Source: Fervidobacterium nodosum Rt17-B1 | GTDB taxonomy: Bacteria > Thermotogota > Thermotogae > Thermotogales > Fervidobacteriaceae | NCBI RefSeq assembly: GCF_000017545.1 | Contig: NC_009718.1 | Span: 1,798,001 to 1,862,000, forward strand | DNA length: 64,000 nucleotides | Direction: 5' to 3' | Position numbers and translations under genes: made by a program | The notes under the pieces: model-generated | Told to the model about the DNA's origin: nothing | Database searches by the model: none | The model's input: the letters and a program-made list of their open reading frames with translations, nothing else | Part shown: one piece after another, positions 1 to 64,000 of the stretch | Numbering within the stretch: position 1 is the stretch's first letter | Layout: every line of letters starts with the position of its first letter

Positions 1-2177
1 GGGTTCTCTTCTGTGTAACCTATATCAACAGCGATAGTTTCAGGGTTGCTTTGAATAGTTGAATTAACCTTTAATTTTTCGACAAATCTGTAAGGTTCCT
101 TTGGTAATTGTTTGTCTATAAAGAGCGCGTCGGCTTTTATATACCTTATCCTTTGGTCTTCAGGTTTTTCGAAAGGATTCACGAACACAAATCCTTCATC
201 CCAATCGTTTAGTGGATTACCGTCTGGATCAATAAAGCCAAGAGCTGTCCAAAGCGCTTCTGGACCTTGAATAACTTTTTTTAGTTCGAAGCCTAACGAA
301 CGTGAACCTCTTAAAACAAATTTACTGTGTGGCGTGACTTCAGCAATTATACCTGTATTTGCTTCATTTATTTTATCGGCAAGATCTCTTATAGTCATTT
401 TTGTCGGATCGATTCTTATCTCAGTCGCACCTATTCTTATTGAGAAGGCTTCGCTTCTTTGAAGTATATTTTCAAGCGTTTCTTTGCCTGTATCGAGTGC
501 TTTGTACGTTTCGATATGGAGATTTGATTGGGTGAACAATCCTCCGGAATCTGATATTTTTAAGTTCTTGATGTTAAATTCGTTGGATTTGGTTGGTAGT
601 ATAAGCAACTTATCTTCATGGACATAGGCGGTTATATGTGAACCAAAATGTGTATTTAATTGTGTGGCAAGGTCTTCAAGTGTAGTGCTATTTGTAATGT
701 TAATTACTTCTTCTGTACCATTAATTGATACTTTGTACTGCCCAGGCATAACTTTAAAATCTCTTCTATCTATAGTAAACACATCAATATTTTTAGTTGC
801 AAATCCCATTGTGTTGAACATATTACCATTGAAATCCAGTGCCAACGTGTTTCTTAAATTTTCAGATGATTCGAAATACAATCTATAACCACCGTCACCG
901 TGCGCGCCGATTTTCAAATCGAACCATCTATCTGTGATTGTAGAGAGAGTGTTTTGGAAATCTTCAACATTATCGTATGGGTTAACGTTTGCAGAAAATA
1001 CTTTGTTAGTACCGTTGAAAAATACAATTGCTCCCTTTTCTATGAATGGTTTTGTGGTTATATCGGAAATCTCTATTCTGTCGCTCATTCCGGATATCCT
1101 GTTTATCGGACCATTTTCAACGCGCTTCGCGCCGGCAAGCCTATAAAGAACTGAATCCTTAATTCTTTCCGCTTCAATGTCGTTAAAGAATTTTAAACCG
1201 GTAACACTTCCATCTCCATTGAAACCGTCTTGATGAATGAGATTGAACTCATCTGAAAGCGAAAGGGCAAATTCATCTAACCTATTCATGTACCTAACAA
1301 GTACTTCGTCTCTCAAGTCAAACAAACTTTTTAACTTTCCGTCGTTTATTGAGACTATAGAATTACCTGCAAATATTTCTTTGAATCCTTTTCCAAACGG
1401 TCTTTCAAGGGCTCTGAGATCAACAACATTCTGACCTGTTAGCACAATTTGATTTCCCAAACGTAAAGTGATTTGACCTGCTGCATCTTCGTAATAGTAA
1501 ATATCAGCAAGGTCTGATAATTCATCTAATATCCTATCTCTTTCGTCAAGTAAATCATTCGGTGTATATTTAAGACTAACAGCAGTTCTTACTTTTGCAT
1601 TTATATCGGCTAGTCTTTTGACCATTGCATTTATTTGTTGGGTTCTTTGTGCAATTTCATTGTCTATATCTGTTCTTAGCTGTTCAAGTCTTGTGTATAA
1701 GTCTTGCATATGCTGTACAAGTTCTTCGGTTCTGCTAACTAATCCTCTTTTGGCGGCAGTATTCGTTGGATCGGTTATAACCTCTTCGATACCTGACCAA
1801 AAAGAGTCAAATAAGTAACGTATACCAGCTTCTGATGGTTCTGCGAAGAGCTGTTCAACGAAATGAAGGTTTGAAGTGATTGTATCCCAGTAATTGTATT
1901 TGTTATTTGTTTGGCGGTACTGAATATCTAAGAACGCATCTCTTACCCTTTTGATATCTCTGACATATACTCCAGTTCCTATTTGAAGTGGTACTGCAGG
2001 TTGAGTAAGTGAGGTTATAGGGATTGGAGGCATTGTAAGTAATTCCGGTCTTTGCCTTGAAAAGCCTGGAGTATTCGCGTTAGCTATATTATGAGCAACG
2101 ACATTCATCGCAAGTTTACTCGCGTAAACACCTAATAATCCAGTATTTAATGTTCCAAAGAGGCTAATATCTGGCAT
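1..2177 (-). CDS. flgK: Flagellar hook-associated protein 1 FlgK (3' end missing)
   Basis: FlgK forms the junction between flagellar hook and filament. The frame is open from an ATG at 2177 to the left window edge, giving at least 725 residues, so it is longer than the roughly 550 residues of enterobacterial FlgK. The N-terminus carries the hallmark flagellar rod/hook motif (LLGVYASKLAMNVVAHN, then IANANTPGFSRQ), which starts the D0 coiled coil. The true C-terminus lies outside the window. An SD (GAGGTGCG) sits just upstream of the ATG. It follows flgM and flgN in the same direction, the usual hook-junction operon order. The extra length is probably an enlarged variable domain exposed on the hook. 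Confidence 0.93.
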   Translation of the reverse strand, partial: MPDISLFGTLNTGLLGVYASKLAMNVVAHNIANANTPGFSRQRPELLTMPPIPITSLTQPAVPLQIGTGVYVRDIKRVRDAFLDIQYRQTNNKYNYWDTITSNLHFVEQLFAEPSEAGIRYLFDSFWSGIEEVITDPTNTAAKRGLVSRTEELVQHMQDLYTRLEQLRTDIDNEIAQRTQQINAMVKRLADINAKVRTAVSLKYTPNDLLDERDRILDELSDLADIYYYEDAAGQITLRLGNQIVLTGQNVVDLRALERPFGKGFKEIFAGNSIVSINDGKLKSLFDLRDEVLVRYMNRLDEFALSLSDEFNLIHQDGFNGDGSVTGLKFFNDIEAERIKDSVLYRLAGAKRVENGPINRISGMSDRIEISDITTKPFIEKGAIVFFNGTNKVFSANVNPYDNVEDFQNTLSTITDRWFDLKIGAHGDGGYRLYFESSENLRNTLALDFNGNMFNTMGFATKNIDVFTIDRRDFKVMPGQYKVSINGTEEVINITNSTTLEDLATQLNTHFGSHITAYVHEDKLLILPTKSNEFNIKNLKISDSGGLFTQSNLHIETYKALDTGKETLENILQRSEAFSIRIGATEIRIDPTKMTIRDLADKINEANTGIIAEVTPHSKFVLRGSRSLGFELKKVIQGPEALWTALGFIDPDGNPLNDWDEGFVFVNPFEKPEDQRIRYIKADALFIDKQLPKEPYRFVEKLKVNSTIQSNPETIAVDIGYTEEN

Positions 2178-2213
2178 TTTCGCACCTCACTTACTTGCTC
2201 CAAGTTATATTTC

Positions 2214-2699
2214 TCACTTTAATTTATCGTATCTTGATTGACTTTCCATCTGAGTATAATTCTTAGCATAATTTTTCTCCTGAGAACTTTGCGAATTTTT
2301 CGAAAAATTGTAAGTTGGGGCTTGGACGCCCTTAATAAGATTGTTGAGAAGCCCAGCGTATTGATTTTCGAATTCAATAATCTGTCTTATTCCATCCATT
2401 ACAATTGTCAATTCGTTGAGCTTCTCAACAATCTCTGCGGAAAGAAAAGCAATCTCCGGTTTTTCCGGAGTATCATCTTTTTCCAAGTATTCTCTTACAG
2501 TTTTGACTTTATACTCATTAAGTATCTTTTCTCTTTCTTCTTCAATTTTTAATAATTCTAAACTTTTTTCTTCTATTGTCACAGCATACTGTGAAATTTG
2601 TTCGAGGTTTTTTGATACCACAGAACCCTCAAGCCCTTTGAAAGCTTGAATCATTTCATCCAAAACTGTTATTTGCTTTTTGAGGTTTTCTTTAAGCAA
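2214..2699 (-). CDS. flgN: FlgN-like flagellar export chaperone
   Basis: This 161-residue, highly charged protein is predicted to be nearly all helical (heptad-rich, MLKENLKKQITVLDEM at the start), as in FlgN, the cytoplasmic chaperone that holds FlgK and FlgL before export. Sequence similarity alone is modest. The call rests mainly on size, coiled-coil character and position: three bases after flgM and 36 bases before flgK, the classic flgM-flgN-flgK order. The last ~30 residues are Ser/Gln/Asn-rich and probably disordered, consistent with the tail that engages the substrate or export gate. Confidence 0.8.
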   Translation of the reverse strand: MLKENLKKQITVLDEMIQAFKGLEGSVVSKNLEQISQYAVTIEEKSLELLKIEEEREKILNEYKVKTVREYLEKDDTPEKPEIAFLSAEIVEKLNELTIVMDGIRQIIEFENQYAGLLNNLIKGVQAPTYNFSKNSQSSQEKNYAKNYTQMESQSRYDKLK

Positions 2700-2702
2700 A
2701 AA

Positions 2703-2990
2703 TCATCCCTCCAAGATTTTTTTAGCTATCTTCTCCGCATCAACAACGAAAGTGCCATTCTCAATAGCCTGTTTTATCTGCTGAACAAGTTCGCTTCGAA
2801 CTTCCGGGTAATTCTTTGCCATTTCAATATATTCTGCAACTTTTTTACCTTCTTCTATAACCAAAGAGTCCGATTTTTGAGTCTCCACTTTTGATTTTTC
2901 TACATTCTTCTCTTCCTTTCCTATTTTCTTCGTTTCTTGGATATTTTGATTTCCAAGCAATTGGTTGAGCTTATTGATTTTGTCTATCAT
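2703..2990 (-). CDS. flgM: Anti-sigma-28 factor FlgM
   Basis: FlgM binds sigma-28 (FliA) and keeps late flagellar genes off until the hook is complete and FlgM is exported. The 95-residue protein has the family pattern: a polar, disordered N-terminal half rich in Lys/Glu, then a C-terminal helical part (KVAEYIEMAKNYPEVRSELV, then IENGTFVVDAEKIAKKIL) matching the sigma-binding region and the characteristic 'G.Y.vD...IA..ml' ending. An AGGAGG SD precedes the ATG. It is first in the flgM-flgN-flgK group, and a possible sigma-28 -10 box lies upstream. Confidence 0.93.
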   Translation of the reverse strand: MIDKINKLNQLLGNQNIQETKKIGKEEKNVEKSKVETQKSDSLVIEEGKKVAEYIEMAKNYPEVRSELVQQIKQAIENGTFVVDAEKIAKKILEG

Positions 2991-3024
2991 ACCTTTTCCT
3001 CCTTTCTGTTTTTTTCATACATAA

Positions 3025-3032
3025 TTATCGTC
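3025..3032 (-). promoter_or_regulatory. Candidate sigma-28 (FliA) -10 box upstream of flgM
   Basis: On the minus strand this reads GACGATAA, one mismatch from the sigma-28 -10 consensus GCCGATAA, about 35 bases before the flgM start. The -35 side is poor: a TAAA occurs but about 20 bases away instead of the usual 15. The call is therefore tentative. Confidence 0.35.
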
Positions 3033-3067
3033 TATTTTTTCGATTGCTAAAATTTAAAATAGTTGAA

Positions 3068-3529
3068 TTAATAATGATATTTTTCATTTTTCAGTATTTT
3101 AAAAGCTCTAAAAGTTTGTTCCAAAAATAGAATCACGCACATTTCGTGCGTGAATGTCATTTTTGAGAGTGATATTTTTGCCAATGCATTTTCTCTAAGT
3201 GAATCGTCGATACCTAAAGGTCCACCTATCACAAAAACAATTTCTGACAATTTATTTATGGTATTTTCCAGAAATCTTGCGTACTCAATACTTGTTAATT
3301 CTTTCCCCCATAAATCGAGCAATATGAATTTTCTATCTTTCAATCTTTTTTTAATGTGTTCTGCCTCTTTTTTTAGAATAGTTTTTTCATCTTCCGTATT
3401 TAAATCTCCACCAAGCTCAACAAAATGAACACTAATTTTTGCAAAGCGATTTAATTTTTCAACATAGTAATCAAATGCTGGTTGCAAGTGTTTGGATAAT
3501 TTGCCAGGAACAATTAATTCTATCTTCAA
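3068..3529 (-). CDS. rlmH: 23S rRNA (pseudouridine-1915-N3)-methyltransferase RlmH
   Basis: RlmH methylates N3 of pseudouridine 1915 in 23S rRNA on assembled ribosomes, using S-adenosylmethionine. The 153-residue length is normal. The SPOUT trefoil-knot signatures are present: the Gly-rich loop [10 protein letters not shown] (about 101-110) and the C-terminal stretch [11 protein letters not shown], with the conserved tail FRAFKI...YHY. It sits between the NYN-domain gene and flgM, 30 bases after the former, so it is probably co-transcribed with the upstream block. Confidence 0.96.
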
Positions 3530-3559
3530 TTTTTATCACCTTCATTTTTAACTAATTAT

Positions 3560-4855
3560 TTATCCATTGACAGGTGTATAAAAGTAAACTCCTCCAATTT
3601 CTGTTATTTCACCGTTCGAAATTAATTTTTCCAAACATTTATTAAACAAGTTTTCATCATTTGAGAAAACAAGTTCCTTTATGTATTCTAATTCCTCTTT
3701 AAATATGAATGTTATAGCGAGAATTCTCTTTAGATAATAAGCGAAAGTTGAAAATTTAAGAGTTTCTAGATCCGTAACAATTTTTGAAGGAGTTGAATAA
3801 GATATGTAATCACTATCATCTATACCTTTAAGACAACCGCTTCTTTTAATTGCTTCAAGGTATGTTTTAAATTCTGAGGTTGGGATTTTAAATTCAGACT
3901 GTAATAATTGATTTAAGGCTTTTACTTTTCCTGAGTTAAACGCTTTGTATGTTTTTTCAATGAATTCAACAAGATGAGTATATACGATTGGGTACTTATC
4001 AAGTATTGTGGAAAAGAAACTTTTGTTTCTATTTATTTCAAAAGTTCTATCTTTTATATAGATAACATTGTCATGAATCAAAGAGTCAATTGCGGTTTTT
4101 ACATCGCTAATGTCAAAATTATGTGATTGAGCAAATTCAAATAGGCTCTCTTCACGCAAGTTTTCAAATATTATAGCTTTTATCAAATCTATTTTTAAGT
4201 TTTTTAACCGTTCTGGTCTTTGGACTTTTCTTTCATATATTATTTCTCCAAGTTCATGTAATGAGTTTACGCCGTATTTATTGGGATTTATATTGAAAGA
4301 AGATAAAAACCTTGAAAGGTTTTCCAATGTGAAGTCTTTTCCGGACCTTTTTAGAAAAATCTCTAATTCTTCAGAAATCCTATCTATTGGATCGGCAAGT
4401 TTTTCGTTTTTTACGATATCTTCGTATGGTATAAATAAATCAACAGCTGATACTAACTCATAACTTGCTGACTTTGTCCGTGCCAATGCGATTACTTTTT
4501 TTCCATAAGATTTAAGCTTATACACCAAAGCGGTAAAATCCGCATCTCCTGTTACAAGAAAAAAGGTGTCTATTACGTTATTATGTAGAGCTATTTCAAC
4601 GCAATCAACTGCAAGCCTTATATCGTTACCTTTCTTATTTGGCAAGAACTCTGCTTCAGGAATTTCTATTAATTCAATTCCGTAGTTGTATAATACAAAC
4701 GAAGGCATCTTATGCTTAGACCATGAACCGTAAGCTTTTCCACCGACAATTCGACCGTATTTTTGGGCTTCGTTATAAACAAGTTGGACGTCTACGGGTT
4801 GATTTTGAAAGTCGAACATAATGAAGATATTATTCTCATGATTTTCATACTTCAC
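3560..4855 (-). CDS. NYN (LabA/DUF88) domain protein with LOTUS-like C-terminal region
   Basis: The N-terminal ~150 residues are a NYN domain (PIN-like ribonuclease fold). Acidic residues are in the expected places: MFDFQN near residue 15, GNDIRLAVD near 78-84 and TGDADF near 104-106, the likely metal-binding set. The following region (LEIFLKRSGKDFTLENLSRF...YGVNSLHELG) resembles a LOTUS/OST-HTH RNA-binding winged helix, and further helical segments fill the rest. A GTG at 4855 was chosen: GGGGGGA lies about 7 bases upstream and it overlaps the DUF501 stop by only 11 bases. A longer frame reaches 4891. Known members of the family are RNA-processing or regulatory proteins; the substrate here is unknown. 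Confidence 0.78.
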   Translation of the reverse strand: MKYENHENNIFIMFDFQNQPVDVQLVYNEAQKYGRIVGGKAYGSWSKHKMPSFVLYNYGIELIEIPEAEFLPNKKGNDIRLAVDCVEIALHNNVIDTFFLVTGDADFTALVYKLKSYGKKVIALARTKSASYELVSAVDLFIPYEDIVKNEKLADPIDRISEELEIFLKRSGKDFTLENLSRFLSSFNINPNKYGVNSLHELGEIIYERKVQRPERLKNLKIDLIKAIIFENLREESLFEFAQSHNFDISDVKTAIDSLIHDNVIYIKDRTFEINRNKSFFSTILDKYPIVYTHLVEFIEKTYKAFNSGKVKALNQLLQSEFKIPTSEFKTYLEAIKRSGCLKGIDDSDYISYSTPSKIVTDLETLKFSTFAYYLKRILAITFIFKEELEYIKELVFSNDENLFNKCLEKLISNGEITEIGGVYFYTPVNG

Positions 4856-5357
4856 CACCACATCCCCCCGTATCACACTCTTTTTTTTCAATTAAATCGT
4901 AAACTTCTTTACCTATTGGATTTTCGATACCGGCAAGATAATCTGCAAGATGCAAGTGAAGGCATTTCACATTTTTAAAATCTTTTATACCACCCGTTCC
5001 CACACTTTCAAGATGTTTTGCCCACTTTTTATCTTCTTCCATGAGTAAGTTAAGACGTTTTTGAATAACACTAAAATGGGCATTTTCATATGCCCTTGAA
5101 AACTCAGAATCTTCTTTTATTTTAATTTCAAATTTAGAGATATAGCCTTTTTCTTCAAGACGCGAGACTTCTTTTACTAAATGTGGGCAAGTGAGGTAAT
5201 GAATTGTTGGGAAAGGTGTACCATTTCTGATAGGATAGCTTAAAATAACAACCGGAAATCCGTAAGAACAGTACTTGCAAACGGCTATAACATTGTTAAT
5301 TTCTCTTCCAAGTTGCTTTTGGATAACTTTTAAATCTTTATCACTAATGCGTTCCAC
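4845..5357 (-). CDS. DUF501 family protein
   Basis: This 170-residue protein matches the uncharacterised DUF501 family by its conserved Cys and His motifs: VCKYCSYGFPVVI near the N-terminus, HYLTCPHL in the middle and VKCLHLHLADYLAG near the C-terminus. It ends in an unusual Cys-rich tail (CDTGGCGGEV). The spaced Cys/His pairs suggest metal binding, but no activity is known. In other bacteria DUF501 genes often sit near cell-division or Ppx genes. Here it starts at a GTG inside the end of prmA (28-base overlap) and overlaps the NYN gene, so it is translationally coupled on both sides. Confidence 0.82.
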   Translation of the reverse strand: MERISDKDLKVIQKQLGREINNVIAVCKYCSYGFPVVILSYPIRNGTPFPTIHYLTCPHLVKEVSRLEEKGYISKFEIKIKEDSEFSRAYENAHFSVIQKRLNLLMEEDKKWAKHLESVGTGGIKDFKNVKCLHLHLADYLAGIENPIGKEVYDLIEKKECDTGGCGGEV

Positions 5358-6130
5358 TCGTCCATCACCATTTTTTCTATAACGTTATATTGGTCAAATA
5401 AATTCACTTTTGGTAAAATTATTCCAGAAAGAATCAATATACCGCCTTCCTTAAGGTAATTTCCTGCATTTTTCAACATTTCTACAAGTATTTCGGCGAT
5501 TATATTAGATACAATTATATCGAATTTTCCGTCAACATTAGAAAATAGGTCAGAGAGCCTAACTTCTATGTCTACTTTATTTCTTTCTGCATTTTCCATC
5601 GCAACCTCGACAGCTAACGGGTCGTTGTCAACAGCTAAAACCCTATTTGCACCAAGTTTTTTTGCGAGTATGCCTAATATTCCGCTACCACAGCCAAGGT
5701 CTAGGACATCCATACCGGGTTTCAGGTATCTCTTTAAGTACATCGCTGACATTTTTGTCGTTTGGTGAAGACCTGTTCCAAATGCGAGTCCTTGAGGGAT
5801 GCGCAGAACAATTTTATCTTTAAGATGAGATAAATCGTGTTCTAAAGGGTCAATCCAAACATCTTCAATCATCTCAAAAGGCTCAGTAATTATATTTTTC
5901 AACCAATCTTCTGGTTTACTCTCGCGTGTACCAACAAAAGATAAACCAATTTCTAATAATTGATTTTTCAAGGAACTTAAATCGTCCATATATGGTGAAA
6001 CAACAGCGAGGAATTTTCCCTCGCTGCTATCTATTATGTAATAATCGTATTCGCCATAAAGTAGATCGTCCACAAATTCTAACTGTTCATCTTTTATATT
6101 AAATATCCACTCTTTAAAACTTTTATTCAG
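5330..6130 (-). CDS. prmA: Ribosomal protein L11 methyltransferase PrmA (probable CTG start)
   Basis: PrmA trimethylates ribosomal protein L11. The Rossmann methyltransferase core is clear: AFGTGLHQTTKMS, then motif I DLGCGSGILG, AVDNDP, and the catalytic-loop motif SNIIAE. The first ATG/GTG in frame is a GTG at 6073, but this would cut off residues (FKEWIFNIKDEQLEF) that match the usual PrmA N-terminus. Between the in-frame stop at 6143-6145 and that GTG the only near-cognate codon in a good setting is CTG at 6130, with AGGAGG 7 bases upstream, inside the end of the M23 peptidase gene. I therefore place the start at CTG 6130 (266 residues). If GTG is used, the gene is 5330-6073. Confidence 0.9.
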   Translation of the reverse strand: MNKSFKEWIFNIKDEQLEFVDDLLYGEYDYYIIDSSEGKFLAVVSPYMDDLSSLKNQLLEIGLSFVGTRESKPEDWLKNIITEPFEMIEDVWIDPLEHDLSHLKDKIVLRIPQGLAFGTGLHQTTKMSAMYLKRYLKPGMDVLDLGCGSGILGILAKKLGANRVLAVDNDPLAVEVAMENAERNKVDIEVRLSDLFSNVDGKFDIIVSNIIAEILVEMLKNAGNYLKEGGILILSGIILPKVNLFDQYNVIEKMVMDEWNALVIKI

Positions 6131-6920
6131 ATATAACCCTCCTCATAACGTACGTTGTTGTTCTTGGGAGATACGCAACGGGGTCATTTGCTTCTCCATA
6201 TTTTCTAACTTCAAAGTGTAGATGTGGACCTGTTGACGTACCAGTACTTCCGGACCTTGCTATGAAATCACCCTTCTCAACTTGCAATCCAACGTAAACG
6301 TTTATCTTGGAAAGGTGCGCATAATACGTTTCAAAACTTCCATGATCGATTATTATTAAATTGCCATAGCCGCTCATCCAACCTGCATATTTTACGACAC
6401 CAGACTTCGAAGCAAAGACCGGTGTACCTGTTGGCACGGAAATATCTACTCCTGTATGGAAAAGGTTCTTGCCGTATATTGGATGTATTCTCCAACCAAA
6501 CTCTGAAGTTATTCTTCCATAAACGGACCATATGAAATCAGATATTTGAGCAAAAGATGTATTTGTTTTTCCCAATGGTACAAAAACTTCTTTATTTGCT
6601 GGTATTGTTGAACCAATAGATGGATTAACTGTGACTATCTCTTCAGGATCAATGAAAAAATACTTAGCAAGTTCTGATAAACTAATACTCTTAGTGCTTT
6701 TGAACATTATACCTGGGACAACAGGTACTTTAATTGAACTCCCGGCTCTTAAATTTGATGGCGCTAACCCTGTATTCCAATCAAGAAGTATAGGAATTGG
6801 TATACCAAACCCCTTTGAAATACTATAAAGAGTATCCCCCTTCTGAACTTGATAGTTTATATAGAAAGGAAAGATTGTTGCTACTATTGATATCAGCGCT
6901 AAAGCTAATATTTTTCGCAT
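6123..6920 (-). CDS. LysM-domain M23 metallopeptidase (cell-wall hydrolase)
   Basis: This is a secreted or anchored peptidoglycan endopeptidase. It has an N-terminal hydrophobic signal segment (about residues 4-22), a LysM repeat (YQVQKGDTLYSISKGFGI), a second LysM-like repeat around residues 75-115 (SLSELAKYFFIDPEEIVTVN), and a C-terminal peptidase M23 (LytM) domain. The zinc ligands are visible as HTGVD and HLHFE, with the middle His in YYAHLS. ATG at 6920 is preferred over a GTG three codons upstream, as AAGGGG lies at a proper distance. It has its own strong promoter and its 3' end overlaps the prmA start region. Confidence 0.92.
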   Translation of the reverse strand: MRKILALALISIVATIFPFYINYQVQKGDTLYSISKGFGIPIPILLDWNTGLAPSNLRAGSSIKVPVVPGIMFKSTKSISLSELAKYFFIDPEEIVTVNPSIGSTIPANKEVFVPLGKTNTSFAQISDFIWSVYGRITSEFGWRIHPIYGKNLFHTGVDISVPTGTPVFASKSGVVKYAGWMSGYGNLIIIDHGSFETYYAHLSKINVYVGLQVEKGDFIARSGSTGTSTGPHLHFEVRKYGEANDPVAYLPRTTTYVMRRVISE

Positions 6921-6963
6921 TTCTCCCACCCCTTAGTTTATTTGTTACAAAAAATCCTGTTAT

Positions 6964-6991
6964 ATTTTACCATAAAAATTTTCTTTGTCAA
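6964..6991 (-). promoter_or_regulatory. Sigma-A promoter for the M23 peptidase-prmA-DUF501 block
   Basis: Minus strand: a perfect -35 TTGACA (6986-6991), a 16-base spacer, and -10 TAAAAT (6964-6969) preceded by TGG (extended -10). It lies in the 118-base gap after mnmG and about 45 bases upstream of the M23 start. Confidence 0.75.
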
Positions 6992-7038
6992 AATCAAGGC
7001 TTAATCTTGTAAAAAATGAAGAAAAGTTGTCGAAATCC

Positions 7039-8919
7039 TTATTTTTTCTTGATATAAGTCAATAATGCAAGAATATCAGCCGGGGTTACTCCGGGTATCC
7101 TTGAAGCTTGACCTATGGATAAAGGCTTGATTTTTTCAAGCTTTTCGCGCGCTTCTGTTGATAGATTAGGCACTTCTGAAAAAATTACGTTAACAATAGG
7201 TAAATTTTCGTATTCCTCAAATATCTGAACTTGCTCTAGCATGGAGTTTATATAACCTTCGTACTTTAGTTGTATTTCTATTTGTTCAATTACATCCGTA
7301 TCGCTTATTGGTTCAGGATCTAAATGTTTCAAAGCGTTGTAACTAACTTCCGGACGTCTAAGTAATTTTGCAAGCCTTGTACCTTCTGTTAATGGTGTTG
7401 TCCCCAAAGACTGTAGTAATTCATTTACACTGGATGATGCTGGTACTTTTACGTTTTCGAGTCTTTCGATATGGTATTTGATGTTATTTTCTAAGTTTAT
7501 AATTTTGTCATAGAACCATCTTGGAATCAGCCCAACTTGGTAGCCGTATTTTGCAAGTCTTAAATGCGCGTTGTCATGTCTTAATAGCAATCTATATTCT
7601 GCTCTGGAAGAGAGTAATCTGTAAGGCTCATCTACTCCCTTTGTGACTAAGTCATCTATCATTACTCCGATATAACTTTCTGAGCGCTTTAGAACAATAG
7701 GCTTTTCACCTCTTAATTTTAATCCCGCATTTATTCCTGCTATTAATCCTTGTGCTGCCGCTTCTTCGTATCCGCTTGTTCCATTGATTTGCCCTGCAAA
7801 ATAAAGATTTTCAATGATTTTTGATTCGAGTGTAGGGTAAAGTTGAGTTGGGTCGATGTAATCGTACTCAACTGCGTATGCTGGCCTTACGATTTTAACA
7901 TTTTCTAGGCCTGGGATTGTTCTGAGCATCTTTATTTGGGCAGCATAAGGCAAACTGGTAGATAATCCGTTAAGGTAGTATTCTTGAGTGTCTTTACCTT
8001 CTGGTTCGACAAATATTTGATGACTTTCCCGCTCAAATTTTACAACTTTATCTTCTATCGAAGGACAATATCTTGGCCCTTTTGCCTGTATGAGTTTTAC
8101 TTCACCGTATAACGGGGAAAAGATTAAATAGTCTCTTATTATCTTGTGAGATTCAGGTGTAGTGTGGGTTAGCCAGCAAGGATAGTCTTTTTCTAATACT
8201 TTAGGCTCATTGAAATGAGAAAATGCCCACGGTTTATCGTCAGTATCTTGTCTTACCATTTTTGAAAAATCTATACTCTTCTTAAGCACACGAGCAGGCG
8301 TGCCTGTTTTAAATCTTCCAACCGTAAATCCAAGTTTAATCAAAGAATTCGTCAAGCCGCGTGCCGAAAAGTCCCCCATTCGTCCAGCTTCCATCGTTTC
8401 TCGACCAATAAATATCTTTCCCCTAAGAAAAGTACCAGTCGTTAATATGACAGCTTTAGCCATATAATCTATTCCGAAGCTATCGACAACACCTTTCACC
8501 TTACCATTTTCAACAAGTATTTCCTCAACAATTCCGTATCTTATTAATAAATTTTCTTGTTCTTCCAATTTTCTTTTCATGGTTCTTGAGTAAGAATATT
8601 TATCGATTTGAGCTCTGAGTGCTTGCACAGCGGGTCCTTTGCTTGTATTTAGCATTCTTACATTTATCATTGTTTCATCAGTAGTCTTTGCCATTTCTCC
8701 ACCAAGTGCGTCTATTTCTCGAACAACGATACCTTTAGCCGAGCCACCAATGGCTGGATTACATGACGCCCATCCAATGTTGTCTGGGTTACCTGTTATA
8801 AGTAGTGTTTTAAAACCCATGCGCGCACTTGCAAACGCAGCTTCTATACCAGCATGTCCACCACCAACAACTATTACTTCAAATCTATAATCATCATCTG
8901 GACGTGTAAAAAAATTCAT
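7039..8919 (-). CDS. mnmG: tRNA uridine 5-carboxymethylaminomethyl modification enzyme MnmG (GidA)
   Basis: MnmG, with MnmE, installs the (carboxymethyl)aminomethyl group on U34 of several tRNAs, using FAD. The 626-residue protein begins with the FAD-binding motif [12 protein letters not shown] and carries the conserved [27 protein letters not shown] and [13 protein letters not shown] signatures. The C-terminal helical MnmE-interaction region is complete ([13 protein letters not shown]). The frame extends 24 codons further upstream into the amidohydrolase, but ATG 8919 has a GAGGA SD and starts right after that gene's stop. No mnmE is present in the window. Confidence 0.97.
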
Positions 8920-8920
8920 A

Positions 8921-10228
8921 TTATTCCTCCTTTGTCTCTTTGCCTCCAATGAAGACGGATATCGGTAAATTGGTAAATGGATCATCTTCATATAAGCAAA
9001 AATCAGCTAAATATCCCTCTTCTATTTTTCCAGCTTTTATATCAGCCATCCTAGCTCCGTTTTCGGTGTAGAGTTTTATCGCATCTGCTTTTGAAAAACC
9101 CATTTTCAGTGCACTTTCCAAAACATACCTTGGATCAACTGGTGAAACAGGCGAATCTGTTGAAAATGCGATATCGTAACCAGATTGGTACATTTTTAAG
9201 AATGGATAAGCCAATTCATAGCGAACGTATATTAGCATATCTAAGTCTTCGTAATAAAAGTGTGGTTGGACAGATAAATAAAATTTTTTCAATTTTCCAA
9301 AATCGTCCATTTTTACAAATTGAAGATGTATGAGTCTGTGTTTTTGCTTAACATCGTGCTTTTCAAGAATTGTGATAATTTTGTGTAAAGCCTTGTCACC
9401 AATGGCGTGTATGTTCAATTGCAAATTATTTTTTTCAGCGTAGTTTATAATCTCATCGATATTTTCAGGCACAGTGAAAAGCCCAAAATCATTAGTATCA
9501 ACGTATGGTTCAAACATATAAGCAGTTCTGGCACCAAGTGAACCATCCGCGTAAATTTTTATTCCTTTGACTTTTGAAATTCCAAATTCTCCGAATTTGT
9601 ATTTCCAAGGTTCGTTTGTACAAAGTTTTTCAAAAACCCTTATCTGGCTTTTTTCCAAAAGTTTTTTCAGAGATTCAAAGGATATTCCGTGGAAATCATC
9701 CGAATGTACTTGTGTTACACCATATTTCAGAAATTCTTTTTGACCAATTCTGAAAGCATTTTCGTAAAACTCATCACCAAAATATTTCCATACTTGGTCG
9801 ATAGCACTTTCGTATATTAAATTCTCTTTGTAATTTAACTTACTTTTGAGGTAGTTATTTATCCAAGCTACATGACCACATTTTCGAACTAATATTATAG
9901 GTTTTTGAATAATATTTGCTAGTTGTAAATAATAATTTTCAGGTAACTCTTCCCAACCACGTGCAATGATAAAATTTTCTTTGACATTAGGGCTTAATAT
10001 GTCTTCTATTTTTTCTTTTGACATATCATGTGTTAGAATCTTCATACCTGTGCCAATGATATGTGCGTGGGAGTCAACAAAACCGGGTAAGACAAACAGA
10101 CCTGTGGCGTCAACCACAGGTCCAGCTTCCGTGTAATTATTAGCATTCACGAATTGCCCATTTTGTATAAATAAATCTTTTTTTTCAAAAGATCTCCCGT
10201 TCCAAACCAATCCATTTTTTACTATCAT
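8921..10228 (-). CDS. YtcJ-type metal-dependent amidohydrolase
   Basis: This is a 435-residue member of amidohydrolase family 3 (YtcJ-like). The metal-binding set is intact: HAH in DSHAHIIG, the lysine-containing strand [13 protein letters not shown], His in [11 protein letters not shown], His in LIHLQFV, and the terminal Asp in FSTDSPVSP. The N-terminal and C-terminal strands form the usual small beta-sandwich. There is no signal peptide, so it is cytoplasmic. The substrate cannot be told from sequence; relatives act on N-acyl amides or cyclic amides. It ends one base before mnmG, implying co-transcription with it, and lies 39 bases after pfkA. Confidence 0.85.
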
Positions 10229-10267
10229 TTTTCATCACCTGGCTTGCAAAGTCTTAACTTAAAGATA

Positions 10268-11227
10268 TTAAGACAACAAGCCAGCTAATTTTACTAAGTC
10301 CATATCCAATCTTTTCTTTTCTTTCAGAACCTCATCGAGCTTGACGGTAACAATTTTTCCACCTTGTAAAGCTGTCATCACGTAACTTTCTCCGTTCATA
10401 AGGGCATCGACTGCGGCTACTCCCATTCTTGAAGCTAATAATCTATCAAATGCGGTTGGAGAACCACCTCTCTGGATATGTCCAAGGATCGTTATTCTTG
10501 TTTCATAGCCAATTCTGTGCTCGAGATGTCTTGCAACTGTGTAAGCGCTTGCGGCACCTTCAGCGACCACAACAATACAATTTATCTTGCCTCTTTCTCT
10601 TTCTTGCAAAAGCTTGTTGCCTAACTCCTCGTAGTTTACAGGTACTTCTGGTATAATAATCGCTTCTGCACCTGTGACAAGACCACTAACAGTTGCTATA
10701 TATCCAGAATGTCTACCCATAACTTCTATAATGAAAGCTCTTTCATGCGATGTTGCAGTGTCTTTAAGTTTTTGAATAGCATCAACAACAGTGTTTAAAC
10801 AGGTATCTACACCAACACTCATATCTGTCATTGCGATATCGTTGTCGATAGTTCCTGGGATACCAACAACTGGGATTTTTTGTTCTTCTTCAAGAAACAT
10901 AGCACCATGTAAACTACCTTCTCCGCCAATTACGACAAGTCCTTCAATGCCGTGTTTTTTCAAAATCTTTGCAGCCTCTGCTCTTGTTTCTTTTCTAACG
11001 AATTCCGGACATCTGCTCGACCTAAGAATCGTTCCACCTTTTTCCATGATGCCACCAACGGAAGCAAATGTCATTTCTTCTATGTCTTCGTCTAAAAGAC
11101 CTGCGTAACCTCTTTTTATACCATAAACCTCAAGTCCTTGCTTAATACCATACCTAACAACTGCACGTATAGCGGCATTCATTCCGGGAGAATCTCCACC
11201 ACTTGTCATAACAGCTATTCTCTTCAA
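10268..11227 (-). CDS. pfkA: ATP-dependent 6-phosphofructokinase
   Basis: PfkA makes fructose 1,6-bisphosphate, the committed step of glycolysis. Starting at TTG 11227, behind AAAGGAGG, gives 319 residues, exactly the usual PfkA length; the frame runs 16 codons further upstream without support. Motifs: [14 protein letters not shown], the nucleotide loop IGGEGS, the catalytic PGTIDNDI and MGRHSGYIA. The Gly after the acidic residue in GGEGS is the ATP-type signature, not the Asp of PPi-dependent enzymes; the acidic residue itself is Glu where E. coli has Asp103. It has its own promoter. Confidence 0.96.
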
Positions 11228-11281
11228 GTCAATCGCCTCCTTTAGTTGAGCTTCAGTCAAATAAATAAGCGCCATTAATGA

Positions 11282-11310
11282 ATTATAACACGTTTTATTG
11301 GATTAGTCTA
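11282..11310 (-). promoter_or_regulatory. Sigma-A promoter of pfkA
   Basis: Minus strand: -35 TAGACT (11305-11310), 17-base spacer, -10 TATAAT (11282-11287) preceded by TGT (extended -10). Transcription would start near 11275, about 48 bases before the TTG start. Confidence 0.75.
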
Positions 11311-11320
11311 CTATCGCTTG

Positions 11321-13687
11321 CTATTTCTTTTTCTTTCTCACTCTTTCTTTTCCTTCCGAAAGATTGTGTGAATGTTTTAATGTTTGCACAACGTAGTAGT
11401 TCACAGTACCGCGTGGATATTCGTAATTTTTATTCATCTCGCCTGCGGGTTTGTCTGTCATAATTTCTATTGCTTCGTCTACTTCGTCAACTGTCCATAT
11501 GTGGAATTTACCTTCCCTTATAGCTTCAATCACTTCATCATCGAGCACAAGATTTCTAACATTTGCCTTAGGAATTATAACTCCCTGTGTTCCTGTTAAA
11601 CCTTTGAGTTTACAAATTCTGTAAAATCCTTCAACTTTTTGTGTTGTACCGCCAACAGGTTGAACGTGACCATGTTGATTAATTGAACCAGTGACTGCTA
11701 TATTTTGTTTTAATGGGACTTTTGAAAGTGCGGAAATTATCGCTAAAACCTCGGCTAGTGATGCACTGTCGCCTTCTACATAACTGTAAACTTGTTCGAA
11801 GGATATGGAAACCCCTACAGAAAATGGGACTTTTCTTGCATACTTACTTCCAAGGTAACCAGTTAGTATCATAACCGCTTTACTGTGAATTTGCCCGCTT
11901 AAATCTGCTTCTCTTTGTATGTCTAATATTCCAGACGTACCAAGGTACGTTTTGGCGGTTATCCTTACAGGCAATCCAAATTCGTAATCGCCAAAGTTTA
12001 CAACGGTGAGTCCATTTACTTGGCCAACGACTCTACCTGAGACATCTATCATTATATCTTCCTTTTTAAACATCTCGTCGTATTTTTCAACAATTAATTT
12101 CATTCGTTCTTCTCGTTCTTTTAATGCTTTTTTTACGTCTTCATGGTCTATATATTTGGAATTTCTTTCGTTTGCAAAATAATTGGCTTCTTCTATCAAA
12201 TCAATTATAGAACCTAATCTCATCGAAAGTTTTGTTTTATCACCTGAGAGTCTCATCGAATACCAAACTGTTTTCTCAAGTGCGCTCTTCTTTAATGGCA
12301 ATATTTCTTTTGATTTCACATAATCTGCAACAAAAGAAAGTAAATCTTTAACATTCTCTACAGTTGTATCGATTTCCCAATCGAGTTCCACTTTTACTTT
12401 AAAGAGTTTTTCAAAATCTGGGTCATATTCGTATAGAATTTCGTAAATTTCAGGAGTACCTATTAAAATGACCTTTAATTTTAACGGAACAGGGTCAGTT
12501 TGCAGAGATGCGATAACTGAATAGCCGTATGCCGTATCTATATTTTCTATTTCTAATTGTTTCGAAAAGAGCACCTTTTTCAGTCTATCCCAAACGAATG
12601 GATGAACAAGAAGTTCTTGAGCATCGATTATTATATACCCACCATTTGCAATGTGTAGTGCTCCCGGTTTTATAAGACCAAAATCTGTATATAACATACC
12701 ATCTCGTTCTATGTATTCTATTTTTCCAAAAAGATTGTGATAAGTGGGTGTATCTTCAAAGACGACAGGCGCTGAGTTCAAAGCGGAGTTATCGACTATC
12801 AAGTTAATTGAATATGCACGTTTGAAATAGTATTCTAAATCTTGGATTTTCTTTGATGAAGTAACTTTTTCAATTATATCTTCTTTTATTCTATGGATAA
12901 ATTCAATTACATCACTGTATGGATATTTCTTTTCGATATTAGAAAAAAGTTCCTCTGTTGCAAATAATAGGGCGTATCGGTTTAAGTCTCTTATCCTTTC
13001 TTTGTATTTAATTTCAAGCTTTCGAACATTTTCAATTGCTGCATCTATCAGGAGTTCAACCTTTTTTTCATTTTCTTGGTAATATCTTTTTTCATTATCA
13101 CTTAATATTTCAAATTCTTCATCTTTTAATATCTTCCCATCTTTAACAGGGTAATAGTTAATACCTGTTGATGTTATTTTTATTGCAAATCCAAGAGCCG
13201 ATGCTTTTTGCATCAATTCTTGGGTGAATATTTCCTGTTGTTGCTCAAAATCGTAATCTATTTCCCTCCGCCTTGCTTTATAATCTTCGCTTTCAAATAT
13301 TTTTGTTATCTTCTCAGTGAGTGTTTCAACAAGTTTTTCCATATCCTTTTTTAAATCTATTCCTTTTCCTGATGGTAAGAATATCACTTTTGCTCTCATC
13401 GGATTTTCAAAATCCATAACGTAAGCTACGTCAGGTGGAACTGGTTTTCTCTGTGCATATTCATTTACAAAATGCCTAACGAAAGTCTTTCTTCCTGTTC
13501 CAGAAGGTCCAACAACGAAGATATTGTAACCTTCTCTTTCCATATCAAGTCCAAATCTTAGAGCTTTAACTGCCTTCTCACGACCAATAAATGACTGAAC
13601 TTCTTTTATGTCCTCAGTCGAATTTATGTTTCCCAACATATTGCTATCAACAGCTAGTTCTTCAACTCTAACTTTTCTCAAAGGCAT
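11321..13687 (-). CDS. Lon-like ATP-dependent protease (LonB/AAA_32 type, S16)
   Basis: This 788-residue protein belongs to the Lon-like group lacking the classical Lon N-terminal domain. It has a Walker A near residues 60-68 (GPSGTGRKT) followed directly by an inserted helical region (about 100-330), a second ATPase part containing GGYIIIDAQELL, and a C-terminal S16 protease domain. The catalytic dyad is Ser641 in EGDSAS and Lys684 in GGTTQKVEG. The EGDSAS form is typical of archaeal-type LonB. There is no membrane segment, so it should be soluble, unlike archaeal LonB. Its start overlaps ispE by 20 bases. The tail is Lys-rich (RVRKKKK). Confidence 0.9.
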   Translation of the reverse strand: MPLRKVRVEELAVDSNMLGNINSTEDIKEVQSFIGREKAVKALRFGLDMEREGYNIFVVGPSGTGRKTFVRHFVNEYAQRKPVPPDVAYVMDFENPMRAKVIFLPSGKGIDLKKDMEKLVETLTEKITKIFESEDYKARRREIDYDFEQQQEIFTQELMQKASALGFAIKITSTGINYYPVKDGKILKDEEFEILSDNEKRYYQENEKKVELLIDAAIENVRKLEIKYKERIRDLNRYALLFATEELFSNIEKKYPYSDVIEFIHRIKEDIIEKVTSSKKIQDLEYYFKRAYSINLIVDNSALNSAPVVFEDTPTYHNLFGKIEYIERDGMLYTDFGLIKPGALHIANGGYIIIDAQELLVHPFVWDRLKKVLFSKQLEIENIDTAYGYSVIASLQTDPVPLKLKVILIGTPEIYEILYEYDPDFEKLFKVKVELDWEIDTTVENVKDLLSFVADYVKSKEILPLKKSALEKTVWYSMRLSGDKTKLSMRLGSIIDLIEEANYFANERNSKYIDHEDVKKALKEREERMKLIVEKYDEMFKKEDIMIDVSGRVVGQVNGLTVVNFGDYEFGLPVRITAKTYLGTSGILDIQREADLSGQIHSKAVMILTGYLGSKYARKVPFSVGVSISFEQVYSYVEGDSASLAEVLAIISALSKVPLKQNIAVTGSINQHGHVQPVGGTTQKVEGFYRICKLKGLTGTQGVIIPKANVRNLVLDDEVIEAIREGKFHIWTVDEVDEAIEIMTDKPAGEMNKNYEYPRGTVNYYVVQTLKHSHNLSEGKERVRKKKK

Positions 13688-14486
13688 TTATCTCGACCCC
13701 CTTTGGAACAAAAGAATACTTCCCATCTTCTTTTAAAGCAAAATAAGTACTTCCAGAACCCGTAAGTGCTGCTGGAAAATCTCTTCTCAAGGATTCGATT
13801 TTTTCAAGCAAGTCCATTGGTATTACTCTCTCAAAGATATTATATGTACCTTTTTTAATCATTTCGAAATTTCGTGTTTTGTAAAAATCGTACAATTCTT
13901 CTGGTGTAATTGGTGCTTTTCCAAACCATTCCGCTTTGAGTTTACTGTACGCTTCTTTTGTAGAGATAGAAAAATTTGGTAAGTGCAAATCGACTTTGAA
14001 TTTACCAAAATTTGTCAAAGGCTCAACTGGAAGAATAACTTCTCCCCTTCCTTTAACGATAGCTGTACCTCCAAACAAGAAAAATGGTACGTCACTTCCA
14101 ACTTTTTGTGCAATTTTTAGTGACTGCTCTTTTGATATTATTCCAACTTTTTCAAGTGCTATTATAAAACCTGCTGCGTTGCTACTGCCTCCGCCAAGTC
14201 CACCACCCATAGGAATATTTTTTTGTAAATTTACATAAACATTTTTGTTATCGCAATTTACTAGTTCCCATACGGAATTGAGAATGTTGTTTCCTATATT
14301 AACATTTGAGTTAATTAATAACTTACCTTTGCCATCGGATAACGTTATATCCATCTCATCAAATAGTGAAATGTTTTGAAAAAGAGAATTTATCTCATGA
14401 TATCCATCTTGCCTTTTTCCTAAAACATCAAGGCACAGATTTAACTTTGCATATGTTCTAAGTACAATGCGGTAACTTTCGCCCAT
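13668..14486 (-). CDS. ispE: 4-diphosphocytidyl-2-C-methyl-D-erythritol kinase IspE
   Basis: IspE phosphorylates CDP-methylerythritol in the non-mevalonate isoprenoid pathway. It is a GHMP kinase of 272 residues. The start motif TYAKLNLCLDVLGKRQDGYH, the ATP loop PMGGGLGGGSSNAAG (about 92-106) and the third motif ALTGSGSTYFAL are all present. ATG 14486 has GAGGAG 8 bases upstream and overlaps the NUDIX gene by 46 bases; no later start keeps the conserved N-terminus. The neighbouring NUDIX and Lon-like genes overlap it on both sides, so the three are one transcript. Confidence 0.95.
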   Translation of the reverse strand: MGESYRIVLRTYAKLNLCLDVLGKRQDGYHEINSLFQNISLFDEMDITLSDGKGKLLINSNVNIGNNILNSVWELVNCDNKNVYVNLQKNIPMGGGLGGGSSNAAGFIIALEKVGIISKEQSLKIAQKVGSDVPFFLFGGTAIVKGRGEVILPVEPLTNFGKFKVDLHLPNFSISTKEAYSKLKAEWFGKAPITPEELYDFYKTRNFEMIKKGTYNIFERVIPMDLLEKIESLRRDFPAALTGSGSTYFALKEDGKYSFVPKGVEINAFEKS

Positions 14487-15028
14487 CCTTCCATCTCCTC
14501 TAAGTAATCGGATAGTTTTCTCGAACGAATTTCTATAAAATTCTCAGGTTCGGCAAGACCATGGTATTTAACATGCGCTATATACAAAACACCAACGTGG
14601 ACACGGCTTACAGGATTTTCAATTTCATTTATCAATCCAATATATTCGATGTTTTCCACGGAAACATTCACTTCTTCCTTTAATTCTCTCCATAGACCAT
14701 TTTTCAAACATTCTACAGGGTCAGTTGAATCTTCCACGTTTAAATGACCACCAACACCCAAAGTTATTAAGTTATGGAGCCGTTTTTCCGTTTGATTAGT
14801 TGTTCTTTTAAAAAATATATATTCATCATTTTCTTTCAAAACAATGTATGGAATTACTTGCCTTGTGGATTCATCGTATTCTGCAATTGAACGCTCAACG
14901 AAAAAACCATTTTTTAAGACCTTTAAAAATTCGTCTTCTGGTACTTTGACAACTCCCGTTTTTCCATCACATAATCTCTCAACATCAGTCGTTTTAATTA
15001 CTAAGACTTTTTCATCCATATTTCCCAT
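14441..15028 (-). CDS. NUDIX-family hydrolase
   Basis: The 195-residue protein carries a NUDIX fold after an N-terminal ~75-residue extension. The NUDIX box is recognisable as GGHLNVEDS...CLKNGLWRELKEEVNV, with the REL.EE metal-binding core intact but with several extra residues between the first Gly and the helix. The N-terminal part (FVERSIAEYDESTRQVIPYI) resembles regions of predicted phosphoesterases fused to NUDIX domains. ATG 15028 is chosen because GGAGG lies 8 bases before it. Relatives hydrolyse nucleoside diphosphate derivatives; the substrate here is unknown. Confidence 0.85.
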   Translation of the reverse strand: MGNMDEKVLVIKTTDVERLCDGKTGVVKVPEDEFLKVLKNGFFVERSIAEYDESTRQVIPYIVLKENDEYIFFKRTTNQTEKRLHNLITLGVGGHLNVEDSTDPVECLKNGLWRELKEEVNVSVENIEYIGLINEIENPVSRVHVGVLYIAHVKYHGLAEPENFIEIRSRKLSDYLEEMEGWAKVTALYLEHMQS

Positions 15029-15059
15029 AACTGCAACCTCCATGAGATTAGTATTCTTT

Positions 15060-16424
15060 TTAGTATTCTTTTACATCGTTTATCAACAATTCTTTAGCGA
15101 TATCTTTGTCTATTTTGCTTGCTATTAAACCAATTGCGGCAAATATATACCTTTCATCCCTAAATAATTTAATATTTTCTGACGGAAGTAGCTCCATTGG
15201 ATGCAACCTAGAAAGATGTCTGATACTTTCAAGGGCTTCTTTTGCATATTTTGACCTTGAAAGAAATCCACCAGTACCAAAGACATATTTAACTGCCGTT
15301 AAATCTTTTCCTTCTGCTATTGTTTTTCTTCCTGTTGGTGTGTAAAGATGTTTTTTACTTCCCGCGTGTCTTCTTATACCTTGTTGCACGCAGAATGTTG
15401 CAAGTTTACTTATAAAATATTCATCCCTGTCACCTTGTGGATATGGACTAATTCTACTTAATAGTTCATCATAATCTTCAAATTGCTTTCTCAAATTTTC
15501 TTCTCCCATCATTTCTATGACGTTATGTGCGTTTACATACAAGCCCAAATCACCTTCAACAGTTCTTTTTGCAAACGGTTCAGGTGAAATCATCATCTCC
15601 TGAATTTCTGGAGAACCTTCTGTGACTGAATCGACATCTGTTGTGGCCCCACCGATATCTATTGTTAAACAATCACCGAAATGTTCGTATGCAAGTTCTG
15701 TTGTTTTCATAACAGCTGCAGGGGTTGGGATAATTTCGTAATTGACCATATCTTTTATTTTTTCCATTCCCGGTGCTTTGATTATATGCTCTGCGAAGAC
15801 CTCTTTTATAACGTTCCTAGTTGGTTCAACGTTTAAGTAATCTATCCTTGGGTAAACATTCTCTGTGATGTAAACTTTCTTACCGGCGCTTGATAATATA
15901 TACTCTACATGCTCAGCTGCTGCAACATTACCTGCGTAAATTATCGGAACATCTAAATCAAGTTTTGCAAGCATTTTTGCGTTATGAACCACAGTCTCGC
16001 TTTCACCATAATCTACGCCACCGGCTAATAAGATGAGCTTTGGTTGGATAGATAGAATTTTCTTCAAATGAAAATCGTCCATCTTTCCGGCAGTAACGTA
16101 CTTTATTACCGCACCAGCACCAAGCGCAGCTTCACGTGCAGCCCGAACAGTCATATCGTACACAAGACCGTGAACGGTCATCTTTAACCCACCAGCTGCA
16201 CTACTTGTTGCAGCAAATTTTTCCCACGAAATTTTACTACCTATTTTCTCTTCCATCTTCTTCAACGCAGTTTCTATACCTATTGTTACATCGCCTTCGT
16301 TCACAGTTGTCCAATGTTCGGCTTGTGCAATTACTTTAGGTTTAATTCCAAAATGGAAAGCTGTTAAAACAGTTGTTGTTGAACCTATTTCGGCAAATAG
16401 CAAATCAACTTTCTCAGTTTTCAT
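15060..16424 (-). CDS. GlmL/MutL-type ATPase (glutamate-mutase accessory protein family)
   Basis: This 454-residue protein matches the MutL/GlmL family found with glutamate mutase and other adenosylcobalamin aminomutases. It has two actin-like ATPase halves: LLFAEIGSTTTVLTAF near the N-terminus, LILLAGGVDYGE in the middle and LTIDIGGATTDVDSV for the second phosphate loop, with a late FGTGGFLSRSKY motif. The proposed role is reactivation or assembly of the B12 mutase, but no mutase subunit gene is adjacent. ATG 16424 has an AGGGAG SD. It heads the long minus-strand block with NUDIX, ispE and the Lon-like gene. Confidence 0.85.
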   Translation of the reverse strand: MKTEKVDLLFAEIGSTTTVLTAFHFGIKPKVIAQAEHWTTVNEGDVTIGIETALKKMEEKIGSKISWEKFAATSSAAGGLKMTVHGLVYDMTVRAAREAALGAGAVIKYVTAGKMDDFHLKKILSIQPKLILLAGGVDYGESETVVHNAKMLAKLDLDVPIIYAGNVAAAEHVEYILSSAGKKVYITENVYPRIDYLNVEPTRNVIKEVFAEHIIKAPGMEKIKDMVNYEIIPTPAAVMKTTELAYEHFGDCLTIDIGGATTDVDSVTEGSPEIQEMMISPEPFAKRTVEGDLGLYVNAHNVIEMMGEENLRKQFEDYDELLSRISPYPQGDRDEYFISKLATFCVQQGIRRHAGSKKHLYTPTGRKTIAEGKDLTAVKYVFGTGGFLSRSKYAKEALESIRHLSRLHPMELLPSENIKLFRDERYIFAAIGLIASKIDKDIAKELLINDVKEY

Positions 16425-16470
16425 ACCTATCTCCCTTTCTTTAACGATTTTAAATAATTTATCCAATACA

Positions 16471-16476
16471 ATTATA
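16471..16476 (-). promoter_or_regulatory. Probable -10 box of the mutL operon
   Basis: Minus strand reads TATAAT in the setting GGTGTATAATTG, about 47 bases before the mutL ATG. The -35 region is weak, so this rests on the perfect -10 and its position. Confidence 0.5.
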
Positions 16477-16617
16477 CACCTTATAAACAAATTTTTCGAA
16501 TGAAATTTTACGTAAAGTAACTCATCATAGTTGTTTTAAATACCATGAATATATTGAATACTATGAAAAATCATGAAAAAAATAGAGATTTGAAGATTTA
16601 TTTAATTTTGGATAATT

Positions 16618-16638
16618 TATTTCTTTCTGAAAGAAATA
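16618..16638. promoter_or_regulatory. Perfect 21-bp palindrome, candidate operator of the sugar ABC operon
   Basis: TATTTCTTTC-T-GAAAGAAATA forms perfect 10-base arms around one central base. It lies about 100 bases upstream of the sugar-binding protein gene in the 313-base gap between divergent mutL and that gene. The distal gene of the operon encodes a ROK regulator, the obvious candidate to bind it. A partial, imperfect resemblance (AAAGATAAATATATTTCTTT) occurs at about 20691-20710, just before the ROK gene. No run of Ts follows and the arms are AT-rich, so a terminator is unlikely. The rest of the gap holds a TTGACA at 16687-16692 without a well-spaced -10 and an AGGGAGG SD before 16738. 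Confidence 0.55.
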
Positions 16639-16737
16639 TTTTCAGGTATGCTGTATTTTGTTTCACAGATTTTATATGGTATATTTTTGACAACGAAATT
16701 GTGATATACCCACACTAAAAACAGGGAGGTAGAAGTT

Positions 16738-17817
16738 ATGAAAAAGTTTTGGCTATTAGGTATTCTTTCAGTATTGTTACTTTCTGCGGTTTTAAACTTT
16801 GCAGTTGATGTTGGTATAGTTCTTCCAACTAACGTCGAACCAAGATGGATTCAAGACGAAACAAGGTTTAAAGAACTTTTGAAAAACACGAAGTACTCTG
16901 TTGAAATTTTATTCAGCCAAGGTTCACCAGCTAAGGAAAGAGAAAACGTTGAAGCCTTACTTTCAAAAGGTGCGAAAGTTATAATTATTTGTCCACACGA
17001 CGCGGTTGCGGCAGCAGCAACGGCAGAACTTGCAAAGAAATCAGGAGCCTACGTTATTTCTTATGACAGACTTATCATGAACACATCAGCAGTCGATTAC
17101 TATGTAACATTTGATAGTGTTGAAGTTGGTAGAGCAATGGGTAGATTCCTTGTTCAAAATGTAAAATCAGGGACAAAGAATAATCCATTGTATCTCTACG
17201 CAGGGGCACTTTCGGATAACAATTCATTCTTATTCTTCCAGGGCGCTTGGGAAATTCTCCAACCAGAAATTGCAAAGGGTACTTTTAGAATTATAAACTC
17301 CAGTGAAGCAGAAAAGGTTAAAAATAAGAAAGATTTAACGAGAGATGAAATGGCAAGAATTATAGGTCAAGTTACAACAAACTGGGACTTTAACGTTGCG
17401 AAGAAGAAAGCTGAGGATGATCTTACAAGAGCAAAAGCAACGGATAAAGGAACAGTCTACATTCTTGCACCAAATGATGGTACAGCAAGGGCTATAGCCG
17501 ATGCCTTCAGAACAGATAAAGATGTTAAGGCATATTACATCACGGGTCAAGACGCAGAAAAAGCATCAGTACAATACATAATCGATGGAAAACAATCGAT
17601 GACAGTATTCAAAGATACAAGAGTACTTGCTGGCGACGCAATAAAAGTTGCTCAACTTCTCTTAGAAGGTAAGAAACCAACAACAACGGCAACATATGAC
17701 AACGGAAAAATTAAAGTACCAGCAATCCAATCAGAAATTCAAGTTGTTACAAAGGACAACGTTAAGAAAATACTTATCGATTCAGGGTACTACAAATCTT
17801 CAGATTTCAAATGGTAA
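16738..17817 (+). CDS. Sugar ABC transporter, periplasmic binding protein (xylose/glucose type)
   Basis: This is a 359-residue type I periplasmic binding protein of the XylF/ChvE family, which captures aldopentoses or glucose. It has a signal peptide of about 22 residues ending near NFAVDV, and the two Rossmann lobes are seen as GIVLPTNVEPRW, IICPHDAVAAAAT, VISYDRLI, AILAPNDGTA-like ILAPNDGTARAIADAF and YITGQDAEKAS. The family resemblance is closest to Thermotoga XylE2, which binds xylose and glucose (family knowledge, not tested here). It is first in an operon with the ATPase, permease and ROK regulator. Confidence 0.88.
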   Translation: MKKFWLLGILSVLLLSAVLNFAVDVGIVLPTNVEPRWIQDETRFKELLKNTKYSVEILFSQGSPAKERENVEALLSKGAKVIIICPHDAVAAAATAELAKKSGAYVISYDRLIMNTSAVDYYVTFDSVEVGRAMGRFLVQNVKSGTKNNPLYLYAGALSDNNSFLFFQGAWEILQPEIAKGTFRIINSSEAEKVKNKKDLTRDEMARIIGQVTTNWDFNVAKKKAEDDLTRAKATDKGTVYILAPNDGTARAIADAFRTDKDVKAYYITGQDAEKASVQYIIDGKQSMTVFKDTRVLAGDAIKVAQLLLEGKKPTTTATYDNGKIKVPAIQSEIQVVTKDNVKKILIDSGYYKSSDFKW

Positions 17818-17846
17818 TAAAAATTTGCTATAATTCATAATTTGAG

Positions 17847-17874
17847 CAAGGTGGCGTGAAACACCGCCACCTTG
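17847..17874 (+). terminator. Intra-operon hairpin after the binding-protein gene
   Basis: Ten-base perfect stem CAAGGTGGCG / CGCCACCTTG with an 8-base loop, followed by TTCTTAG instead of a clean run of Ts. Such hairpins after binding-protein genes usually protect or partly terminate the message, giving more binding protein than ATPase or permease. Confidence 0.7.
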
Positions 17875-17948
17875 TTCTTAGAAATTTAATAAGAAACTTT
17901 TTATATCGAAGATATTGAAAAATTTGACATGTGAGGTGAAGTTAGGGG

Positions 17949-19472
17949 ATGAGTGAGTACATACTTGAAATGAAAAAGATAACAAAAACTTTTCCGGGTG
18001 TGAAAGCCCTTGATAATGTTGATTTCAAAGTGAAACGTGGAGAGATTCATTGCCTTGTTGGTGAAAATGGTTCGGGAAAATCAACACTTATGAAAATTCT
18101 TAGTGGTTTCTATCCTTATGGTGAATACGATGGTGAAATAATCTTTGATGGTAAAGTCCAAAAATTCAAGCATATCCATGATAGCGAAAAAGTCGGTATT
18201 GTAACTATTTATCAAGAGCTTGCGTTGATTCCAGAACTTACTGTATATGAGAATATCTTCCTTGGTCATGAGATAAAAGATAAACTCTTTATAGATTGGA
18301 ACAAAACAATCAAATCAGCAATTGATGTGCTCCAGAAAATAAAGCCAGATTTAGATACTTCAAGAAAAGTTAAAGACCTTGGAGTTGGCCACCAGCAGAT
18401 AGTGGAAATAGCTAAAGCGCTTACTAAAAATGTTAAATTGCTGATTTTAGATGAACCTACTTCTTCGCTTAATGAAGACGACAGCGAAAATCTTTTAAAA
18501 ATAATAAAAGATCTGAAAAACCATGGGGTAACATCTATATTAATATCCCATAAGCTTAAAGAGGTTATAGAAGTTGCCGACAGTATAACTGTACTCAGAG
18601 ATGGAAAAATGGTTGCATACCTTGATAAAAAAGAAGAATTTACAGAAGCAAATATAATTAAATACATGGTTGGTAGAGAAATTGAAGATATTTATCCGAA
18701 GAGAAAGAAAAGAGAATTTGGTGAGAAAATTTTTGAGATAAGGAATTGGAAGGCTTTTGATCCAAAGCTTGATAGATATGTTGTTAAAGATGCTAACATG
18801 TACGTTAGAAAAGGTGAGATTGTCGGTATTGCAGGTCTTATGGGAGCAGGACGTACAGAGCTTGCTTTAAGTTTATTTGGAAATGCAAAAGATTACAAAG
18901 TTGAGGGTGAGATGTACTTTGATGGTCAGTGGAGAAGATTCAAATCACCGAGCGAAGCTATAAAATCAGGTTTTACATACCTTTCAGAAGATAGAAAAGT
19001 ACTTGGGTTGATTCTAGATTTCGATGTTAAGACAAATACTACACTTGCAGGGTTAAATAAGTTAAAGAAAGGCTTATTTATAGACGAAAACGAAGAAATA
19101 ATCATTGCTGAAAAATATAAGGAATCACTAAGGATTAAAACGCCGACAGTTGAACAAAAGGTTATGAATTTGAGCGGTGGAAATCAACAGAAAGTCGCAA
19201 TTTCAAAATGGCTGTTTGTTAAGCCAAAATTACTTATCCTTGATGAACCAACAAGGGGTATAGATGTTGGTGCCAAATATGAAATATACGCACTGATGAA
19301 TAAATTAGTTGAGGAAGAAGGAATGAGTATCGTAATGATTTCATCTGAATTACCAGAAGTTCTCGGTATGAGTGATAGGATATACGTTATGTCTGGAGGA
19401 AAAATAGTTGGTGAACTTGACAGAACGGAGGCAACTCAGGAGAAGATAATGGCAATGGCTGTTGAATATTAA
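17949..19472 (+). CDS. Sugar ABC transporter, double ATPase subunit (XylG/MglA type)
   Basis: This 507-residue protein has two ABC domains in tandem, as in monosaccharide importers of the CUT2 class. NBD1 has Walker A GENGSGKST (about 38-46), a degenerate signature LGVGHQQIVEIAKAL and Walker B LLILDEPTSSL. NBD2 has a divergent P-loop GLMGAGRTELAL, an intact signature LSGGNQQKVAISKW and Walker B LLILDEPTRGID. The weak second P-loop is normal for CUT2 ATPases. It follows the binding protein by 131 bases including a hairpin and precedes the permease by 35 bases. Confidence 0.93.
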   Translation: MSEYILEMKKITKTFPGVKALDNVDFKVKRGEIHCLVGENGSGKSTLMKILSGFYPYGEYDGEIIFDGKVQKFKHIHDSEKVGIVTIYQELALIPELTVYENIFLGHEIKDKLFIDWNKTIKSAIDVLQKIKPDLDTSRKVKDLGVGHQQIVEIAKALTKNVKLLILDEPTSSLNEDDSENLLKIIKDLKNHGVTSILISHKLKEVIEVADSITVLRDGKMVAYLDKKEEFTEANIIKYMVGREIEDIYPKRKKREFGEKIFEIRNWKAFDPKLDRYVVKDANMYVRKGEIVGIAGLMGAGRTELALSLFGNAKDYKVEGEMYFDGQWRRFKSPSEAIKSGFTYLSEDRKVLGLILDFDVKTNTTLAGLNKLKKGLFIDENEEIIIAEKYKESLRIKTPTVEQKVMNLSGGNQQKVAISKWLFVKPKLLILDEPTRGIDVGAKYEIYALMNKLVEEEGMSIVMISSELPEVLGMSDRIYVMSGGKIVGELDRTEATQEKIMAMAVEY

Positions 19473-19507
19473 TTTTATTGATTAAAAATAAAAAAGGAGG
19501 ATGCAGT

Positions 19508-20680
19508 ATGGGATTTTTTGGTGAACTAAAAGTGCTTTTGAAAAAGAATATACGTGAGTACGGGATGTACATTGCACTTGGTTTTATAATGGCAATATTT
19601 ACTATTCTTACAAATGGTTTGTTCTTTTCTTCAAGAAATATAAGTAACCTTTTCAATCAAATGGGGTATATAGCTGTTCTTGCTGTAGGTATGACACTTG
19701 TTATAGTTATACGCCATATCGATTTATCAGTTGGATTTATGGCAGGTTTTTTAGGTGCAATAGCTGCAAGGTTGCTTAGAGATGGTTTGCCTGTTATACC
19801 CACAATTCTTATTGTAATTGGACTTGGAACTATCTTTGGGCTTATGAATGGATTTTTAGTTGCAAATGTAGGATTGCCTGCATTTGTTGCTACTCTTGCA
19901 GGTATGATGATTTTCAGAGGTGCTCTCTTGTTATTTACGCAAAGTACAGGTACAATTATTGTAATGAACGATAATTTTAACCAAATAGGTAATGGATACA
20001 TACCGGAATTGTTTAAAATTGGTGAATTGCATGGTTTAACGATAGTTGTGGGTTTGGCTATAGTTACTTTGTACATTTTGAATGAAATAAAAGTTAGAAA
20101 TAACAAGTTAAAATATAACTTTGAAGTACTTTCGATGAGAATGTTTATTTTGAAAATACTTTTTGTTAGCGCAATAATATTTTATGTATTTTGGGTATTG
20201 GCAAATTATAATGGTCTTTCTTGGACATTTGTTATAACACTCCTAATAACTTTTGTGTACCATATTATGACGACTAAGACTGTACTTGGTAGGCACATAT
20301 ACGCAGTTGGTGGAAATCCAGAAGCGGCAAAACTTAGTGGCATAGATGTTAAAAAAATCACACTTTTTGTGTTCGGTTCAATGGGATTTTTGACTGCAAT
20401 ATCTGGGATTTTGTACACGTCAAGATTGCAATCAGCAACCCCAGACGCTGGTACTTTGTTTGAACTTGATGCAATTGCTGCTGCTTATGTTGGTGGTGTT
20501 TCTGCTGCTGGTGGAGTTGGTAAAGTAGCGAACTCACTTATCGGTGCATTAGTTATGGCTTCACTTATCAACGGTATGAATTTGTTAGGTGTTGGTATAT
20601 CTTTACAATACATAATTAGAGGACTTGTATTGGTATTTGCTGTTGTCTTTGATATCAAGACAAGAAGCAAAGTTAGCTAA
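19508..20680 (+). CDS. Sugar ABC transporter, permease (XylH/RbsC type)
   Basis: The 390-residue protein is a multi-pass membrane permease of the CUT2 family. About 10 hydrophobic segments are visible, with the family signatures MGYIAVLAVGMTLVIV, IDLSVGFMAGFLGA, GLPAFVATLAGMMIFRGALL and the late AYVGGVSAAGGVGKV. A single permease gene with a double ATPase is the standard CUT2 arrangement, the permease acting as a homodimer. ATG 19508 with AAAGGAGG upstream is preferred to an in-frame ATT/ATG further up that lacks an SD. It is followed directly by the ROK regulator gene. Confidence 0.93.
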   Translation: MGFFGELKVLLKKNIREYGMYIALGFIMAIFTILTNGLFFSSRNISNLFNQMGYIAVLAVGMTLVIVIRHIDLSVGFMAGFLGAIAARLLRDGLPVIPTILIVIGLGTIFGLMNGFLVANVGLPAFVATLAGMMIFRGALLLFTQSTGTIIVMNDNFNQIGNGYIPELFKIGELHGLTIVVGLAIVTLYILNEIKVRNNKLKYNFEVLSMRMFILKILFVSAIIFYVFWVLANYNGLSWTFVITLLITFVYHIMTTKTVLGRHIYAVGGNPEAAKLSGIDVKKITLFVFGSMGFLTAISGILYTSRLQSATPDAGTLFELDAIAAAYVGGVSAAGGVGKVANSLIGALVMASLINGMNLLGVGISLQYIIRGLVLVFAVVFDIKTRSKVS

Positions 20681-20746
20681 AATTAGCTGAAAGATAAATA
20701 TATTTCTTTGGGAGGAATTATTTCTGAAAAAATACTACACTCAACA

Positions 20747-21838
20747 ATGAAAGAAAACAATTACTTTCTTATATTAAGAACGATATTTCACAACAAAACG
20801 ATAGATCGTGTTAGTCTTACGAAAATAACAGGGCTATCTCCGAGTACTGTTACAAGGTGCGTTACTCAACTTCTCGAAAGAGGCGTGATAACTGAAACAA
20901 GTCGTTTAGAAGAAAAAACTGGTGTTGGAAGGAAATCAATAGGATTAGCAATAAATCCAGATGCACTAAAAGTTTTATTAGTTGATATTGGCGCTCAAAA
21001 TACAAATTATGCTCTTGGAATGGCGAATGGAGAATTTGTAAAACTTGAATCGGGGAAGACACCAAATAGTTTTGATGAGATAATTGATAACGTTAATTCA
21101 TTAACAAAAAGTTATAACGATGTTGAGGTAGTTGCGTTTTCCATACCCGGTATGGTTGATACAGATAACGATACTATTCTATTTGTACCAAGCAAAGGGT
21201 GGAAAAACATAAAAATAGAGATTCCAGAAAAGGTAATTTACGCAGATAACGAAGCAAATCTTGCGATGATAGCGGAAGCGTTTCAAAGAGAAGAAGTGAG
21301 AAAATCAAAAAGTTCTGTCTTTGTAACAATTAGAGAGGGACTTGGTACAGGTTTGTGGATAAATGGAAATATATTCCGTGGTCCGTCTTTTACAGCTGGT
21401 GAATTTGGTCACACGATATTTGATTTAAGTAGTAATATCAAGTGCCGTTGTGGGAACAACGGTTGCATGGAAGGTTACGTTTCTATCACCTCATACTTTG
21501 GTAAGTTGCAAAAAGATTGGGGAAAATACCTGAGCGATTTGTACTTAAGAAAGGATAAAAGAATGCAAGAATACATCGAACTATTAGCTAAAGCACTTAT
21601 GAATATAGTGAATTCTATAAATCCAGAGTACCTTATAGTTGGTGGTGAATTGTCGGGACTGCCTTTGGATTTTTACAAAGATTTGGAATACAAATTGAAG
21701 TCGAAAGTGCTTGAACATTCAGCAAGTATATTAAAAGTTCTGCCAGCAACCTTTACACATGATACTTACTTATATGGTGCGCTTTATGCAGTTATTGAAG
21801 AATATTTCATACCAAATGTTATAACAATTATAAGTTAA
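20747..21838 (+). CDS. ROK-family transcriptional regulator (XylR/NagC type)
   Basis: An N-terminal winged HTH (ENNYFLILRTIF...LTKITGLSPSTVTRCVTQLLERGV) is followed by a ROK domain with the ExGH motif GEFGHTIF and the zinc motif CRCGNNGCMEG. The usual catalytic Asp of ROK kinases (ENDAN) is Glu here (DNEAN), fitting a regulator that is not a kinase. The start is unsure: ATG 20747 keeps the HTH but has no SD; a good GGGAGG lies at 20710-20715 in front of an in-frame ATT at 20720; a TTG at 20708 overlaps that SD. It probably represses the upstream transporter, responding to its sugar. Confidence 0.88.
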   Translation: MKENNYFLILRTIFHNKTIDRVSLTKITGLSPSTVTRCVTQLLERGVITETSRLEEKTGVGRKSIGLAINPDALKVLLVDIGAQNTNYALGMANGEFVKLESGKTPNSFDEIIDNVNSLTKSYNDVEVVAFSIPGMVDTDNDTILFVPSKGWKNIKIEIPEKVIYADNEANLAMIAEAFQREEVRKSKSSVFVTIREGLGTGLWINGNIFRGPSFTAGEFGHTIFDLSSNIKCRCGNNGCMEGYVSITSYFGKLQKDWGKYLSDLYLRKDKRMQEYIELLAKALMNIVNSINPEYLIVGGELSGLPLDFYKDLEYKLKSKVLEHSASILKVLPATFTHDTYLYGALYAVIEEYFIPNVITIIS

Positions 21839-21869
21839 ACTTGTATAGCTAAAAACAAGCTAAAAACAT

Positions 21870-21894
21870 AAAGCCCAGGTTAACCCTGGGCTTT
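21870..21894. terminator. Bidirectional terminator between the ROK gene and lemA
   Basis: Perfect 10-base stem AAAGCCCAGG / CCTGGGCTTT with a 5-base loop. It is flanked by GATTTT on the plus side and a T-rich run on the minus side, and lies between convergent genes. Confidence 0.85.
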
Positions 21895-21925
21895 GATTTT
21901 ATAATTTGGTAATTTTCGCTATCTA

Positions 21926-22486
21926 TTAGAATTTTACTTCTGGTGCGTTTTCTGCACCTGGTTTTGCTTCAAAGTACTGTTTTTCTGTAAATCTACTACC
22001 GGCAATTAAGAAATATGGGAATTTTTTGATCAATGTGTTGTATTCTTTAACCGCTTCGTTGTAATCTTTTCTTGCAACTGCTATTCTATTCTCTGTCCCA
22101 GCAAGTTCGTCCATGAGCTGTCTGAAATTTGCATCTGATTTTAACGTTGGATAATTTTCAACGATAACAAGTAATCTCGATAGCACATTCGAAAGTTCGG
22201 CATCTGCTGTTGCTTGTTCTTGAGGTGTTTGCGCACCGGCAAGTTTTGCTCTTGCGTTTGCTATGGCTTCAAAGATTTCTCTTTCCTGAGCTGCGTAACC
22301 TTTGACCGTTTCGACAAGGTTTGGAATCAAGTCAAGCCGACGTTGGAGTTGATTTTGAATTTGACTGTACTTTTCATTAACATTTTGTTCCAAAGCGACC
22401 ATTTTGTTATACGCACCGATTATCCAAAACACTATAATTAAGATAACAACAACAATACCTAAAATTACCAAAACACCTTTTTTCAA
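21926..22486 (-). CDS. LemA family membrane protein
   Basis: LemA proteins have one N-terminal membrane segment and a long antiparallel helical bundle. Here residues ~3-25 are the membrane segment (VLVILGIVVVILIIVFWIIG) followed by ALEQNVNEKYSQIQNQLQRR, LIPNLVETVKGYAAQE and the conserved NRIAVARKDYNEAVKEYN, all strong LemA signatures. TTG 22486 with AGGGGG six bases upstream is chosen over a more distal start. The gene appears to be monocistronic, with its own -10 box and the shared terminator downstream. The family's molecular function is unknown. Confidence 0.92.
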   Translation of the reverse strand: MKKGVLVILGIVVVILIIVFWIIGAYNKMVALEQNVNEKYSQIQNQLQRRLDLIPNLVETVKGYAAQEREIFEAIANARAKLAGAQTPQEQATADAELSNVLSRLLVIVENYPTLKSDANFRQLMDELAGTENRIAVARKDYNEAVKEYNTLIKKFPYFLIAGSRFTEKQYFEAKPGAENAPEVKF

Positions 22487-22527
22487 AAAATCGCCCCCTA
22501 AGTGCAGTATAGTTATGTACACTAAAG

Positions 22528-22533
22528 ATTATA
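22528..22533 (-). promoter_or_regulatory. Extended -10 promoter of lemA
   Basis: Minus strand reads TGTGGTATAAT, a TGn-extended perfect -10, about 42 bases before the lemA start. No convincing -35 is seen. Confidence 0.6.
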
Positions 22534-22553
22534 CCACAACTTATGTTTTTTTA

Positions 22554-23480
22554 CTAAAATAATGTTATTTCCCTTTTTTCATCAACTCTTCCTATTATAT
22601 CTCCAAAGCACTCGCTAGCAACTTCTTCTGCATTTTTTTCATCTGTAACTAATATCATTCCATAGCCCATGTTGAATGTTTTTAACGCTTCTTCAGTTTC
22701 TACGTATTTTAATATCCATTTTATGTATTCTGGTAATTTAATTGAAATACTCCAGCCTTTATCTTTGATTATTCTTCTAAGCGCTCTTAGTATTCCTCCT
22801 CCGGTTACGTGCGCTATAGCTTTAACTTTGTCGAATACTTTTGGTACTTCTTTGTATATTTTTGTTCCAGCTAATAAATCAAATGGTAAATTGCTTATAT
22901 CTATATTTTCATCTGACAGTATCTTTCTTATCAAAGACCACCCATTTGAATGAAATCCACTTGCTTTGAGGCCTATTATGACATCACCGAATTCTACGCT
23001 TTCTACAGGAATTCTTCTTTGAAGTACACCAACGCAGAAACCTGCGACATCCCAATCTTTTTCGGTATAAATTGAAGGTATTTCTGCAGTCTCTCCCGCA
23101 ACTAAAGCCATATCTAGTCTTTCGAGTTCTTCTTTGAGGGACTTTATGAACTCATAGTGAGGTTTGTCTATGTGGTGTACACCTAAGTAATCTACAAAAG
23201 CCTTAGGAATAGCACCTGTGCAAATTATATCGTTGTAATTCATTCCAATCAAATCTTTTGCTGCATCGTTCCATCTTTGATGTTCTATATGGAGCAGGAG
23301 TTTTGAACCAACTCCATCAGCTGTTAAAACGACTGGTGGATTTGTAAAATTAAGTATCGTTGCGTAACCGGTTGGTTCTTTCATAACCCAGTCTGGAAAG
23401 TTAATAATCGATTTTATGTAATCTGTAAACTCGTCGTTTCTTGTAACGTCTACACCTGAAGATGAATAAGTGTATTTCAT
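22554..23480 (-). CDS. purM: Phosphoribosylformylglycinamidine cyclo-ligase PurM
   Basis: PurM closes the imidazole ring to give aminoimidazole ribonucleotide. The AIR synthetase signatures are present: YTYSSSGVDVTRND at the start, VVLTADGVGSKLLL, DLIGMNYNDIICTGAIPKAFVDYL, VAGETAEIPSIY and AHVTGGGILRALRR. At 308 residues it is shorter than the ~345 of E. coli PurM, trimmed mainly at the ends. ATG 23480 has AAGGAGA about 9 bases upstream, just after the purD stop. It is last in the purF-N-H-D-M cluster. Confidence 0.96.
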   Translation of the reverse strand: MKYTYSSSGVDVTRNDEFTDYIKSIINFPDWVMKEPTGYATILNFTNPPVVLTADGVGSKLLLHIEHQRWNDAAKDLIGMNYNDIICTGAIPKAFVDYLGVHHIDKPHYEFIKSLKEELERLDMALVAGETAEIPSIYTEKDWDVAGFCVGVLQRRIPVESVEFGDVIIGLKASGFHSNGWSLIRKILSDENIDISNLPFDLLAGTKIYKEVPKVFDKVKAIAHVTGGGILRALRRIIKDKGWSISIKLPEYIKWILKYVETEEALKTFNMGYGMILVTDEKNAEEVASECFGDIIGRVDEKREITLF

Positions 23481-23485
23481 TGTAC

Positions 23486-24718
23486 TCACTCTCCTTGATA
23501 AAGCGCTATATCGTTTCTGTAAAACATTCCTTCGAATTTCACTTTTTCTATATTTCTATATGCTTTCTCACGTGCCTGGGAAAGTGTTTTTCCAATGCCA
23601 ATTGAATGCAAGACTCTTCCACCATTAACGAGTAATTTTCCATCTTTTTCAGTAACTCCTGCGTAAAATATCATCCAGTCTTCGCATTCATCGTGTTCTA
23701 TATAGATTTCCTGACCTTTCATAGGATTTTCAGGATATCCTTGCGATGCCAGAACAACATCTACAGAATAATTATTTGGTGTGTATTCTTCGAATCTTTC
23801 ATTATTAAATGCTTTTAATATATTTTCAACAAATTTTCCTGGATCCATTGCGACAATTACTTCAGTTTCCGGATCGCCTAATCTAACATTGTATTCTAAG
23901 ACATAAGGTTCATCATTTACAATCATCAAGCCTATGTAGAGAAAACCACGGTAATATATGCCATCTTCTTTTAAACCGTTAAGGGTTTTTGAAAATAGAT
24001 TTTTGATTTTCTCTTTCAACTTGCTATCAATTTCAACAGGACCAAATGCCCCCATACCACCTGTATTGGGCCCTTCGTTGTTTGTAAACGCGCGTTTATA
24101 ATCTCTTGTAAATGGTAGCAAAGCAAAATCTGTACCATTTACAATTGCTATTGCCGAAAGTTCCCAACCTTTTAAAAATTCATCCACAACTACTGGACCT
24201 TTTACATTCGGTATCAGTTGCCCTTTGATTAGTTTTTGCCCAATATCCATAGCTTCATCGAAAGTGTCGCAGATTACGACACCTTTACCTTGTGCAAGGC
24301 CATCGGCTTTTATCACGTAAGGCGGTTTGAATGCTTTTAGAGCGTCATATAGAGATATTTCGTCAGTTGCTATTTGAAAATTTGCGGTTAGAATGCCGTG
24401 TTTTTTCATAAACGTCTTTGCAAAGCACTTTGAACCTTCTAATCGCGCACCTTTTGAATCAGGTCCAAAAACATTTGCTTTTCCATCCGCTATGCCTTTA
24501 ACTAAGAACTCTTCAGAGCCAGGAATGACCATATCAAAATTGCTCAATTCGTCAAAGTTATTTATTTGAATATTTTTTCCTATATTTTTTGTTCCAGCAT
24601 TACCGGGATAAAAATACACATCAAATCCAAATTTTTTAAATGCCCATCCTATTGCGTATTCCCTACCACCGCTTCCAAGTATGCAAATCCTCTTTACTTT
24701 CTCCTTTAAATTCTCCAT
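23486..24718 (-). CDS. purD: Phosphoribosylamine-glycine ligase PurD
   Basis: PurD couples glycine to phosphoribosylamine using ATP. The 410-residue ATP-grasp protein begins with ICILGSGGREYAIGWAF and contains YVIKADGLAQGKGVVIC, the substrate motif NNEGPNTGGMGAFGPV and the metal-binding YNVRLGDPETEV. The start at ATG 24718 has GAGGGG eight bases upstream. It follows purH by 33 bases and its stop lies just before purM, consistent with one transcript. Confidence 0.96.
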   Translation of the reverse strand: MENLKEKVKRICILGSGGREYAIGWAFKKFGFDVYFYPGNAGTKNIGKNIQINNFDELSNFDMVIPGSEEFLVKGIADGKANVFGPDSKGARLEGSKCFAKTFMKKHGILTANFQIATDEISLYDALKAFKPPYVIKADGLAQGKGVVICDTFDEAMDIGQKLIKGQLIPNVKGPVVVDEFLKGWELSAIAIVNGTDFALLPFTRDYKRAFTNNEGPNTGGMGAFGPVEIDSKLKEKIKNLFSKTLNGLKEDGIYYRGFLYIGLMIVNDEPYVLEYNVRLGDPETEVIVAMDPGKFVENILKAFNNERFEEYTPNNYSVDVVLASQGYPENPMKGQEIYIEHDECEDWMIFYAGVTEKDGKLLVNGGRVLHSIGIGKTLSQAREKAYRNIEKVKFEGMFYRNDIALYQGE

Positions 24719-24751
24719 TGTTATTACCCCTCTTCGATTTTTCATTTAGTT

Positions 24752-25708
24752 TCAATGCCTAAAAACTCTGATAGGTGATTTATAATACGTTATCCCTTTA
24801 CTTTTTGCAAATTCCAATACTTCTTCATCACGTATAGAGCCAAGCGGAGCAACAACACATTTAACTCCTGCGTTTATAAGTATCTCAAGCCCGTCTGTAA
24901 ACGGAAAGAACGCATCAGAAGCCGCTATTGAACCATATGCTTTTTCACCTGCTAAAGTGGTTGCTATCCGGCAAGATCTTTTTCTCGATGGTTGCCCACC
25001 GCCTATGCCTACTGTAACACCATCTTTAACAAGGACTATTGCGTTTGATTTAACTGCTTCGGCAACAATGAGAGTGAATTTTACTTCGTTTAAATTGAAT
25101 GGTTCACCAAATAACAATTCAGGTTCGCCTTCAAACTTTCTTTCAGAAACGACAAGCCCACCAAATGCCACTTTGCCAGCGTAGGGTGTATACTCTTTTG
25201 GTTTTATAAGTCGTACCTTTTTATTGCTGAGATATTCAATTGCATCAGTTGTGAAATCAGGTGCAACGATAACTTCAAGGTATGTTTTAATAGATTTTGC
25301 CATCTCCAATGTGAATTCAAAACTTGTTGCTAATATCCCACCATAAGCTGATTCGCTATCAGCTTCTATAGCTTTTTTAATGCATTCTATCTTATCTGCT
25401 TCATCAAAGCTCTTTAAATACGCGGCACCACACGGTGTTTGGTGTTTGATAACACAAGCACCACCACCCACAAGTTTTAAGTTCTTTGCGAGTACCCAAG
25501 CAGCTTCCGCATCCAATATGTTGTTGTAGGATAGCTGTTTACCTTCGTGTAAAACTTCAAATGATAACTCTCCGTAAACGTATGCTCTTTCGTGTGAGTT
25601 TTCTCCGTAGCGTAACTCAACACTATTTTTGTGAAGTTCAATCTTATCTTTTCCTAATTCTACATTTCCAAGATTTACCAATGTTTTTTGTTCTCTTAAT
25701 TCATCCAT
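24752..25708 (-). CDS. purH: Stand-alone AICAR formyltransferase (PurH C-terminal half only)
   Basis: Bifunctional PurH proteins carry an N-terminal IMP cyclohydrolase domain (~200 residues) and a C-terminal AICAR transformylase (~300). This 318-residue protein begins almost at the second domain (ELRYGENSHERAYVYG) and contains its Lys-His catalytic pair in VIKHQTPCGAA, then DSESAYGGILATSF and IGGGQPSRKRSCRIA. The cyclohydrolase (MGS-like) domain is absent, and only 28 bases separate it from purN, so no decayed remnant is hidden there. The IMP-forming step must be encoded elsewhere. The short ~30-residue N-terminal lead (MDELREQKTLVNLGNVELG) is not conserved. Confidence 0.92.
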   Translation of the reverse strand: MDELREQKTLVNLGNVELGKDKIELHKNSVELRYGENSHERAYVYGELSFEVLHEGKQLSYNNILDAEAAWVLAKNLKLVGGGACVIKHQTPCGAAYLKSFDEADKIECIKKAIEADSESAYGGILATSFEFTLEMAKSIKTYLEVIVAPDFTTDAIEYLSNKKVRLIKPKEYTPYAGKVAFGGLVVSERKFEGEPELLFGEPFNLNEVKFTLIVAEAVKSNAIVLVKDGVTVGIGGGQPSRKRSCRIATTLAGEKAYGSIAASDAFFPFTDGLEILINAGVKCVVAPLGSIRDEEVLEFAKSKGITYYKSPIRVFRH

Positions 25709-25736
25709 CTTTACTTCCCCCCACGTTTTAATGTTT

Positions 25737-26348
25737 TTAATAGTTTTTATTAAAAAGAACCTTCCTATTTTCTATTCTGTAATCCGAGTAAAGTAGTTTT
25801 TCAATAACTTGCCAATAATATTCATGTTCAAGCTTATGGATTTCTTCTTCAAATTGCTCAAAGGACCATTCATCTTTAACTTCTATAGCTTTTTGGAAAA
25901 TTATTGGACCTGTATCAACACCACTATCGACAAAATGAATTGTTATGCCAGTAACCTTAACTCCGTACTCATACGCTTGTTTGATACCTTCTTTACCGGG
26001 AAAAGATGGAAGTAACGATGGGTGTATGTTAACAATTTTAGGAAAGTATTTTTTTACTATATCTTCCGGTATTATTCTCATAAAACCTGAAAGAACAATC
26101 AAATCCGGTTTAACGTTATCCAACACTTCTTCGAAATGAACATACCAAGGTTTATTTAGCTTTACAAATGGTATATCAAGTCGTTTTGCCCGCTCTATTG
26201 CGTAGCATTCTTTATCGGCAATTAATAATTCTATTTTTGCTTTAAGTTTGTTTTCTAGGCTTGCTTTTACTAACGCTTCAAAGTTACTTCCACTTCCAGA
26301 AGCACATACAACTATGCGGGGTAGTTCAGATCGAAACAGCCCATGCAT
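25737..26348 (-). CDS. purN: Phosphoribosylglycinamide formyltransferase PurN
   Basis: PurN transfers a formyl group from 10-formyltetrahydrofolate to GAR. The 203-residue protein has the start strand RIVVCASGSGSNFEAL, the folate/catalytic motif IVNIHPSLLPSFPG (Asn and His) and the catalytic Asp in VDSGVDTGPII. It starts at ATG 26348, which overlaps the end of purF by 37 bases, so translation is likely coupled. The leader before the first strand is about 10 residues longer than usual. Confidence 0.96.
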   Translation of the reverse strand: MHGLFRSELPRIVVCASGSGSNFEALVKASLENKLKAKIELLIADKECYAIERAKRLDIPFVKLNKPWYVHFEEVLDNVKPDLIVLSGFMRIIPEDIVKKYFPKIVNIHPSLLPSFPGKEGIKQAYEYGVKVTGITIHFVDSGVDTGPIIFQKAIEVKDEWSFEQFEEEIHKLEHEYYWQVIEKLLYSDYRIENRKVLFNKNY

Positions 26349-27619
26349 ATCCCTTTCACCCCGCTTTCTTCAAATACTTTTTTGTAATTCTCAACAGAAA
26401 GGTAGAATAATTTATCAGCTCCAACATACGCTTTAAGATTTTCTATATCTCTTTGGGAAGCTATTAGCTCACTTCGTCTTGACGTGTCGATTCCGTAATT
26501 ACATGGTCCAACAACAGCTGGCGAATGGATGCCGACGTAAACTTTCTTTGCTCCGGCTTCTCTTACCATTTCTACGATTACTTTCATAGTGGTACCTCTT
26601 ACAATGGAATCGTCTATTAGTATAACTTCTTTGTCTTGAACAACCGATGAAAGCGGAGAAAGTTTTCTTCTAACGATATCTTGTCTGTTTTTTGGCATAA
26701 TGAAACTTCTACCGATGTAATGATTCCTGATAAGTCCATAATCTATCGGAATTTTTGAAGCCGTGCTGTATCCAAGTGCTCCTGAAAATCCGCTATCCAA
26801 AACAGGCACGATAACATCACCAATCACTTTATGTTCTTCAAAAAGTTTCATTCCAAGCTTTTTTCTAATCTCATGTACATTTACACCGTAAAAATTACTA
26901 TCTGGACGTGCGAAATAAACAAATTCAAAAGAGCAAAATCTATCGTTTCTTTGACCAAAATAAATTATTTCCGGAGAATTTCCATCTGTGAAGAAAACTA
27001 TACTCCCCGGCTCTATTTCTATGATGTCTGTGCATCCTATTGAACTTAACGCAGAATCTTCCGAGGCAACAACGTAACCGTTGTTGAATTTACCATAGAA
27101 GAGAGGTCTTATACCAAATGTATCCCTTGCTGCGGCAAGAAAAGTATCGTGGAGCATTACAATAGAGTATGCAGCTTTGATTCTGGATAGGGTCCATTGG
27201 AGAGAATCTTTTGGACTACGGTATGGGGCTATTGAAAAGTAATGGATAAATATTTCCGAATCTAATGTAGTAGAGAATATACCGCCATTTTCCATTACAA
27301 ATTTCCGTCTTTCGTCAGCATCGACGATATTTCCGTTGTGTGCTAAGGCAACTCTTCCTTTGAAGGTATGAGCGATAAGTGGTTGGATTTCGTCTATAGA
27401 ACCGTATGTAGAATATCTGACATGACCTATAGCGCAACTTCCAGGGATAAATTTTTCATCTGTTATTACATTTTCGACAAGTCCTTCGCCTTTGATGCTT
27501 TTGAATCCATTCACTACTATACCAGCCGATTGCTGGCCTCTGTGCTGTAATGCTAATAATAAATCATGAACAACGTTGTAAGAATCTTCAACGTTCCATG
27601 TCCCTGCTATACCACACAT
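26312..27619 (-). CDS. purF: Amidophosphoribosyltransferase PurF
   Basis: PurF commits PRPP to purine synthesis. The start at ATG 27619 places the catalytic Cys at residue 2 (MCGIAG), as in enzymes without a propeptide or with one-residue processing. The PRPP loop is ILIDDSIVRGTTMK. Cysteines matching the B. subtilis-type [4Fe-4S] cluster are present (CSFEFVYFARPDS, GPCNYGIDT, and GICMGCFDL at the C-terminus). It is first in the pur cluster. The 75-base gap before it carries the rpoZ terminator and an AT-rich stretch without a clear -10 box. Confidence 0.97.
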   Translation of the reverse strand: MCGIAGTWNVEDSYNVVHDLLLALQHRGQQSAGIVVNGFKSIKGEGLVENVITDEKFIPGSCAIGHVRYSTYGSIDEIQPLIAHTFKGRVALAHNGNIVDADERRKFVMENGGIFSTTLDSEIFIHYFSIAPYRSPKDSLQWTLSRIKAAYSIVMLHDTFLAAARDTFGIRPLFYGKFNNGYVVASEDSALSSIGCTDIIEIEPGSIVFFTDGNSPEIIYFGQRNDRFCSFEFVYFARPDSNFYGVNVHEIRKKLGMKLFEEHKVIGDVIVPVLDSGFSGALGYSTASKIPIDYGLIRNHYIGRSFIMPKNRQDIVRRKLSPLSSVVQDKEVILIDDSIVRGTTMKVIVEMVREAGAKKVYVGIHSPAVVGPCNYGIDTSRRSELIASQRDIENLKAYVGADKLFYLSVENYKKVFEESGVKGICMGCFDLNYPA

Positions 27620-27695
27620 AATTTTTACCCCCACGGAATTTTTGATTTTTATTCTTTATTTGTAATTTTTTATTGTTTTAGGTTTTTTTAAAACT

Positions 27696-27722
27696 GCAGA
27701 GGGACCCCATTGGTCCCTCTGC
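27696..27722 (-). terminator. Terminator of the yicC-remA-gmk-rpoZ operon
   Basis: Perfect 11-base stem GCAGAGGGACC / GGTCCCTCTGC with a 5-base loop, seven bases after the rpoZ stop. On the minus strand it is followed by AGTTTTAAAAAAA rather than a pure run of Ts. Confidence 0.8.
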
Positions 27723-27728
27723 TAAATT

Positions 27729-27959
27729 TCATTTCACATTTGGTATGAGTATTTTTAGTATATCTTCATTTTTAATCCTTAAATACCCTTCTTGAAGCTC
27801 TTTAAAGGCTATGCTTACAGAGTATCCATCCGGAGTTTCAACAAAAGGCTTAGCGAAGTCATTTATTGCCTCGGCTCTCTTAGCAACAACGATAGGAATT
27901 GCGTATTTATATGGAATTTTCTCAAGTAATTTATCGTATTGTATAACGAGTTTACTCAA
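27729..27959 (-). CDS. rpoZ: RNA polymerase omega subunit
   Basis: The 76-residue protein matches omega: [26 protein letters not shown] corresponds to the conserved N-terminal helices that clamp the beta-prime C-terminus, followed by [22 protein letters not shown]. It starts at TTG 27959, about 9 bases after GGAGGT; an ATG is not available in frame. Its place directly downstream of gmk is conserved in many bacteria. Confidence 0.93.
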
Positions 27960-28034
27960 GTTTACTCACCTCCGCAGGTTCATATTAACATATTTCATAA
28001 ACGATTATATTATATTAAACGATGTTTATCAATA

Positions 28035-28688
28035 CTAATCAATGCTAATTAATTTTTTTACTTTTGTTAAGTTTTTTTGTCGTTCATACCTTAACCTTTC
28101 AGCATATATTATCGAAGAGAGATTATGTATGGATTCTTCAAGATCTTCGTTTACAATGAGGTATTCAAATTCTGGTATGAATTTTAATTCATTCTTTGCC
28201 GTTTCCAATCTTCTTTTTATTTTGTCTTCCGTTTCTGTACCTCTTTTTTTAAGTCTTTCACTTAGTATCCCATAACTTGGAGGAGCGATAAATATAAATT
28301 TTGCACCTTGCCAATTTTTTTTAACTGTTAATGCACCTTGAACATCTATATCAAGTATAACATCAAAGCCTTTCTTTATATTCTCGGTAACAAATTGAGC
28401 GGGGGTTCCATAATAATTATCATGTACTCTTGCCCATTCAATGAATTTGTTCTCCTCGATCATTTTCTGAAACTCTTCATGTGATACAAAGAAATAATCA
28501 ACACCATGGACCTCTCCAGGACGTTGCTTCCGTGTTGTACAAGATATAGAAAAAACAACACGGTCAACTCTTTCCAAAACTGACCTTATGATACTCGTTT
28601 TTCCAACGCCACTAGGTCCGCTTATCACAAATAATATGCCTTCTGAAATTTCAGCTTGTTCAATTTGTTCAATCGAACTGCTGAACAT
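28035..28688 (-). CDS. gmk: Guanylate kinase
   Basis: Gmk phosphorylates GMP. The P-loop is ISGPSGVGKTSI near residue 20, with the GMP-binding SCTTRKQRPGEVHGVDYFFVS following, and DIDVQGA for the Walker B region. Length is 217 residues, with a ~15-residue lead before the P-loop strand. It starts 3 bases after the remA stop and ends 75 bases before the rpoZ start, as in the Firmicute yicC-remA-gmk-rpoZ arrangement. Confidence 0.97.
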   Translation of the reverse strand: MFSSSIEQIEQAEISEGILFVISGPSGVGKTSIIRSVLERVDRVVFSISCTTRKQRPGEVHGVDYFFVSHEEFQKMIEENKFIEWARVHDNYYGTPAQFVTENIKKGFDVILDIDVQGALTVKKNWQGAKFIFIAPPSYGILSERLKKRGTETEDKIKRRLETAKNELKFIPEFEYLIVNEDLEESIHNLSSIIYAERLRYERQKNLTKVKKLISID

Positions 28689-28691
28689 ACT

Positions 28692-28973
28692 TTAGCCCTT
28701 TCTTATTTTTTCGAGCTGTTTTTCAATTTCAACCATTGATTCAATGAATCTTTGTGCAATTGTTTCTGGTTGAATTGCGCTTAGGATTATATGGTTCGAG
28801 TCTGTTATGAGTATTGACCTTGTCTTTCTACCATATGTTGCATCTATAAGTTTACCTTCTTCTTTTGCATCTTCCTTTAATCTCTTTAATGGAGCGCTTT
28901 CTGGATTAACGATTGCGATGACCCTGTCACCTGCAATTACGTTACCAAAACCGATGTTGATTAAACCAAACAT
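28692..28973 (-). CDS. RemA/DUF370 family DNA-binding regulator
   Basis: RemA-type proteins (DUF370) are small DNA-binding factors that assemble into rings; in Bacillus subtilis RemA activates biofilm matrix genes. This 93-residue copy keeps the characteristic segments [27 protein letters not shown] and [29 protein letters not shown], including the conserved Arg-Ser in RKTRSIL. ATG 28973 has AGGAGGT eight bases upstream. It sits between yicC and gmk, the same position as in Firmicutes, so its co-occurrence with these genes is ancient. Its targets here are unknown. Confidence 0.92.
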
Positions 28974-29031
28974 AGGTAACACCTCCTAAGTATTGTGGGT
29001 TTTTACTATTTCTAAAGTTTATTAGAAGAAA

Positions 29032-29907
29032 TTATTCTATATTCATTATTTGTTCTTTGAATTGAGATATTACATATTTGCCTTGGAGCGCGAAATTACT
29101 TATTTCTAATGACCTGCTTTTTGAAAGGATAGTATTAAACTCCCTTTGTATCTCTTGAGATAAAAAGTTAAGCATATCTCCAACTGGCTCATCTTTTTTC
29201 AGAAGTTCTCCGACACGTTGCAGGTGACTTTTTAGTCTTGTCAGTTCCTCACGAATATCAGCCCTATCTGCTATTATTGCTACAGCGTTCTCGAATAATT
29301 CTCTGTTTATTTCAACATCATCCGGAAGTATTTCTTTCATGTTGTTGCGAATTTTTTCGGCAACGTATTTTGGTACATCATCTGCTTTTTCAGAGATTTT
29401 TTCAACCAGTTCTTCCATCTCTTTGACCATTTTAACCAAGTCGGCTGTAATTTTTTGCCCTTCTATTTTCCGTTCTTCTATGAGTTTAATCAACGCATCG
29501 TCAAGTACTTTAATGACAGCATTCCATGCAGATTCAATTTCCTCGTTTGAAAGCTCAAATTGAAAAATATCTCTAAAGCTTAATAAATGACTCAATTCAA
29601 CTGGAACGGGTATACTAAGGTTTTCCCTAATTTCAGATAATAAGTCATAGTAAGTTCTGACTAATGTATGGTCAACTGAGATTTGAATAGGTTTAATGAA
29701 CCTTAACCATATTCGAACGGAAACTTTACCCCTATTTATGTACTCTTTGACCTTTGAGAAAATGTCAAGTTCTTTGGAATTTAAAAAATACGGCAACGAG
29801 ACGTCTATATTTAGTCCCTTAGAATTGAGAGACTTAATTTCACACGTAATCTTATAATCATCAACAATTGTTTGGATTTTTGAATATCCAGTCATACTTT
29901 TAGGCAT
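29032..29907 (-). CDS. YicC/YloC family endoribonuclease-like protein
   Basis: YicC proteins are stress-linked endoribonucleases; the E. coli member acts on the small RNA RyhB. The 291-residue protein has the N-terminal signature MPKSMTGYSKIQ, the conserved ITCEIKSLNSKGLNID, and the C-terminal DUF1732 part ENAVAIIADRADIREELTRLKSHL with EPVGDMLNFLSQEIQREFNTI. The frame continues upstream, but ATG 29907 has GGAGGA and follows the promoter. First gene of the yicC-remA-gmk-rpoZ operon. Confidence 0.94.
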   Translation of the reverse strand: MPKSMTGYSKIQTIVDDYKITCEIKSLNSKGLNIDVSLPYFLNSKELDIFSKVKEYINRGKVSVRIWLRFIKPIQISVDHTLVRTYYDLLSEIRENLSIPVPVELSHLLSFRDIFQFELSNEEIESAWNAVIKVLDDALIKLIEERKIEGQKITADLVKMVKEMEELVEKISEKADDVPKYVAEKIRNNMKEILPDDVEINRELFENAVAIIADRADIREELTRLKSHLQRVGELLKKDEPVGDMLNFLSQEIQREFNTILSKSRSLEISNFALQGKYVISQFKEQIMNIE

Positions 29908-29959
29908 GTATTTTCCTCCAAAATTCGTAAATTCCAGAGATTTAATCTTTGTATTTAAT

Positions 29960-29988
29960 ATTATACACGATAATTCCAAAAAATCCAA
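29960..29988 (-). promoter_or_regulatory. Sigma-A promoter of the yicC operon
   Basis: Minus strand: -35 TTGGAT (29983-29988), 17-base spacer, perfect -10 TATAAT (29960-29965). Predicted transcription start is near 29953, leaving a leader of about 46 bases. Confidence 0.75.
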
Positions 29989-30012
29989 GTATTTCACAAA
30001 AAATTAAAAATA

Positions 30013-30037
30013 TGTGCAGAAGTTACCCTTCTGCACA
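30013..30037 (-). terminator. Terminator after transketolase
   Basis: Perfect 10-base stem TGTGCAGAAG / CTTCTGCACA with a 5-base loop; on the minus strand it is followed by TATTTTTAATTTTTT. It separates the adh-tkt operon from the yicC promoter. Confidence 0.85.
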
Positions 30038-30046
30038 TTTATTCTA

Positions 30047-31918
30047 TTATTTACAACTTAGTTTGTCGAGAATTGTTTCAGCAATTTTTTCTCCACTCAA
30101 ACCATAAATTTCAAATAACAATTTAGAGTCGCCTGAAACAGGGAATTCCGAAAGTCCAAGTTTTATGAATTTACCTGGCAGTATACCAAGCTCAAAATAT
30201 TTTTGAGCAATTAAACTGCCCAATCCATTGAGTACGTTATGGTCTTCGACAGTAACTACGAAATTTGAATATTTTTTCAAAATATTTTCGTCTAAATCAT
30301 ATGGGCAACTAACATTTATTACTGCAAAATTTATGCCTTTTGATTTAAGAATATCATGAGCTTTTAGCACGTTTGGGACGACGGACCCAAGACAGTAAAT
30401 TACTCCATCATTGCCTTCACGTAAAACGTCCATCTTACCGTACTCAAATTTATAATTTTCATCGAAGAAAATTTTACCGTCTTCTTTTCTAATCGGTTCA
30501 AGTTTACTTCTTCCCATCGCTATTACATAATTGCCGTATTGACTTGCGACATATCTAACAGCTCTATCTGTTTGGTTTGGATCTGCTGGAACGATGACTT
30601 TAAAGCCATACCATGCCAATGGGGCACCTATATAATTAAGTGCGTGGTGTGTTTTTCCATCTTCTCCGACATCTATTCCACAGTGTGTTACAACAACCTT
30701 TAAGTTTGTATTGTTAATTGCATTTAATCTGTGTTGATTGAATGTTTCATCTACGCCAAATACGCCAAAATCTGCAAAGAAAGTAACTATGCCATCAGCT
30801 GATAAGGCTCCCGCAAGTGCTGCTGCGTTATGCTCTTGAACGCCAAGTTCAACGATTCTATCTGGTCTTTCCTTATCAAGAAAATCTAATTTTACAGAAC
30901 CTTTGAGGTCGCAATCGACTGCAACAACGTTATCGTTTATCGTTGCAAGGTCAGCGATAGCCCTTCCAAGTGTACTCCTATTATCTGTTGATTTGTCATA
31001 TATCCTTGGAACTCCGTTATTTATATTTATCTCATAAGAAAGTTTAACTTTTTCATGAGCTTTAACAGGCAATTTCTTTCTCAATTCTATATATTTTTCT
31101 ACGTCGTTTTCTATACCTAATTGTTGTAATGCTTTCTCAAGTTCATCTTTACTTAATGGTTTTCCATGGTAGTCAGGTTTGTCTTCCATAAAATCAACGC
31201 CTTTTCCGATGGTTGTATGAGCAATTATAGCAGTTGGTTGTCCATCGTTTTTCGCTATTTTAAGAGCGGAAAGAATTTGTTCGTGGTCGTGCCCATCTAT
31301 TTCTATTACTCTCCATCCAGCTGCTTCAAATTCCGACTTTATATCAACGTACATTACTTCATGAGCATGGCCACTAATTTGGATATCGTTGTAATCTACC
31401 ATGACTGTTAGATTGTCAAGATTGTACTTTCTTGCTGTTCTTCTTGCCTCTTGCACTTGTCCCTTTGCACTTTCACCATCACTCATGACCACAAAGACGT
31501 GATAGTCTTTATTTTTGTATTTTGCAGCTAACGCAAACCCTACACCGGCGCTAAGCCCTTGTCCTAAATTTCCAGTTGTCCACTCGACACCTGGTATACC
31601 ACGCGTTATGTGTCCTTCAAATATTGAGGCTGGATGTCTGAAACCTGCGATTACTTCTTCCCTGTTTACAAAACCATACGCTGCGAGTGTCGAATAAACA
31701 CCTGGTGAGATATGGCCATGGCTAATGACTATTCGGTCTCTATTCTCATTCCAAGGATCTTTTGGAAAGACATTTGCAAAAGAATAGAGCGTTACTAAAA
31801 TATCGATGGAAGACATCGAACCTCCGGGATGACCGGAATTCGCAACGTAAGTCATCTTGAGTATGTCGCCACGACACTGTTTTGATATCTCCTTGAGTTT
31901 TTCTAAATGGTCTGTCAC
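30047..31918 (-). CDS. tkt: Transketolase (single-chain)
   Basis: Transketolase moves two-carbon ketol units in the pentose phosphate pathway using thiamine diphosphate. All three domains are on one chain (623 residues): the N-terminal cofactor domain (NSGHPGGSMSSIDIL, SDGESAKGQVQEA, with SDG in place of the usual GDG), the central Pyr domain (ELGVQEHNAAALAGALSADG) and the C-terminal domain. Since the pentose ABC system lies 10 kb away, it may serve pentose breakdown, but no link is proven. It lies 38 bases after the iron alcohol dehydrogenase gene and shares its transcript; a terminator follows. Confidence 0.93.
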   Translation of the reverse strand: MTDHLEKLKEISKQCRGDILKMTYVANSGHPGGSMSSIDILVTLYSFANVFPKDPWNENRDRIVISHGHISPGVYSTLAAYGFVNREEVIAGFRHPASIFEGHITRGIPGVEWTTGNLGQGLSAGVGFALAAKYKNKDYHVFVVMSDGESAKGQVQEARRTARKYNLDNLTVMVDYNDIQISGHAHEVMYVDIKSEFEAAGWRVIEIDGHDHEQILSALKIAKNDGQPTAIIAHTTIGKGVDFMEDKPDYHGKPLSKDELEKALQQLGIENDVEKYIELRKKLPVKAHEKVKLSYEININNGVPRIYDKSTDNRSTLGRAIADLATINDNVVAVDCDLKGSVKLDFLDKERPDRIVELGVQEHNAAALAGALSADGIVTFFADFGVFGVDETFNQHRLNAINNTNLKVVVTHCGIDVGEDGKTHHALNYIGAPLAWYGFKVIVPADPNQTDRAVRYVASQYGNYVIAMGRSKLEPIRKEDGKIFFDENYKFEYGKMDVLREGNDGVIYCLGSVVPNVLKAHDILKSKGINFAVINVSCPYDLDENILKKYSNFVVTVEDHNVLNGLGSLIAQKYFELGILPGKFIKLGLSEFPVSGDSKLLFEIYGLSGEKIAETILDKLSCK

Positions 31919-31956
31919 TATAATCCCTCCATGTCTTAAATATTTCAGTTTAATTT

Positions 31957-33114
31957 TTATTCAAGCGCTATTTCGTAAATCTTTCTAATATCTTCTTTAT
32001 TTAACGAAATAACAGTACCAAATGGCGCATGTTTAGTAGCGTGTTCAACAAGAAAATCGATATCATCTTTTTTTATACCAACTTCTTTTAAACTTATAGG
32101 AGCACCAATTGAAGAGTACCAATTTTTCAATTCTTTGATGGTTCTTTCCGGTGTAATTTCATCTTTAAGATTTAATATGTGCTTTCCAAATGATATAAGT
32201 TTGTCAGAAATTTTATCTTTAACATAAGTTAACCATGCAGGGAATATAATTGCGAGTCCGGCACCGTGCGCAACTTCTGGCTTCAATGCGCTGATAGAAT
32301 GCTCGAGTTCGTGAGATGACCAATCTCCACCGTTTGTTCCCATGCCTGTTAAACCATTCAACGCAAGTGTTGTTGCCAAACAATAATTCGTCCTTGCTTC
32401 ATAATTTTCTGGTTCTTTCAATATGATTTCTGTAGTTTCAATGAGCGTTTTTATTATTCCCTCGTCAATTCTATCGATTAAAGAGCTGCCAACAGTATCG
32501 AAATAGTATTCCATTACGTGGCTTATCGCATCAATAGCACCATAAACAACTTGCTCTTTTGGAAGGGAAAATTGAGTCGTTGGGTCGACTATCGAAAGTA
32601 CAGGGTATGTGTACTTTGAACCAAAGTAAAATTTTTCACCTGTTTTTTCATTTGTAACAACCGCATTTCCGTTCATTTCTGTACCTGTTGCTGACATTGT
32701 TAATATAGCATACAAAGGAAGAGCCTTTTTGATGTTATATTTACCGATAAAAGCGTCCCATATATCGCCTTCATAATAAAAACCTGCTGCAACTGCTTTT
32801 GCACTGTCAACTACACTCCCGCCACCCACAGCTAAAATAGCCTGTACCTGTTCTTTTCGTGCCACTTCAATTGCCTCGTGTACCTTTGATAAAACCGGAT
32901 TTGGTCTTACACCAGAAACTTCTACTTTTTCAATGCCATGTTCTGTGAGAGATCTAACAACTTTTTCGTATACACCATTTTTCTTTATTGAGCCACCACC
33001 GTACAGCAAAAGTACTTTCTTTATACCATCTTTTTTTAAATACTCGCCTATTTTCTCGACCGTACCTTTTCCAAAAACAAGCTTTGTCGGGTTATGAAAC
33101 ACGAAATTGTTCAT
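31957..33114 (-). CDS. Iron-containing alcohol dehydrogenase (butanol-dehydrogenase type)
   Basis: This 385-residue group III alcohol dehydrogenase matches the BDH (YqhD-like) branch, which usually reduces aldehydes with NAD(P)H. The dinucleotide motif is ILAVGGGSVVDSAKAV. The metal-binding residues appear in GAIDAISHVMEYYF (Asp, His) and in SSHELEHSISALKPEVAHGAGL (two His). ATG 33114 has GGAGG eight bases upstream; a GTG three codons earlier overlaps that SD. It is first in a two-gene operon with transketolase and divergent from the PqaA-family gene. Coupled to fermentation, it could dispose of reducing equivalents. Confidence 0.93.
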   Translation of the reverse strand: MNNFVFHNPTKLVFGKGTVEKIGEYLKKDGIKKVLLLYGGGSIKKNGVYEKVVRSLTEHGIEKVEVSGVRPNPVLSKVHEAIEVARKEQVQAILAVGGGSVVDSAKAVAAGFYYEGDIWDAFIGKYNIKKALPLYAILTMSATGTEMNGNAVVTNEKTGEKFYFGSKYTYPVLSIVDPTTQFSLPKEQVVYGAIDAISHVMEYYFDTVGSSLIDRIDEGIIKTLIETTEIILKEPENYEARTNYCLATTLALNGLTGMGTNGGDWSSHELEHSISALKPEVAHGAGLAIIFPAWLTYVKDKISDKLISFGKHILNLKDEITPERTIKELKNWYSSIGAPISLKEVGIKKDDIDFLVEHATKHAPFGTVISLNKEDIRKIYEIALE

Positions 33115-33132
33115 CTTAGGCACCTCCTCTAA

Positions 33133-33175
33133 TGTGATTCTTTATCACAATTATACCATAATTTAGTGATATAAT
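33133..33175. promoter_or_regulatory. Divergent promoter region with inverted repeats between adh and the PqaA-family gene
   Basis: The 81-base gap holds TATAAT on the minus strand at 33150-33155 (in ATGGTATAAT, driving adh) and TATAAT on the plus strand at 33170-33175 (driving the hydrolase, with a very short leader). TGTGAT-TCTTT-ATCACA at 33133-33149 is an inverted repeat, and a third GTGAT half-site lies at 33166-33170. The repeat would cover the adh start point, so a repressor site is likely. The spacing is one base off the Rex consensus. No good -35 is seen for either promoter. Confidence 0.45.
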
Positions 33176-33195
33176 TTTTGCGGAGGTGATAATAC

Positions 33196-34473
33196 ATGAG
33201 AAAATTGATAGTTATTTTGATAAGTGCCTCGGTTTTTTCGGTAATATTTGGAATAACTCTCTCTGAATATATACTAAGTTCAGGGCAGCCATCTTATGAG
33301 TTAACCACCTCTACCAATAGTATTGTGGGTGGTAAATTATTTATTTTGGATATGAAAAGCCAGATTTGGCGAGGTATCGAATGGAATCACAAAGTAGTTA
33401 TATATGTACCAAAAAAACTTTTGTATAAATCTGAAGCGATACTTTTTGTTTCCGGGTCTGCGCCAAAAAATATAATTGGTGAAGCTAACAAATACTTAGG
33501 TATAGCAGAATTGGTTGGTGCGCCGTTGATAATTTTATTTGATATACCCAATCAACCACTCTTCGGTTTGCGTGAAGACGCTCTTATTGCGTACACTTTT
33601 GCGAAATACTTTGAAACTCAAGAAGAGGACTGGCCATTACTTTTACCAATGGTCAAAAGTGTGATATCCACTATGGATTGTACACAAGATTTTTTGAAAT
33701 CTCAAGGGATTAAAATAGAAAAATTTCTTGTAACTGGTGCTTCTAAGAGAGGGTGGACAACATATTTAACTGGTGCAGTTGACAACAGAGTTTTGGGAAT
33801 AGTTCCTATAGTGTATGATAATTTAAACATGAGGGAGCAAATGAAAAAACAACTTGAATACTATGGAACTTTTAGTGAACAGATAAGGGATTATACAAAA
33901 TATGGATTTACCGAAATGGTTGCAAAATCTGAAGAAGTTCCTGAATTGGTGAAATTGGTTGACCCATATTACTATGAAATAAATGTTCCGAAATTAATAA
34001 TCGCTGGTACAAATGATCCGTACTGGGTTATAGATTCTTCTGAGTTATACTTTTACGATTTGTCTGAGCCTAAATATGTCAGATTCATACCAAACGATGT
34101 TCATAACTTAAAGAATACTATGGAAGTTTTTAGCGCGATAAGAACATTCTTTATACTTTGCGTTGAAAGAAAATTACCAGATTTCAGTTGGGAGATGCTC
34201 GATGATGGTGTAAAGATAGTTACACACGATGAAGTTGAGTACGTTAAAGGTTGGTATGCTACTTCAGAAAGTTTGGATTTTAGAAAATCTAAATGGGAAA
34301 GTGTTGATTTAGAATTCCATAATCAAGATGGTATAATAACTTCATTCTTTTCAAAATCTTTTATAAATTCAATAAATACGAATATAGCGATGCTTGTGGA
34401 AGTTGGAATTGTTAAAGGAGATTATGTTCTTACTTTAACGACAATTCCAAAAGTTTACAAGAAGGCGAAATAA
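33196..34473 (+). CDS. Secreted PhoPQ-activated protein (PqaA) family alpha/beta hydrolase
   Basis: The 425-residue protein has an N-terminal signal peptide (about 1-21) and the PqaA-family alpha/beta-hydrolase fold. The nucleophile elbow is GASKRGW (TGASKRGWTTYL), the acid is in IIAGTNDPYW and the His in PNDVHNL, so the catalytic triad is complete. A C-terminal ~110-residue region after the hydrolase is a separate beta-rich domain. The substrate is unknown; relatives were first noticed in Salmonella virulence regulons but are widespread in free-living bacteria. Its export suggests it acts on an external or periplasmic ester or peptide. Confidence 0.85.
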   Translation: MRKLIVILISASVFSVIFGITLSEYILSSGQPSYELTTSTNSIVGGKLFILDMKSQIWRGIEWNHKVVIYVPKKLLYKSEAILFVSGSAPKNIIGEANKYLGIAELVGAPLIILFDIPNQPLFGLREDALIAYTFAKYFETQEEDWPLLLPMVKSVISTMDCTQDFLKSQGIKIEKFLVTGASKRGWTTYLTGAVDNRVLGIVPIVYDNLNMREQMKKQLEYYGTFSEQIRDYTKYGFTEMVAKSEEVPELVKLVDPYYYEINVPKLIIAGTNDPYWVIDSSELYFYDLSEPKYVRFIPNDVHNLKNTMEVFSAIRTFFILCVERKLPDFSWEMLDDGVKIVTHDEVEYVKGWYATSESLDFRKSKWESVDLEFHNQDGIITSFFSKSFINSINTNIAMLVEVGIVKGDYVLTLTTIPKVYKKAK

Positions 34474-34476
34474 AAA

Positions 34477-34502
34477 CAAAGGCTGCTTTTAAGCAGCCTT
34501 TG
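34477..34502. terminator. Bidirectional terminator between the hydrolase and amylase genes
   Basis: Perfect 12-base stem CAAAGGCTGCTT / AAGCAGCCTTTG with a two-base loop, flanked by CTTTTGTTTTG on the plus side and TTTTTATTT on the minus side. It lies between convergent genes. Confidence 0.88.
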
Positions 34503-34522
34503 CTTTTGTTTTGATTATTTTA

Positions 34523-37033
34523 TTATTTAATTTCTAACCAGCAATCGTCCATAATCAGTGGATCGTTTGGATTTCCACCACCCATAATGTACGCCTTTGG
34601 TTCTTGTTGTAATGGTCTGAATTTACTTTCAATTCCATCGTAGTCCCAACTTGTTATGTATATTGTCCAATTGGTGAAATCAGATGGATTACCGATCCAA
34701 TCGCCTTTTACAATTATCTTTACCCAGCCATCTTCAACGAACACTTCTGGTGAACCGATTTGTGTTCCAAATTTATCTTTCGAAGAGCCTTTTGCAGTAT
34801 AAATGGCACTAAGCCAACCTGTTGCGAAGATTTCGTAATCCCAATCCCAATCAGAAAATTCGTAATTCTGCAACGGGAGATAACTTACGCCTTTCTTATT
34901 TGGGTCGTCTATGAATATCTGATAAGTTACATGGTCAAAACCGTAAGGAGGTCCCCAGCTCTTTGTGAGATCTCTTGGTTTTATTGAGATAACCAAAGTA
35001 CTGCCTATACTCTCAGCTTTTGTCTCAAGTATGTCCATTTGCCTTTTAAATGTTGCATCTGTTGGGTAAACGTAAGAATAATTTAGACCTGAATCATCGT
35101 CCATAGGGTCTTTTACTTCCGCAAGGACTTTCTTTTCTAAGGTTATATTTATTTTTATTTCTTCCGTGTACACAGTATCTTTTAATGTTTTTCCAACCGC
35201 TCTGACAAGTAATATGTGCTCGCCAGGGTCGAATTTCATAGGGTCAATTGTGAATGAGAACTTTCCGTCTTTTGGCTCAATTTTCTGCTCGCTCTCAACT
35301 TTTCTATCAATGTATAAGTAGACAGTTCTTGCGTTTGTTTCACCTTTTATTTCTCTAAGTTGCGAGATTGATTCGCCAGATTTCATTTCAAGTTCGACTT
35401 TAACGTTAGGTGTGTACACATCGCTTTTTTCAGGTGATATTGAGAATAAAGTCAAACTTCTTCCGGGTATTCTTAGAGTTATGTATCCACCTTCTTTAAC
35501 AACTATAGGAGTGCTTGTTCCACCCACTATGTTGTAAATTGGTTCAAGTGTGGTGCCTGATTCATATGGTGATTTAAAATTAGTTATCCTTGGCTCGTTA
35601 GATGTGTTAAGTACAACGAATAATTCTTCTTCAGAACATTTTAATGTGTAAACTAACAATCCAGATGAGCGTTTTTCAGATAGAAGAACCTTTACCTCGC
35701 CATAACGTGTTGCCGGATGATTTTTTCTGAATTTGATTGCTTCTTGTATAAATTTATACATATCGCTATTTTGATTGAAATGATCTTCTCCGAAAGAACC
35801 CCAGCCATTTTTGAACATCGACGCGCGTGTTTCCTCAAAGTACTGTTCTGTTCCGTAATATATCACGGGTAATCCTGGTAATGTTAATATTAACCCCAAA
35901 GCTTGTTGAGTGATATTCGGGGTAACACCCTTTCCAAACCTTTCCATATCATGGTTATCTATAAATGTAACAAGCAATCCTTTTTTCAATATCTCGTTTC
36001 TTAGTTCGAGTCTGTATGCAAGGAAATCCGTGGGTTGTCCTCCTTTTATAACCCTTCTTAATTCTTCCATAAGTGTAAAATCAAGCATAGAGTTAAATCC
36101 GTGGTCAAAGAATGAAGCGATTTCTTTATCAGATTCCGACTCATATGGTTTAGAAGAGAGCCAGGTTTCCCCAAAAGCTATAAAATTCTTTTTTAAGCTG
36201 AATATTCCATCTGGAGCGTTGAAAAATTCGTCAAAGAAGGATTTTGGTACGTACATGGCTGTATCAACTCTGAATCCATCGACACCAACTTCTTGAACCC
36301 AGTATTTGTAAGAATCTTTAAGAGCTTGTATAACTTCCGGATTTTCCGTATTTAAGTCATCAAGGCCACTCATTTGATAGTTCAATTTTTGAACAGGGTC
36401 ACTGTAGTTATTTATATCAGGTGTCCAATGATAAATTGCACGTTTCTGTTGTTCTGGGTCGTTGTAATTGTTTAGATTAAAAGGATATTGTGTTGGAGCT
36501 GAAGTTGGTATACTCCCAGTATTTAATTCGAAATTTCCGTTTTTAAATCTAAAATAATTTCCGACGTGATTTACTACGATATCTTGAATGAGGTACATAT
36601 TGCTCTTATGGAGTACTTCAGCTAGTTTTTTATAATCATCTAGTGTGCCAAAGTGTTCATCAACTTTCTTAAAGTCCCTTGCCCAGTAACCATGGTAACC
36701 ACCGTAATTTACCCATGGATCCCACCATTGGTTAGCGATAGGAGGTGTAATCCAAATACCATCGACACCTAAACCTTTAATGTAATCGATTTTATCGATT
36801 ATACCTTTCAAATCACCACCACTGTACTTTGCGCCATCTTTTGGGTTATATTCAACGTTTGCTTGGTTATTGTTCGATGGGTCACCGTCGTTAAATCGGT
36901 CTATCATAATCATATAGAGAACCTTGTCTGCCCACCCACCTTTCATGTATGTTGCTACATCCGCAAATGAAAGAATTACTAAAGTTAAAAGAATAATCAC
37001 TAAAAATCGCAAATGTGAACTTTTAAGCCGCAT
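34523..37033 (-). CDS. Secreted GH13 alpha-amylase-type glycoside hydrolase with C-terminal DOMON-like domain
   Basis: This 836-residue enzyme has a signal peptide (about 7-25), then a GH13 (beta/alpha)8 barrel: DIVVNHVG (region I), GFRVDTAMY with the nucleophile Asp257, FGETW with acid/base Glu289, and FIDNHDMERF with Asp362. A beta-domain C follows (~430-520), then an Ig-like stretch (~525-645) and a C-terminal ~190-residue domain (DPMDDDSGLNYSYVYP...) resembling glucodextranase/pullulanase C-terminal domains. It probably degrades starch or related alpha-glucans outside the cell. GGAGGAG precedes the ATG; the gene has its own -10 box. Confidence 0.92.
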   Translation of the reverse strand: MRLKSSHLRFLVIILLTLVILSFADVATYMKGGWADKVLYMIMIDRFNDGDPSNNNQANVEYNPKDGAKYSGGDLKGIIDKIDYIKGLGVDGIWITPPIANQWWDPWVNYGGYHGYWARDFKKVDEHFGTLDDYKKLAEVLHKSNMYLIQDIVVNHVGNYFRFKNGNFELNTGSIPTSAPTQYPFNLNNYNDPEQQKRAIYHWTPDINNYSDPVQKLNYQMSGLDDLNTENPEVIQALKDSYKYWVQEVGVDGFRVDTAMYVPKSFFDEFFNAPDGIFSLKKNFIAFGETWLSSKPYESESDKEIASFFDHGFNSMLDFTLMEELRRVIKGGQPTDFLAYRLELRNEILKKGLLVTFIDNHDMERFGKGVTPNITQQALGLILTLPGLPVIYYGTEQYFEETRASMFKNGWGSFGEDHFNQNSDMYKFIQEAIKFRKNHPATRYGEVKVLLSEKRSSGLLVYTLKCSEEELFVVLNTSNEPRITNFKSPYESGTTLEPIYNIVGGTSTPIVVKEGGYITLRIPGRSLTLFSISPEKSDVYTPNVKVELEMKSGESISQLREIKGETNARTVYLYIDRKVESEQKIEPKDGKFSFTIDPMKFDPGEHILLVRAVGKTLKDTVYTEEIKINITLEKKVLAEVKDPMDDDSGLNYSYVYPTDATFKRQMDILETKAESIGSTLVISIKPRDLTKSWGPPYGFDHVTYQIFIDDPNKKGVSYLPLQNYEFSDWDWDYEIFATGWLSAIYTAKGSSKDKFGTQIGSPEVFVEDGWVKIIVKGDWIGNPSDFTNWTIYITSWDYDGIESKFRPLQQEPKAYIMGGGNPNDPLIMDDCWLEIK

Positions 37034-37073
37034 AAATCTTTCTCCTCCTTTTCACAGATAGGTTAGCTTTTCA

Positions 37074-37079
37074 ATTATA
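37074..37079 (-). promoter_or_regulatory. Probable -10 box of the amylase gene
   Basis: Minus strand TATAAT in the setting TTGTATAATTG, about 40 bases before the ATG. The -35 region is weak. Confidence 0.5.
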
Positions 37080-37088
37080 CAATGAATC

Positions 37089-37118
37089 TGAACAAGAAAA
37101 TTAAAATTGTGGTATAAT
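37089..37118 (+). promoter_or_regulatory. Promoter of the response regulator-trk operon
   Basis: Extended -10 TGGTATAAT with TATAAT at 37113-37118, and a weak -35 TGAACA at 37089-37094 with an 18-base spacer. It lies about 24 bases before the SD AGGGAGG and appears to drive the long plus-strand operon that follows. Confidence 0.6.
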
Positions 37119-37141
37119 TTCCAAAGGGAGGCGATAAAAAA

Positions 37142-37774
37142 ATGATAGAAGTATTGGTAGTTGATGATGAAAAGCATGTTAGAAATTTAATTTCTAAAAT
37201 GATTTCAATATCTTTCGAATGTACTCCTGATGAAGCCGAAAATGTGGAAGAGGCTCTCCAAGTGTGTGAGAAAAAGAAGTTCGATTTGATTACAACTGAC
37301 ATAAAATTTGGGGATAATGAGGAATTGGACGGTATAGAGTTCATTAAAAGACTTAGACTTCGTGGAATTTTTACCCCCGTTCTTATCGTTTCAGCTTACG
37401 CTACTGCTGAAAAGATAGTAGAAGTTTGCAGATATTTCCCTATAGATTATCTTTCCAAGCCTTTTACACAGGATGAACTAAAGAAAAAAATAAGAGGTTT
37501 GTTGGAAGTAAGAAAGGATAGTTTCGAAAGATATTTGAGAGAAGCGGAAGGATTTATCCATTCTAATTTCCCTGGAGATTTAGAAAAAGCTGAGCAGATT
37601 GTGAGACATATGTTTTCTATAATGCCATCTTCACCTATGCCACACTATCTTATGGCTGAAATCTTGGAAAAGAGAGGAAATACCGAACTTGCTCAAAGGC
37701 ACAGAGAAGCAGGACTAGCTCTTGACGTTAATAAAAAAGGTTACAGAAGAGGTGAAAACGTTGAGAACGATTAA
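37142..37774 (+). CDS. Response regulator with receiver domain and helical (TPR-like) C-terminus
   Basis: Residues 1-120 are a receiver domain: VVDDEK with the acidic pair at 8-9, the phosphoacceptor Asp53 in LITTDIKFG, the switch Ser84 in LIVSAYA and Lys106 in YLSKPF. The remaining 90 residues are helical, resembling one or two tetratricopeptide units (DLEKAEQIVRHMFSIMPSSPMPHYLMAEILEKRGNTELAQRHREA). There is no DNA-binding or enzymatic output domain. It begins the Trk operon, and its end overlaps the first TrkA gene by 14 bases. No histidine kinase is adjacent. It probably works by protein-protein contact. Confidence 0.88.
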   Translation: MIEVLVVDDEKHVRNLISKMISISFECTPDEAENVEEALQVCEKKKFDLITTDIKFGDNEELDGIEFIKRLRLRGIFTPVLIVSAYATAEKIVEVCRYFPIDYLSKPFTQDELKKKIRGLLEVRKDSFERYLREAEGFIHSNFPGDLEKAEQIVRHMFSIMPSSPMPHYLMAEILEKRGNTELAQRHREAGLALDVNKKGYRRGENVEND

Positions 37775-38222
37775 TTATAAATTCTACGTGATAGTTGTTG
37801 GTTGTGGTCGAGTTGGTTTGGAAGTTGCTTATAGATTATCCAATATAGGATTTAATGTGACTATTGTAGACAAGAACCCTGAAATGACGGAAAATCTACC
37901 CGAAGATTATGGTGGGTTTGTAATTGTTGGTGATGCTACAGAACGTGAAACAATGGAACGAGCTAAAGCTGATAAGGCTGATATATTGATAGCAACTACT
38001 GACGATGACACAACGAATTATTTTGTTTGCCTTGTCGGAGCAAAAATATTTGGCATACCAAACGTTCTTTCACTTGTCAATAACAGGGAAAATGTTAATC
38101 TTTTTGAAAAAAGTGGGATAAATGTTATCTCACCAGTTAGCCTTGCAATTGAAAGCTTTGAAAGGAGTATCCTTGAAGGTATTGAGCACCTTTCAGATTT
38201 TATGGTAGGTGAAAAAAGGTGA
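37761..38222 (+). CDS. TrkA-N (KTN) domain potassium-channel regulator, first copy
   Basis: A 153-residue RCK/KTN protein with the complete nucleotide-binding motif VGCGRVGLEVA and the acidic strand end IVDKNPEM, then IVGDATERETMERA and IATTDDDTTNYFVCLVGA. Only the KTN part is present; there is no TrkA_C domain. It probably gates TrkH in response to NAD(H) or ATP. The chosen TTG at 37761 sits behind GAGGTGA; earlier in-frame GTG (37752) is possible. It overlaps the response regulator by 14 bases and the second TrkA gene by 4. Confidence 0.85.
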   Translation: MRTINYKFYVIVVGCGRVGLEVAYRLSNIGFNVTIVDKNPEMTENLPEDYGGFVIVGDATERETMERAKADKADILIATTDDDTTNYFVCLVGAKIFGIPNVLSLVNNRENVNLFEKSGINVISPVSLAIESFERSILEGIEHLSDFMVGEKR

Positions 38223-38878
38223 AAGTTATAATTATAGGTGGCGAACGAGTTCCTTATTTTCTCGCAAAAAAACTAATAGCTCAAGGATATGATGTATTTT
38301 TCGTAAACAAAAACATCGAACTTTGTAAAGAATATTCAAGAACGTTGAATGCGGAAATCATAAATGGTGATGGAACAAGCAAAGCGGTCCTTGACCAGCT
38401 ACAAATTGAGGAAGATGACATAGTAGTACTTTTAATGGAAAGAGATAGAAAGAATTTCTTTATAGCAAGAATGGTTCAAGAGTATTATGGTGTGAAAAAT
38501 GTTGTCACGTTGTTGAATAACACCGAGAACGAAGATTTATTCGAGAAATATGGTATAAGAATATTAAAAGTAACAGATTTAATAATGAGCAATATCGAAC
38601 CTCTGCTTTTTGAAAACGAAGTTGTGGAATCTTTGGAAAGCGAGGTTTCTTCAAAAGGAGCAATAGTTTTAAAAATTGATATAGATTGGGAAGCCAAAAT
38701 ATTGAGGAAAAACATCCGTGACATAAATGTACCAGAAGGTATAATCGTTGTTGGAATTGTTAGAGGTAGTGAATTTATTATCCCACGTGGCGAAACTACA
38801 ATTGAACCTGGGGATAAACTAATAATTGTTTGCAACAAAGAAAAAAAAGAACAAGCTTTGGAATTGTTCAGTTTTTGA
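38219..38878 (+). CDS. TrkA family protein, second copy (KTN plus TrkA_C)
   Basis: A 219-residue protein with a KTN domain followed by a TrkA_C (RCK_C) domain near the end (VPEGIIVVGIVRGSEFIIPRGETTIEPGDKLIIVC). The nucleotide loop is degenerate: the usual GxGxxG is GGERVP here (IIGGERVPYFLAKKL), though the following NGDGTSKAVL and the last acidic residues are kept. This suggests it may bind its ligand weakly or act as a structural partner of the intact first copy. It starts at GTG 38219, overlapping the first by four bases, and precedes TrkH. Confidence 0.88.
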   Translation: MKVIIIGGERVPYFLAKKLIAQGYDVFFVNKNIELCKEYSRTLNAEIINGDGTSKAVLDQLQIEEDDIVVLLMERDRKNFFIARMVQEYYGVKNVVTLLNNTENEDLFEKYGIRILKVTDLIMSNIEPLLFENEVVESLESEVSSKGAIVLKIDIDWEAKILRKNIRDINVPEGIIVVGIVRGSEFIIPRGETTIEPGDKLIIVCNKEKKEQALELFSF

Positions 38879-38907
38879 TTTTTATTTAATTAACGGAGGG
38901 AATAAAA

Positions 38908-40404
38908 TTGCTAAAAAGATACACAAAAATTTATAAAGCTTTTTCTATAATTATGATACAATACGCATTTATGGCTTTAGTACCACTTATCTTTTGTTTT
39001 TTCTATCCGGAGGAATTGAATCATATTAACGGCTTTATTGTTACTGCAATTACAGCTCTTTGTTTATATTTGTCTGGCTACTTAATCAAAGGAGAAGATA
39101 TTGGCAGTATAAATTATAAAGAGGACGCCGTATTAACTATTTTTACTTGGATTATGGTTGCATTACTCTCTGCTATTCCCCATATGTTGGAGGGGCATTT
39201 GAATTTTTCTCAAGCGGTATTTGAATCCGTAAGTGGTTTAACAACAACGGGGCTAACTATGTATACTGATGTTACAAAAATTTCAAAACTAATTCTATTT
39301 TGGCGTTCTTTCACGCAGTATGTTGGTGGTGCAGGTTTTGCTCTTTTGATGCTTTCGATGGTTATAGGTCCTAAAGGAGTTGGCTTTTACAAAGCTGAAG
39401 GTAGGGTGGATAATCTTGTGCCAAACATAAGACGCTCAACACAGATAATTTTACAGATTTATGTGGCTTATACAATCGCTGGTACACTTGCATTGAAATT
39501 AGCTGGATTAAACTGGTTTGAGGCTTTGAATCATACTATGACGGCCCTTGCGACAGGTGGATTTTCCACGAGAAATGGTAGTGTTGGAGAGTTTAACAAC
39601 CTTGCTGTTGAAATAATAATCATGGTACTTATGTTTCTTGGTGCAACGGGTTTTGCTATACATTATGCATTTTGGAAAAGGAATTGGAAGGCCGTTGTAA
39701 AAAACGGCGAACCGTGGTTGATGATAATTTCGATAACTGTTTTTAGTATAATTACAGCTGTGAATGGTATTGGAAAGTACTTTAAAGATTTCAACCAGGC
39801 AATTAGGTATACGACATTCCAAATAATGTCTGCAATCAGTGGTACTGGTTTCCAAACGTTACCACTTAGTGAAGAGAAGTGGTTTTCATTTTCACCTTTG
39901 ATATTGTCGCTTATAGTTTTAATGATAGCTGGTGGCGATATGGATTCTACATCAGGTGGTATTAAACAATTCCGTGTATGGGTTATCCTAAACACAATTT
40001 TGGAGTCTATAAAAGGCTTTTTGTTACCTAAAAATAGGGTTAAAACACGTATAATTTACAAAGGAGAGCAGCAGATCGTTTTGTCTAATGAAAATGTTAG
40101 GGAAGCACTTATTATATTATTTTTGTACATTATAGCTTTTATAATAGGCTCTTTTGCATTAACATTACATGGCTATGACTTGGAACTTTCTTTATTTGAA
40201 TTTGCTTCCGCAATGGATGGTGTTGGATTATCTGTTGGGATAACATCGCCAAATATGCCTTTAACGGCAATGTGGACGCTTACAATTGGTATGTTTACTG
40301 GAAGATTTGAGTTTTTAATTATTATATACGCTATATCTAAGTTGGCTAGTGATTTTAGGATGACATTCAAAAAAACAAAAAAAAGGAGAGATGTTGTTGC
40401 CTAA
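38908..40404 (+). CDS. Potassium uptake protein TrkH/KtrB family
   Basis: The 498-residue membrane protein has the four M1-P-M2 repeats of this cation-channel superfamily. Filter segments are visible as SGLTTTGLTM, ALATGGFSTRN, SAISGTGFQTL and AMDGVGLSVG, each with the key Gly. It should form the K+ pathway gated by the KTN proteins. It starts at TTG 38908 behind ACGGAGGGA and follows the second TrkA gene by 29 bases. The third filter is followed by GGDMDSTSGGIKQFR, the gating-loop motif. Confidence 0.94.
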   Translation: MLKRYTKIYKAFSIIMIQYAFMALVPLIFCFFYPEELNHINGFIVTAITALCLYLSGYLIKGEDIGSINYKEDAVLTIFTWIMVALLSAIPHMLEGHLNFSQAVFESVSGLTTTGLTMYTDVTKISKLILFWRSFTQYVGGAGFALLMLSMVIGPKGVGFYKAEGRVDNLVPNIRRSTQIILQIYVAYTIAGTLALKLAGLNWFEALNHTMTALATGGFSTRNGSVGEFNNLAVEIIIMVLMFLGATGFAIHYAFWKRNWKAVVKNGEPWLMIISITVFSIITAVNGIGKYFKDFNQAIRYTTFQIMSAISGTGFQTLPLSEEKWFSFSPLILSLIVLMIAGGDMDSTSGGIKQFRVWVILNTILESIKGFLLPKNRVKTRIIYKGEQQIVLSNENVREALIILFLYIIAFIIGSFALTLHGYDLELSLFEFASAMDGVGLSVGITSPNMPLTAMWTLTIGMFTGRFEFLIIIYAISKLASDFRMTFKKTKKRRDVVA

Positions 40405-40984
40405 TCGTACAGTTTTATACGTATTGATTTTTGTAGTTTTATTTTTCTTGGCTGTTGATATTATCACTTTATTAATGAGAGGACCTAATTTTGACGTAGT
40501 TTACTATGATTCCGACATTTTCTCGGATTATTCAAAAATTGCGACGATAACTACGGTCAGTGGACTTAAGTTCAAATCTGAGAAAAAAGAAAGTGAATAT
40601 ATAAATACTTATAAAGAAACATCTAAGGAAACTTTCGAAAAGTATTTTTCTCAAGTTTCCAAAGAGATAGGTAAAGATATTAAGGTCTTAGATGTAGATT
40701 TTTCTTGGAGAAAAAGGGAAGGAATACTTGAAATCACAGAAAAAGTTACATTATCTGGTTTGGTTCAAAATCAAATAATGGATGGTAAAGAAATATATAT
40801 CCTTGATATGGGAAAGGTAAAGATGAATGCAATTGGCAACGCAAATTTAAAGGTTCATTTACCTGGTGATGCGGTTCTAATTACTGTAGAACCAACTCCA
40901 ACGACGCAAAGTGCGAATTTTGTTGTATGGTCTGGAAATGATATATTGTATTTCCCTGAGATAAAATATAAAGGTGGCGAATAA
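40391..40984 (+). CDS. Unknown membrane-anchored protein (Thermotogales-type)
   Basis: I do not recognise a family with confidence. It has one N-terminal membrane segment (LYVLIFVVLFFLAVDIITLLM) and about 165 mostly beta/mixed extracytoplasmic residues, including an 'WRKREGILEITEKVTLSGLV' stretch and a Thr/Pro-rich linker near the end (EPTPTTQS). The start is ambiguous: ATG 40391 is too near the GGAG; TTG 40394 or 40397 is better spaced. It overlaps TrkH by 14 bases, implying coupling with K+ uptake. Function unknown. Confidence 0.6.
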   Translation: MLLPNRTVLYVLIFVVLFFLAVDIITLLMRGPNFDVVYYDSDIFSDYSKIATITTVSGLKFKSEKKESEYINTYKETSKETFEKYFSQVSKEIGKDIKVLDVDFSWRKREGILEITEKVTLSGLVQNQIMDGKEIYILDMGKVKMNAIGNANLKVHLPGDAVLITVEPTPTTQSANFVVWSGNDILYFPEIKYKGGE

Positions 40985-40986
40985 AG

Positions 40987-41565
40987 ATGGGAATACTAAA
41001 TTGGCTTGTTGTTTTTTCTGCTATTGGTTCATTGTTGCTTTTGTGGTCATTATTTATAGTTCAAACGTTTAATAAAAAACACGAAAAATCAGCAATCGAC
41101 GAAGAGGAAGAAAGACTTATAGAACTTATGGGGAGAGTTAGGGTTTTTGTTGATTCCAAAATTGAACAGCTTGATAGAAAAATGGACGAGGTAAGAGAGC
41201 TTATAAAGGCTTTGAACGACCAATATATAACTTTCTCTGCGATGTCTTTAGAGAAAATTGATAAGACTGAAGGACAAAAAATAGAATTTGAAGATAATTC
41301 GGTAACTTTCAACAATGAGAAAACAAGGAGTTCTGTGGACTCCAAAAAGAATATCGAAATTTTAGAAAATCTTTATGAAAATTCTTTTGAAGAAAAATAC
41401 ACATCGAATAACTCAGAAAATAATGATGAAAATAACGTTGAAAAGAGAATATATGAAATGTACCTTAATGGTATGGAGCCTATTGAGATTGCGAAAAATT
41501 TGAAAATGGGAGTTGGTGAGGTCCAGTTAATAATTGACCTCATGAGTAGACAGCAACGGGGGTGA
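40987..41565 (+). CDS. SwrB/YlxL-like protein: membrane segment, coiled coil, HTH
   Basis: The 192-residue protein has an N-terminal membrane segment (~5-25), a charged coiled coil (RLIELMGRVRVFVDSKIEQL), a polar linker, and a C-terminal sigma-region-4-like HTH (YEMYLNGMEPIEIAKNLKMGVGEVQLIIDL). This organisation matches DUF6115 proteins such as Bacillus SwrB/YlxL, which help flagellar basal-body assembly. The HTH is short and the coil is partly Asn-rich. It lies two bases after the previous gene and its end overlaps the AMMECR1 gene region. Its link to motility here is an inference. Confidence 0.7.
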   Translation: MGILNWLVVFSAIGSLLLLWSLFIVQTFNKKHEKSAIDEEEERLIELMGRVRVFVDSKIEQLDRKMDEVRELIKALNDQYITFSAMSLEKIDKTEGQKIEFEDNSVTFNNEKTRSSVDSKKNIEILENLYENSFEEKYTSNNSENNDENNVEKRIYEMYLNGMEPIEIAKNLKMGVGEVQLIIDLMSRQQRG

Positions 41566-41570
41566 ATTTT

Positions 41571-42089
41571 ATGATAGGTGAACACCCTTATGTAAAATGG
41601 GCTATCGAAGTTATAGAAAATTACATTAAACACAGCAAAGTAATCGAACCACACGAAAGTTTGCCAAAAGAACTCTTTGAAAGACGTGCAGGAGCGTTTG
41701 TTACGCTCCATAAGCTTGATGGTTCTCTGAGGGGATGCATTGGTACAATTATGCCTGTAAGGGAAAATTTGGCACTTGAAATTCGTGATAACGCGATTGC
41801 AGCTGCTACAAGAGACCCAAGATTTGAACCCGTTAGTCCTGAAGAATTAAATAATATTGTTGTCAACGTTGATATTTTAAATCCGTTTGAGCCAGTTAGT
41901 AGTATTACTGAACTTGATCCGAAAAAATATGGAGTAATTGTACAGAAAGGCTGGAAGCGAGGACTTCTTCTTCCTGATATTGAAGGAGTTGATACAGTAG
42001 AAGAGCAAATAAGAATTGCAAAGATTAAAGCGGGAATATTTGATGATAATTTTGAAATATTTAAATTCACCGTCGAAAGATACCGATGA
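41571..42089 (+). CDS. AMMECR1 domain protein
   Basis: The 172-residue protein is a complete AMMECR1 domain: HPYVKWAIEVIENYI at the start, GAFVTLHK, the highly conserved LRGCIGTI, NAIAAATRDPRFEPVS and the Tyr/Gly strand KKYGVIVQKGWKRGLLLPDIEGV. The family is universal from archaea to humans and often occurs beside MEMO1 or radical SAM genes; its biochemical role is unresolved. ATG 41571 with GGGGGTGA in front is preferred; a GTG at 41562 overlaps the upstream gene. Confidence 0.92.
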   Translation: MIGEHPYVKWAIEVIENYIKHSKVIEPHESLPKELFERRAGAFVTLHKLDGSLRGCIGTIMPVRENLALEIRDNAIAAATRDPRFEPVSPEELNNIVVNVDILNPFEPVSSITELDPKKYGVIVQKGWKRGLLLPDIEGVDTVEEQIRIAKIKAGIFDDNFEIFKFTVERYR

Positions 42090-42127
42090 GTTAAGTAAAG
42101 TTAATAATAAAAAGTTGGGTGAGCGGT

Positions 42128-43357
42128 GTGAGAGTTAATGGGAAAGAAAATAACAAGAATTTTTTTGAAAATGTTAAGAATATTGTTATTCTTTCTTTTG
42201 GGTCATTTGGCCTAAATTTCATGCTTTTAGTTTACATATTAACAACTTCAAGATTGCTTATCGAAAGGTCTGCCTCTGTAACGCTTTCTTCTGTGTTTTT
42301 GTTTTCTGAACTCATAATTTTTGCTTTTACTTATCCGTTTTTTACTTATCTTTACGATATAACCAGGAGCGCAATAGGAAGACGCACACCGTATCTTATA
42401 ATCTTTGGTATTTTGTCATCTTTTAACCTCACGCTTATACAAAAGTTGTCTTATATTTCTCTTTTTCCATTACTAATGGTCATTGCACTTTTCAACTTTT
42501 GGCTTTTCTTGTACACATTAGCTTTTTTCGGAATGGTAAAGGATAAAATTGTATATCACTTTAGAAACATAATGATTTTACATATAAAATTATGGGAAAT
42601 TGTAGGAAGTATAACCGCTTATTTATATATGCTTAACTCTGATAAAGTTCAGTTAGGAATTGAAACTCCGGTTGGAGGTTTTCTTTTTCTTATCTCGGCT
42701 TTAACAGTAGCTTTCTTTATTGTCGAAGACAAAAAATACAAAGTACCATTATCCAGAGCGGAAAAACCTTCTTATAATTACAATGTTATTGATACGTTTA
42801 GATTTTACAATTTGGAAGTAAAAGATATAAAGGAATCTATGATATTTTCTCTCATATATATTTATGAATTTTTCATACTAAATTTTTTGAAAGATTCATC
42901 CTTTAAGGTTCTTTCAATTAATCTTTTATTATTTTTATTAGGAACTATATTCGCTTACTTTATTTCTTTGTTTTCCGATAATTTCAGGAAAATTGTAGGA
43001 GAGAAAAAAGTTCAAAATTTAGCGATTATAATTCTCTCTATAGCTTATTTGGTTTTCAATTATGCTAATATAAAAATAATTTTGGGATTACAGTTTTTCG
43101 TTGGCTTTCTTTGGGGAGTAATTCTATTAAGTCAATTAGGATATATTGTTCCTGGGAAGTCAGAAAGATTTATAATTTACTCAGTGGTTATTGAAGACGA
43201 TTCTTTAAAGCCAGATACAAAAAAATTGAAATTTTTCTTTCTTTCGTTTATACTTATTATTGTTCTTAGTTTTATATTAGACATTGTAGGTGTTCAAAAT
43301 GCAAGTTTGGTTTATTCTATTATTCTATTTTCAACTCTTATTCTTGAGAAGCGATAA
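42128..43357 (+). CDS. MFS-like (GPH type) membrane transporter
   Basis: The protein has 10-12 hydrophobic segments and a loop between the second and third segments, YDITRSAIGRRTPYLI, matching the GPH-family motif D.TRS..GRRRPyl of sugar/cation symporters. It is smaller than typical GPH proteins (409 residues from GTG 42128). It lacks clear substrate clues, and the Phe/Ile-rich C-terminal half is divergent. It is in the long Trk operon, 38 bases after the AMMECR1 gene. A transporter call is reasonable; the substrate is not known. Confidence 0.55.
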   Translation: MRVNGKENNKNFFENVKNIVILSFGSFGLNFMLLVYILTTSRLLIERSASVTLSSVFLFSELIIFAFTYPFFTYLYDITRSAIGRRTPYLIIFGILSSFNLTLIQKLSYISLFPLLMVIALFNFWLFLYTLAFFGMVKDKIVYHFRNIMILHIKLWEIVGSITAYLYMLNSDKVQLGIETPVGGFLFLISALTVAFFIVEDKKYKVPLSRAEKPSYNYNVIDTFRFYNLEVKDIKESMIFSLIYIYEFFILNFLKDSSFKVLSINLLLFLLGTIFAYFISLFSDNFRKIVGEKKVQNLAIIILSIAYLVFNYANIKIILGLQFFVGFLWGVILLSQLGYIVPGKSERFIIYSVVIEDDSLKPDTKKLKFFFLSFILIIVLSFILDIVGVQNASLVYSIILFSTLILEKR

Positions 43358-43381
43358 ATTGATACTTGTGAGGTGAACATT

Positions 43382-44230
43382 TTGGTAAAATCAGGTGATA
43401 GAGTAGTACTTTACGGCGAAGACGGCAAAAAATTTATAGTAAAGGTTGAAAGCGGTGGGAAAAAGGGTACACATTTAGGTGTAATAGAATTTGATGAGAT
43501 AATCGGTAAGGAGTTTGGTGACATAGTAACGATTGGTAAAACGCAAAAGTCTTATTACATACTTCCGCCAACTTATATAGACGATGTTTTTTCAATGAAG
43601 AGAAAAACACAGATTATTTATCCAAAAGATTCGAGCTATATTTTGATGAAATTGGATATTAAGCCTGGAACGCGTGTTATAGAGACCGGTGTTGGAAGTG
43701 GAGCAATGTGTGCTGCTATGGCGAGGCTTGTGAGTGAAAATGGGAAAGTATACGCTTACGAAAGGCGAGAGGAATTCTACAATTTAGCATTAAATAATTT
43801 AACAGAATGGGGGTTAGCTGATAGAGTAGAACTTAGATTAAAGGATATATCTATGGGTTTTGACCATTCCAATGTTGATGCTTTATTACTTGATGTTCCT
43901 GATCCGGAAAATTATATTCATTTGTGTTGGGAAGCTCTCGGTGGTGGTGGAAGACTGGGAGTGATATGTCCCACAGTTAATCAGGTGTCAGCTGTACTTG
44001 AGAAGCTTTACGAGTATCCTTTTATAAATGTTGAGGTGTGGGAATCGTTGATGAGACAATACAAACCTTATCCAAATAGATTGAGACCTGTAGATAGGAT
44101 GGTAGCGCATACAACATTTATGATTTTCGCTAGAAAAGTCAACAAGTTTCTTCCAACTCAGATGGATCAGCAGGATGAATCGCAAGTTATTGAACAGAAT
44201 GGGCAAAACGAAAATCTAAAAATTGAGTAG
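43382..44230 (+). CDS. tRNA (adenine-58-N1)-methyltransferase TrmI
   Basis: TrmI methylates A58 in the T-loop of tRNA, which raises melting temperature and is important in thermophiles. A small beta N-terminal domain precedes the Rossmann domain: VIETGVGSGAMCAAMARLV (motif I), AYERREEFYNLA, LLLDVPDPENYIH (motif IV), and the conserved region VEVWESLMRQYKPYPNRLRPVDRMVAHT. It has 282 residues from TTG 43382, which follows GAGGTGA; the ~25 residues after the catalytic domain are Gln/Asn-rich and disordered. It precedes ctp, with a short overlap of the frames upstream of its true start. Confidence 0.92.
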   Translation: MVKSGDRVVLYGEDGKKFIVKVESGGKKGTHLGVIEFDEIIGKEFGDIVTIGKTQKSYYILPPTYIDDVFSMKRKTQIIYPKDSSYILMKLDIKPGTRVIETGVGSGAMCAAMARLVSENGKVYAYERREEFYNLALNNLTEWGLADRVELRLKDISMGFDHSNVDALLLDVPDPENYIHLCWEALGGGGRLGVICPTVNQVSAVLEKLYEYPFINVEVWESLMRQYKPYPNRLRPVDRMVAHTTFMIFARKVNKFLPTQMDQQDESQVIEQNGQNENLKIE

Positions 44231-44276
44231 TATAAAATATAAAATAAGTTGTTTTTTACAGAGAGGGGTGAAAAGT

Positions 44277-45416
44277 ATGAAAAATTTTTGGAAAGGATTA
44301 TTATCGTACTTGTTTGTAGCTTTGGTCGTAGTAGCTTCTAGCGTGATACTTTCTGGAGCAACAAATACAAAGTTGCTTAATTACATATCTCCGCTTTATG
44401 AAACACTTTACAGGATAAATGAAAACTATTACGAGATAAACAAGGTTAATTTTGATGACCTTATTGATTCCGCTATCGATGGTATGGTAAAAGGCCTTGG
44501 AGATGATTTCAGTTATTATTATCCAGCAAAACAAATGACTGAGCAGCAAATTGAAATGGAAGGACAGTATGGAGGTCTTGGTATAGAGGTTACGTATGAT
44601 AATGAAAACCGCGCCGTAAAAATAATAAGCCCAATGTATGGGACACCTGCATGGAGAGTAGGTTTACAGGCTGGAGATTTAATAATAGGTATCGATGATC
44701 AGCCTGTTAGCGAAATGGAATATGAAGTAAAGGTAGTTAGAGAGATTATACAAATAATTCCAGTAAAATCTGGAACAACTATGTACAATGGAAAGAAAAT
44801 TGGTTACATATTATTAACAAAATTCAATGAACCTGTTCCGGCAGAACTTCAAAAGGCACTAAGAAAGTTGTACGATCAAAAAATAGATGCTTTGCTTCTC
44901 GACCTAAGAAACAATCCTGGCGGTTTGCTTGATGTTGCAATACAAGTTTCTAATTACTTTTTAGACGCTGGAAAGATAATAGTGTCGGTAAAAGATAGGA
45001 ATGGAAAAATTACAGATAGGTACATTAGTCAAGGCAACAACTATCCAAAAGTTCCAATGGCGGTACTTGTAAACAATGGTTCGGCATCTGCATCAGAAAT
45101 TGTTGCCGCAGCTTTGAAAGAAAATGGAAGAGCTATACTTGTTGGCCAGAAAACATTTGGTAAGGGTTCTGTACAAAGGGGCTTTCCACTTAGCAATGGT
45201 GGAACTGTGTTTCTTACTATTGCTCATTATCTTACACCTGCTGGTAAAGATATACACAAAGTTGGAATTCAACCTAATATAACAGTAGAAGAAGCCACGT
45301 CTACATCAAGGAAAGTTGATGCAAAGGTTTACACGCTCACTGAAATAGAAGTTGATGTAAATGATCCGGTTATAAAGACCGCTATTGAGAGCATCTTTAA
45401 AAATACCGGAAAATAG
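44277..45416 (+). CDS. C-terminal processing protease (S41 family) with shortened PDZ region
   Basis: A 379-residue S41 protease with an N-terminal membrane segment (about 8-27). The catalytic Ser is in GSASASE (about 268-274) and the Lys is 296 in TFGKGSVQ. The PDZ domain is only about 60 residues (96-155): after GLQAGDLIIGIDDQPVSEM the usual helix and strand (EAVK.LRG..GT.V) are missing and the chain continues straight into EYEVKVVREII. The normal domain is ~85. ATG 44277 has GAGAGGGGTG upstream. Next to it are small envelope genes, an exporter and a glycosyltransferase. Confidence 0.9.
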   Translation: MKNFWKGLLSYLFVALVVVASSVILSGATNTKLLNYISPLYETLYRINENYYEINKVNFDDLIDSAIDGMVKGLGDDFSYYYPAKQMTEQQIEMEGQYGGLGIEVTYDNENRAVKIISPMYGTPAWRVGLQAGDLIIGIDDQPVSEMEYEVKVVREIIQIIPVKSGTTMYNGKKIGYILLTKFNEPVPAELQKALRKLYDQKIDALLLDLRNNPGGLLDVAIQVSNYFLDAGKIIVSVKDRNGKITDRYISQGNNYPKVPMAVLVNNGSASASEIVAAALKENGRAILVGQKTFGKGSVQRGFPLSNGGTVFLTIAHYLTPAGKDIHKVGIQPNITVEEATSTSRKVDAKVYTLTEIEVDVNDPVIKTAIESIFKNTGK

Positions 45417-45428
45417 TTATAATTCAAA

Positions 45429-45953
45429 ATGAAGCTCGAGCTTTTTGCGTTAGTTTTGTTTCTAGTTTCCGTTGTATTAGTTTTTTTCCTTGCTATAGAA
45501 AAAAAAACATCGATAGAGGAGGAGGTTTTTCCTTCTCCCTATCTTTTTCAGAAAAATCCTTATGCTAATGTTATTAAAGACCGCATTAATGAAATCAATA
45601 GGCAACTCTTGTTTTTAGAATATGATGTAAGAATACCTCAAAAAAATTTGAATTCAAAAGAACTTGAGAATATAATTTTTAGCATAAATGATCCGAGAGC
45701 GAAAAAAATTGCAGTCAAGCGCATTTGGAAGTATTGGTGGGGGTATGGTGTAGAAGAAATCACCTTTAAAATAAAACACATAGAGATAAGGTGGTATCCA
45801 AAAATTCATTTCTCCAAAGCAGCTCAAATAACTTTTGGGGAAGCACTTTATAAAGCACTTAATGGTGAAGAGTCTTATTTTTATCCAGGTAAAGCCGATA
45901 AAGATATAATTAAAAATATTTCAGAAAAATACAAAGTGCTAATTTATTATTAA
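45429..45953 (+). CDS. Unknown protein with N-terminal membrane segment
   Basis: I do not recognise this 174-residue protein. An N-terminal hydrophobic segment (about 3-22) is followed by a polar region with an Arg/Lys-rich and Trp-rich core (KRIWKYWWGYGVEEITFKIK) and a Tyr-rich end (YKVLIYY). It should be anchored with the rest outside the membrane. There is no visible SD, so the start is uncertain, though the ATG follows ctp by 12 bases. It may be an envelope accessory of the ctp-exporter group. Confidence 0.5.
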   Translation: MKLELFALVLFLVSVVLVFFLAIEKKTSIEEEVFPSPYLFQKNPYANVIKDRINEINRQLLFLEYDVRIPQKNLNSKELENIIFSINDPRAKKIAVKRIWKYWWGYGVEEITFKIKHIEIRWYPKIHFSKAAQITFGEALYKALNGEESYFYPGKADKDIIKNISEKYKVLIYY

Positions 45954-45992
45954 AAGCTACTTAGATAATACATTAGATGATTGCGAGGTGTA

Positions 45993-46259
45993 TTGAACCT
46001 GAAAAGTAAATCATTTGTAGAAATGTTGAAATCTATAACTTCGATATTATTTTTGATTTTTCTTTATTCATGGTCTGCAAAAAAACTTCATCTTGAGATA
46101 TTTTTGCTCGACAATTATGTTTTCAACTTTTTTTTGTTGTATATTCCTTCTCTTGTATTTTTTTCGAGCATGTTTCTCAATCTTGAGGATGTTTTTAAAG
46201 AAGTCCAGAGAACGATATTGTATTCTCTTGTGCCGATTATAGCGTTTTTGGTAGGGTGA
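45993..46259 (+). CDS. Small unknown membrane protein, interrupted by in-frame TGA
   Basis: The frame from TTG 45993 (after GCGAGGTG) encodes 88 residues with three probable membrane segments (TSILFLIFLYSWSA, NFFLLYIPSLVFFSSMF, LYSLVPIIAFLVG). It then meets TGA at 46257-46259. The same frame continues for 45 more codons (see next entry) with matching membrane-protein character. I cannot assign a family. It may be a gene broken by a nonsense mutation or a sequence error, or two short products. Confidence 0.5.
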   Translation: MNLKSKSFVEMLKSITSILFLIFLYSWSAKKLHLEIFLLDNYVFNFFLLYIPSLVFFSSMFLNLEDVFKEVQRTILYSLVPIIAFLVG

Positions 46260-46397
46260 TATGGTCGCTCATTTTATTCCTCGTTTGTTATATGCTATGC
46301 AATTTCTAATCTTATACTTCCAAATTTCAAAAAAAGATACCCTGTAATAATATTTAATGGATCAGCTATAATACTATTTTTAATATGGAGGGTATGA
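46260..46397 (+). other. In-frame continuation of the small membrane gene after TGA
   Basis: Directly after the TGA the same frame reads YGRSFYSSFVICYAISNL and on through PVIIFNGSAIILFLIW to a stop at 46395-46397, 45 codons with a membrane-type composition. It ends within the SD-start region of the following exporter gene (GGAGGGTATGA), as intact operon genes often do. This makes a single ~134-residue gene in the past or by readthrough more likely than chance. A separate 28-codon frame (ATG 46261) is out of this frame. Confidence 0.4.
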
Positions 46398-46400
46398 AAA

Positions 46401-48749
46401 TTGGAAAAGTTCTCAAAAAAATACGTGGAATTTATATTAAAAAATTCTAATAGAGTTTTATTAATATTAGTTATACTATCCATTTTATTAGGACTTTACT
46501 CTCTTTTTGGGTTAAAAATTAATGCTGATATAACAGGACTGGCTCCAAAAGATGATCCGAGATTTAAAGATCTTGTGAAGTACACCAATGAAAAAGTGAC
46601 TTCCAATACTCTGCTTGTTGCAATTTTAAATGTTGAAAATAAAAATTTTGATGCTATAGCTTCAGATTTAAAAAGATTATTTGAAAGCACACCTTATATT
46701 CATCAAGCTGAAGCTTTTGATAATCCAGAAACGTTAGTTAAATACGGTATGCTATCGATAAGCGAAGGTTCTATCTCAGAAAGTTTGAATTATTACCAAA
46801 GTTTAGCGAAAATTGAGCCACGCACACTTGTTGATTTTAGATTTTGGAGAAACATAGGTAATGCGCTTTACGATTTAAACAGTTATCTTGAAGAACTTGT
46901 GAAAAAAAGTGGTATCAAAAAATATTATTTGACATCACCAAATAACGATCTTTTAGTTATGAATTTTTCTATTTCAAAGCCTATGTCCGATGTGAAGTTC
47001 GTTACTGAATGTGTGGAAAATTTAAAGAATGAAGTTAAAAAAATAGAGAAAAAATACGGTGTAGAGATAAAATTTTCTGGTGGAGTAATGGGGACGTATG
47101 AGGCGAATAAACAAGCATCCAAAGACTTTACTATCACAAGTATTATTTCAATCATTGGAATTGTAATTGTGCTTATTTTAGGTTTTGGAAATCTTTTGGA
47201 ATTGATCTTGCTTTTCGTCGGTCTTCTGATGTCCATGGCTATAAGTTTAGGTGTGATAGCACTGCTCTTGCGGGAATTAAATATAGTAACTACCTTTGTT
47301 AATGCTATGTTGCTTGGATTAGGAATTGATTATGCGATGTACATAGTTACAAGGATTCAGGAGAGATTTAGTGTAGAGGGAGTTAGTGAGAAAAGCATAG
47401 TAGATGCGTTTATAGAGAATTTTAGACCATCATTCATTTCCATGTTAACAACTGCAATAGCTTTTGCTATTATGGTTTTAAGCCCTTCAAATGCTATAAA
47501 ACAAATGGGTATATCAGTATCTGTAGGTATAGCTATATATTTCTTTACTTTCAATACATTTGTTCCTATAGCTCATTACAAGCTTTTAAACAAATTCAAA
47601 AGAAGAGAACGAGAAACTTATATACGCGTTGTTGATTTAATAAGAAGAAGCAGAATAATATACATTTTTACAATCTTTGCTACTATTTTGTTTGCTTTGG
47701 TTGGTATATATTCAGTAATGAATTTCTCATATACTGCTTCGAGTTTAATTTCCAAAAACTCAGAATCCACAATAACTTCCGAATTAATATCTAAGAAATT
47801 CGGAGCGGTTGGTGCAAGCGACGTTGTTATAGCGGAACCAGATGTTCAAAAATTAACCATGACTCTTTCTAAATTGAAAGAAAAAAATATTATTAATGCA
47901 GACTTTTCTATTCTTTCATTCATACAAGACCCAGAGAAAATAGCTAAGGAAAAATCGAATATCTATGTCCAAGTTCTTCAGTTGACCAATATACCAATTC
48001 TTGAGGTAATTTTCAAAAAATATGGTCTTTACGAAAGTTTTGTATCAACAGTCGATGTTATAAAAAATATTTCCACCACTCAGGATTTATTTAATCTAAT
48101 GGAGAAAGACATTCCTAGTTTATTCTATAAGGATATAAACGGTAATAGATACCTGCTTGCCTATGTAACCCCATCAATTAATATTTGGGAAGGAAATAAT
48201 ATTAAGAAATTCTTTAATTCTGTCGGAAATTACAAAGTTTACGGCTACACAGCGCTTTTTTACAACATAATTGAAGAATTAATTAATTCCACAATTTGGG
48301 TTTTTGTTCTAGTGTTTATTGTAGAACTTATAATTTTGTACATAGATTTTAAAAATTTCAAAAGGTCAATTGCTATTATTGTTTTAACAGTCTTAAATAC
48401 TCTTTCTGCTTTTGGAATTTCATACCTTGTTGGAATAAAAACAACGTTTATTACTTTCATCGTCTTGCCAATCTTTCTTGGGATAGGTGTTGATAGCCTT
48501 GTGGAGATCGATCACAGCATTAAATTTGGTCGAGAAAGTATTATAAAAACTGAGAAGGCAATTATAATGTCTATACTCACGACAGTAGTATCTTTCGCAA
48601 GTTTTTTAATTGCTGGTGGACAGTTGCTAAGAGAATTTGGTTTTGTAACATCGGCAGGTTTGCTTGGAGCACTGTTTATTTCAATCTTTTGGTATTTGAA
48701 TATTGTTGATCCACATTTTGGATTTAAGAGAAAGGTTGATAAAAAATGA
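46401..48749 (+). CDS. MMPL/RND-type membrane exporter
   Basis: The 782-residue protein is an RND-superfamily transporter of the MMPL class: 12 membrane segments in two halves, each with a large external domain. The first half includes TITSIISIIGIVIVLILGF, the functionally important GLGIDYAMYIVTR segment, and the second LPIFLGIGVDSLVEIDHS. It starts at TTG 46401, behind GGAGGG. Relatives export lipids, hopanoids or sterols; here the neighbouring glycosyltransferase, overlapping by four bases, points to a lipid or glycolipid substrate, but this is an inference. Confidence 0.88.
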   Translation: MEKFSKKYVEFILKNSNRVLLILVILSILLGLYSLFGLKINADITGLAPKDDPRFKDLVKYTNEKVTSNTLLVAILNVENKNFDAIASDLKRLFESTPYIHQAEAFDNPETLVKYGMLSISEGSISESLNYYQSLAKIEPRTLVDFRFWRNIGNALYDLNSYLEELVKKSGIKKYYLTSPNNDLLVMNFSISKPMSDVKFVTECVENLKNEVKKIEKKYGVEIKFSGGVMGTYEANKQASKDFTITSIISIIGIVIVLILGFGNLLELILLFVGLLMSMAISLGVIALLLRELNIVTTFVNAMLLGLGIDYAMYIVTRIQERFSVEGVSEKSIVDAFIENFRPSFISMLTTAIAFAIMVLSPSNAIKQMGISVSVGIAIYFFTFNTFVPIAHYKLLNKFKRRERETYIRVVDLIRRSRIIYIFTIFATILFALVGIYSVMNFSYTASSLISKNSESTITSELISKKFGAVGASDVVIAEPDVQKLTMTLSKLKEKNIINADFSILSFIQDPEKIAKEKSNIYVQVLQLTNIPILEVIFKKYGLYESFVSTVDVIKNISTTQDLFNLMEKDIPSLFYKDINGNRYLLAYVTPSINIWEGNNIKKFFNSVGNYKVYGYTALFYNIIEELINSTIWVFVLVFIVELIILYIDFKNFKRSIAIIVLTVLNTLSAFGISYLVGIKTTFITFIVLPIFLGIGVDSLVEIDHSIKFGRESIIKTEKAIIMSILTTVVSFASFLIAGGQLLREFGFVTSAGLLGALFISIFWYLNIVDPHFGFKRKVDKK

Positions 48750-49966
48750 ATATACTGATGGTGTCAGATACGTATTTACCACAGATAAACGGTGTTGCGA
48801 CATCGATATATTTGTCTAAAAAATACCTTGAAATGAAAGGGCACGAGGTTTTTGTTGTTGCCCCAGTTTCACCAGATAACGATAAAAAAGTATTAGTTAT
48901 TCCTGGGGTACCTTTTCTTTTGGAAAAGCAACATAGGATAGTTTTTGCAAATCATTTGAAAATATTGGAATTTGCTAAGAATAATAATATTGAAATTATT
49001 CATAGTCATGATCCGTTCGCTTTAGGGATGAGAGCTTTGAAGGTCCAAAAAGATTTAAAAATTCCACACATCCATACATACCATACTTTACTAACCGAAT
49101 ATCGTCATTATGTTCCACCCCCTTTTACACCTGATCGAAAGACTGTTGAAGAATTTTCACGATGGTTCTGCAATAAAGTTAATTTTGTTATTGCACCAAC
49201 GAAAGAAATAGAAGAAGAATTATTGAAGTACAAAGTTGAAAGGCCTATAGAAGTTATACCAACAGGTATAGATACTATCGAGTTTTCTAAACCTGCTGAA
49301 GAGGATGTAAGAAAATTATTTAACATTCCAAAAGATGCTATTTTATTAATGTACGCAGGAAGGCTTGCGAAGGAAAAGAATTTAGAGTTCCTATTTAAAG
49401 TCGTTGGGAAATATATGAATAACCATCAAGACGTATGGTTTATGGTTGTAGGTGATGGCCCTGAGAGAAAAGAATTGGAACAATACTCTGAAGATATAGG
49501 AATCAAAAACAGGGTTGTTTTTACAGGATACGTGCCACATCAAAAGATAAAAGATTATTATAAAGCTTCTGATTTGTTTGTCTTTGCTTCTTTAACAGAG
49601 ACGCAAGGCTTAGTTGTACTTGAGTCTCTTGCAAGTGGAACACCTGTTGTTGCAATTGCTTATAAAGGTGTTGCAAATGTGCTTGTAAACGGTGAAGGTG
49701 CTATCACAACAGGCGTTAGCGAGGACGAATTTTACGAGGCTATAGAAAAAGCGTTATCAATGAAAGAAACACTAAAACACAAAGGTGTCGAATACGTTGA
49801 AAAGTATTGGTCGATGAACACAATGGTTGAAAAATTAGAGAAAATATATGAAAATGCCTTAAAAGAAGGATACATTGATTTTAATATGCCATCTATAATT
49901 AACACATCCTTACAATTAAAGATAAATGCTTTATTCAAAAAACTTACCGAAAGGTTTAGTGATTAA
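48746..49966 (+). CDS. GT4-family glycosyltransferase
   Basis: This 406-residue GT-B enzyme is like the diglucosyl/monoglucosyl-diacylglycerol synthases of thermophiles. The N-terminal domain starts MNILMVSDTYLPQINGVATSI, and the donor-binding domain has MYAGRLAKEKNLEFLF, VVGDGPERKEL, and the retaining-GT EX7E motif in FASLTETQGLVVLESLASGTPVVA. It probably glucosylates membrane lipid. It overlaps the exporter by four bases and is last in the long operon; it converges on rsgA with a 19-base gap and no visible terminator. Confidence 0.9.
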   Translation: MNILMVSDTYLPQINGVATSIYLSKKYLEMKGHEVFVVAPVSPDNDKKVLVIPGVPFLLEKQHRIVFANHLKILEFAKNNNIEIIHSHDPFALGMRALKVQKDLKIPHIHTYHTLLTEYRHYVPPPFTPDRKTVEEFSRWFCNKVNFVIAPTKEIEEELLKYKVERPIEVIPTGIDTIEFSKPAEEDVRKLFNIPKDAILLMYAGRLAKEKNLEFLFKVVGKYMNNHQDVWFMVVGDGPERKELEQYSEDIGIKNRVVFTGYVPHQKIKDYYKASDLFVFASLTETQGLVVLESLASGTPVVAIAYKGVANVLVNGEGAITTGVSEDEFYEAIEKALSMKETLKHKGVEYVEKYWSMNTMVEKLEKIYENALKEGYIDFNMPSIINTSLQLKINALFKKLTERFSD

Positions 49967-49985
49967 TTTTCGATTTTAATGAAAA

Positions 49986-50894
49986 CTACTCCAAAGCTTC
50001 TTTTCTGAGCTCTTGAAGTTCTTCTAGCATCCTTTGATAGCTTTCGTATCGTGAATATGGAATTTTTCCTTTTTTGACCATTTCTTTTACGTGGCATCCC
50101 GGTTCATCTATATGATAGCAATCTGGGAAATAGCATTTATCATTTTCAAATTCTATAAAAAGTTCTCTTAAAATATTTTCAGAAATATGGTCTATATCTA
50201 AGCTTGCGAAACCAGGTGTATCTACAACCCAACCACCAAATGATAACCTTAGTAACTCTGCGGCGGTGGTTGTATGCTTTCCTCTGCCAAGCTTTTCGGA
50301 AATCTCACCAGTTCTTAATTTCAAATTATTTTCAATCGAATTGAGCAAACTACTTTTTCCAACACCAGACATACCGGCAAAAACAGATATTTTTCCCGAA
50401 AGTTGCTGTTTTAATTCTTCTATACCATAACCTGTCATCGCACTTGTCTTTACTACGGGGTAAAGTTTTTTGTAAATACTCTCGAATTCTTTTATTTGTT
50501 CTTCTTTTAGCAAATCTACCTTGTTCAACACTATAACAATTGGAAGTCCCTCGTATTCCACTAAAACGATGAATCTATCCAATATATCAAGTGGGACTGC
50601 AGGCTTATCTATAGTTGTTACTATAATTACCTGATCAATATTAGCTACGCTTGGTTTTTTTAGTTCAGATTTTCTATTTAATATATTCTCAACAACGCCT
50701 TCATTTCCGACAATTTTTGTGTATTCCACTATATCGCCTGTTATTGGTCTTATCCCCTGCTTTTTAAATTTCCCACGTAATTTGCATAGAAATTGTTCTC
50801 CTGTTTCAATGTCCTCGACCACTAAAAGATTTGAATAAAACTTAACGACTATCCCTCTCCTTCTCAAAGCTTTATTAATAACTGTATCGCTCAC
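49986..50894 (-). CDS. rsgA: Ribosome small-subunit biogenesis GTPase RsgA
   Basis: RsgA checks late 30S assembly. The circularly permuted GTPase is evident: NKVDLL (G4) precedes FAGMSGVGKSSLLNSI (G1), followed by GRGKHTTT (G2) and VDTPGF (G3). There is an N-terminal OB domain (RRGIVVKFYSNLLVVED) and a C-terminal zinc motif CYFPDCYHIDEPGC. It begins at the last base of the PASTA gene. In Firmicutes rsgA follows prkC; here it follows a PASTA protein without a kinase. Confidence 0.95.
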   Translation of the reverse strand: MSDTVINKALRRRGIVVKFYSNLLVVEDIETGEQFLCKLRGKFKKQGIRPITGDIVEYTKIVGNEGVVENILNRKSELKKPSVANIDQVIIVTTIDKPAVPLDILDRFIVLVEYEGLPIVIVLNKVDLLKEEQIKEFESIYKKLYPVVKTSAMTGYGIEELKQQLSGKISVFAGMSGVGKSSLLNSIENNLKLRTGEISEKLGRGKHTTTAAELLRLSFGGWVVDTPGFASLDIDHISENILRELFIEFENDKCYFPDCYHIDEPGCHVKEMVKKGKIPYSRYESYQRMLEELQELRKEALE

Positions 50895-51709
50895 TAAAAT
50901 TGCCCTCCTTCTGTTCCAATTCCATTTTCTGTACTTTCTGTTGAAGATTGGTTATTTTGATCAGGTTGTATTTGTATTGGTTGAGAAGTATTACCTGAAT
51001 TTGGTTCAGTTGATTGCTGGACCTCTTCATAATTTTTTACATCAACGCTTGGAGGAATAATTTCTATAGGAGTACTTGAGGTACTACTCTCTTCTTGATT
51101 AATACCTTCTTGATTAATACCTTCGTTTTGGTTTGATTGATTGGAAATGGAAGAACTTCCGGAACTTACAAATAAAGTTATACTATCCCAACTCTTAACT
51201 TGACTTTTCGGAGTTGGAGACGTAGAGATTACCGTTCCATAAAACTCTGATGCTGGTACATATCTAACAGATGGTATTATGTTCACTTCTCTCAATATAG
51301 TTTGTACAGTTTTATACCAAGCGTATTTAAAGTCAGGTAATTCCATCGTAACTGTCTTAATACTTTCCGTGAAGAGTTTAACTTCACTTCTAATCTTAAC
51401 TCTTGTATTTGGTGGTGGATCCATTTTAATCACTTTTCCTTCTCCACCAATAACTATTACCTTAAAGCCCTTATTTTTCAATATCTCACTAGCTACTTTG
51501 GAATCTTGATTGATATAGTTTTCTAAAATGACAGTTCCGCGCCTTGCTTTTATGTAAATATTAAAGTAAAACAGTAATGAGCCAAAGATTATGCCGATTA
51601 TTAAACCGATTATGATTAATGAAAAAGTTGTTGTAAATTGTACGAAGAATCCACCTTTTTTTCCAAATTTTCTATTAAACGAATCTTTTCTAACTCTTTT
51701 ATCTATCAA
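50894..51709 (-). CDS. Membrane-anchored PASTA-domain protein without kinase
   Basis: The 271-residue protein has a short basic cytoplasmic N-terminus, one membrane segment (about 26-50, TFSLIIIGLIIGIIFGSLLF) and two or so PASTA-like repeats (VASEILKNKGFKVIVIGGEGKVIKMDPPPNTRVK; PDFKYAWYKTVQTILREVNI...ISTSPTPKSQV). A Ser/Gln/Asn-rich tail follows, with two tandem copies of a 15-base repeat. PASTA units bind peptidoglycan fragments. It occupies the place of the PASTA kinase PrkC between rlmN and rsgA, but has no kinase domain. Confidence 0.88.
   Translation of the reverse strand: MIDKRVRKDSFNRKFGKKGGFFVQFTTTFSLIIIGLIIGIIFGSLLFYFNIYIKARRGTVILENYINQDSKVASEILKNKGFKVIVIGGEGKVIKMDPPPNTRVKIRSEVKLFTESIKTVTMELPDFKYAWYKTVQTILREVNIIPSVRYVPASEFYGTVISTSPTPKSQVKSWDSITLFVSSGSSSISNQSNQNEGINQEGINQEESSTSSTPIEIIPPSVDVKNYEEVQQSTEPNSGNTSQPIQIQPDQNNQSSTESTENGIGTEGGQF
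51092..51121. repeat. Tandem 15-bp repeat inside the PASTA gene tail
   Basis: Two perfect copies of TTCTTGATTAATACC (51092-51106 and 51107-51121) encode the repeated Gly-Ile-Asn-Gln-Glu of the low-complexity tail. In-frame, so copy number could change without breaking the protein. Confidence 0.85.
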
Positions 51710-51736
51710 ATTTTATTCCTCCTTTTCACTTTTTGG

Positions 51737-52783
51737 TTATTTTTTATTAGTTATATATCTTCTTCTAAGTTGACCACATGCAGCGTCTATATCTGTCCCT
51801 TTTTCTCTCCTAATCTCATTTTCTATATTGTGTTTATCTAAAACTTCTTTGAATCTCTCTATTGCCCAATGGTGTGGTCTTTCAAATTTCAGTTCCCCTG
51901 AAGATGGGACCGGATTTACCGGAATTAAATTCACATAGGCCCCCATTCCTTTGAGTAACTCAGCGAGTTTTTCAGCATCGTCGACGAAATCGTTAAATTC
52001 TCTTATAAGTATGTACTCAAACGTGACTCTATTCTTTGTTATCTTCTGATATTCTTTCGCTGATTGTATTATCTCTTCAACTGAGTATTTTTTGTTCATA
52101 GGCACAATAATATCTCTTTTATAATTATTTGGTGCATGTAAAGAAATTGCGAGTTTTACTTCTGGTAAATCTTGTGCGAGTTCAACAATTTTTTCGGGAA
52201 TCCCAACTGTTGATATGGAAATCCTCCTCATGCTTATATTCTTACCTTTTTTATGATTCAACATTTTCACGCTTTTTACAACTTCTTTGTAGTTAAGTAA
52301 TGGTTCACCCATTCCCATGTAAACGATATTCCCTATATTCACTTTTCTGTGTTTCTCCATGGCTATAATTTGTGATACTATTTCTCCTGCGGATAAGTTC
52401 CTAACAAATCCACTTTGCCCGGTTGCGCAAAACGCACATTTAGCTGGGCATCCGACTTGTGTTGATATACACGCTGTAACCCTATCTGGGTGGAAAAGTA
52501 AAACGGATTCTATCGTGTTATCATCTTCAAGTTTCCATAAGAATTTTGTTGTTTTATCTATTTGGGAAATCTGCATATCTAAAAGTTCAGGGACGTAAAT
52601 ATAAAACCTTTCAGAAAGAGTGTTTCTATGTTCTTTTGAAAGATTTGTCATTTTATCAAAATCGAATTCATGCTTTTTGTAAATCCAGTCCCAAACTTGG
52701 TCAACCCTAAATTTCTCTAACCCAATTTTTGAAAATTCGTCAACTAACTCTTCGTAACTAAAATCAAGAATATTCTTGCGCAT
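51737..52783 (-). CDS. rlmN: Dual-specificity 23S rRNA/tRNA adenine-C2 methyltransferase RlmN
   Basis: RlmN methylates C2 of A2503 in 23S rRNA and A37 of some tRNAs by a radical-SAM mechanism. The 348-residue protein has the cluster motif CPAKCAFC (Cys112, 116, 119), followed by ATGQSGFVRNL, GMGEPLLNY, the SLHAPNN motif and the C-terminal Cys in DIDAACGQLRRRY. It starts at ATG 52783 behind GGAGGTGCG. It lies downstream of two radical-SAM genes and upstream of the PASTA gene, all on the minus strand. Confidence 0.96.
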   Translation of the reverse strand: MRKNILDFSYEELVDEFSKIGLEKFRVDQVWDWIYKKHEFDFDKMTNLSKEHRNTLSERFYIYVPELLDMQISQIDKTTKFLWKLEDDNTIESVLLFHPDRVTACISTQVGCPAKCAFCATGQSGFVRNLSAGEIVSQIIAMEKHRKVNIGNIVYMGMGEPLLNYKEVVKSVKMLNHKKGKNISMRRISISTVGIPEKIVELAQDLPEVKLAISLHAPNNYKRDIIVPMNKKYSVEEIIQSAKEYQKITKNRVTFEYILIREFNDFVDDAEKLAELLKGMGAYVNLIPVNPVPSSGELKFERPHHWAIERFKEVLDKHNIENEIRREKGTDIDAACGQLRRRYITNKK

Positions 52784-52837
52784 AAACGCACCTCCAAGCT
52801 TATCTTTATCTATTCGATATTTTCAAATTACTAATTT

Positions 52838-53599
52838 TTATTGATAAAACGCACAACAACCGTCAAAAGCATAATTCTTATCAAAAGGTTTTACTATAAA
52901 ATTTGCGTAATTTGACACAATTTCTTGTAATTTTTTTCTATAATCTCCTTTTGGTTGCATACAACCTAATGTTATTTTCTCAAACTTTTTTGAAGCCAAA
53001 TCAAAAATTTTCTCCACCTCTTCAAGTAATGGTGGTTGGCAGTCACTGTATTTCGTACCGGTAGTTGGTATGAAAATGTTAAGAACAATTGAATTGAAAT
53101 ATTCAGAGAGAATATCTATAGCCTTTGGTTCATGTGTAATTTTACCACATATTACACCTATTGTTACATGCGGTACTTTTTTCACATTCAAAGGCAATAT
53201 AGAATCCAATATTTCTTCAGGTGTTCTATCTATGCCGTAAAGTTCTTTAAGTACATCTTTATCGCCAAAGAAATCAAAACTAATAACATCGGCGATTCCC
53301 TCAAGTTCATATGGTGGATTTTTTGGAAATCCTATGTGAAAATTATATTTTAAATCATGAGTTTCTTTCAACTGGCGAAGTTTTTCAAGATAAGGCTTGA
53401 AAGGTATCTCGCCACTTGGGAACATACCACCGCTTACAAGAAAAGAATTGTACCTGTCTAAATACTTTTCAATATCATCTATATGCACCATATGTTTTAT
53501 ATAATGCCCACCACAATGTCCACAATTCATAGGGCATGATTTTGTAACAGATATTGGAAGTGTGCTTGATGGGTCTATACCAATTGCTGATTTCATCAC
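52838..53599 (-). CDS. Radical SAM protein of unknown function
   Basis: The 253-residue protein has a radical-SAM cluster motif CPMNCGHC (Cys22, 26, 29) right at the N-terminus, then a TIM-type barrel. It has a second Cys set late in the protein: GCMQPKGDYR and the terminal GCCAFYQ. The terminal Cys pair could bind an auxiliary cluster or substrate, but this is a guess. It starts inside the end of the neighbouring radical-SAM gene (four-base overlap, GTGA). No partner substrate gene is clear. Confidence 0.82.
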   Translation of the reverse strand: MMKSAIGIDPSSTLPISVTKSCPMNCGHCGGHYIKHMVHIDDIEKYLDRYNSFLVSGGMFPSGEIPFKPYLEKLRQLKETHDLKYNFHIGFPKNPPYELEGIADVISFDFFGDKDVLKELYGIDRTPEEILDSILPLNVKKVPHVTIGVICGKITHEPKAIDILSEYFNSIVLNIFIPTTGTKYSDCQPPLLEEVEKIFDLASKKFEKITLGCMQPKGDYRKKLQEIVSNYANFIVKPFDKNYAFDGCCAFYQ

Positions 53600-54483
53600 T
53601 TTTCACATCTCCAATCTATTGGAAAGGTTGTGACTCTTTCTTTTTCATCAAGTTGCATCCAACCATCCAGATCGAGTTCAATAAGTTTGTCAAGGGCATC
53701 TTCATACTCTTTTTTTGTTATTTTCCTTCCTATCAACGTATCATTCTTTGCCCCGAAATGTGGTATGTACTGAGACATCAAAGCTACTGGGATTCTCTTA
53801 TCCAGATTCGCTATGAATTCTAAGGCTTTTTCGTGTCCACTTACTTTGTTTGGCATAACAAGAATTCTTATTATGAGTCCTTTCATCTTTTCTTCATCAA
53901 ATGGGCCGACTTGATTGTACATCTCTTCAATTGCTTTTTGAGCTATATCCCAATAATTTTCAACTTTTGAATATCTTAAACCATATGCGTTATCTGTGTA
54001 ACGTATGTCAGCTAAATAGATATCTACATAACCAGATAGTTCTTTTAAAATTTCAACTCTTTCATAGCTTGACGTATTGTATACAACAGGGAGATTAAAT
54101 CCGTTTTCTTTAGCTATGTCAAGAGCCATTAAAATCCAAGGGATATGAGGTGTTGGTGTAACTAAGTCGAGAGTTTTCGCTCCAGCCTGTTGAACTTTAA
54201 GAAAAGCATTCGCGAGTTCTTCTAAAGTTATCTCAAATCCTACACCTTTTTGAGAAAATCCCATATTTTGGCAGTAAATACATTTCATAGGACAACCAGA
54301 AAAGAAAACAGCACCTGCACCATTTTCGCCAGATAAAGGCGGTTCCTCGCCCTTATGTAAAACTATATTTGAAACTTTAGGTAGATAACCTACCGTACAA
54401 ACACCTATTTTTTCTCTTCTATCTACTTTACACATCCTTGGGCACAATGTGCATTCATTTAATATATCAAGGGAGATACCCAC
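53596..54483 (-). CDS. Radical SAM protein, PflA-like (COG1313 type)
   Basis: The 295-residue protein has an N-terminal four-Cys region (CTLCPRMC...VC; Cys11, 14, 18, 29), then the radical-SAM cluster GCPMKCIYC (Cys64, 68, 71), as in putative pyruvate-formate-lyase activase-like proteins. Such N-terminal cysteines often hold an auxiliary iron-sulfur cluster. The rest of the core is intact (TPTPHIPWIL; NTSSYE). It starts at GTG 54483 behind AGGAGG and is first of the rsgA-side operon. No glycyl radical enzyme gene is in the window. Confidence 0.85.
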   Translation of the reverse strand: MGISLDILNECTLCPRMCKVDRREKIGVCTVGYLPKVSNIVLHKGEEPPLSGENGAGAVFFSGCPMKCIYCQNMGFSQKGVGFEITLEELANAFLKVQQAGAKTLDLVTPTPHIPWILMALDIAKENGFNLPVVYNTSSYERVEILKELSGYVDIYLADIRYTDNAYGLRYSKVENYWDIAQKAIEEMYNQVGPFDEEKMKGLIIRILVMPNKVSGHEKALEFIANLDKRIPVALMSQYIPHFGAKNDTLIGRKITKKEYEDALDKLIELDLDGWMQLDEKERVTTFPIDWRCEK

Positions 54484-54529
54484 TGTATTTTTTCCTCCTT
54501 TTTCAATTCTAAGAGTTTTCCAAATTATA

Positions 54530-54535
54530 ATTATA
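54530..54535 (-). promoter_or_regulatory. Probable -10 box of the radical-SAM/rlmN/PASTA/rsgA operon
   Basis: Minus strand TGATATAAT (extended -10), about 48 bases before the GTG start. A second TATAAT at 54524-54529 abuts it. The -35 is weak. The rest of the 290-base intergenic gap holds a 10-base palindrome ATGTATACAT at 54566-54575 and the M42 promoter. Confidence 0.5.
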
Positions 54536-54678
54536 TCATTTGATAAACGAAAATAAATGTACTCTATGTATACATTGTTTTACATTCAATTACCTGTGAA
54601 GATAAAAGATAAAGTTGATATGTCTGAAACAAATTAAAAAATAGAAGAAATACCAAAGACTTTAACACTTAATGAATA

Positions 54679-54708
54679 TTGAAGATTATAAAAAAAGTGT
54701 GGTATAAT
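54679..54708 (+). promoter_or_regulatory. Promoter of the M42-SPOR-comEA operon
   Basis: -35 TTGAAG (54679-54684), 18-base spacer, and -10 TATAAT (54703-54708) in the extended setting TGTGGTATAAT. It lies about 65 bases before the M42 start. Confidence 0.68.
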
Positions 54709-54773
54709 TTTAAAGTAAGTGTCTTCATCAAATTAGTAAAATAATAATGCAAAAATTTGGGGGTGTTTGGAAA

Positions 54774-55799
54774 ATGGCAAAATCTATGAATTTAGCAGAT
54801 TTGGTAAAAAGATTAACGATGGCGAAAAGTCCAAGTGGACGAGAGTCGGAAATTACGAACATTATTCTTGAAGAGCTTGAGGGGTACATCGATGGTTACA
54901 AAATAGACAAACTTGGAAACCTCATAGTATGGAAAAATGGAAAGAGCGATAAGAAAATATTACTCGACGCACATATGGATGAAATAGGAGTTGTTGTGAC
55001 AAATATTGACGACAGAGGCTTTTTAAAAATAGACAGGGTGGGTGGAGTTTCGCCTTATACAATTTACCAATCGAGATTGAAATTTGGTGATATTATAGGT
55101 ATTGTGGGCGTTGAAGGCGAAACGTCCGAAGAATTGCAATTTAATATTCAAAAGTTATCATTTGAGAAGTTATTTGTTGACATAGGTGCAAAATCGAGAG
55201 AAGAAGCGGAAAAGATATGTCCAATAGGGACGTTTGGAACATTTGACAGCTATTTTTACAAGCAAGGTGAATACATGGTTAGTAAATCCATGGATGATAG
55301 AATAGGTTGCGCTGTTTTAATAGAGACGCTTAGAAGGTTAGGTTCGCCGAAGAATACCATATACGGCGTATTCGCGGTACAAGAAGAAGTAGGGCTTATA
55401 GGTGCTTACGTTGCCGGTTACGATATAAATCCAGACGTAGCGGTAGCTCTTGACGTTACCGCTGTTGGAGACACTCCAAAAGGTATGAAGAGAATACCAA
55501 TGGAATTGGGTAAAGGCGCATGTATAAAGGTGAAAGACATGGCCTCTATAAGTAACAGACATATCGTTAACAAGCTCAAAGAAATTGCTGAAAAGTATAA
55601 CATACCGCATCAAATGGAAGTACTAATATTCGGTGGAACTGACGCTGCTGGTTATCAAGCAACAAAAGCTGGTATTCCAAGCGCTACAATATCAATCCCA
55701 ACAAGGTATATACATACACCAAGCGAAATGGTGTTTGAACCAGATGTGGAAGCCTCTATACAATTGACTATGAAATATTGTGAAGAGGGGCTTGAATAA
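54774..55799 (+). CDS. M42 family glutamyl/deblocking aminopeptidase
   Basis: This 341-residue metallopeptidase resembles TET-type aminopeptidases that form hollow dodecamers in thermophiles. The metal-binding residues are in DAHMDE (His67, Asp69), SKSMDDRIGC (Asp) and VQEEVG (Glu pair), with a later His in TRYIHTPSE. Starting at ATG 54774, with GGGGGTG upstream, avoids a poorly supported nine-residue extension. It should finish peptide breakdown downstream of larger proteases. It is first in an operon with a SPOR-like protein and ComEA. Confidence 0.93.
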   Translation: MAKSMNLADLVKRLTMAKSPSGRESEITNIILEELEGYIDGYKIDKLGNLIVWKNGKSDKKILLDAHMDEIGVVVTNIDDRGFLKIDRVGGVSPYTIYQSRLKFGDIIGIVGVEGETSEELQFNIQKLSFEKLFVDIGAKSREEAEKICPIGTFGTFDSYFYKQGEYMVSKSMDDRIGCAVLIETLRRLGSPKNTIYGVFAVQEEVGLIGAYVAGYDINPDVAVALDVTAVGDTPKGMKRIPMELGKGACIKVKDMASISNRHIVNKLKEIAEKYNIPHQMEVLIFGGTDAAGYQATKAGIPSATISIPTRYIHTPSEMVFEPDVEASIQLTMKYCEEGLE

Positions 55800-55801
55800 A
55801 G

Positions 55802-56782
55802 GTGAAAAAGAATATTCCAGTTGGTCCAAAATTTAGCTCAAAAATCGGCTCGAGAAGATGGCGCGAAGTCACAGATTTTGACTTGAAAATTCTTTCTTGG
55901 ATAATAATATTCTTCAGTTTGGCGACTATAACGTTAGCTTTGTACGCATTTTATCTTAAAATCCAAAAATCACAGGTGGAAGTTGTTGTTAAGGAGATAA
56001 CACCAGAAAACAAACCACCTGTAGAAAAGGTAATTAACACTGCAACGGAAACAACCATAATACTTGAAAGTGCTAAAGACATCACTAATAAATTTCCAAA
56101 TAGCGAAACAACTATCACAGTATTTGAATCACCAACTGATTCACCTGATGAACCAAAAGAAAACCAACAAACCTCAGAAATTAAAATACTGGTGACAAAG
56201 CCCAACAATGAAATTGGTGAAGATTTAAAATCAACAACATCAACAAAGCCTGCAACGGAAGTATCGATGCAGACGGATAATCAGCAAAATCAAATTGCCC
56301 AGTCGGAAGAGAATAAATATCTAAAGGATTTAACAAAGTTTGACTATAATTTATTAGTTTCAAGGATGGCGGAAAATCTTCCCTCGTCTGCGATGAGTAA
56401 TGTGTATGTCTACAGTGTAGATGGAGAGAATGCTCTAAAAATAGCTAAATCAACTCAGAATTACGTTATAGATCAAGATAACAAATCATACGTTGTGTTG
56501 ACATTGTCGAATGTTATGCCAGAGGTAAAACCTATGCAGAGTGCTTACACGGTAATAACTGAACCTATCAAAGATTCGAAGGAAGCGTTCAAATCTGTTG
56601 TTAATTTTAGAGCCCTTGGTATAAGCTCGTTTAGTATAAGTACAGCTAATGGATATGTTATTTGTTTAGGTGTTTTTACACGTGAAGACAAGGCGAAAAG
56701 CTTTTATTATTCTCAAGATTGGGTTGAACTTTCAAAATACGGATACGTAAAAGGTGCAAAAGTAACGAAAATAGGTAAATGA
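55802..56782 (+). CDS. SPOR-like anchored envelope protein
   Basis: The 326-residue protein has a basic N-terminus, a membrane segment (about 30-52, IIIFFSLATITLALYAFYL), a long Thr/Glu/Pro/Gln-rich linker, and a C-terminal ~75-residue beta-alpha-beta region (AYTVITEPIKDSKEAFKSVV...GYVICLGVFTREDKAKSFY) that looks like a SPOR domain, which binds denuded peptidoglycan at septa. The SPOR match is weak and the domain is preceded by a related segment (AMSNVYVYSVDGENALKIA). It starts at GTG 55802, three bases after the peptidase stop, and precedes comEA. Confidence 0.65.
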   Translation: MKKNIPVGPKFSSKIGSRRWREVTDFDLKILSWIIIFFSLATITLALYAFYLKIQKSQVEVVVKEITPENKPPVEKVINTATETTIILESAKDITNKFPNSETTITVFESPTDSPDEPKENQQTSEIKILVTKPNNEIGEDLKSTTSTKPATEVSMQTDNQQNQIAQSEENKYLKDLTKFDYNLLVSRMAENLPSSAMSNVYVYSVDGENALKIAKSTQNYVIDQDNKSYVVLTLSNVMPEVKPMQSAYTVITEPIKDSKEAFKSVVNFRALGISSFSISTANGYVICLGVFTREDKAKSFYYSQDWVELSKYGYVKGAKVTKIGK

Positions 56783-56814
56783 TAAATCACAGAATCTATG
56801 GGGAGGATTTTTTA

Positions 56815-57498
56815 GTGGACTTTCTCAGGGGGATTTGGGAGAAAGTAAGAAGTATAAAAGATGAAAAAAGTTTCTTTATTTTGTTTGCATTGTTGATAGT
56901 TATCTTGAGTATATTTTATAGACCTTTTTATTATTCCAAAGTTTTGGCTCAGAAAGAACAACAAGTCAACACTTCTGTTAAAGAAGCGAATTTTCAAAAA
57001 AGAGAATACGCTTCACCAATTATTGATTTGAACACAGCCAGTGTTGAACAATTGCAGACACTTCCTGGAATAGGTCCTTCTAAAGCAAGAGCTATAGTTG
57101 AATATAGGGAAAAGCAACCGTTTTCTAAGCCGGAAGATTTAATGAACGTATCGGGGATTGGTCCGAAGACATTCGAAAAAATAAAAGATAGGATAACTGT
57201 TAGCACGGTTAATACGGTTAATATGGCAAACAACACGCCAAGTACAACTCAAAGCACAACTCAAAATAATCAAAGCCAAAATGGCAACAAAAATATTTCA
57301 CCAGAAAAGATTAATATAAACACAGCTAATTTAGAAGAATTACAAAAATTGCCTGGGATAGGTCCTTCCAAAGCCCAGGCAATTATTGATTATAGGGAAA
57401 AGGTTGGAAAGTTCAAATCGATTGAGGAGATTAAAAATGTAAAAGGCATTGGTGAAAAAACGTATGAGAAATTGAAGGAGTTAATAACTATTTATTGA
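56815..57498 (+). CDS. ComEA-type DNA-binding protein with two HhH modules
   Basis: ComEA binds incoming DNA at the envelope during natural transformation. This 227-residue protein has one membrane segment (about 20-36), a linker, then two complete ComEA helix-hairpin-helix modules: LNTASVEQLQTLPGIGPSKARAI with its VSGIGPKTFEKI, and NTANLEELQKLPGIGPSKAQAI with VKGIGEKTYEKL. Usual ComEA proteins have one. GTG 56815 has GGGGAGG eight bases upstream; an ATG at 56779 overlaps the preceding stop but has no such SD. Its end overlaps the convergent response-regulator gene by seven bases. Confidence 0.88.
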   Translation: MDFLRGIWEKVRSIKDEKSFFILFALLIVILSIFYRPFYYSKVLAQKEQQVNTSVKEANFQKREYASPIIDLNTASVEQLQTLPGIGPSKARAIVEYREKQPFSKPEDLMNVSGIGPKTFEKIKDRITVSTVNTVNMANNTPSTTQSTTQNNQSQNGNKNISPEKININTANLEELQKLPGIGPSKAQAIIDYREKVGKFKSIEEIKNVKGIGEKTYEKLKELITIY

Positions 57499-58907
57499 AA
57501 ATACATTTTTCTTATTTCCTCGTACGAATCAAAGAACACCTTCGCAACTTTTGGATCAAATTTCTTCCCAACATTTTCTTTTATGTACTTAATCACTTCT
57601 TCTTCCTTCCAAGCAGGTCTGTAAACCCTATCTGACAACAACGCGTCAAAGACATCTATCAAACTCACTATCCTTGCTTCCAAAGGAATTTCTTCGCCTT
57701 TTAAGCTATTTGGATATCCACTACCATCCCAATTTTCATGATGGTTTAACGCAACCGTACTTGCGAGTTGAAAAATTGGGTGATCGATTGTGGAAAGGAT
57801 TCTATAACCAATTAACGTGTGTGTTTTCATAATTTCGAATTCTTCTTTTGACAATTGCCCAGGCTTGTTAAGTATACTATCTGGAATACCTATCTTTCCA
57901 ACATCATGGAGCATAGCCGCTATTTCAAACATACTCGCGACTTCATCGTTGTAACCAAAAAACGGAATCAACATCTTTGCTATCTTACCTATGCGTTGTA
58001 CGTGTTCTCCAGTCTCAGACGACCTCGTCTCTGTAACTTCTGATATAATGTATACAATTTTATAAAGTGTGTCTATAAGGTCTTGAGTTAACAAATGGTT
58101 TTCCATAACAAGAACAAACTTTTCGAAGAACATTTCTATTAGATTTTTATATATTTCATCGAATGGCTTTGAGAATTCAATAGATATTTTTATGTATTCG
58201 TCTATTTTGGTTCTAAATTTTAAATTCAAACTTTTTTCAGAGCTCCAAGTAAGATGAGAGTTTCGATTTAATTCTTTTTCGTTGTTTGATAAAAGTTCAT
58301 ATGATATACTAAAGTTATTGTTTAATATCAACGAAACATTATCCACGGCTTCGTTTAGTACGTCTATATACTCTTGTTCAGCTAATTGGTTAGAAAAGCG
58401 AGATGTGTAGAAATTTAACCTTTCAAGTAATTTTTTCTGTGTTTCGAGAAAGGTTATGTATTTATATTCTCTAAGCTTAGAGACAATCAATGTGAAAAGA
58501 GCGTTGCTTGAAAGCTCAGATTTTTCACGATAGTCATTTATATCATACCTTAATATTATCTCTCTTGGTGGAGCGTAACCTGGTTGACCGGTTCTTATTA
58601 CTAGCCGCATTTTCTTATTATCAAGTTCTTCCCTTATGAACTGAACCAACGTTAACCCAGAATTATCGCTTTCCATGACAACGTCTATCAAAGCAACGGC
58701 TATATCTTCGACATTTTTCAAAATCTCCATTGCCTCAGAAGCAGAGTAAGCGCTGTATATTTTTACAGGGCGTGACTCAAAAATTATATCTTTGGCTATC
58801 AGAGACGTGACTGCGTGGATATCAGGTTCATCGTCTACAACAAGTATTTTCCAAGGCTCATTGTATATCTTTTGCTCAGCCTTTTTCTTTAAAAATTCCA
58901 ACGCCAA
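57492..58907 (-). CDS. Response regulator: receiver, DUF3369-like region, HD-GYP phosphodiesterase
   Basis: The 471-residue protein begins with a receiver domain (VVDDEPD at 23-29, phosphoacceptor Asp75 in ALIDVVME), a middle ~130-residue region (about 160-285) like DUF3369, and an HD-GYP domain. The HD pair is His334-Asp335 in AMLHDVGKIG and the GYP lies at 397-399 in ENWDGSGYP, so cyclic-di-GMP hydrolysis is likely. It starts at TTG 58907 behind AGGGGGTG. It is the last gene of the VanZ-sensor-kinase operon and is probably phosphorylated by the kinase. Confidence 0.93.
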   Translation of the reverse strand: MALEFLKKKAEQKIYNEPWKILVVDDEPDIHAVTSLIAKDIIFESRPVKIYSAYSASEAMEILKNVEDIAVALIDVVMESDNSGLTLVQFIREELDNKKMRLVIRTGQPGYAPPREIILRYDINDYREKSELSSNALFTLIVSKLREYKYITFLETQKKLLERLNFYTSRFSNQLAEQEYIDVLNEAVDNVSLILNNNFSISYELLSNNEKELNRNSHLTWSSEKSLNLKFRTKIDEYIKISIEFSKPFDEIYKNLIEMFFEKFVLVMENHLLTQDLIDTLYKIVYIISEVTETRSSETGEHVQRIGKIAKMLIPFFGYNDEVASMFEIAAMLHDVGKIGIPDSILNKPGQLSKEEFEIMKTHTLIGYRILSTIDHPIFQLASTVALNHHENWDGSGYPNSLKGEEIPLEARIVSLIDVFDALLSDRVYRPAWKEEEVIKYIKENVGKKFDPKVAKVFFDSYEEIRKMYFQ

Positions 58908-58940
58908 GATTTATTCACCCCCTGTTAAAAATTCAGATTT

Positions 58941-60275
58941 TCAAATTTCACAGGGTACCAAAATCTTAAATGTTGTTCCCTTGCCTTCCTCACTTTCCAA
59001 TGTTATTTCTCCTCTTAGTAACTCTGTCACAAGCTGATAAACGATACTTAAACCTAATCCACTACCTGAGAATGTGTCAGTTGTATAGAAAGGCTCAAAC
59101 GCGCGTCTTTTTGTTTCTTCGTTCATACCTTTTCCATTGTCAGAGAAAATCATTAAAACCTTGCTATTAATTTTTTCGAACTTTACAACTATCTCTCCAG
59201 GATTATCGTATTCAAAACCGTGTATGATGGAATTATCGATTAAGTTCATCAATATCTGTGCCCATGCACCAGGAACGGTTTTCATTTCTAAATCGTCTGG
59301 CACATCTACTTTTATAGATATTTTTGTTTTTCTCAATTTCGGATGCATAGCGTTCAGTACATCGTTAACAACATCTTTAATTTTTACGGTAGAAACAGTT
59401 TGGGTAAGCTCATTCACAGCTACTCTCTTCAGACTTTGAACAAGGTCTCTTATTCTTTGTGCATTTCTTATCATAATATCAACCAAGTCGTTGCAAGTAT
59501 TCAAGCATTCTCTTAATTCTTCTTCTGTTAATTCTTCGCTGGCTAACTTTTCGGTAATATTTTTAATCCTATCTTTGATATCCGTTAAGGAAGAATATAT
59601 TATTCCTATTGGAGTATTAACATCGTGGGCGATGTTTATCATCAATTTGCCAAGTACTGCCATTTTCTCCGAGTTTATAACTCTCTGTTGTGTTTCCTCA
59701 AGTTCGGATAAAGTTACCTCAAGTTCCGAATTCGCTTCATTTAGTTCAGAAATAAGATTCTTGAGTTTTTCACTTTTTTCAATATTTTTCAAAAGCAAGA
59801 AGATTACAAAATAAAGCGCCACAAATATCATAGATATGATGAAAAGTAATTTTGCAGGTTCAATATCCGAATATTCAAAAACAACTTTTCCAGCAAGGAA
59901 TCCTTTGTAATCCATCAAATATTCTTTAAATTTTGTGCGAAGGCCGAATATCGAATGGATCATTGTTATACTCTCAGATTTTGATATTTTTCCAAGAACT
60001 TCGCATTTATCATCGTAAACCGTAATTGATATTATGTCTTTTTTCTTTATCATAGGGGTCATAGTCATCTCAACAAGATTTTTATTCAAAGTCCAAGAAG
60101 GATATGTAAGTGCTTCGGTGAAAGTTTCGAAAACATTGTAAAGCTCCTTTTTCCAAGATTCGATGTAAGAAAAGGTTATGAATAAAAATGATACTATTAA
60201 TACAGCAGCGGATAAAGAATTTAAAATATAAAATTTCTTTTTATTAGAATTGGTATTTATTTTTGTTTCTTTCAC
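58941..60275 (-). CDS. Membrane sensor histidine kinase
   Basis: The 444-residue kinase has two membrane segments (about 15-38 and 142-163) bounding a ~100-residue external sensor, then a coiled coil (EANSELEVTLSELEETQQ), the DHp helix with phosphoacceptor His217 in INIAHDVNTPIG, a long inserted pair of helices (TEKLASEELTEEEL), and a HATPase with NSIIHG, DNGKGM, and GSGLGLSIV. The 'HDVNTP' DHp form is like that of HWE-lacking, NtrB-type sensors. It starts at a GTG, with the HD-GYP regulator gene following by 33 bases, so the pair is a two-component system. Confidence 0.93.
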   Translation of the reverse strand: MKETKINTNSNKKKFYILNSLSAAVLIVSFLFITFSYIESWKKELYNVFETFTEALTYPSWTLNKNLVEMTMTPMIKKKDIISITVYDDKCEVLGKISKSESITMIHSIFGLRTKFKEYLMDYKGFLAGKVVFEYSDIEPAKLLFIISMIFVALYFVIFLLLKNIEKSEKLKNLISELNEANSELEVTLSELEETQQRVINSEKMAVLGKLMINIAHDVNTPIGIIYSSLTDIKDRIKNITEKLASEELTEEELRECLNTCNDLVDIMIRNAQRIRDLVQSLKRVAVNELTQTVSTVKIKDVVNDVLNAMHPKLRKTKISIKVDVPDDLEMKTVPGAWAQILMNLIDNSIIHGFEYDNPGEIVVKFEKINSKVLMIFSDNGKGMNEETKRRAFEPFYTTDTFSGSGLGLSIVYQLVTELLRGEITLESEEGKGTTFKILVPCEI

Positions 60276-60307
60276 AATTCCAACCTCCTGAAATTAGAAA
60301 ATGAAAA

Positions 60308-61759
60308 TTAAAATTGTAAATCCTTCAACGTCAAACCATATTTCTTAAGTATGTTTTCATAGTCCGAGGATTTTTTAAATTTTTGGAGTTCAGGTGTGAA
60401 TATTTCGCTTAAGTATGTACCATGGAAATTCTTTGAAAAAGCTACGTAATAAATCATCTTCTCACTGAAAATTTTTGAATATTCAACATCGTTTTCTATG
60501 CCAAGGTCTTTTGCTATTGACTTGCCGACCAAAAGATTGCATACGAACAGATCTATTCTACCATTTTTTAAAAGCTCAAACCCCGTAACATCATCTATTA
60601 CTGGTTCTTTTTTGAATTTGGCATTCCAAAACCAATCACCGTAGGCATACCCAATGGAGTATCCACAAATGATATTGCTAGGTATGTTTTCCAATGAAGA
60701 AATATCTATATTTTTGTTTTTCATTTTGAAGAGCACATCGTAACCAGTACTGAGTGGTTCGTCAGGAAATACAAGGTAAGTTTTTCTTTCATCGTTAATT
60801 CTCAGCGACATTATACCATCGTAGGCTGAATTTTTCATCGCGTCCAAGCATCTTTCCCAAGGGAGTGTCCGGAAAACTACTTTGTAACCTAATTTTTCAA
60901 AAACCTTTGTAACGGTATCAACATCGAATCCTTTCCAAATTTTTTCTTTTTCATCGTACCATTCGTACGGTTTCCAATCAACTGTTAGTATTTCGACAAC
61001 ATTTCCCGGTAAGACATAATCTTGCAATTTGTACTTATTTATCAAAGATGCTATTGTACCTTTTTTGTGAAAGCTTTTAATAGCTTCTTCTATTTTTTGA
61101 GATACGTAATTGTTAACTTTTTTGCTGAGTACAACGTAATGATAGTACTTTTCGTCCACCAAATTTAGCTTCTCATATTTATTTGGATTTTGGCTTAAGA
61201 TATATCCAAGCACGATAGAAGAGTAAAATAAAGCATCTATTTTATTTTCATCCAATGCTTTTAATGCTTCATTTATATTTTTAAACGCTGTTATTTGAGA
61301 CTTGTTGAATATATTTGGCAGACTTTTAGAAGTGACAGTATCTCCTATGACCCCTATTCTTGTTAATGAGCTAAAGTGAATAACATTCGAACTTCTCTTT
61401 TTAAGGATAAACATTTCTCTTAATCCATACAGTGGCGTTTTTACATACTGCACTTTATCTTTTCTATCTTCGGAATATGCAGCTCCGATGAAGATATCTA
61501 TCTCATTTTTTTCAAGTGCGTTAAATATCTCGCTTATAGTTAAAGGATTTTTAGATTTATATTCGATTTTTATATTTTCCTTTGAAAGTTCACTATTTAA
61601 AGCTTTAATTATATCATTGCACAAACCACTTAAGTCATCTCCCAATTTGAAATACTTTGGGATTGCATCTTGTGGATATGTGTATAAAACTATGCCGAAT
61701 ATCGAATATGTACCAAAGATTAGAAGAAATAAAAACAGTATACTCATTTTTACTTTCAT
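60308..61759 (-). CDS. Free-standing periplasmic protein with two tandem SBP-3 (amino-acid-type) domains
   Basis: After a signal peptide (about 1-22) come two complete bacterial extracellular solute-binding (family 3) domains, at about 23-250 and 255-483. Each has the LxYxx...F..D start and the 'GyD' hinge features (first: GVIGDTVTSKSLP; second: VDWKPYEWYDE, GFDVDTVTKVFEKLG). There is no lipobox or membrane segment after the signal. BvgS/EvgS-type kinases carry two such domains in front of the kinase; here they are a separate gene 32 bases before the kinase gene. Likely a ligand sensor for the kinase. Confidence 0.88.
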   Translation of the reverse strand: MKVKMSILFLFLLIFGTYSIFGIVLYTYPQDAIPKYFKLGDDLSGLCNDIIKALNSELSKENIKIEYKSKNPLTISEIFNALEKNEIDIFIGAAYSEDRKDKVQYVKTPLYGLREMFILKKRSSNVIHFSSLTRIGVIGDTVTSKSLPNIFNKSQITAFKNINEALKALDENKIDALFYSSIVLGYILSQNPNKYEKLNLVDEKYYHYVVLSKKVNNYVSQKIEEAIKSFHKKGTIASLINKYKLQDYVLPGNVVEILTVDWKPYEWYDEKEKIWKGFDVDTVTKVFEKLGYKVVFRTLPWERCLDAMKNSAYDGIMSLRINDERKTYLVFPDEPLSTGYDVLFKMKNKNIDISSLENIPSNIICGYSIGYAYGDWFWNAKFKKEPVIDDVTGFELLKNGRIDLFVCNLLVGKSIAKDLGIENDVEYSKIFSEKMIYYVAFSKNFHGTYLSEIFTPELQKFKKSSDYENILKKYGLTLKDLQF

Positions 61760-61788
61760 TTTTCCACGCCCTTTTTAATATGACGTTT

Positions 61789-62358
61789 TTATTTAAACTG
61801 TTTATGAGGTTTTTTAAGAAGAAAAATATTAAAGACTTTATAGGTTCCTATTGAAACAATTACAAGAATCATTCCAAAGATTGAGCCTGATATGTCTATG
61901 ACAACATCGTTTAGCGAAGACCCTCGGTTATAAAACAACTGGTTGTATTCATCGAGTACCGCGAAAAGTGCTGGTAGAGAAACTCCAATAATCGATGAGA
62001 CTATAATGTCTGATTTCCAAATATAAAAGAATATCGTCGTGATACTACCAAATATAAAATACAAGCCAAAATGCGCAGTCTTCCTTATGAGCATTTCAGC
62101 AGGTACATATTCAGTTTTAAACCAAATCATCTTTAGTTTTCTTTCCATTTTTTGAAATAGCGTTGTATTTGAGAAATCAATTACGTTATCGACTTTTTTT
62201 AAAAGTTTGTAAACAAAATGCGATTGCATCGAAGACTCTGTCGGTGATTTGGAAGAAAAATAAAAAATCAAAAATATCCAAAGCAAAAATATTACTCCAA
62301 AAATAATTATCACAGATAACCTTTCTTGACTTTTACCTGACTTACGGTTCTTTTCCAT
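61789..62358 (-). CDS. VanZ-like membrane protein
   Basis: The 189-residue protein has four membrane segments and the VanZ signature: RKTAHFGLYFIFG, followed by DEYNQLFYNRGSSLNDVVIDISGSIFG. The N-terminal ~20 residues are basic and cytoplasmic, and a 30-residue loop separates the first and second segments. VanZ-like proteins are linked to glycopeptide (teicoplanin) tolerance in enterococci, but most homologs have no known function. It is first in the operon, 29 bases before the double-SBP gene, so it may belong to the signalling unit. Confidence 0.85.
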   Translation of the reverse strand: MEKNRKSGKSQERLSVIIIFGVIFLLWIFLIFYFSSKSPTESSMQSHFVYKLLKKVDNVIDFSNTTLFQKMERKLKMIWFKTEYVPAEMLIRKTAHFGLYFIFGSITTIFFYIWKSDIIVSSIIGVSLPALFAVLDEYNQLFYNRGSSLNDVVIDISGSIFGMILVIVSIGTYKVFNIFLLKKPHKQFK

Positions 62359-62451
62359 ACCTCTCTCCTTTGTTTATTAAAAATTATCTCTAAAATATTA
62401 GACAATTTTTTATTTAATTTCGATTAGTATTTTTTAATAAAATTATATCAC

Positions 62452-62457
62452 TTTATA
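62452..62457 (-). promoter_or_regulatory. Probable -10 box of the VanZ-sensor-kinase operon
   Basis: Minus strand TATAAT in the extended setting GTGATATAAT, about 95 bases before the VanZ start. The -35 would fall in the T-run of the upstream terminator and is not clear. Confidence 0.5.
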
Positions 62458-62471
62458 TTTAAAAAAGCAAA

Positions 62472-62500
62472 AAAGCGGGCATTCGGAATGTGCCCGCTTT
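62472..62500 (-). terminator. Terminator after pmbA
   Basis: Stem AAAGCGGGCA / TGCCCGCTTT with a 9-base loop; on the minus strand it is followed by TTTTGCTTTTTT. It ends the tldD-pmbA transcript. Confidence 0.85.
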
Positions 62501-62535
62501 CTGGTATGTTTCTTTGTTTAAATCTATATTTGAAT

Positions 62536-63861
62536 TTATGCATTTCCAGCTATATCAAGTTCACTTATTAGAACAGATGGTACAATCATTCCATTCATAC
62601 CGATAAAGCCCCTCAAATCGTTTCCAACTTCTTCAATTTTGTGCATTATTTCAAGGAAGTTACCAGAAATTGTTACCTGTTCAACTCCATGAACAATCTT
62701 ACCGTTTTCTACTTTTAGTCCTTTCGCACCTAAGGAGAAATTACCTGATATTGGATTTGCGCCAGAGTGCATACCTTCAACTTCGATGATTACTATTCCA
62801 TTATCAAGGGTTTCAAGAAGCTCTTCAAAATTCTTTTCTCCAGGCTCTACGTAAAGATTTATAGGTGCTATACTTGTCCCATATGCGTTTCCCGTTGGCT
62901 CAACGTTATCTTTTTTGGCTGTTTTTAGATTATGGAGGAATGTCTTAAACACTCCATTTTCAATAATAACTTTTTCTTTTGTGGGTACACCTTGTGAGTC
63001 GAATGGCGTGGCGACAATACTCAGTTCATGTACTGGTAAGTCTTTTACTGTAAACTTTTCGGAAGCGATTTTTTCGCCAATTTTACCTTTGAGTGGTGAC
63101 AAGTTTTTATGCGCATTATCAGCATTTATCATAGACACAAGCATGCCTAAAATGTCGGAAAATACGTCGTTTCTTAGTATAACTCTGTACTTTCCACTCT
63201 TTACCGATTTCGAACCGATTAAAGTGATTGCTTCATCTTTTGCTCTCTCGCCAACGTGCGTGGGATTTATTTCTTCTGGTTTTTTACCAATAGCAAATTC
63301 AAAAGCGGATCTTGGTGATACATCTTTTGCCACTGCCATTGCGTACATAAAACCTCCACCACTGACGAATGAAACATCAAGTCCAAGGGTGTTTACTATC
63401 TTTGATTCGCTCATTTGGTCTCCGTATACGGCCATATCGTTTATAATTCTTTCGTCTTCTCTAACTTTTCTGTGAGCTATCTCAACGTAATTCAATCTTT
63501 CTTTCACGGAGAGAGTTTCAAAAGCCCCATTGTAAGGTTCAATGTTTGGGTACGTTCCTTTCCCATCGTAAAAGTATTCTATATCTTCTGTGTCTACAAT
63601 CGAAATATTTTCGTATGCGTCTATAAAAACTTTTTCTGGATTATCGAGTGTTTCCGTGTAAGACATGCCGATTTTCCCATCTTTAAGGACTTGAACGTTT
63701 ATCCTAAACTTCCCTGCGTCTGTATATTGGTCCATCTCACCGTTTTGATATCTCACTTGGAAATTTCTTGATTTTGAATAACTAATCTGTACTTCTACAC
63801 CTTTTTCCTTTGCAAGAACAAATATTTTTTCTTTGAATTCTTCAAAATTTATTGGTCTCAT
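62536..63861 (-). CDS. pmbA: TldE/PmbA family metalloprotease subunit
   Basis: The 441-residue protein is the TldE (PmbA) partner of TldD; in E. coli the heterodimer degrades unfolded peptides and matures microcin B17. The family-typical C-terminal segments are seen: GAKGLKVENGKIVHGVEQVTISGNFLEIM and the final GNDLRGFIGMNGMIVPSVLISELDIAG. As usual for TldE, no HExxxH zinc motif is present; that is in TldD. Its ATG overlaps the TldD stop (ATGA), so they are co-translated. Confidence 0.95.
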   Translation of the reverse strand: MRPINFEEFKEKIFVLAKEKGVEVQISYSKSRNFQVRYQNGEMDQYTDAGKFRINVQVLKDGKIGMSYTETLDNPEKVFIDAYENISIVDTEDIEYFYDGKGTYPNIEPYNGAFETLSVKERLNYVEIAHRKVREDERIINDMAVYGDQMSESKIVNTLGLDVSFVSGGGFMYAMAVAKDVSPRSAFEFAIGKKPEEINPTHVGERAKDEAITLIGSKSVKSGKYRVILRNDVFSDILGMLVSMINADNAHKNLSPLKGKIGEKIASEKFTVKDLPVHELSIVATPFDSQGVPTKEKVIIENGVFKTFLHNLKTAKKDNVEPTGNAYGTSIAPINLYVEPGEKNFEELLETLDNGIVIIEVEGMHSGANPISGNFSLGAKGLKVENGKIVHGVEQVTISGNFLEIMHKIEEVGNDLRGFIGMNGMIVPSVLISELDIAGNA

Positions 63862-64000
63862 TTATTTCGCCCCCCAACAATTATTTCACTTACCTTTATC
63901 GTTGGTTGACCAACGTCTGCCGGTATTGAACCACTGTAAGAACCGCACATACCTTGTCCTCTCGCAACGTCGTTACCAACCATTTCTATCTTTTGAATAA
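63858..64000 (-). CDS. tldD: TldD C-terminus (5' end beyond window)
   Basis: The minus frame from the right edge encodes about 46 C-terminal residues ending at TGA 63858-63860. They match the TldD tail: EMVGNDVARGQGMCGSYSGS and then DVGQPTIKVSEIIVGG. The Cys in GMCGSYSG is the likely zinc ligand of TldD proteins. The HExxxH and N-terminal part lie outside. It overlaps pmbA by four bases. Confidence 0.88.
   Translation of the reverse strand, partial: IQKIEMVGNDVARGQGMCGSYSGSIPADVGQPTIKVSEIIVGGRNK

Follow-up and report, generated by a model that had tools for sequence, protein, structure and literature searches.

The response regulator (RR) gene that heads the trk operon in the window (the whole stretch of 64,000 nucleotides that was analysed, which sits in a 1.95 Mb one-contig genome) was judged, with a probability of roughly 0.5, to encode a dedicated regulator that acts by contact on the two-subunit Trk gating ring. 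This reading was adopted because the gene order is kept in 63 of 69 RR-bearing Thermotogota genomes, because the RR gene is closely coupled to that of the first TrkA subunit (TrkA1) in 64 of 64 linked copies and because the protein has a predicted TPR tail without a DNA-binding output; further support came from operons joining a kinase to trk genes in two relatives (G005 and G038), from the pattern of residue Lys69 in TrkA1 and from family f10 (probably Petrotogaceae), in which the phospho-site was changed from Asp to Glu (D53E) with tail and linkage kept. Counted against it were five unlinked RRs in family f3 (probably Thermotogaceae), 17 rings without an RR and the lack of a kinase tracking the RR. 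The features of the locus were as follows (window coordinates, strand, identity; basis in brackets).

37089–37118, +: promoter-like TGAACA-N18-TATAAT with TG before the −10, then GGGAGG at 37126–37131 (consensus match only)
37142–37774, +: response regulator with predicted two-TPR tail, 210 aa, heads the trk operon (ORF, ATG start, Pfam, AlphaFold2)
37142–37507, +: REC domain, residues 1–122, pocket D8/D9, D53, S84, K106 (Pfam, alignment, AlphaFold2)
37298–37300, 37391–37393 and 37457–37459, +: pocket codons of D53, S84 and K106, respectively (alignment)
37517–37732, +: predicted C-terminal two-TPR domain, residues 126–197, family motif PSSPxPHYL (family profile, Pfam, AlphaFold2, Foldseek)
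37761–38222, +: TrkA1, KTN only, 153 aa, TTG start, relative of TM1088A (PDB match, start comparison)
37965–37967, +: TrkA1 Lys69 codon, kept with the RR gene and lost in both RR-loss clades (column comparison)
38219–38878, +: TrkA2, KTN and TrkA_C, 219 aa, relative of TM1088B (Pfam, PDB match)
38908–40404, +: TrkH potassium channel subunit, 498 aa (Pfam, NCBIfam)

All four genes lie on the forward strand in the order RR-TrkA1-TrkA2-TrkH. A promoter-like site lies upstream of the RR gene, which was therefore taken as the first gene, in agreement with the original prediction that it leads the potassium-uptake operon; sites of the same pattern numbered 29 in the region against 18.2 expected. The 14-base overlap with the first TrkA gene, also proposed at the outset, holds given a TrkA1 start at TTG 37761, which is preceded by a ribosome-binding-like AGAGGTG and recurs as a TTG at −14 in 10 of 10 genomes examined of genera g1 and g2; the longer TrkA1 in the ORF list (TTG at 37722) was not needed, and TTG 37761 was preferred. 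TrkA1 and TrkA2 overlap by 4 bases, and TrkH starts 29 bases downstream. By Pfam, the TrkA_C domain is absent from TrkA1 and present in TrkA2, and the closest PDB matches were TM1088A for TrkA1 (2.8e-28) and TM1088B for TrkA2 (2.9e-47), which together form the solved octameric two-subunit TrkA gating ring of Thermotoga maritima (PDB 3L4B; PMC4380455, partial text). With a KTN-only and a KTN+RCK_C subunit, overlapping genes and TrkH next to them, the window pair is predicted to form a ring of this type; two overlapping genes are found in each case, whereas the g13 genomes (probably Thermotoga, from their 143-aa TrkA1) are without the RR, unlike the window. The term 'response regulator' was absent from the main text of PMC4380455. 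TrkA2 (38219–38878) has GGERVPY where TrkA1 has a nucleotide-binding-like GCGRVG loop, so that perhaps only TrkA1 of the two subunits binds nucleotide. Close downstream on the same strand follow genes for a DUF4897 protein, a DUF6115 protein, AMMECR1, a protein with no Pfam match and a TrmI-like methyltransferase, and a protease-like gene (the last by reading); an Rfam scan near the trk operon returned no RNA element at the gathering threshold.

The receiver matched Pfam Response_reg (PF00072) at 4.8e-22 over residues 4–118, and the alignment contained the complete pocket D8, D9, D53, S84 and K106 together with the aromatic Y103, which bears out the intact receiver (Asp53, Ser84, Lys106) read originally; judged by these residues, the REC domain is probably phosphorylatable. 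Pfam and NCBIfam gave nothing DNA- or RNA-binding and no enzymatic output beyond REC in the window RR. For this RR alone TPR matches fell below the Pfam cut-off, and at E≤0.1 TPR_14 was matched by 23 and TPR_2 by 22 of 40 family tails. A full-length AlphaFold2 model (61 aligned sequences, mean pLDDT 87.7) consisted of a receiver fold followed by four helices; Foldseek with this model returned receivers and receiver-bearing regulators, and the tail was therefore folded separately. Modelled alone, it again gave four helices (pLDDT 96.6), and the top Foldseek matches against the PDB were nearly all TPR proteins (Tah1, MamA, consensus TPRs) with a TM of about 0.8 and weak E-values (best 0.02). On the models and the family matches, the RR is a REC domain followed by two predicted TPR repeats, as the earlier reading of a TPR-like C-terminus had it. 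The earlier description as output-less stands insofar as DNA-binding and enzymatic domains are lacking from the matches, and falls because the tail is a predicted two-TPR protein-binding domain. With this tail and no HTH or AAA+ output, the RR lies outside the DNA-binding classes OmpR, NarL and NtrC; it is not a stand-alone receiver of the CheY/Spo0F/EpsW type either, since residues 126–197 form a predicted two-TPR domain conserved family-wide.

For the linkage survey, a profile of the tail (A3, from 40 of 62 RR rows) was searched against 103 Thermotogota genomes and matched 75 of them at 1e-3; a strong match (E≤2e-13), found in 69, was taken as membership of the RR family. Reading of the loci showed the RR immediately ahead of TrkA1, with both genes on one strand, in 63 of these 69 genomes, from families f1, f2, f4, f5, f7, f9, f10 and f11 (64 linked copies in total, as G005 carries two), and the conservation of the RR-TrkA-TrkA-TrkH order in Thermotogota, which had been suggested as a check, was thereby found. 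In five genomes, all of family f3 (g10, g11, g14), the RR lies away from trk and adjoins an ORF of 254–264 aa, in two genomes with a metG-like gene as well; Pfam on one scanned ORF of this kind gave no match. In G034 the contig ends at the RR and linkage is unreadable. The RR stop lay no more than about 30 bases from a plausible TrkA1 start in all 64 linked copies, mostly with an overlap. The gene upstream of the RR differs between families (HslU, FeoB, purA, glnA, AsnRS and others, by reading), and the linkage is therefore more than slow shuffling; with 63 of 69 RR-bearing genomes, chance is excluded as its source. The 34 RR-less genomes comprised eight of f3 (g12, g13), G086, two of f6, ten of f8, nine of f10 (g29, g30, g34) and four incomplete bins (G055, G062, G072, G102). 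One scanned f8 genome (genus g20) had TrkA_C on both TrkA subunits, and the ring there is therefore of another type. For a scan of the whole collection the 61 aligned RRs were too diverse, and a motif was built from seven tails; among 84,980 species it was found at 16 loci, 15 in Thermotogota and one outside (L098, Oxalobacteraceae; a TPR-type protein without a receiver, by reading), so that the restriction to Thermotogota applies to the motif PSSPxPH[YF]L[MY] and does not extend to all REC-TPR proteins. No natural RR-TrkA1 fusion was seen in open-frame lengths. At L124 (G068:C1:1563800-1569300) an insertion splits the trk operon: a 529-aa transposase-like ORF lies between a truncated TrkA1 (135 aa) and TrkA2, and the RR is intact. 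In f3 loci L074 (3724–5422) and L076 (4389–6018) TrkA1 lies outside the trk operon, before a gene for a protein of about 400 aa, which in L074 has a cyclic-nucleotide-binding domain; a Mini-III-like gene is next (by reading).

The phospho-site was surveyed in 70 RR copies (62 aligned and 8 read by motif) and was Asp in 58 and Glu in 12, the latter being all 11 copies of f10 (L067, L068, L077 and L105–L112) and one f11 copy (L053). The D53E copies of f10 retain both the tail and the linkage to trk, and the Lys of the pocket is kept in 61 of the 62 aligned copies. In the unlinked f3 copies D9 is replaced by A or S (five of five) and S84 is changed, a loss that is uncertain since the alignment may be off by one position there (Thr at 83); the RR of G018 is without D8, D9 and K106. 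The tail was kept in the Glu-bearing, the f3 and the G018 copies. By their residues, the Glu-bearing f10 copies and L053 would be classed as aspartate-less receivers, a class that excludes the window RR. Glu at the phospho-site can mimic phosphorylation, though it is often insufficient alone, and a survey of aspartate-less receivers names Thermotogae among five classes without them (PMC4395418 for both, partial text); this absence is contradicted by the 12 aspartate-less copies found here. In a tree of TrkA1 and TrkA2 (77 rows, quick method), the nine RR-less f10 genomes formed one clade nested in f10 (SH-aLRT 99); they have an HslU-like gene directly 5' of TrkA1, the arrangement in other f10 genomes being HslU-RR-TrkA1. 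The simplest history of f10 is D53E first, then gene loss. The RR gene was also lost in g12 and g13 of f3, and 17 genomes have a TrkA1-type ring and TrkH without an RR, which is therefore dispensable for the existence of the ring. A universal phospho-switch is counted against by Glu in 12 of 70 copies, by the five f3 copies, whose pockets are changed and which have no trk linkage, and by these 17 genomes.

Columns of TrkA1, TrkA2 and TrkH were compared between RR-bearing and RR-lacking genomes, restricted to the 163 columns in which conservation reached 80% or more in each of the three RR-bearing groups. Five columns were changed with the f10 loss and nine with the f3 loss, and one was changed with both, TrkA1 Lys69 (numbering of the 153-aa TrkA1; residue 82 in the longer ORF). 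Of 69 TrkA1 proteins from RR-bearing genomes, 66 have Lys at this residue, two have Arg and one has Gln (G002, where the RR is kept); the five f3 genomes with an unlinked RR are among the 69 and retain Lys69. After the two RR losses, Lys and Arg are both absent from all 17 proteins (8 Asn, 7 Gly, 1 Asp, 1 Gln). RR-free f8 subunits read by eye have Gly at this residue. Counted along the TrkA1 of L082, Lys69 falls at Gly69 in the TM1088A-type subunit, a few residues ahead of β4 (Met75–Ala78), the strand that packs in the TM1088A dimer interface (PMC4380455, partial text). Since chance would yield 0.28 such double-changed columns and the independent losses number only two, with which an independent-pairs test cannot reach significance, Lys69 is a lead and not proof; the tracking of RR presence by this residue is suggestive, not significant.

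The statement that no kinase is nearby was confirmed, the nearest in the window lying about 21 kb from the RR (58941–60275, −) and having a REC/HD-GYP gene of its own next to it (HD-GYP assigned by reading). This sensor kinase and REC/HD-GYP pair occupies 57492–60275 (−), and a solute-binding-like gene at 60308–61759 precedes it. Contig C72 of G005 (L062, 2184–7203) carries a second trk operon of the order HK-REC-REC/TPR-TrkA1-TrkA2-TrkH, with a kinase of 616 aa (4HB-HAMP-PAS-HisKA-HATPase); as G005 is an 86%-complete metagenome bin, the contig is only 7.2 kb long and TrkA1 and TrkA2 of this operon are unusually divergent (branch 1.96), mis-binning is possible. In G038, which is 99% complete, a kinase (623 aa), an RR and TrkH (442 aa) lie together on a 332 kb contig (L169, 2816–6548), about 60 kb from the main trk locus; the receivers of the G038 and L062 RRs are 48% identical, and Pfam gave no TPR match on the G038 tail. 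Contig C51 of G031 (L059) has a kinase, a receiver and a REC-TPR gene and then ends. At 1e-4 four of the 103 genomes had a match to the kinase sensor; that of G055, the fourth, is a chemoreceptor by reading. Relatives thus join a sensor kinase, an RR of this type and Trk genes in at least two arrangements, which do not identify the phosphodonor of the window RR. Phylogenetic profiles across the 103 genomes were made for two orphan kinases from the window's genome by way of their sensor halves: G000:C1:951955 was found in 102, and G000:C1:439927 in 63, being missing from the listed f9 genomes, where the RR is present. As neither distribution follows the RR, both were rejected and no partner is named; the genome also carries a 340-aa PAS kinase near G000:C1:1560399. 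The orphan sensor kinase of L100 (G000:C1:951955-954700) is about 917 aa long, and its g12/g13 version has an open frame of about 760 aa, with the first 300 residues or so lacking a match.

In the reading of the RR as a dedicated Trk regulator, Asp53 of the receiver would be phosphorylated by a kinase encoded elsewhere or by a small phosphodonor, the two-TPR tail would bind the cytosolic TrkA1/TrkA2 ring, most likely at TrkA1, and phosphorylation would shift the ring between keeping TrkH shut and letting it open; the tail would hold on to the ring, with the receiver as the switch, and a protein bound near a hinge could bias the ring's move. We infer the physical contact of RR and TrkA1, the direction of the effect, phosphorylation as the input in the window species, action after translation and, with them, direct gating of a K+ channel by an RR. 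A fuller version is offered tentatively, at odds clearly below even: the Thermotogota RR would be a third, phospho-switchable ring subunit, docked by its TPR domain near Lys69 of TrkA1 and the dimer hinge and allowing a kinase to gate the channel directly, and one family would have fixed the switch by D53E before a nested clade dropped the subunit as the ring adapted (loss of Lys69).

The altered pockets (Glu in 12 of 70, D9 and S84 changed in five of five f3 copies, D8, D9 and K106 missing in G018) with the tail kept in every such copy would also fit a factor for the structure or assembly of the two-subunit ring, in which the TPR domain works, phosphorylation is of little consequence and the receiver is a drifting remnant, but a switch out of use would hardly be expected to retain Asp in 58 of 70 and Lys in 61 of 62 aligned copies. 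Rings moreover form without the RR, the T. maritima TM1088A:TM1088B octamer having been crystallised from two subunits (PMC4380455, partial text). Such a factor was considered unlikely. TPR domains bind many partners, and the f3 RR adjoins a 254–255-aa protein away from trk, so the RR may signal elsewhere, for example to another regulator, and share the operon with trk simply so that both are expressed together under osmotic or ionic stress. We regard this too as improbable, since the RR is immediately upstream of TrkA1 in 64 of 64 linked copies while the outer neighbours vary, and since a TrkA1 residue changes with RR loss and stays in the five f3 genomes with an unlinked RR. Control of trk transcription or RNA by the RR, despite its lack of a known output domain, was thought very improbable: it is promoter-proximal, like an autoregulator, but nothing DNA- or RNA-binding was found by Pfam or NCBIfam beyond REC, the tail is predicted to fold as TPR and no Rfam element was found near the operon. 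PlrR and NtrX are NtrC-type DNA-binding regulators. Their place beside trkAH in Proteobacteria (PMC13001219, partial text) counts in favour of such control.

The new link between two-component signalling and K+ transport claimed by the original prediction is too strong. In Proteobacteria, ntrYX/plrSR adjoins trkA-trkH with the RR gene directly before trkA, Bordetella plrR overlaps trkA by 4 bp and trkA is downstream in only 53 of 198 plrS relatives (27%) (PMC13001219, partial text). A two-component gene next to trkA is therefore not new; the window RR shares the position directly before trkA and differs in its predicted TPR tail, in having no adjacent kinase gene and in a linkage of 63 of 69 against 27%. 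PtsN (EIIANtr) acts on the K+/H+ antiporter YcgO (PMC11808508, partial text), and of the KdpD/KdpE pair the KdpD serine kinase acts on KdpFABC (PMC11018627, partial text), so that direct phospho-control of K+ transport has precedents. PtsN, like the proposed RR, is a phosphoprotein controlling a K+ transporter via phosphorylation-dependent contact, but it belongs to the PTS and is not a response regulator. PtsN also pairs with TrkA in E. coli. KdpD and KdpE are likewise two-component proteins governing K+ uptake, post-translationally too, with the difference that there the pump is the target of the sensor kinase itself; KdpE functions as a transcription factor. The single-domain RR EpsW activates the membrane-associated phosphoglycosyl transferase EpsZ by contact (PMC12802240, partial text) and is a recent precedent for direct control of a membrane protein by an RR without a DNA-binding part. 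Both lack a DNA-binding domain, and action by contact is established for EpsW and proposed for the window RR; EpsW is a lone receiver with a polysaccharide-making target, in contrast to the TPR tail and channel operon here. Among the papers listed by a literature search, with most subscription journals outside it, none described a two-subunit TrkA ring regulated by a REC-TPR protein with linkage of this depth, and such a regulator is what differs from the known trk-linked two-component genes.

The system consists of four small thermostable proteins with a ring of solved type and so is directly testable, and the passage from Asp to Glu and then to gene loss amounts to a mutational experiment performed by nature. 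Inputs known for RCK/KTN rings are nucleotide, ions and c-di-AMP. If the reading of the RR as a dedicated Trk regulator is true, a protein input would be added to these, an RR without a DNA-binding part would gain a clear target and a sensor kinase would act on membrane K+ conductance at once via the gating ring, bypassing transcription; the results suggest that signalling may open or close the Thermotogota potassium channel directly, beyond switching its genes on.
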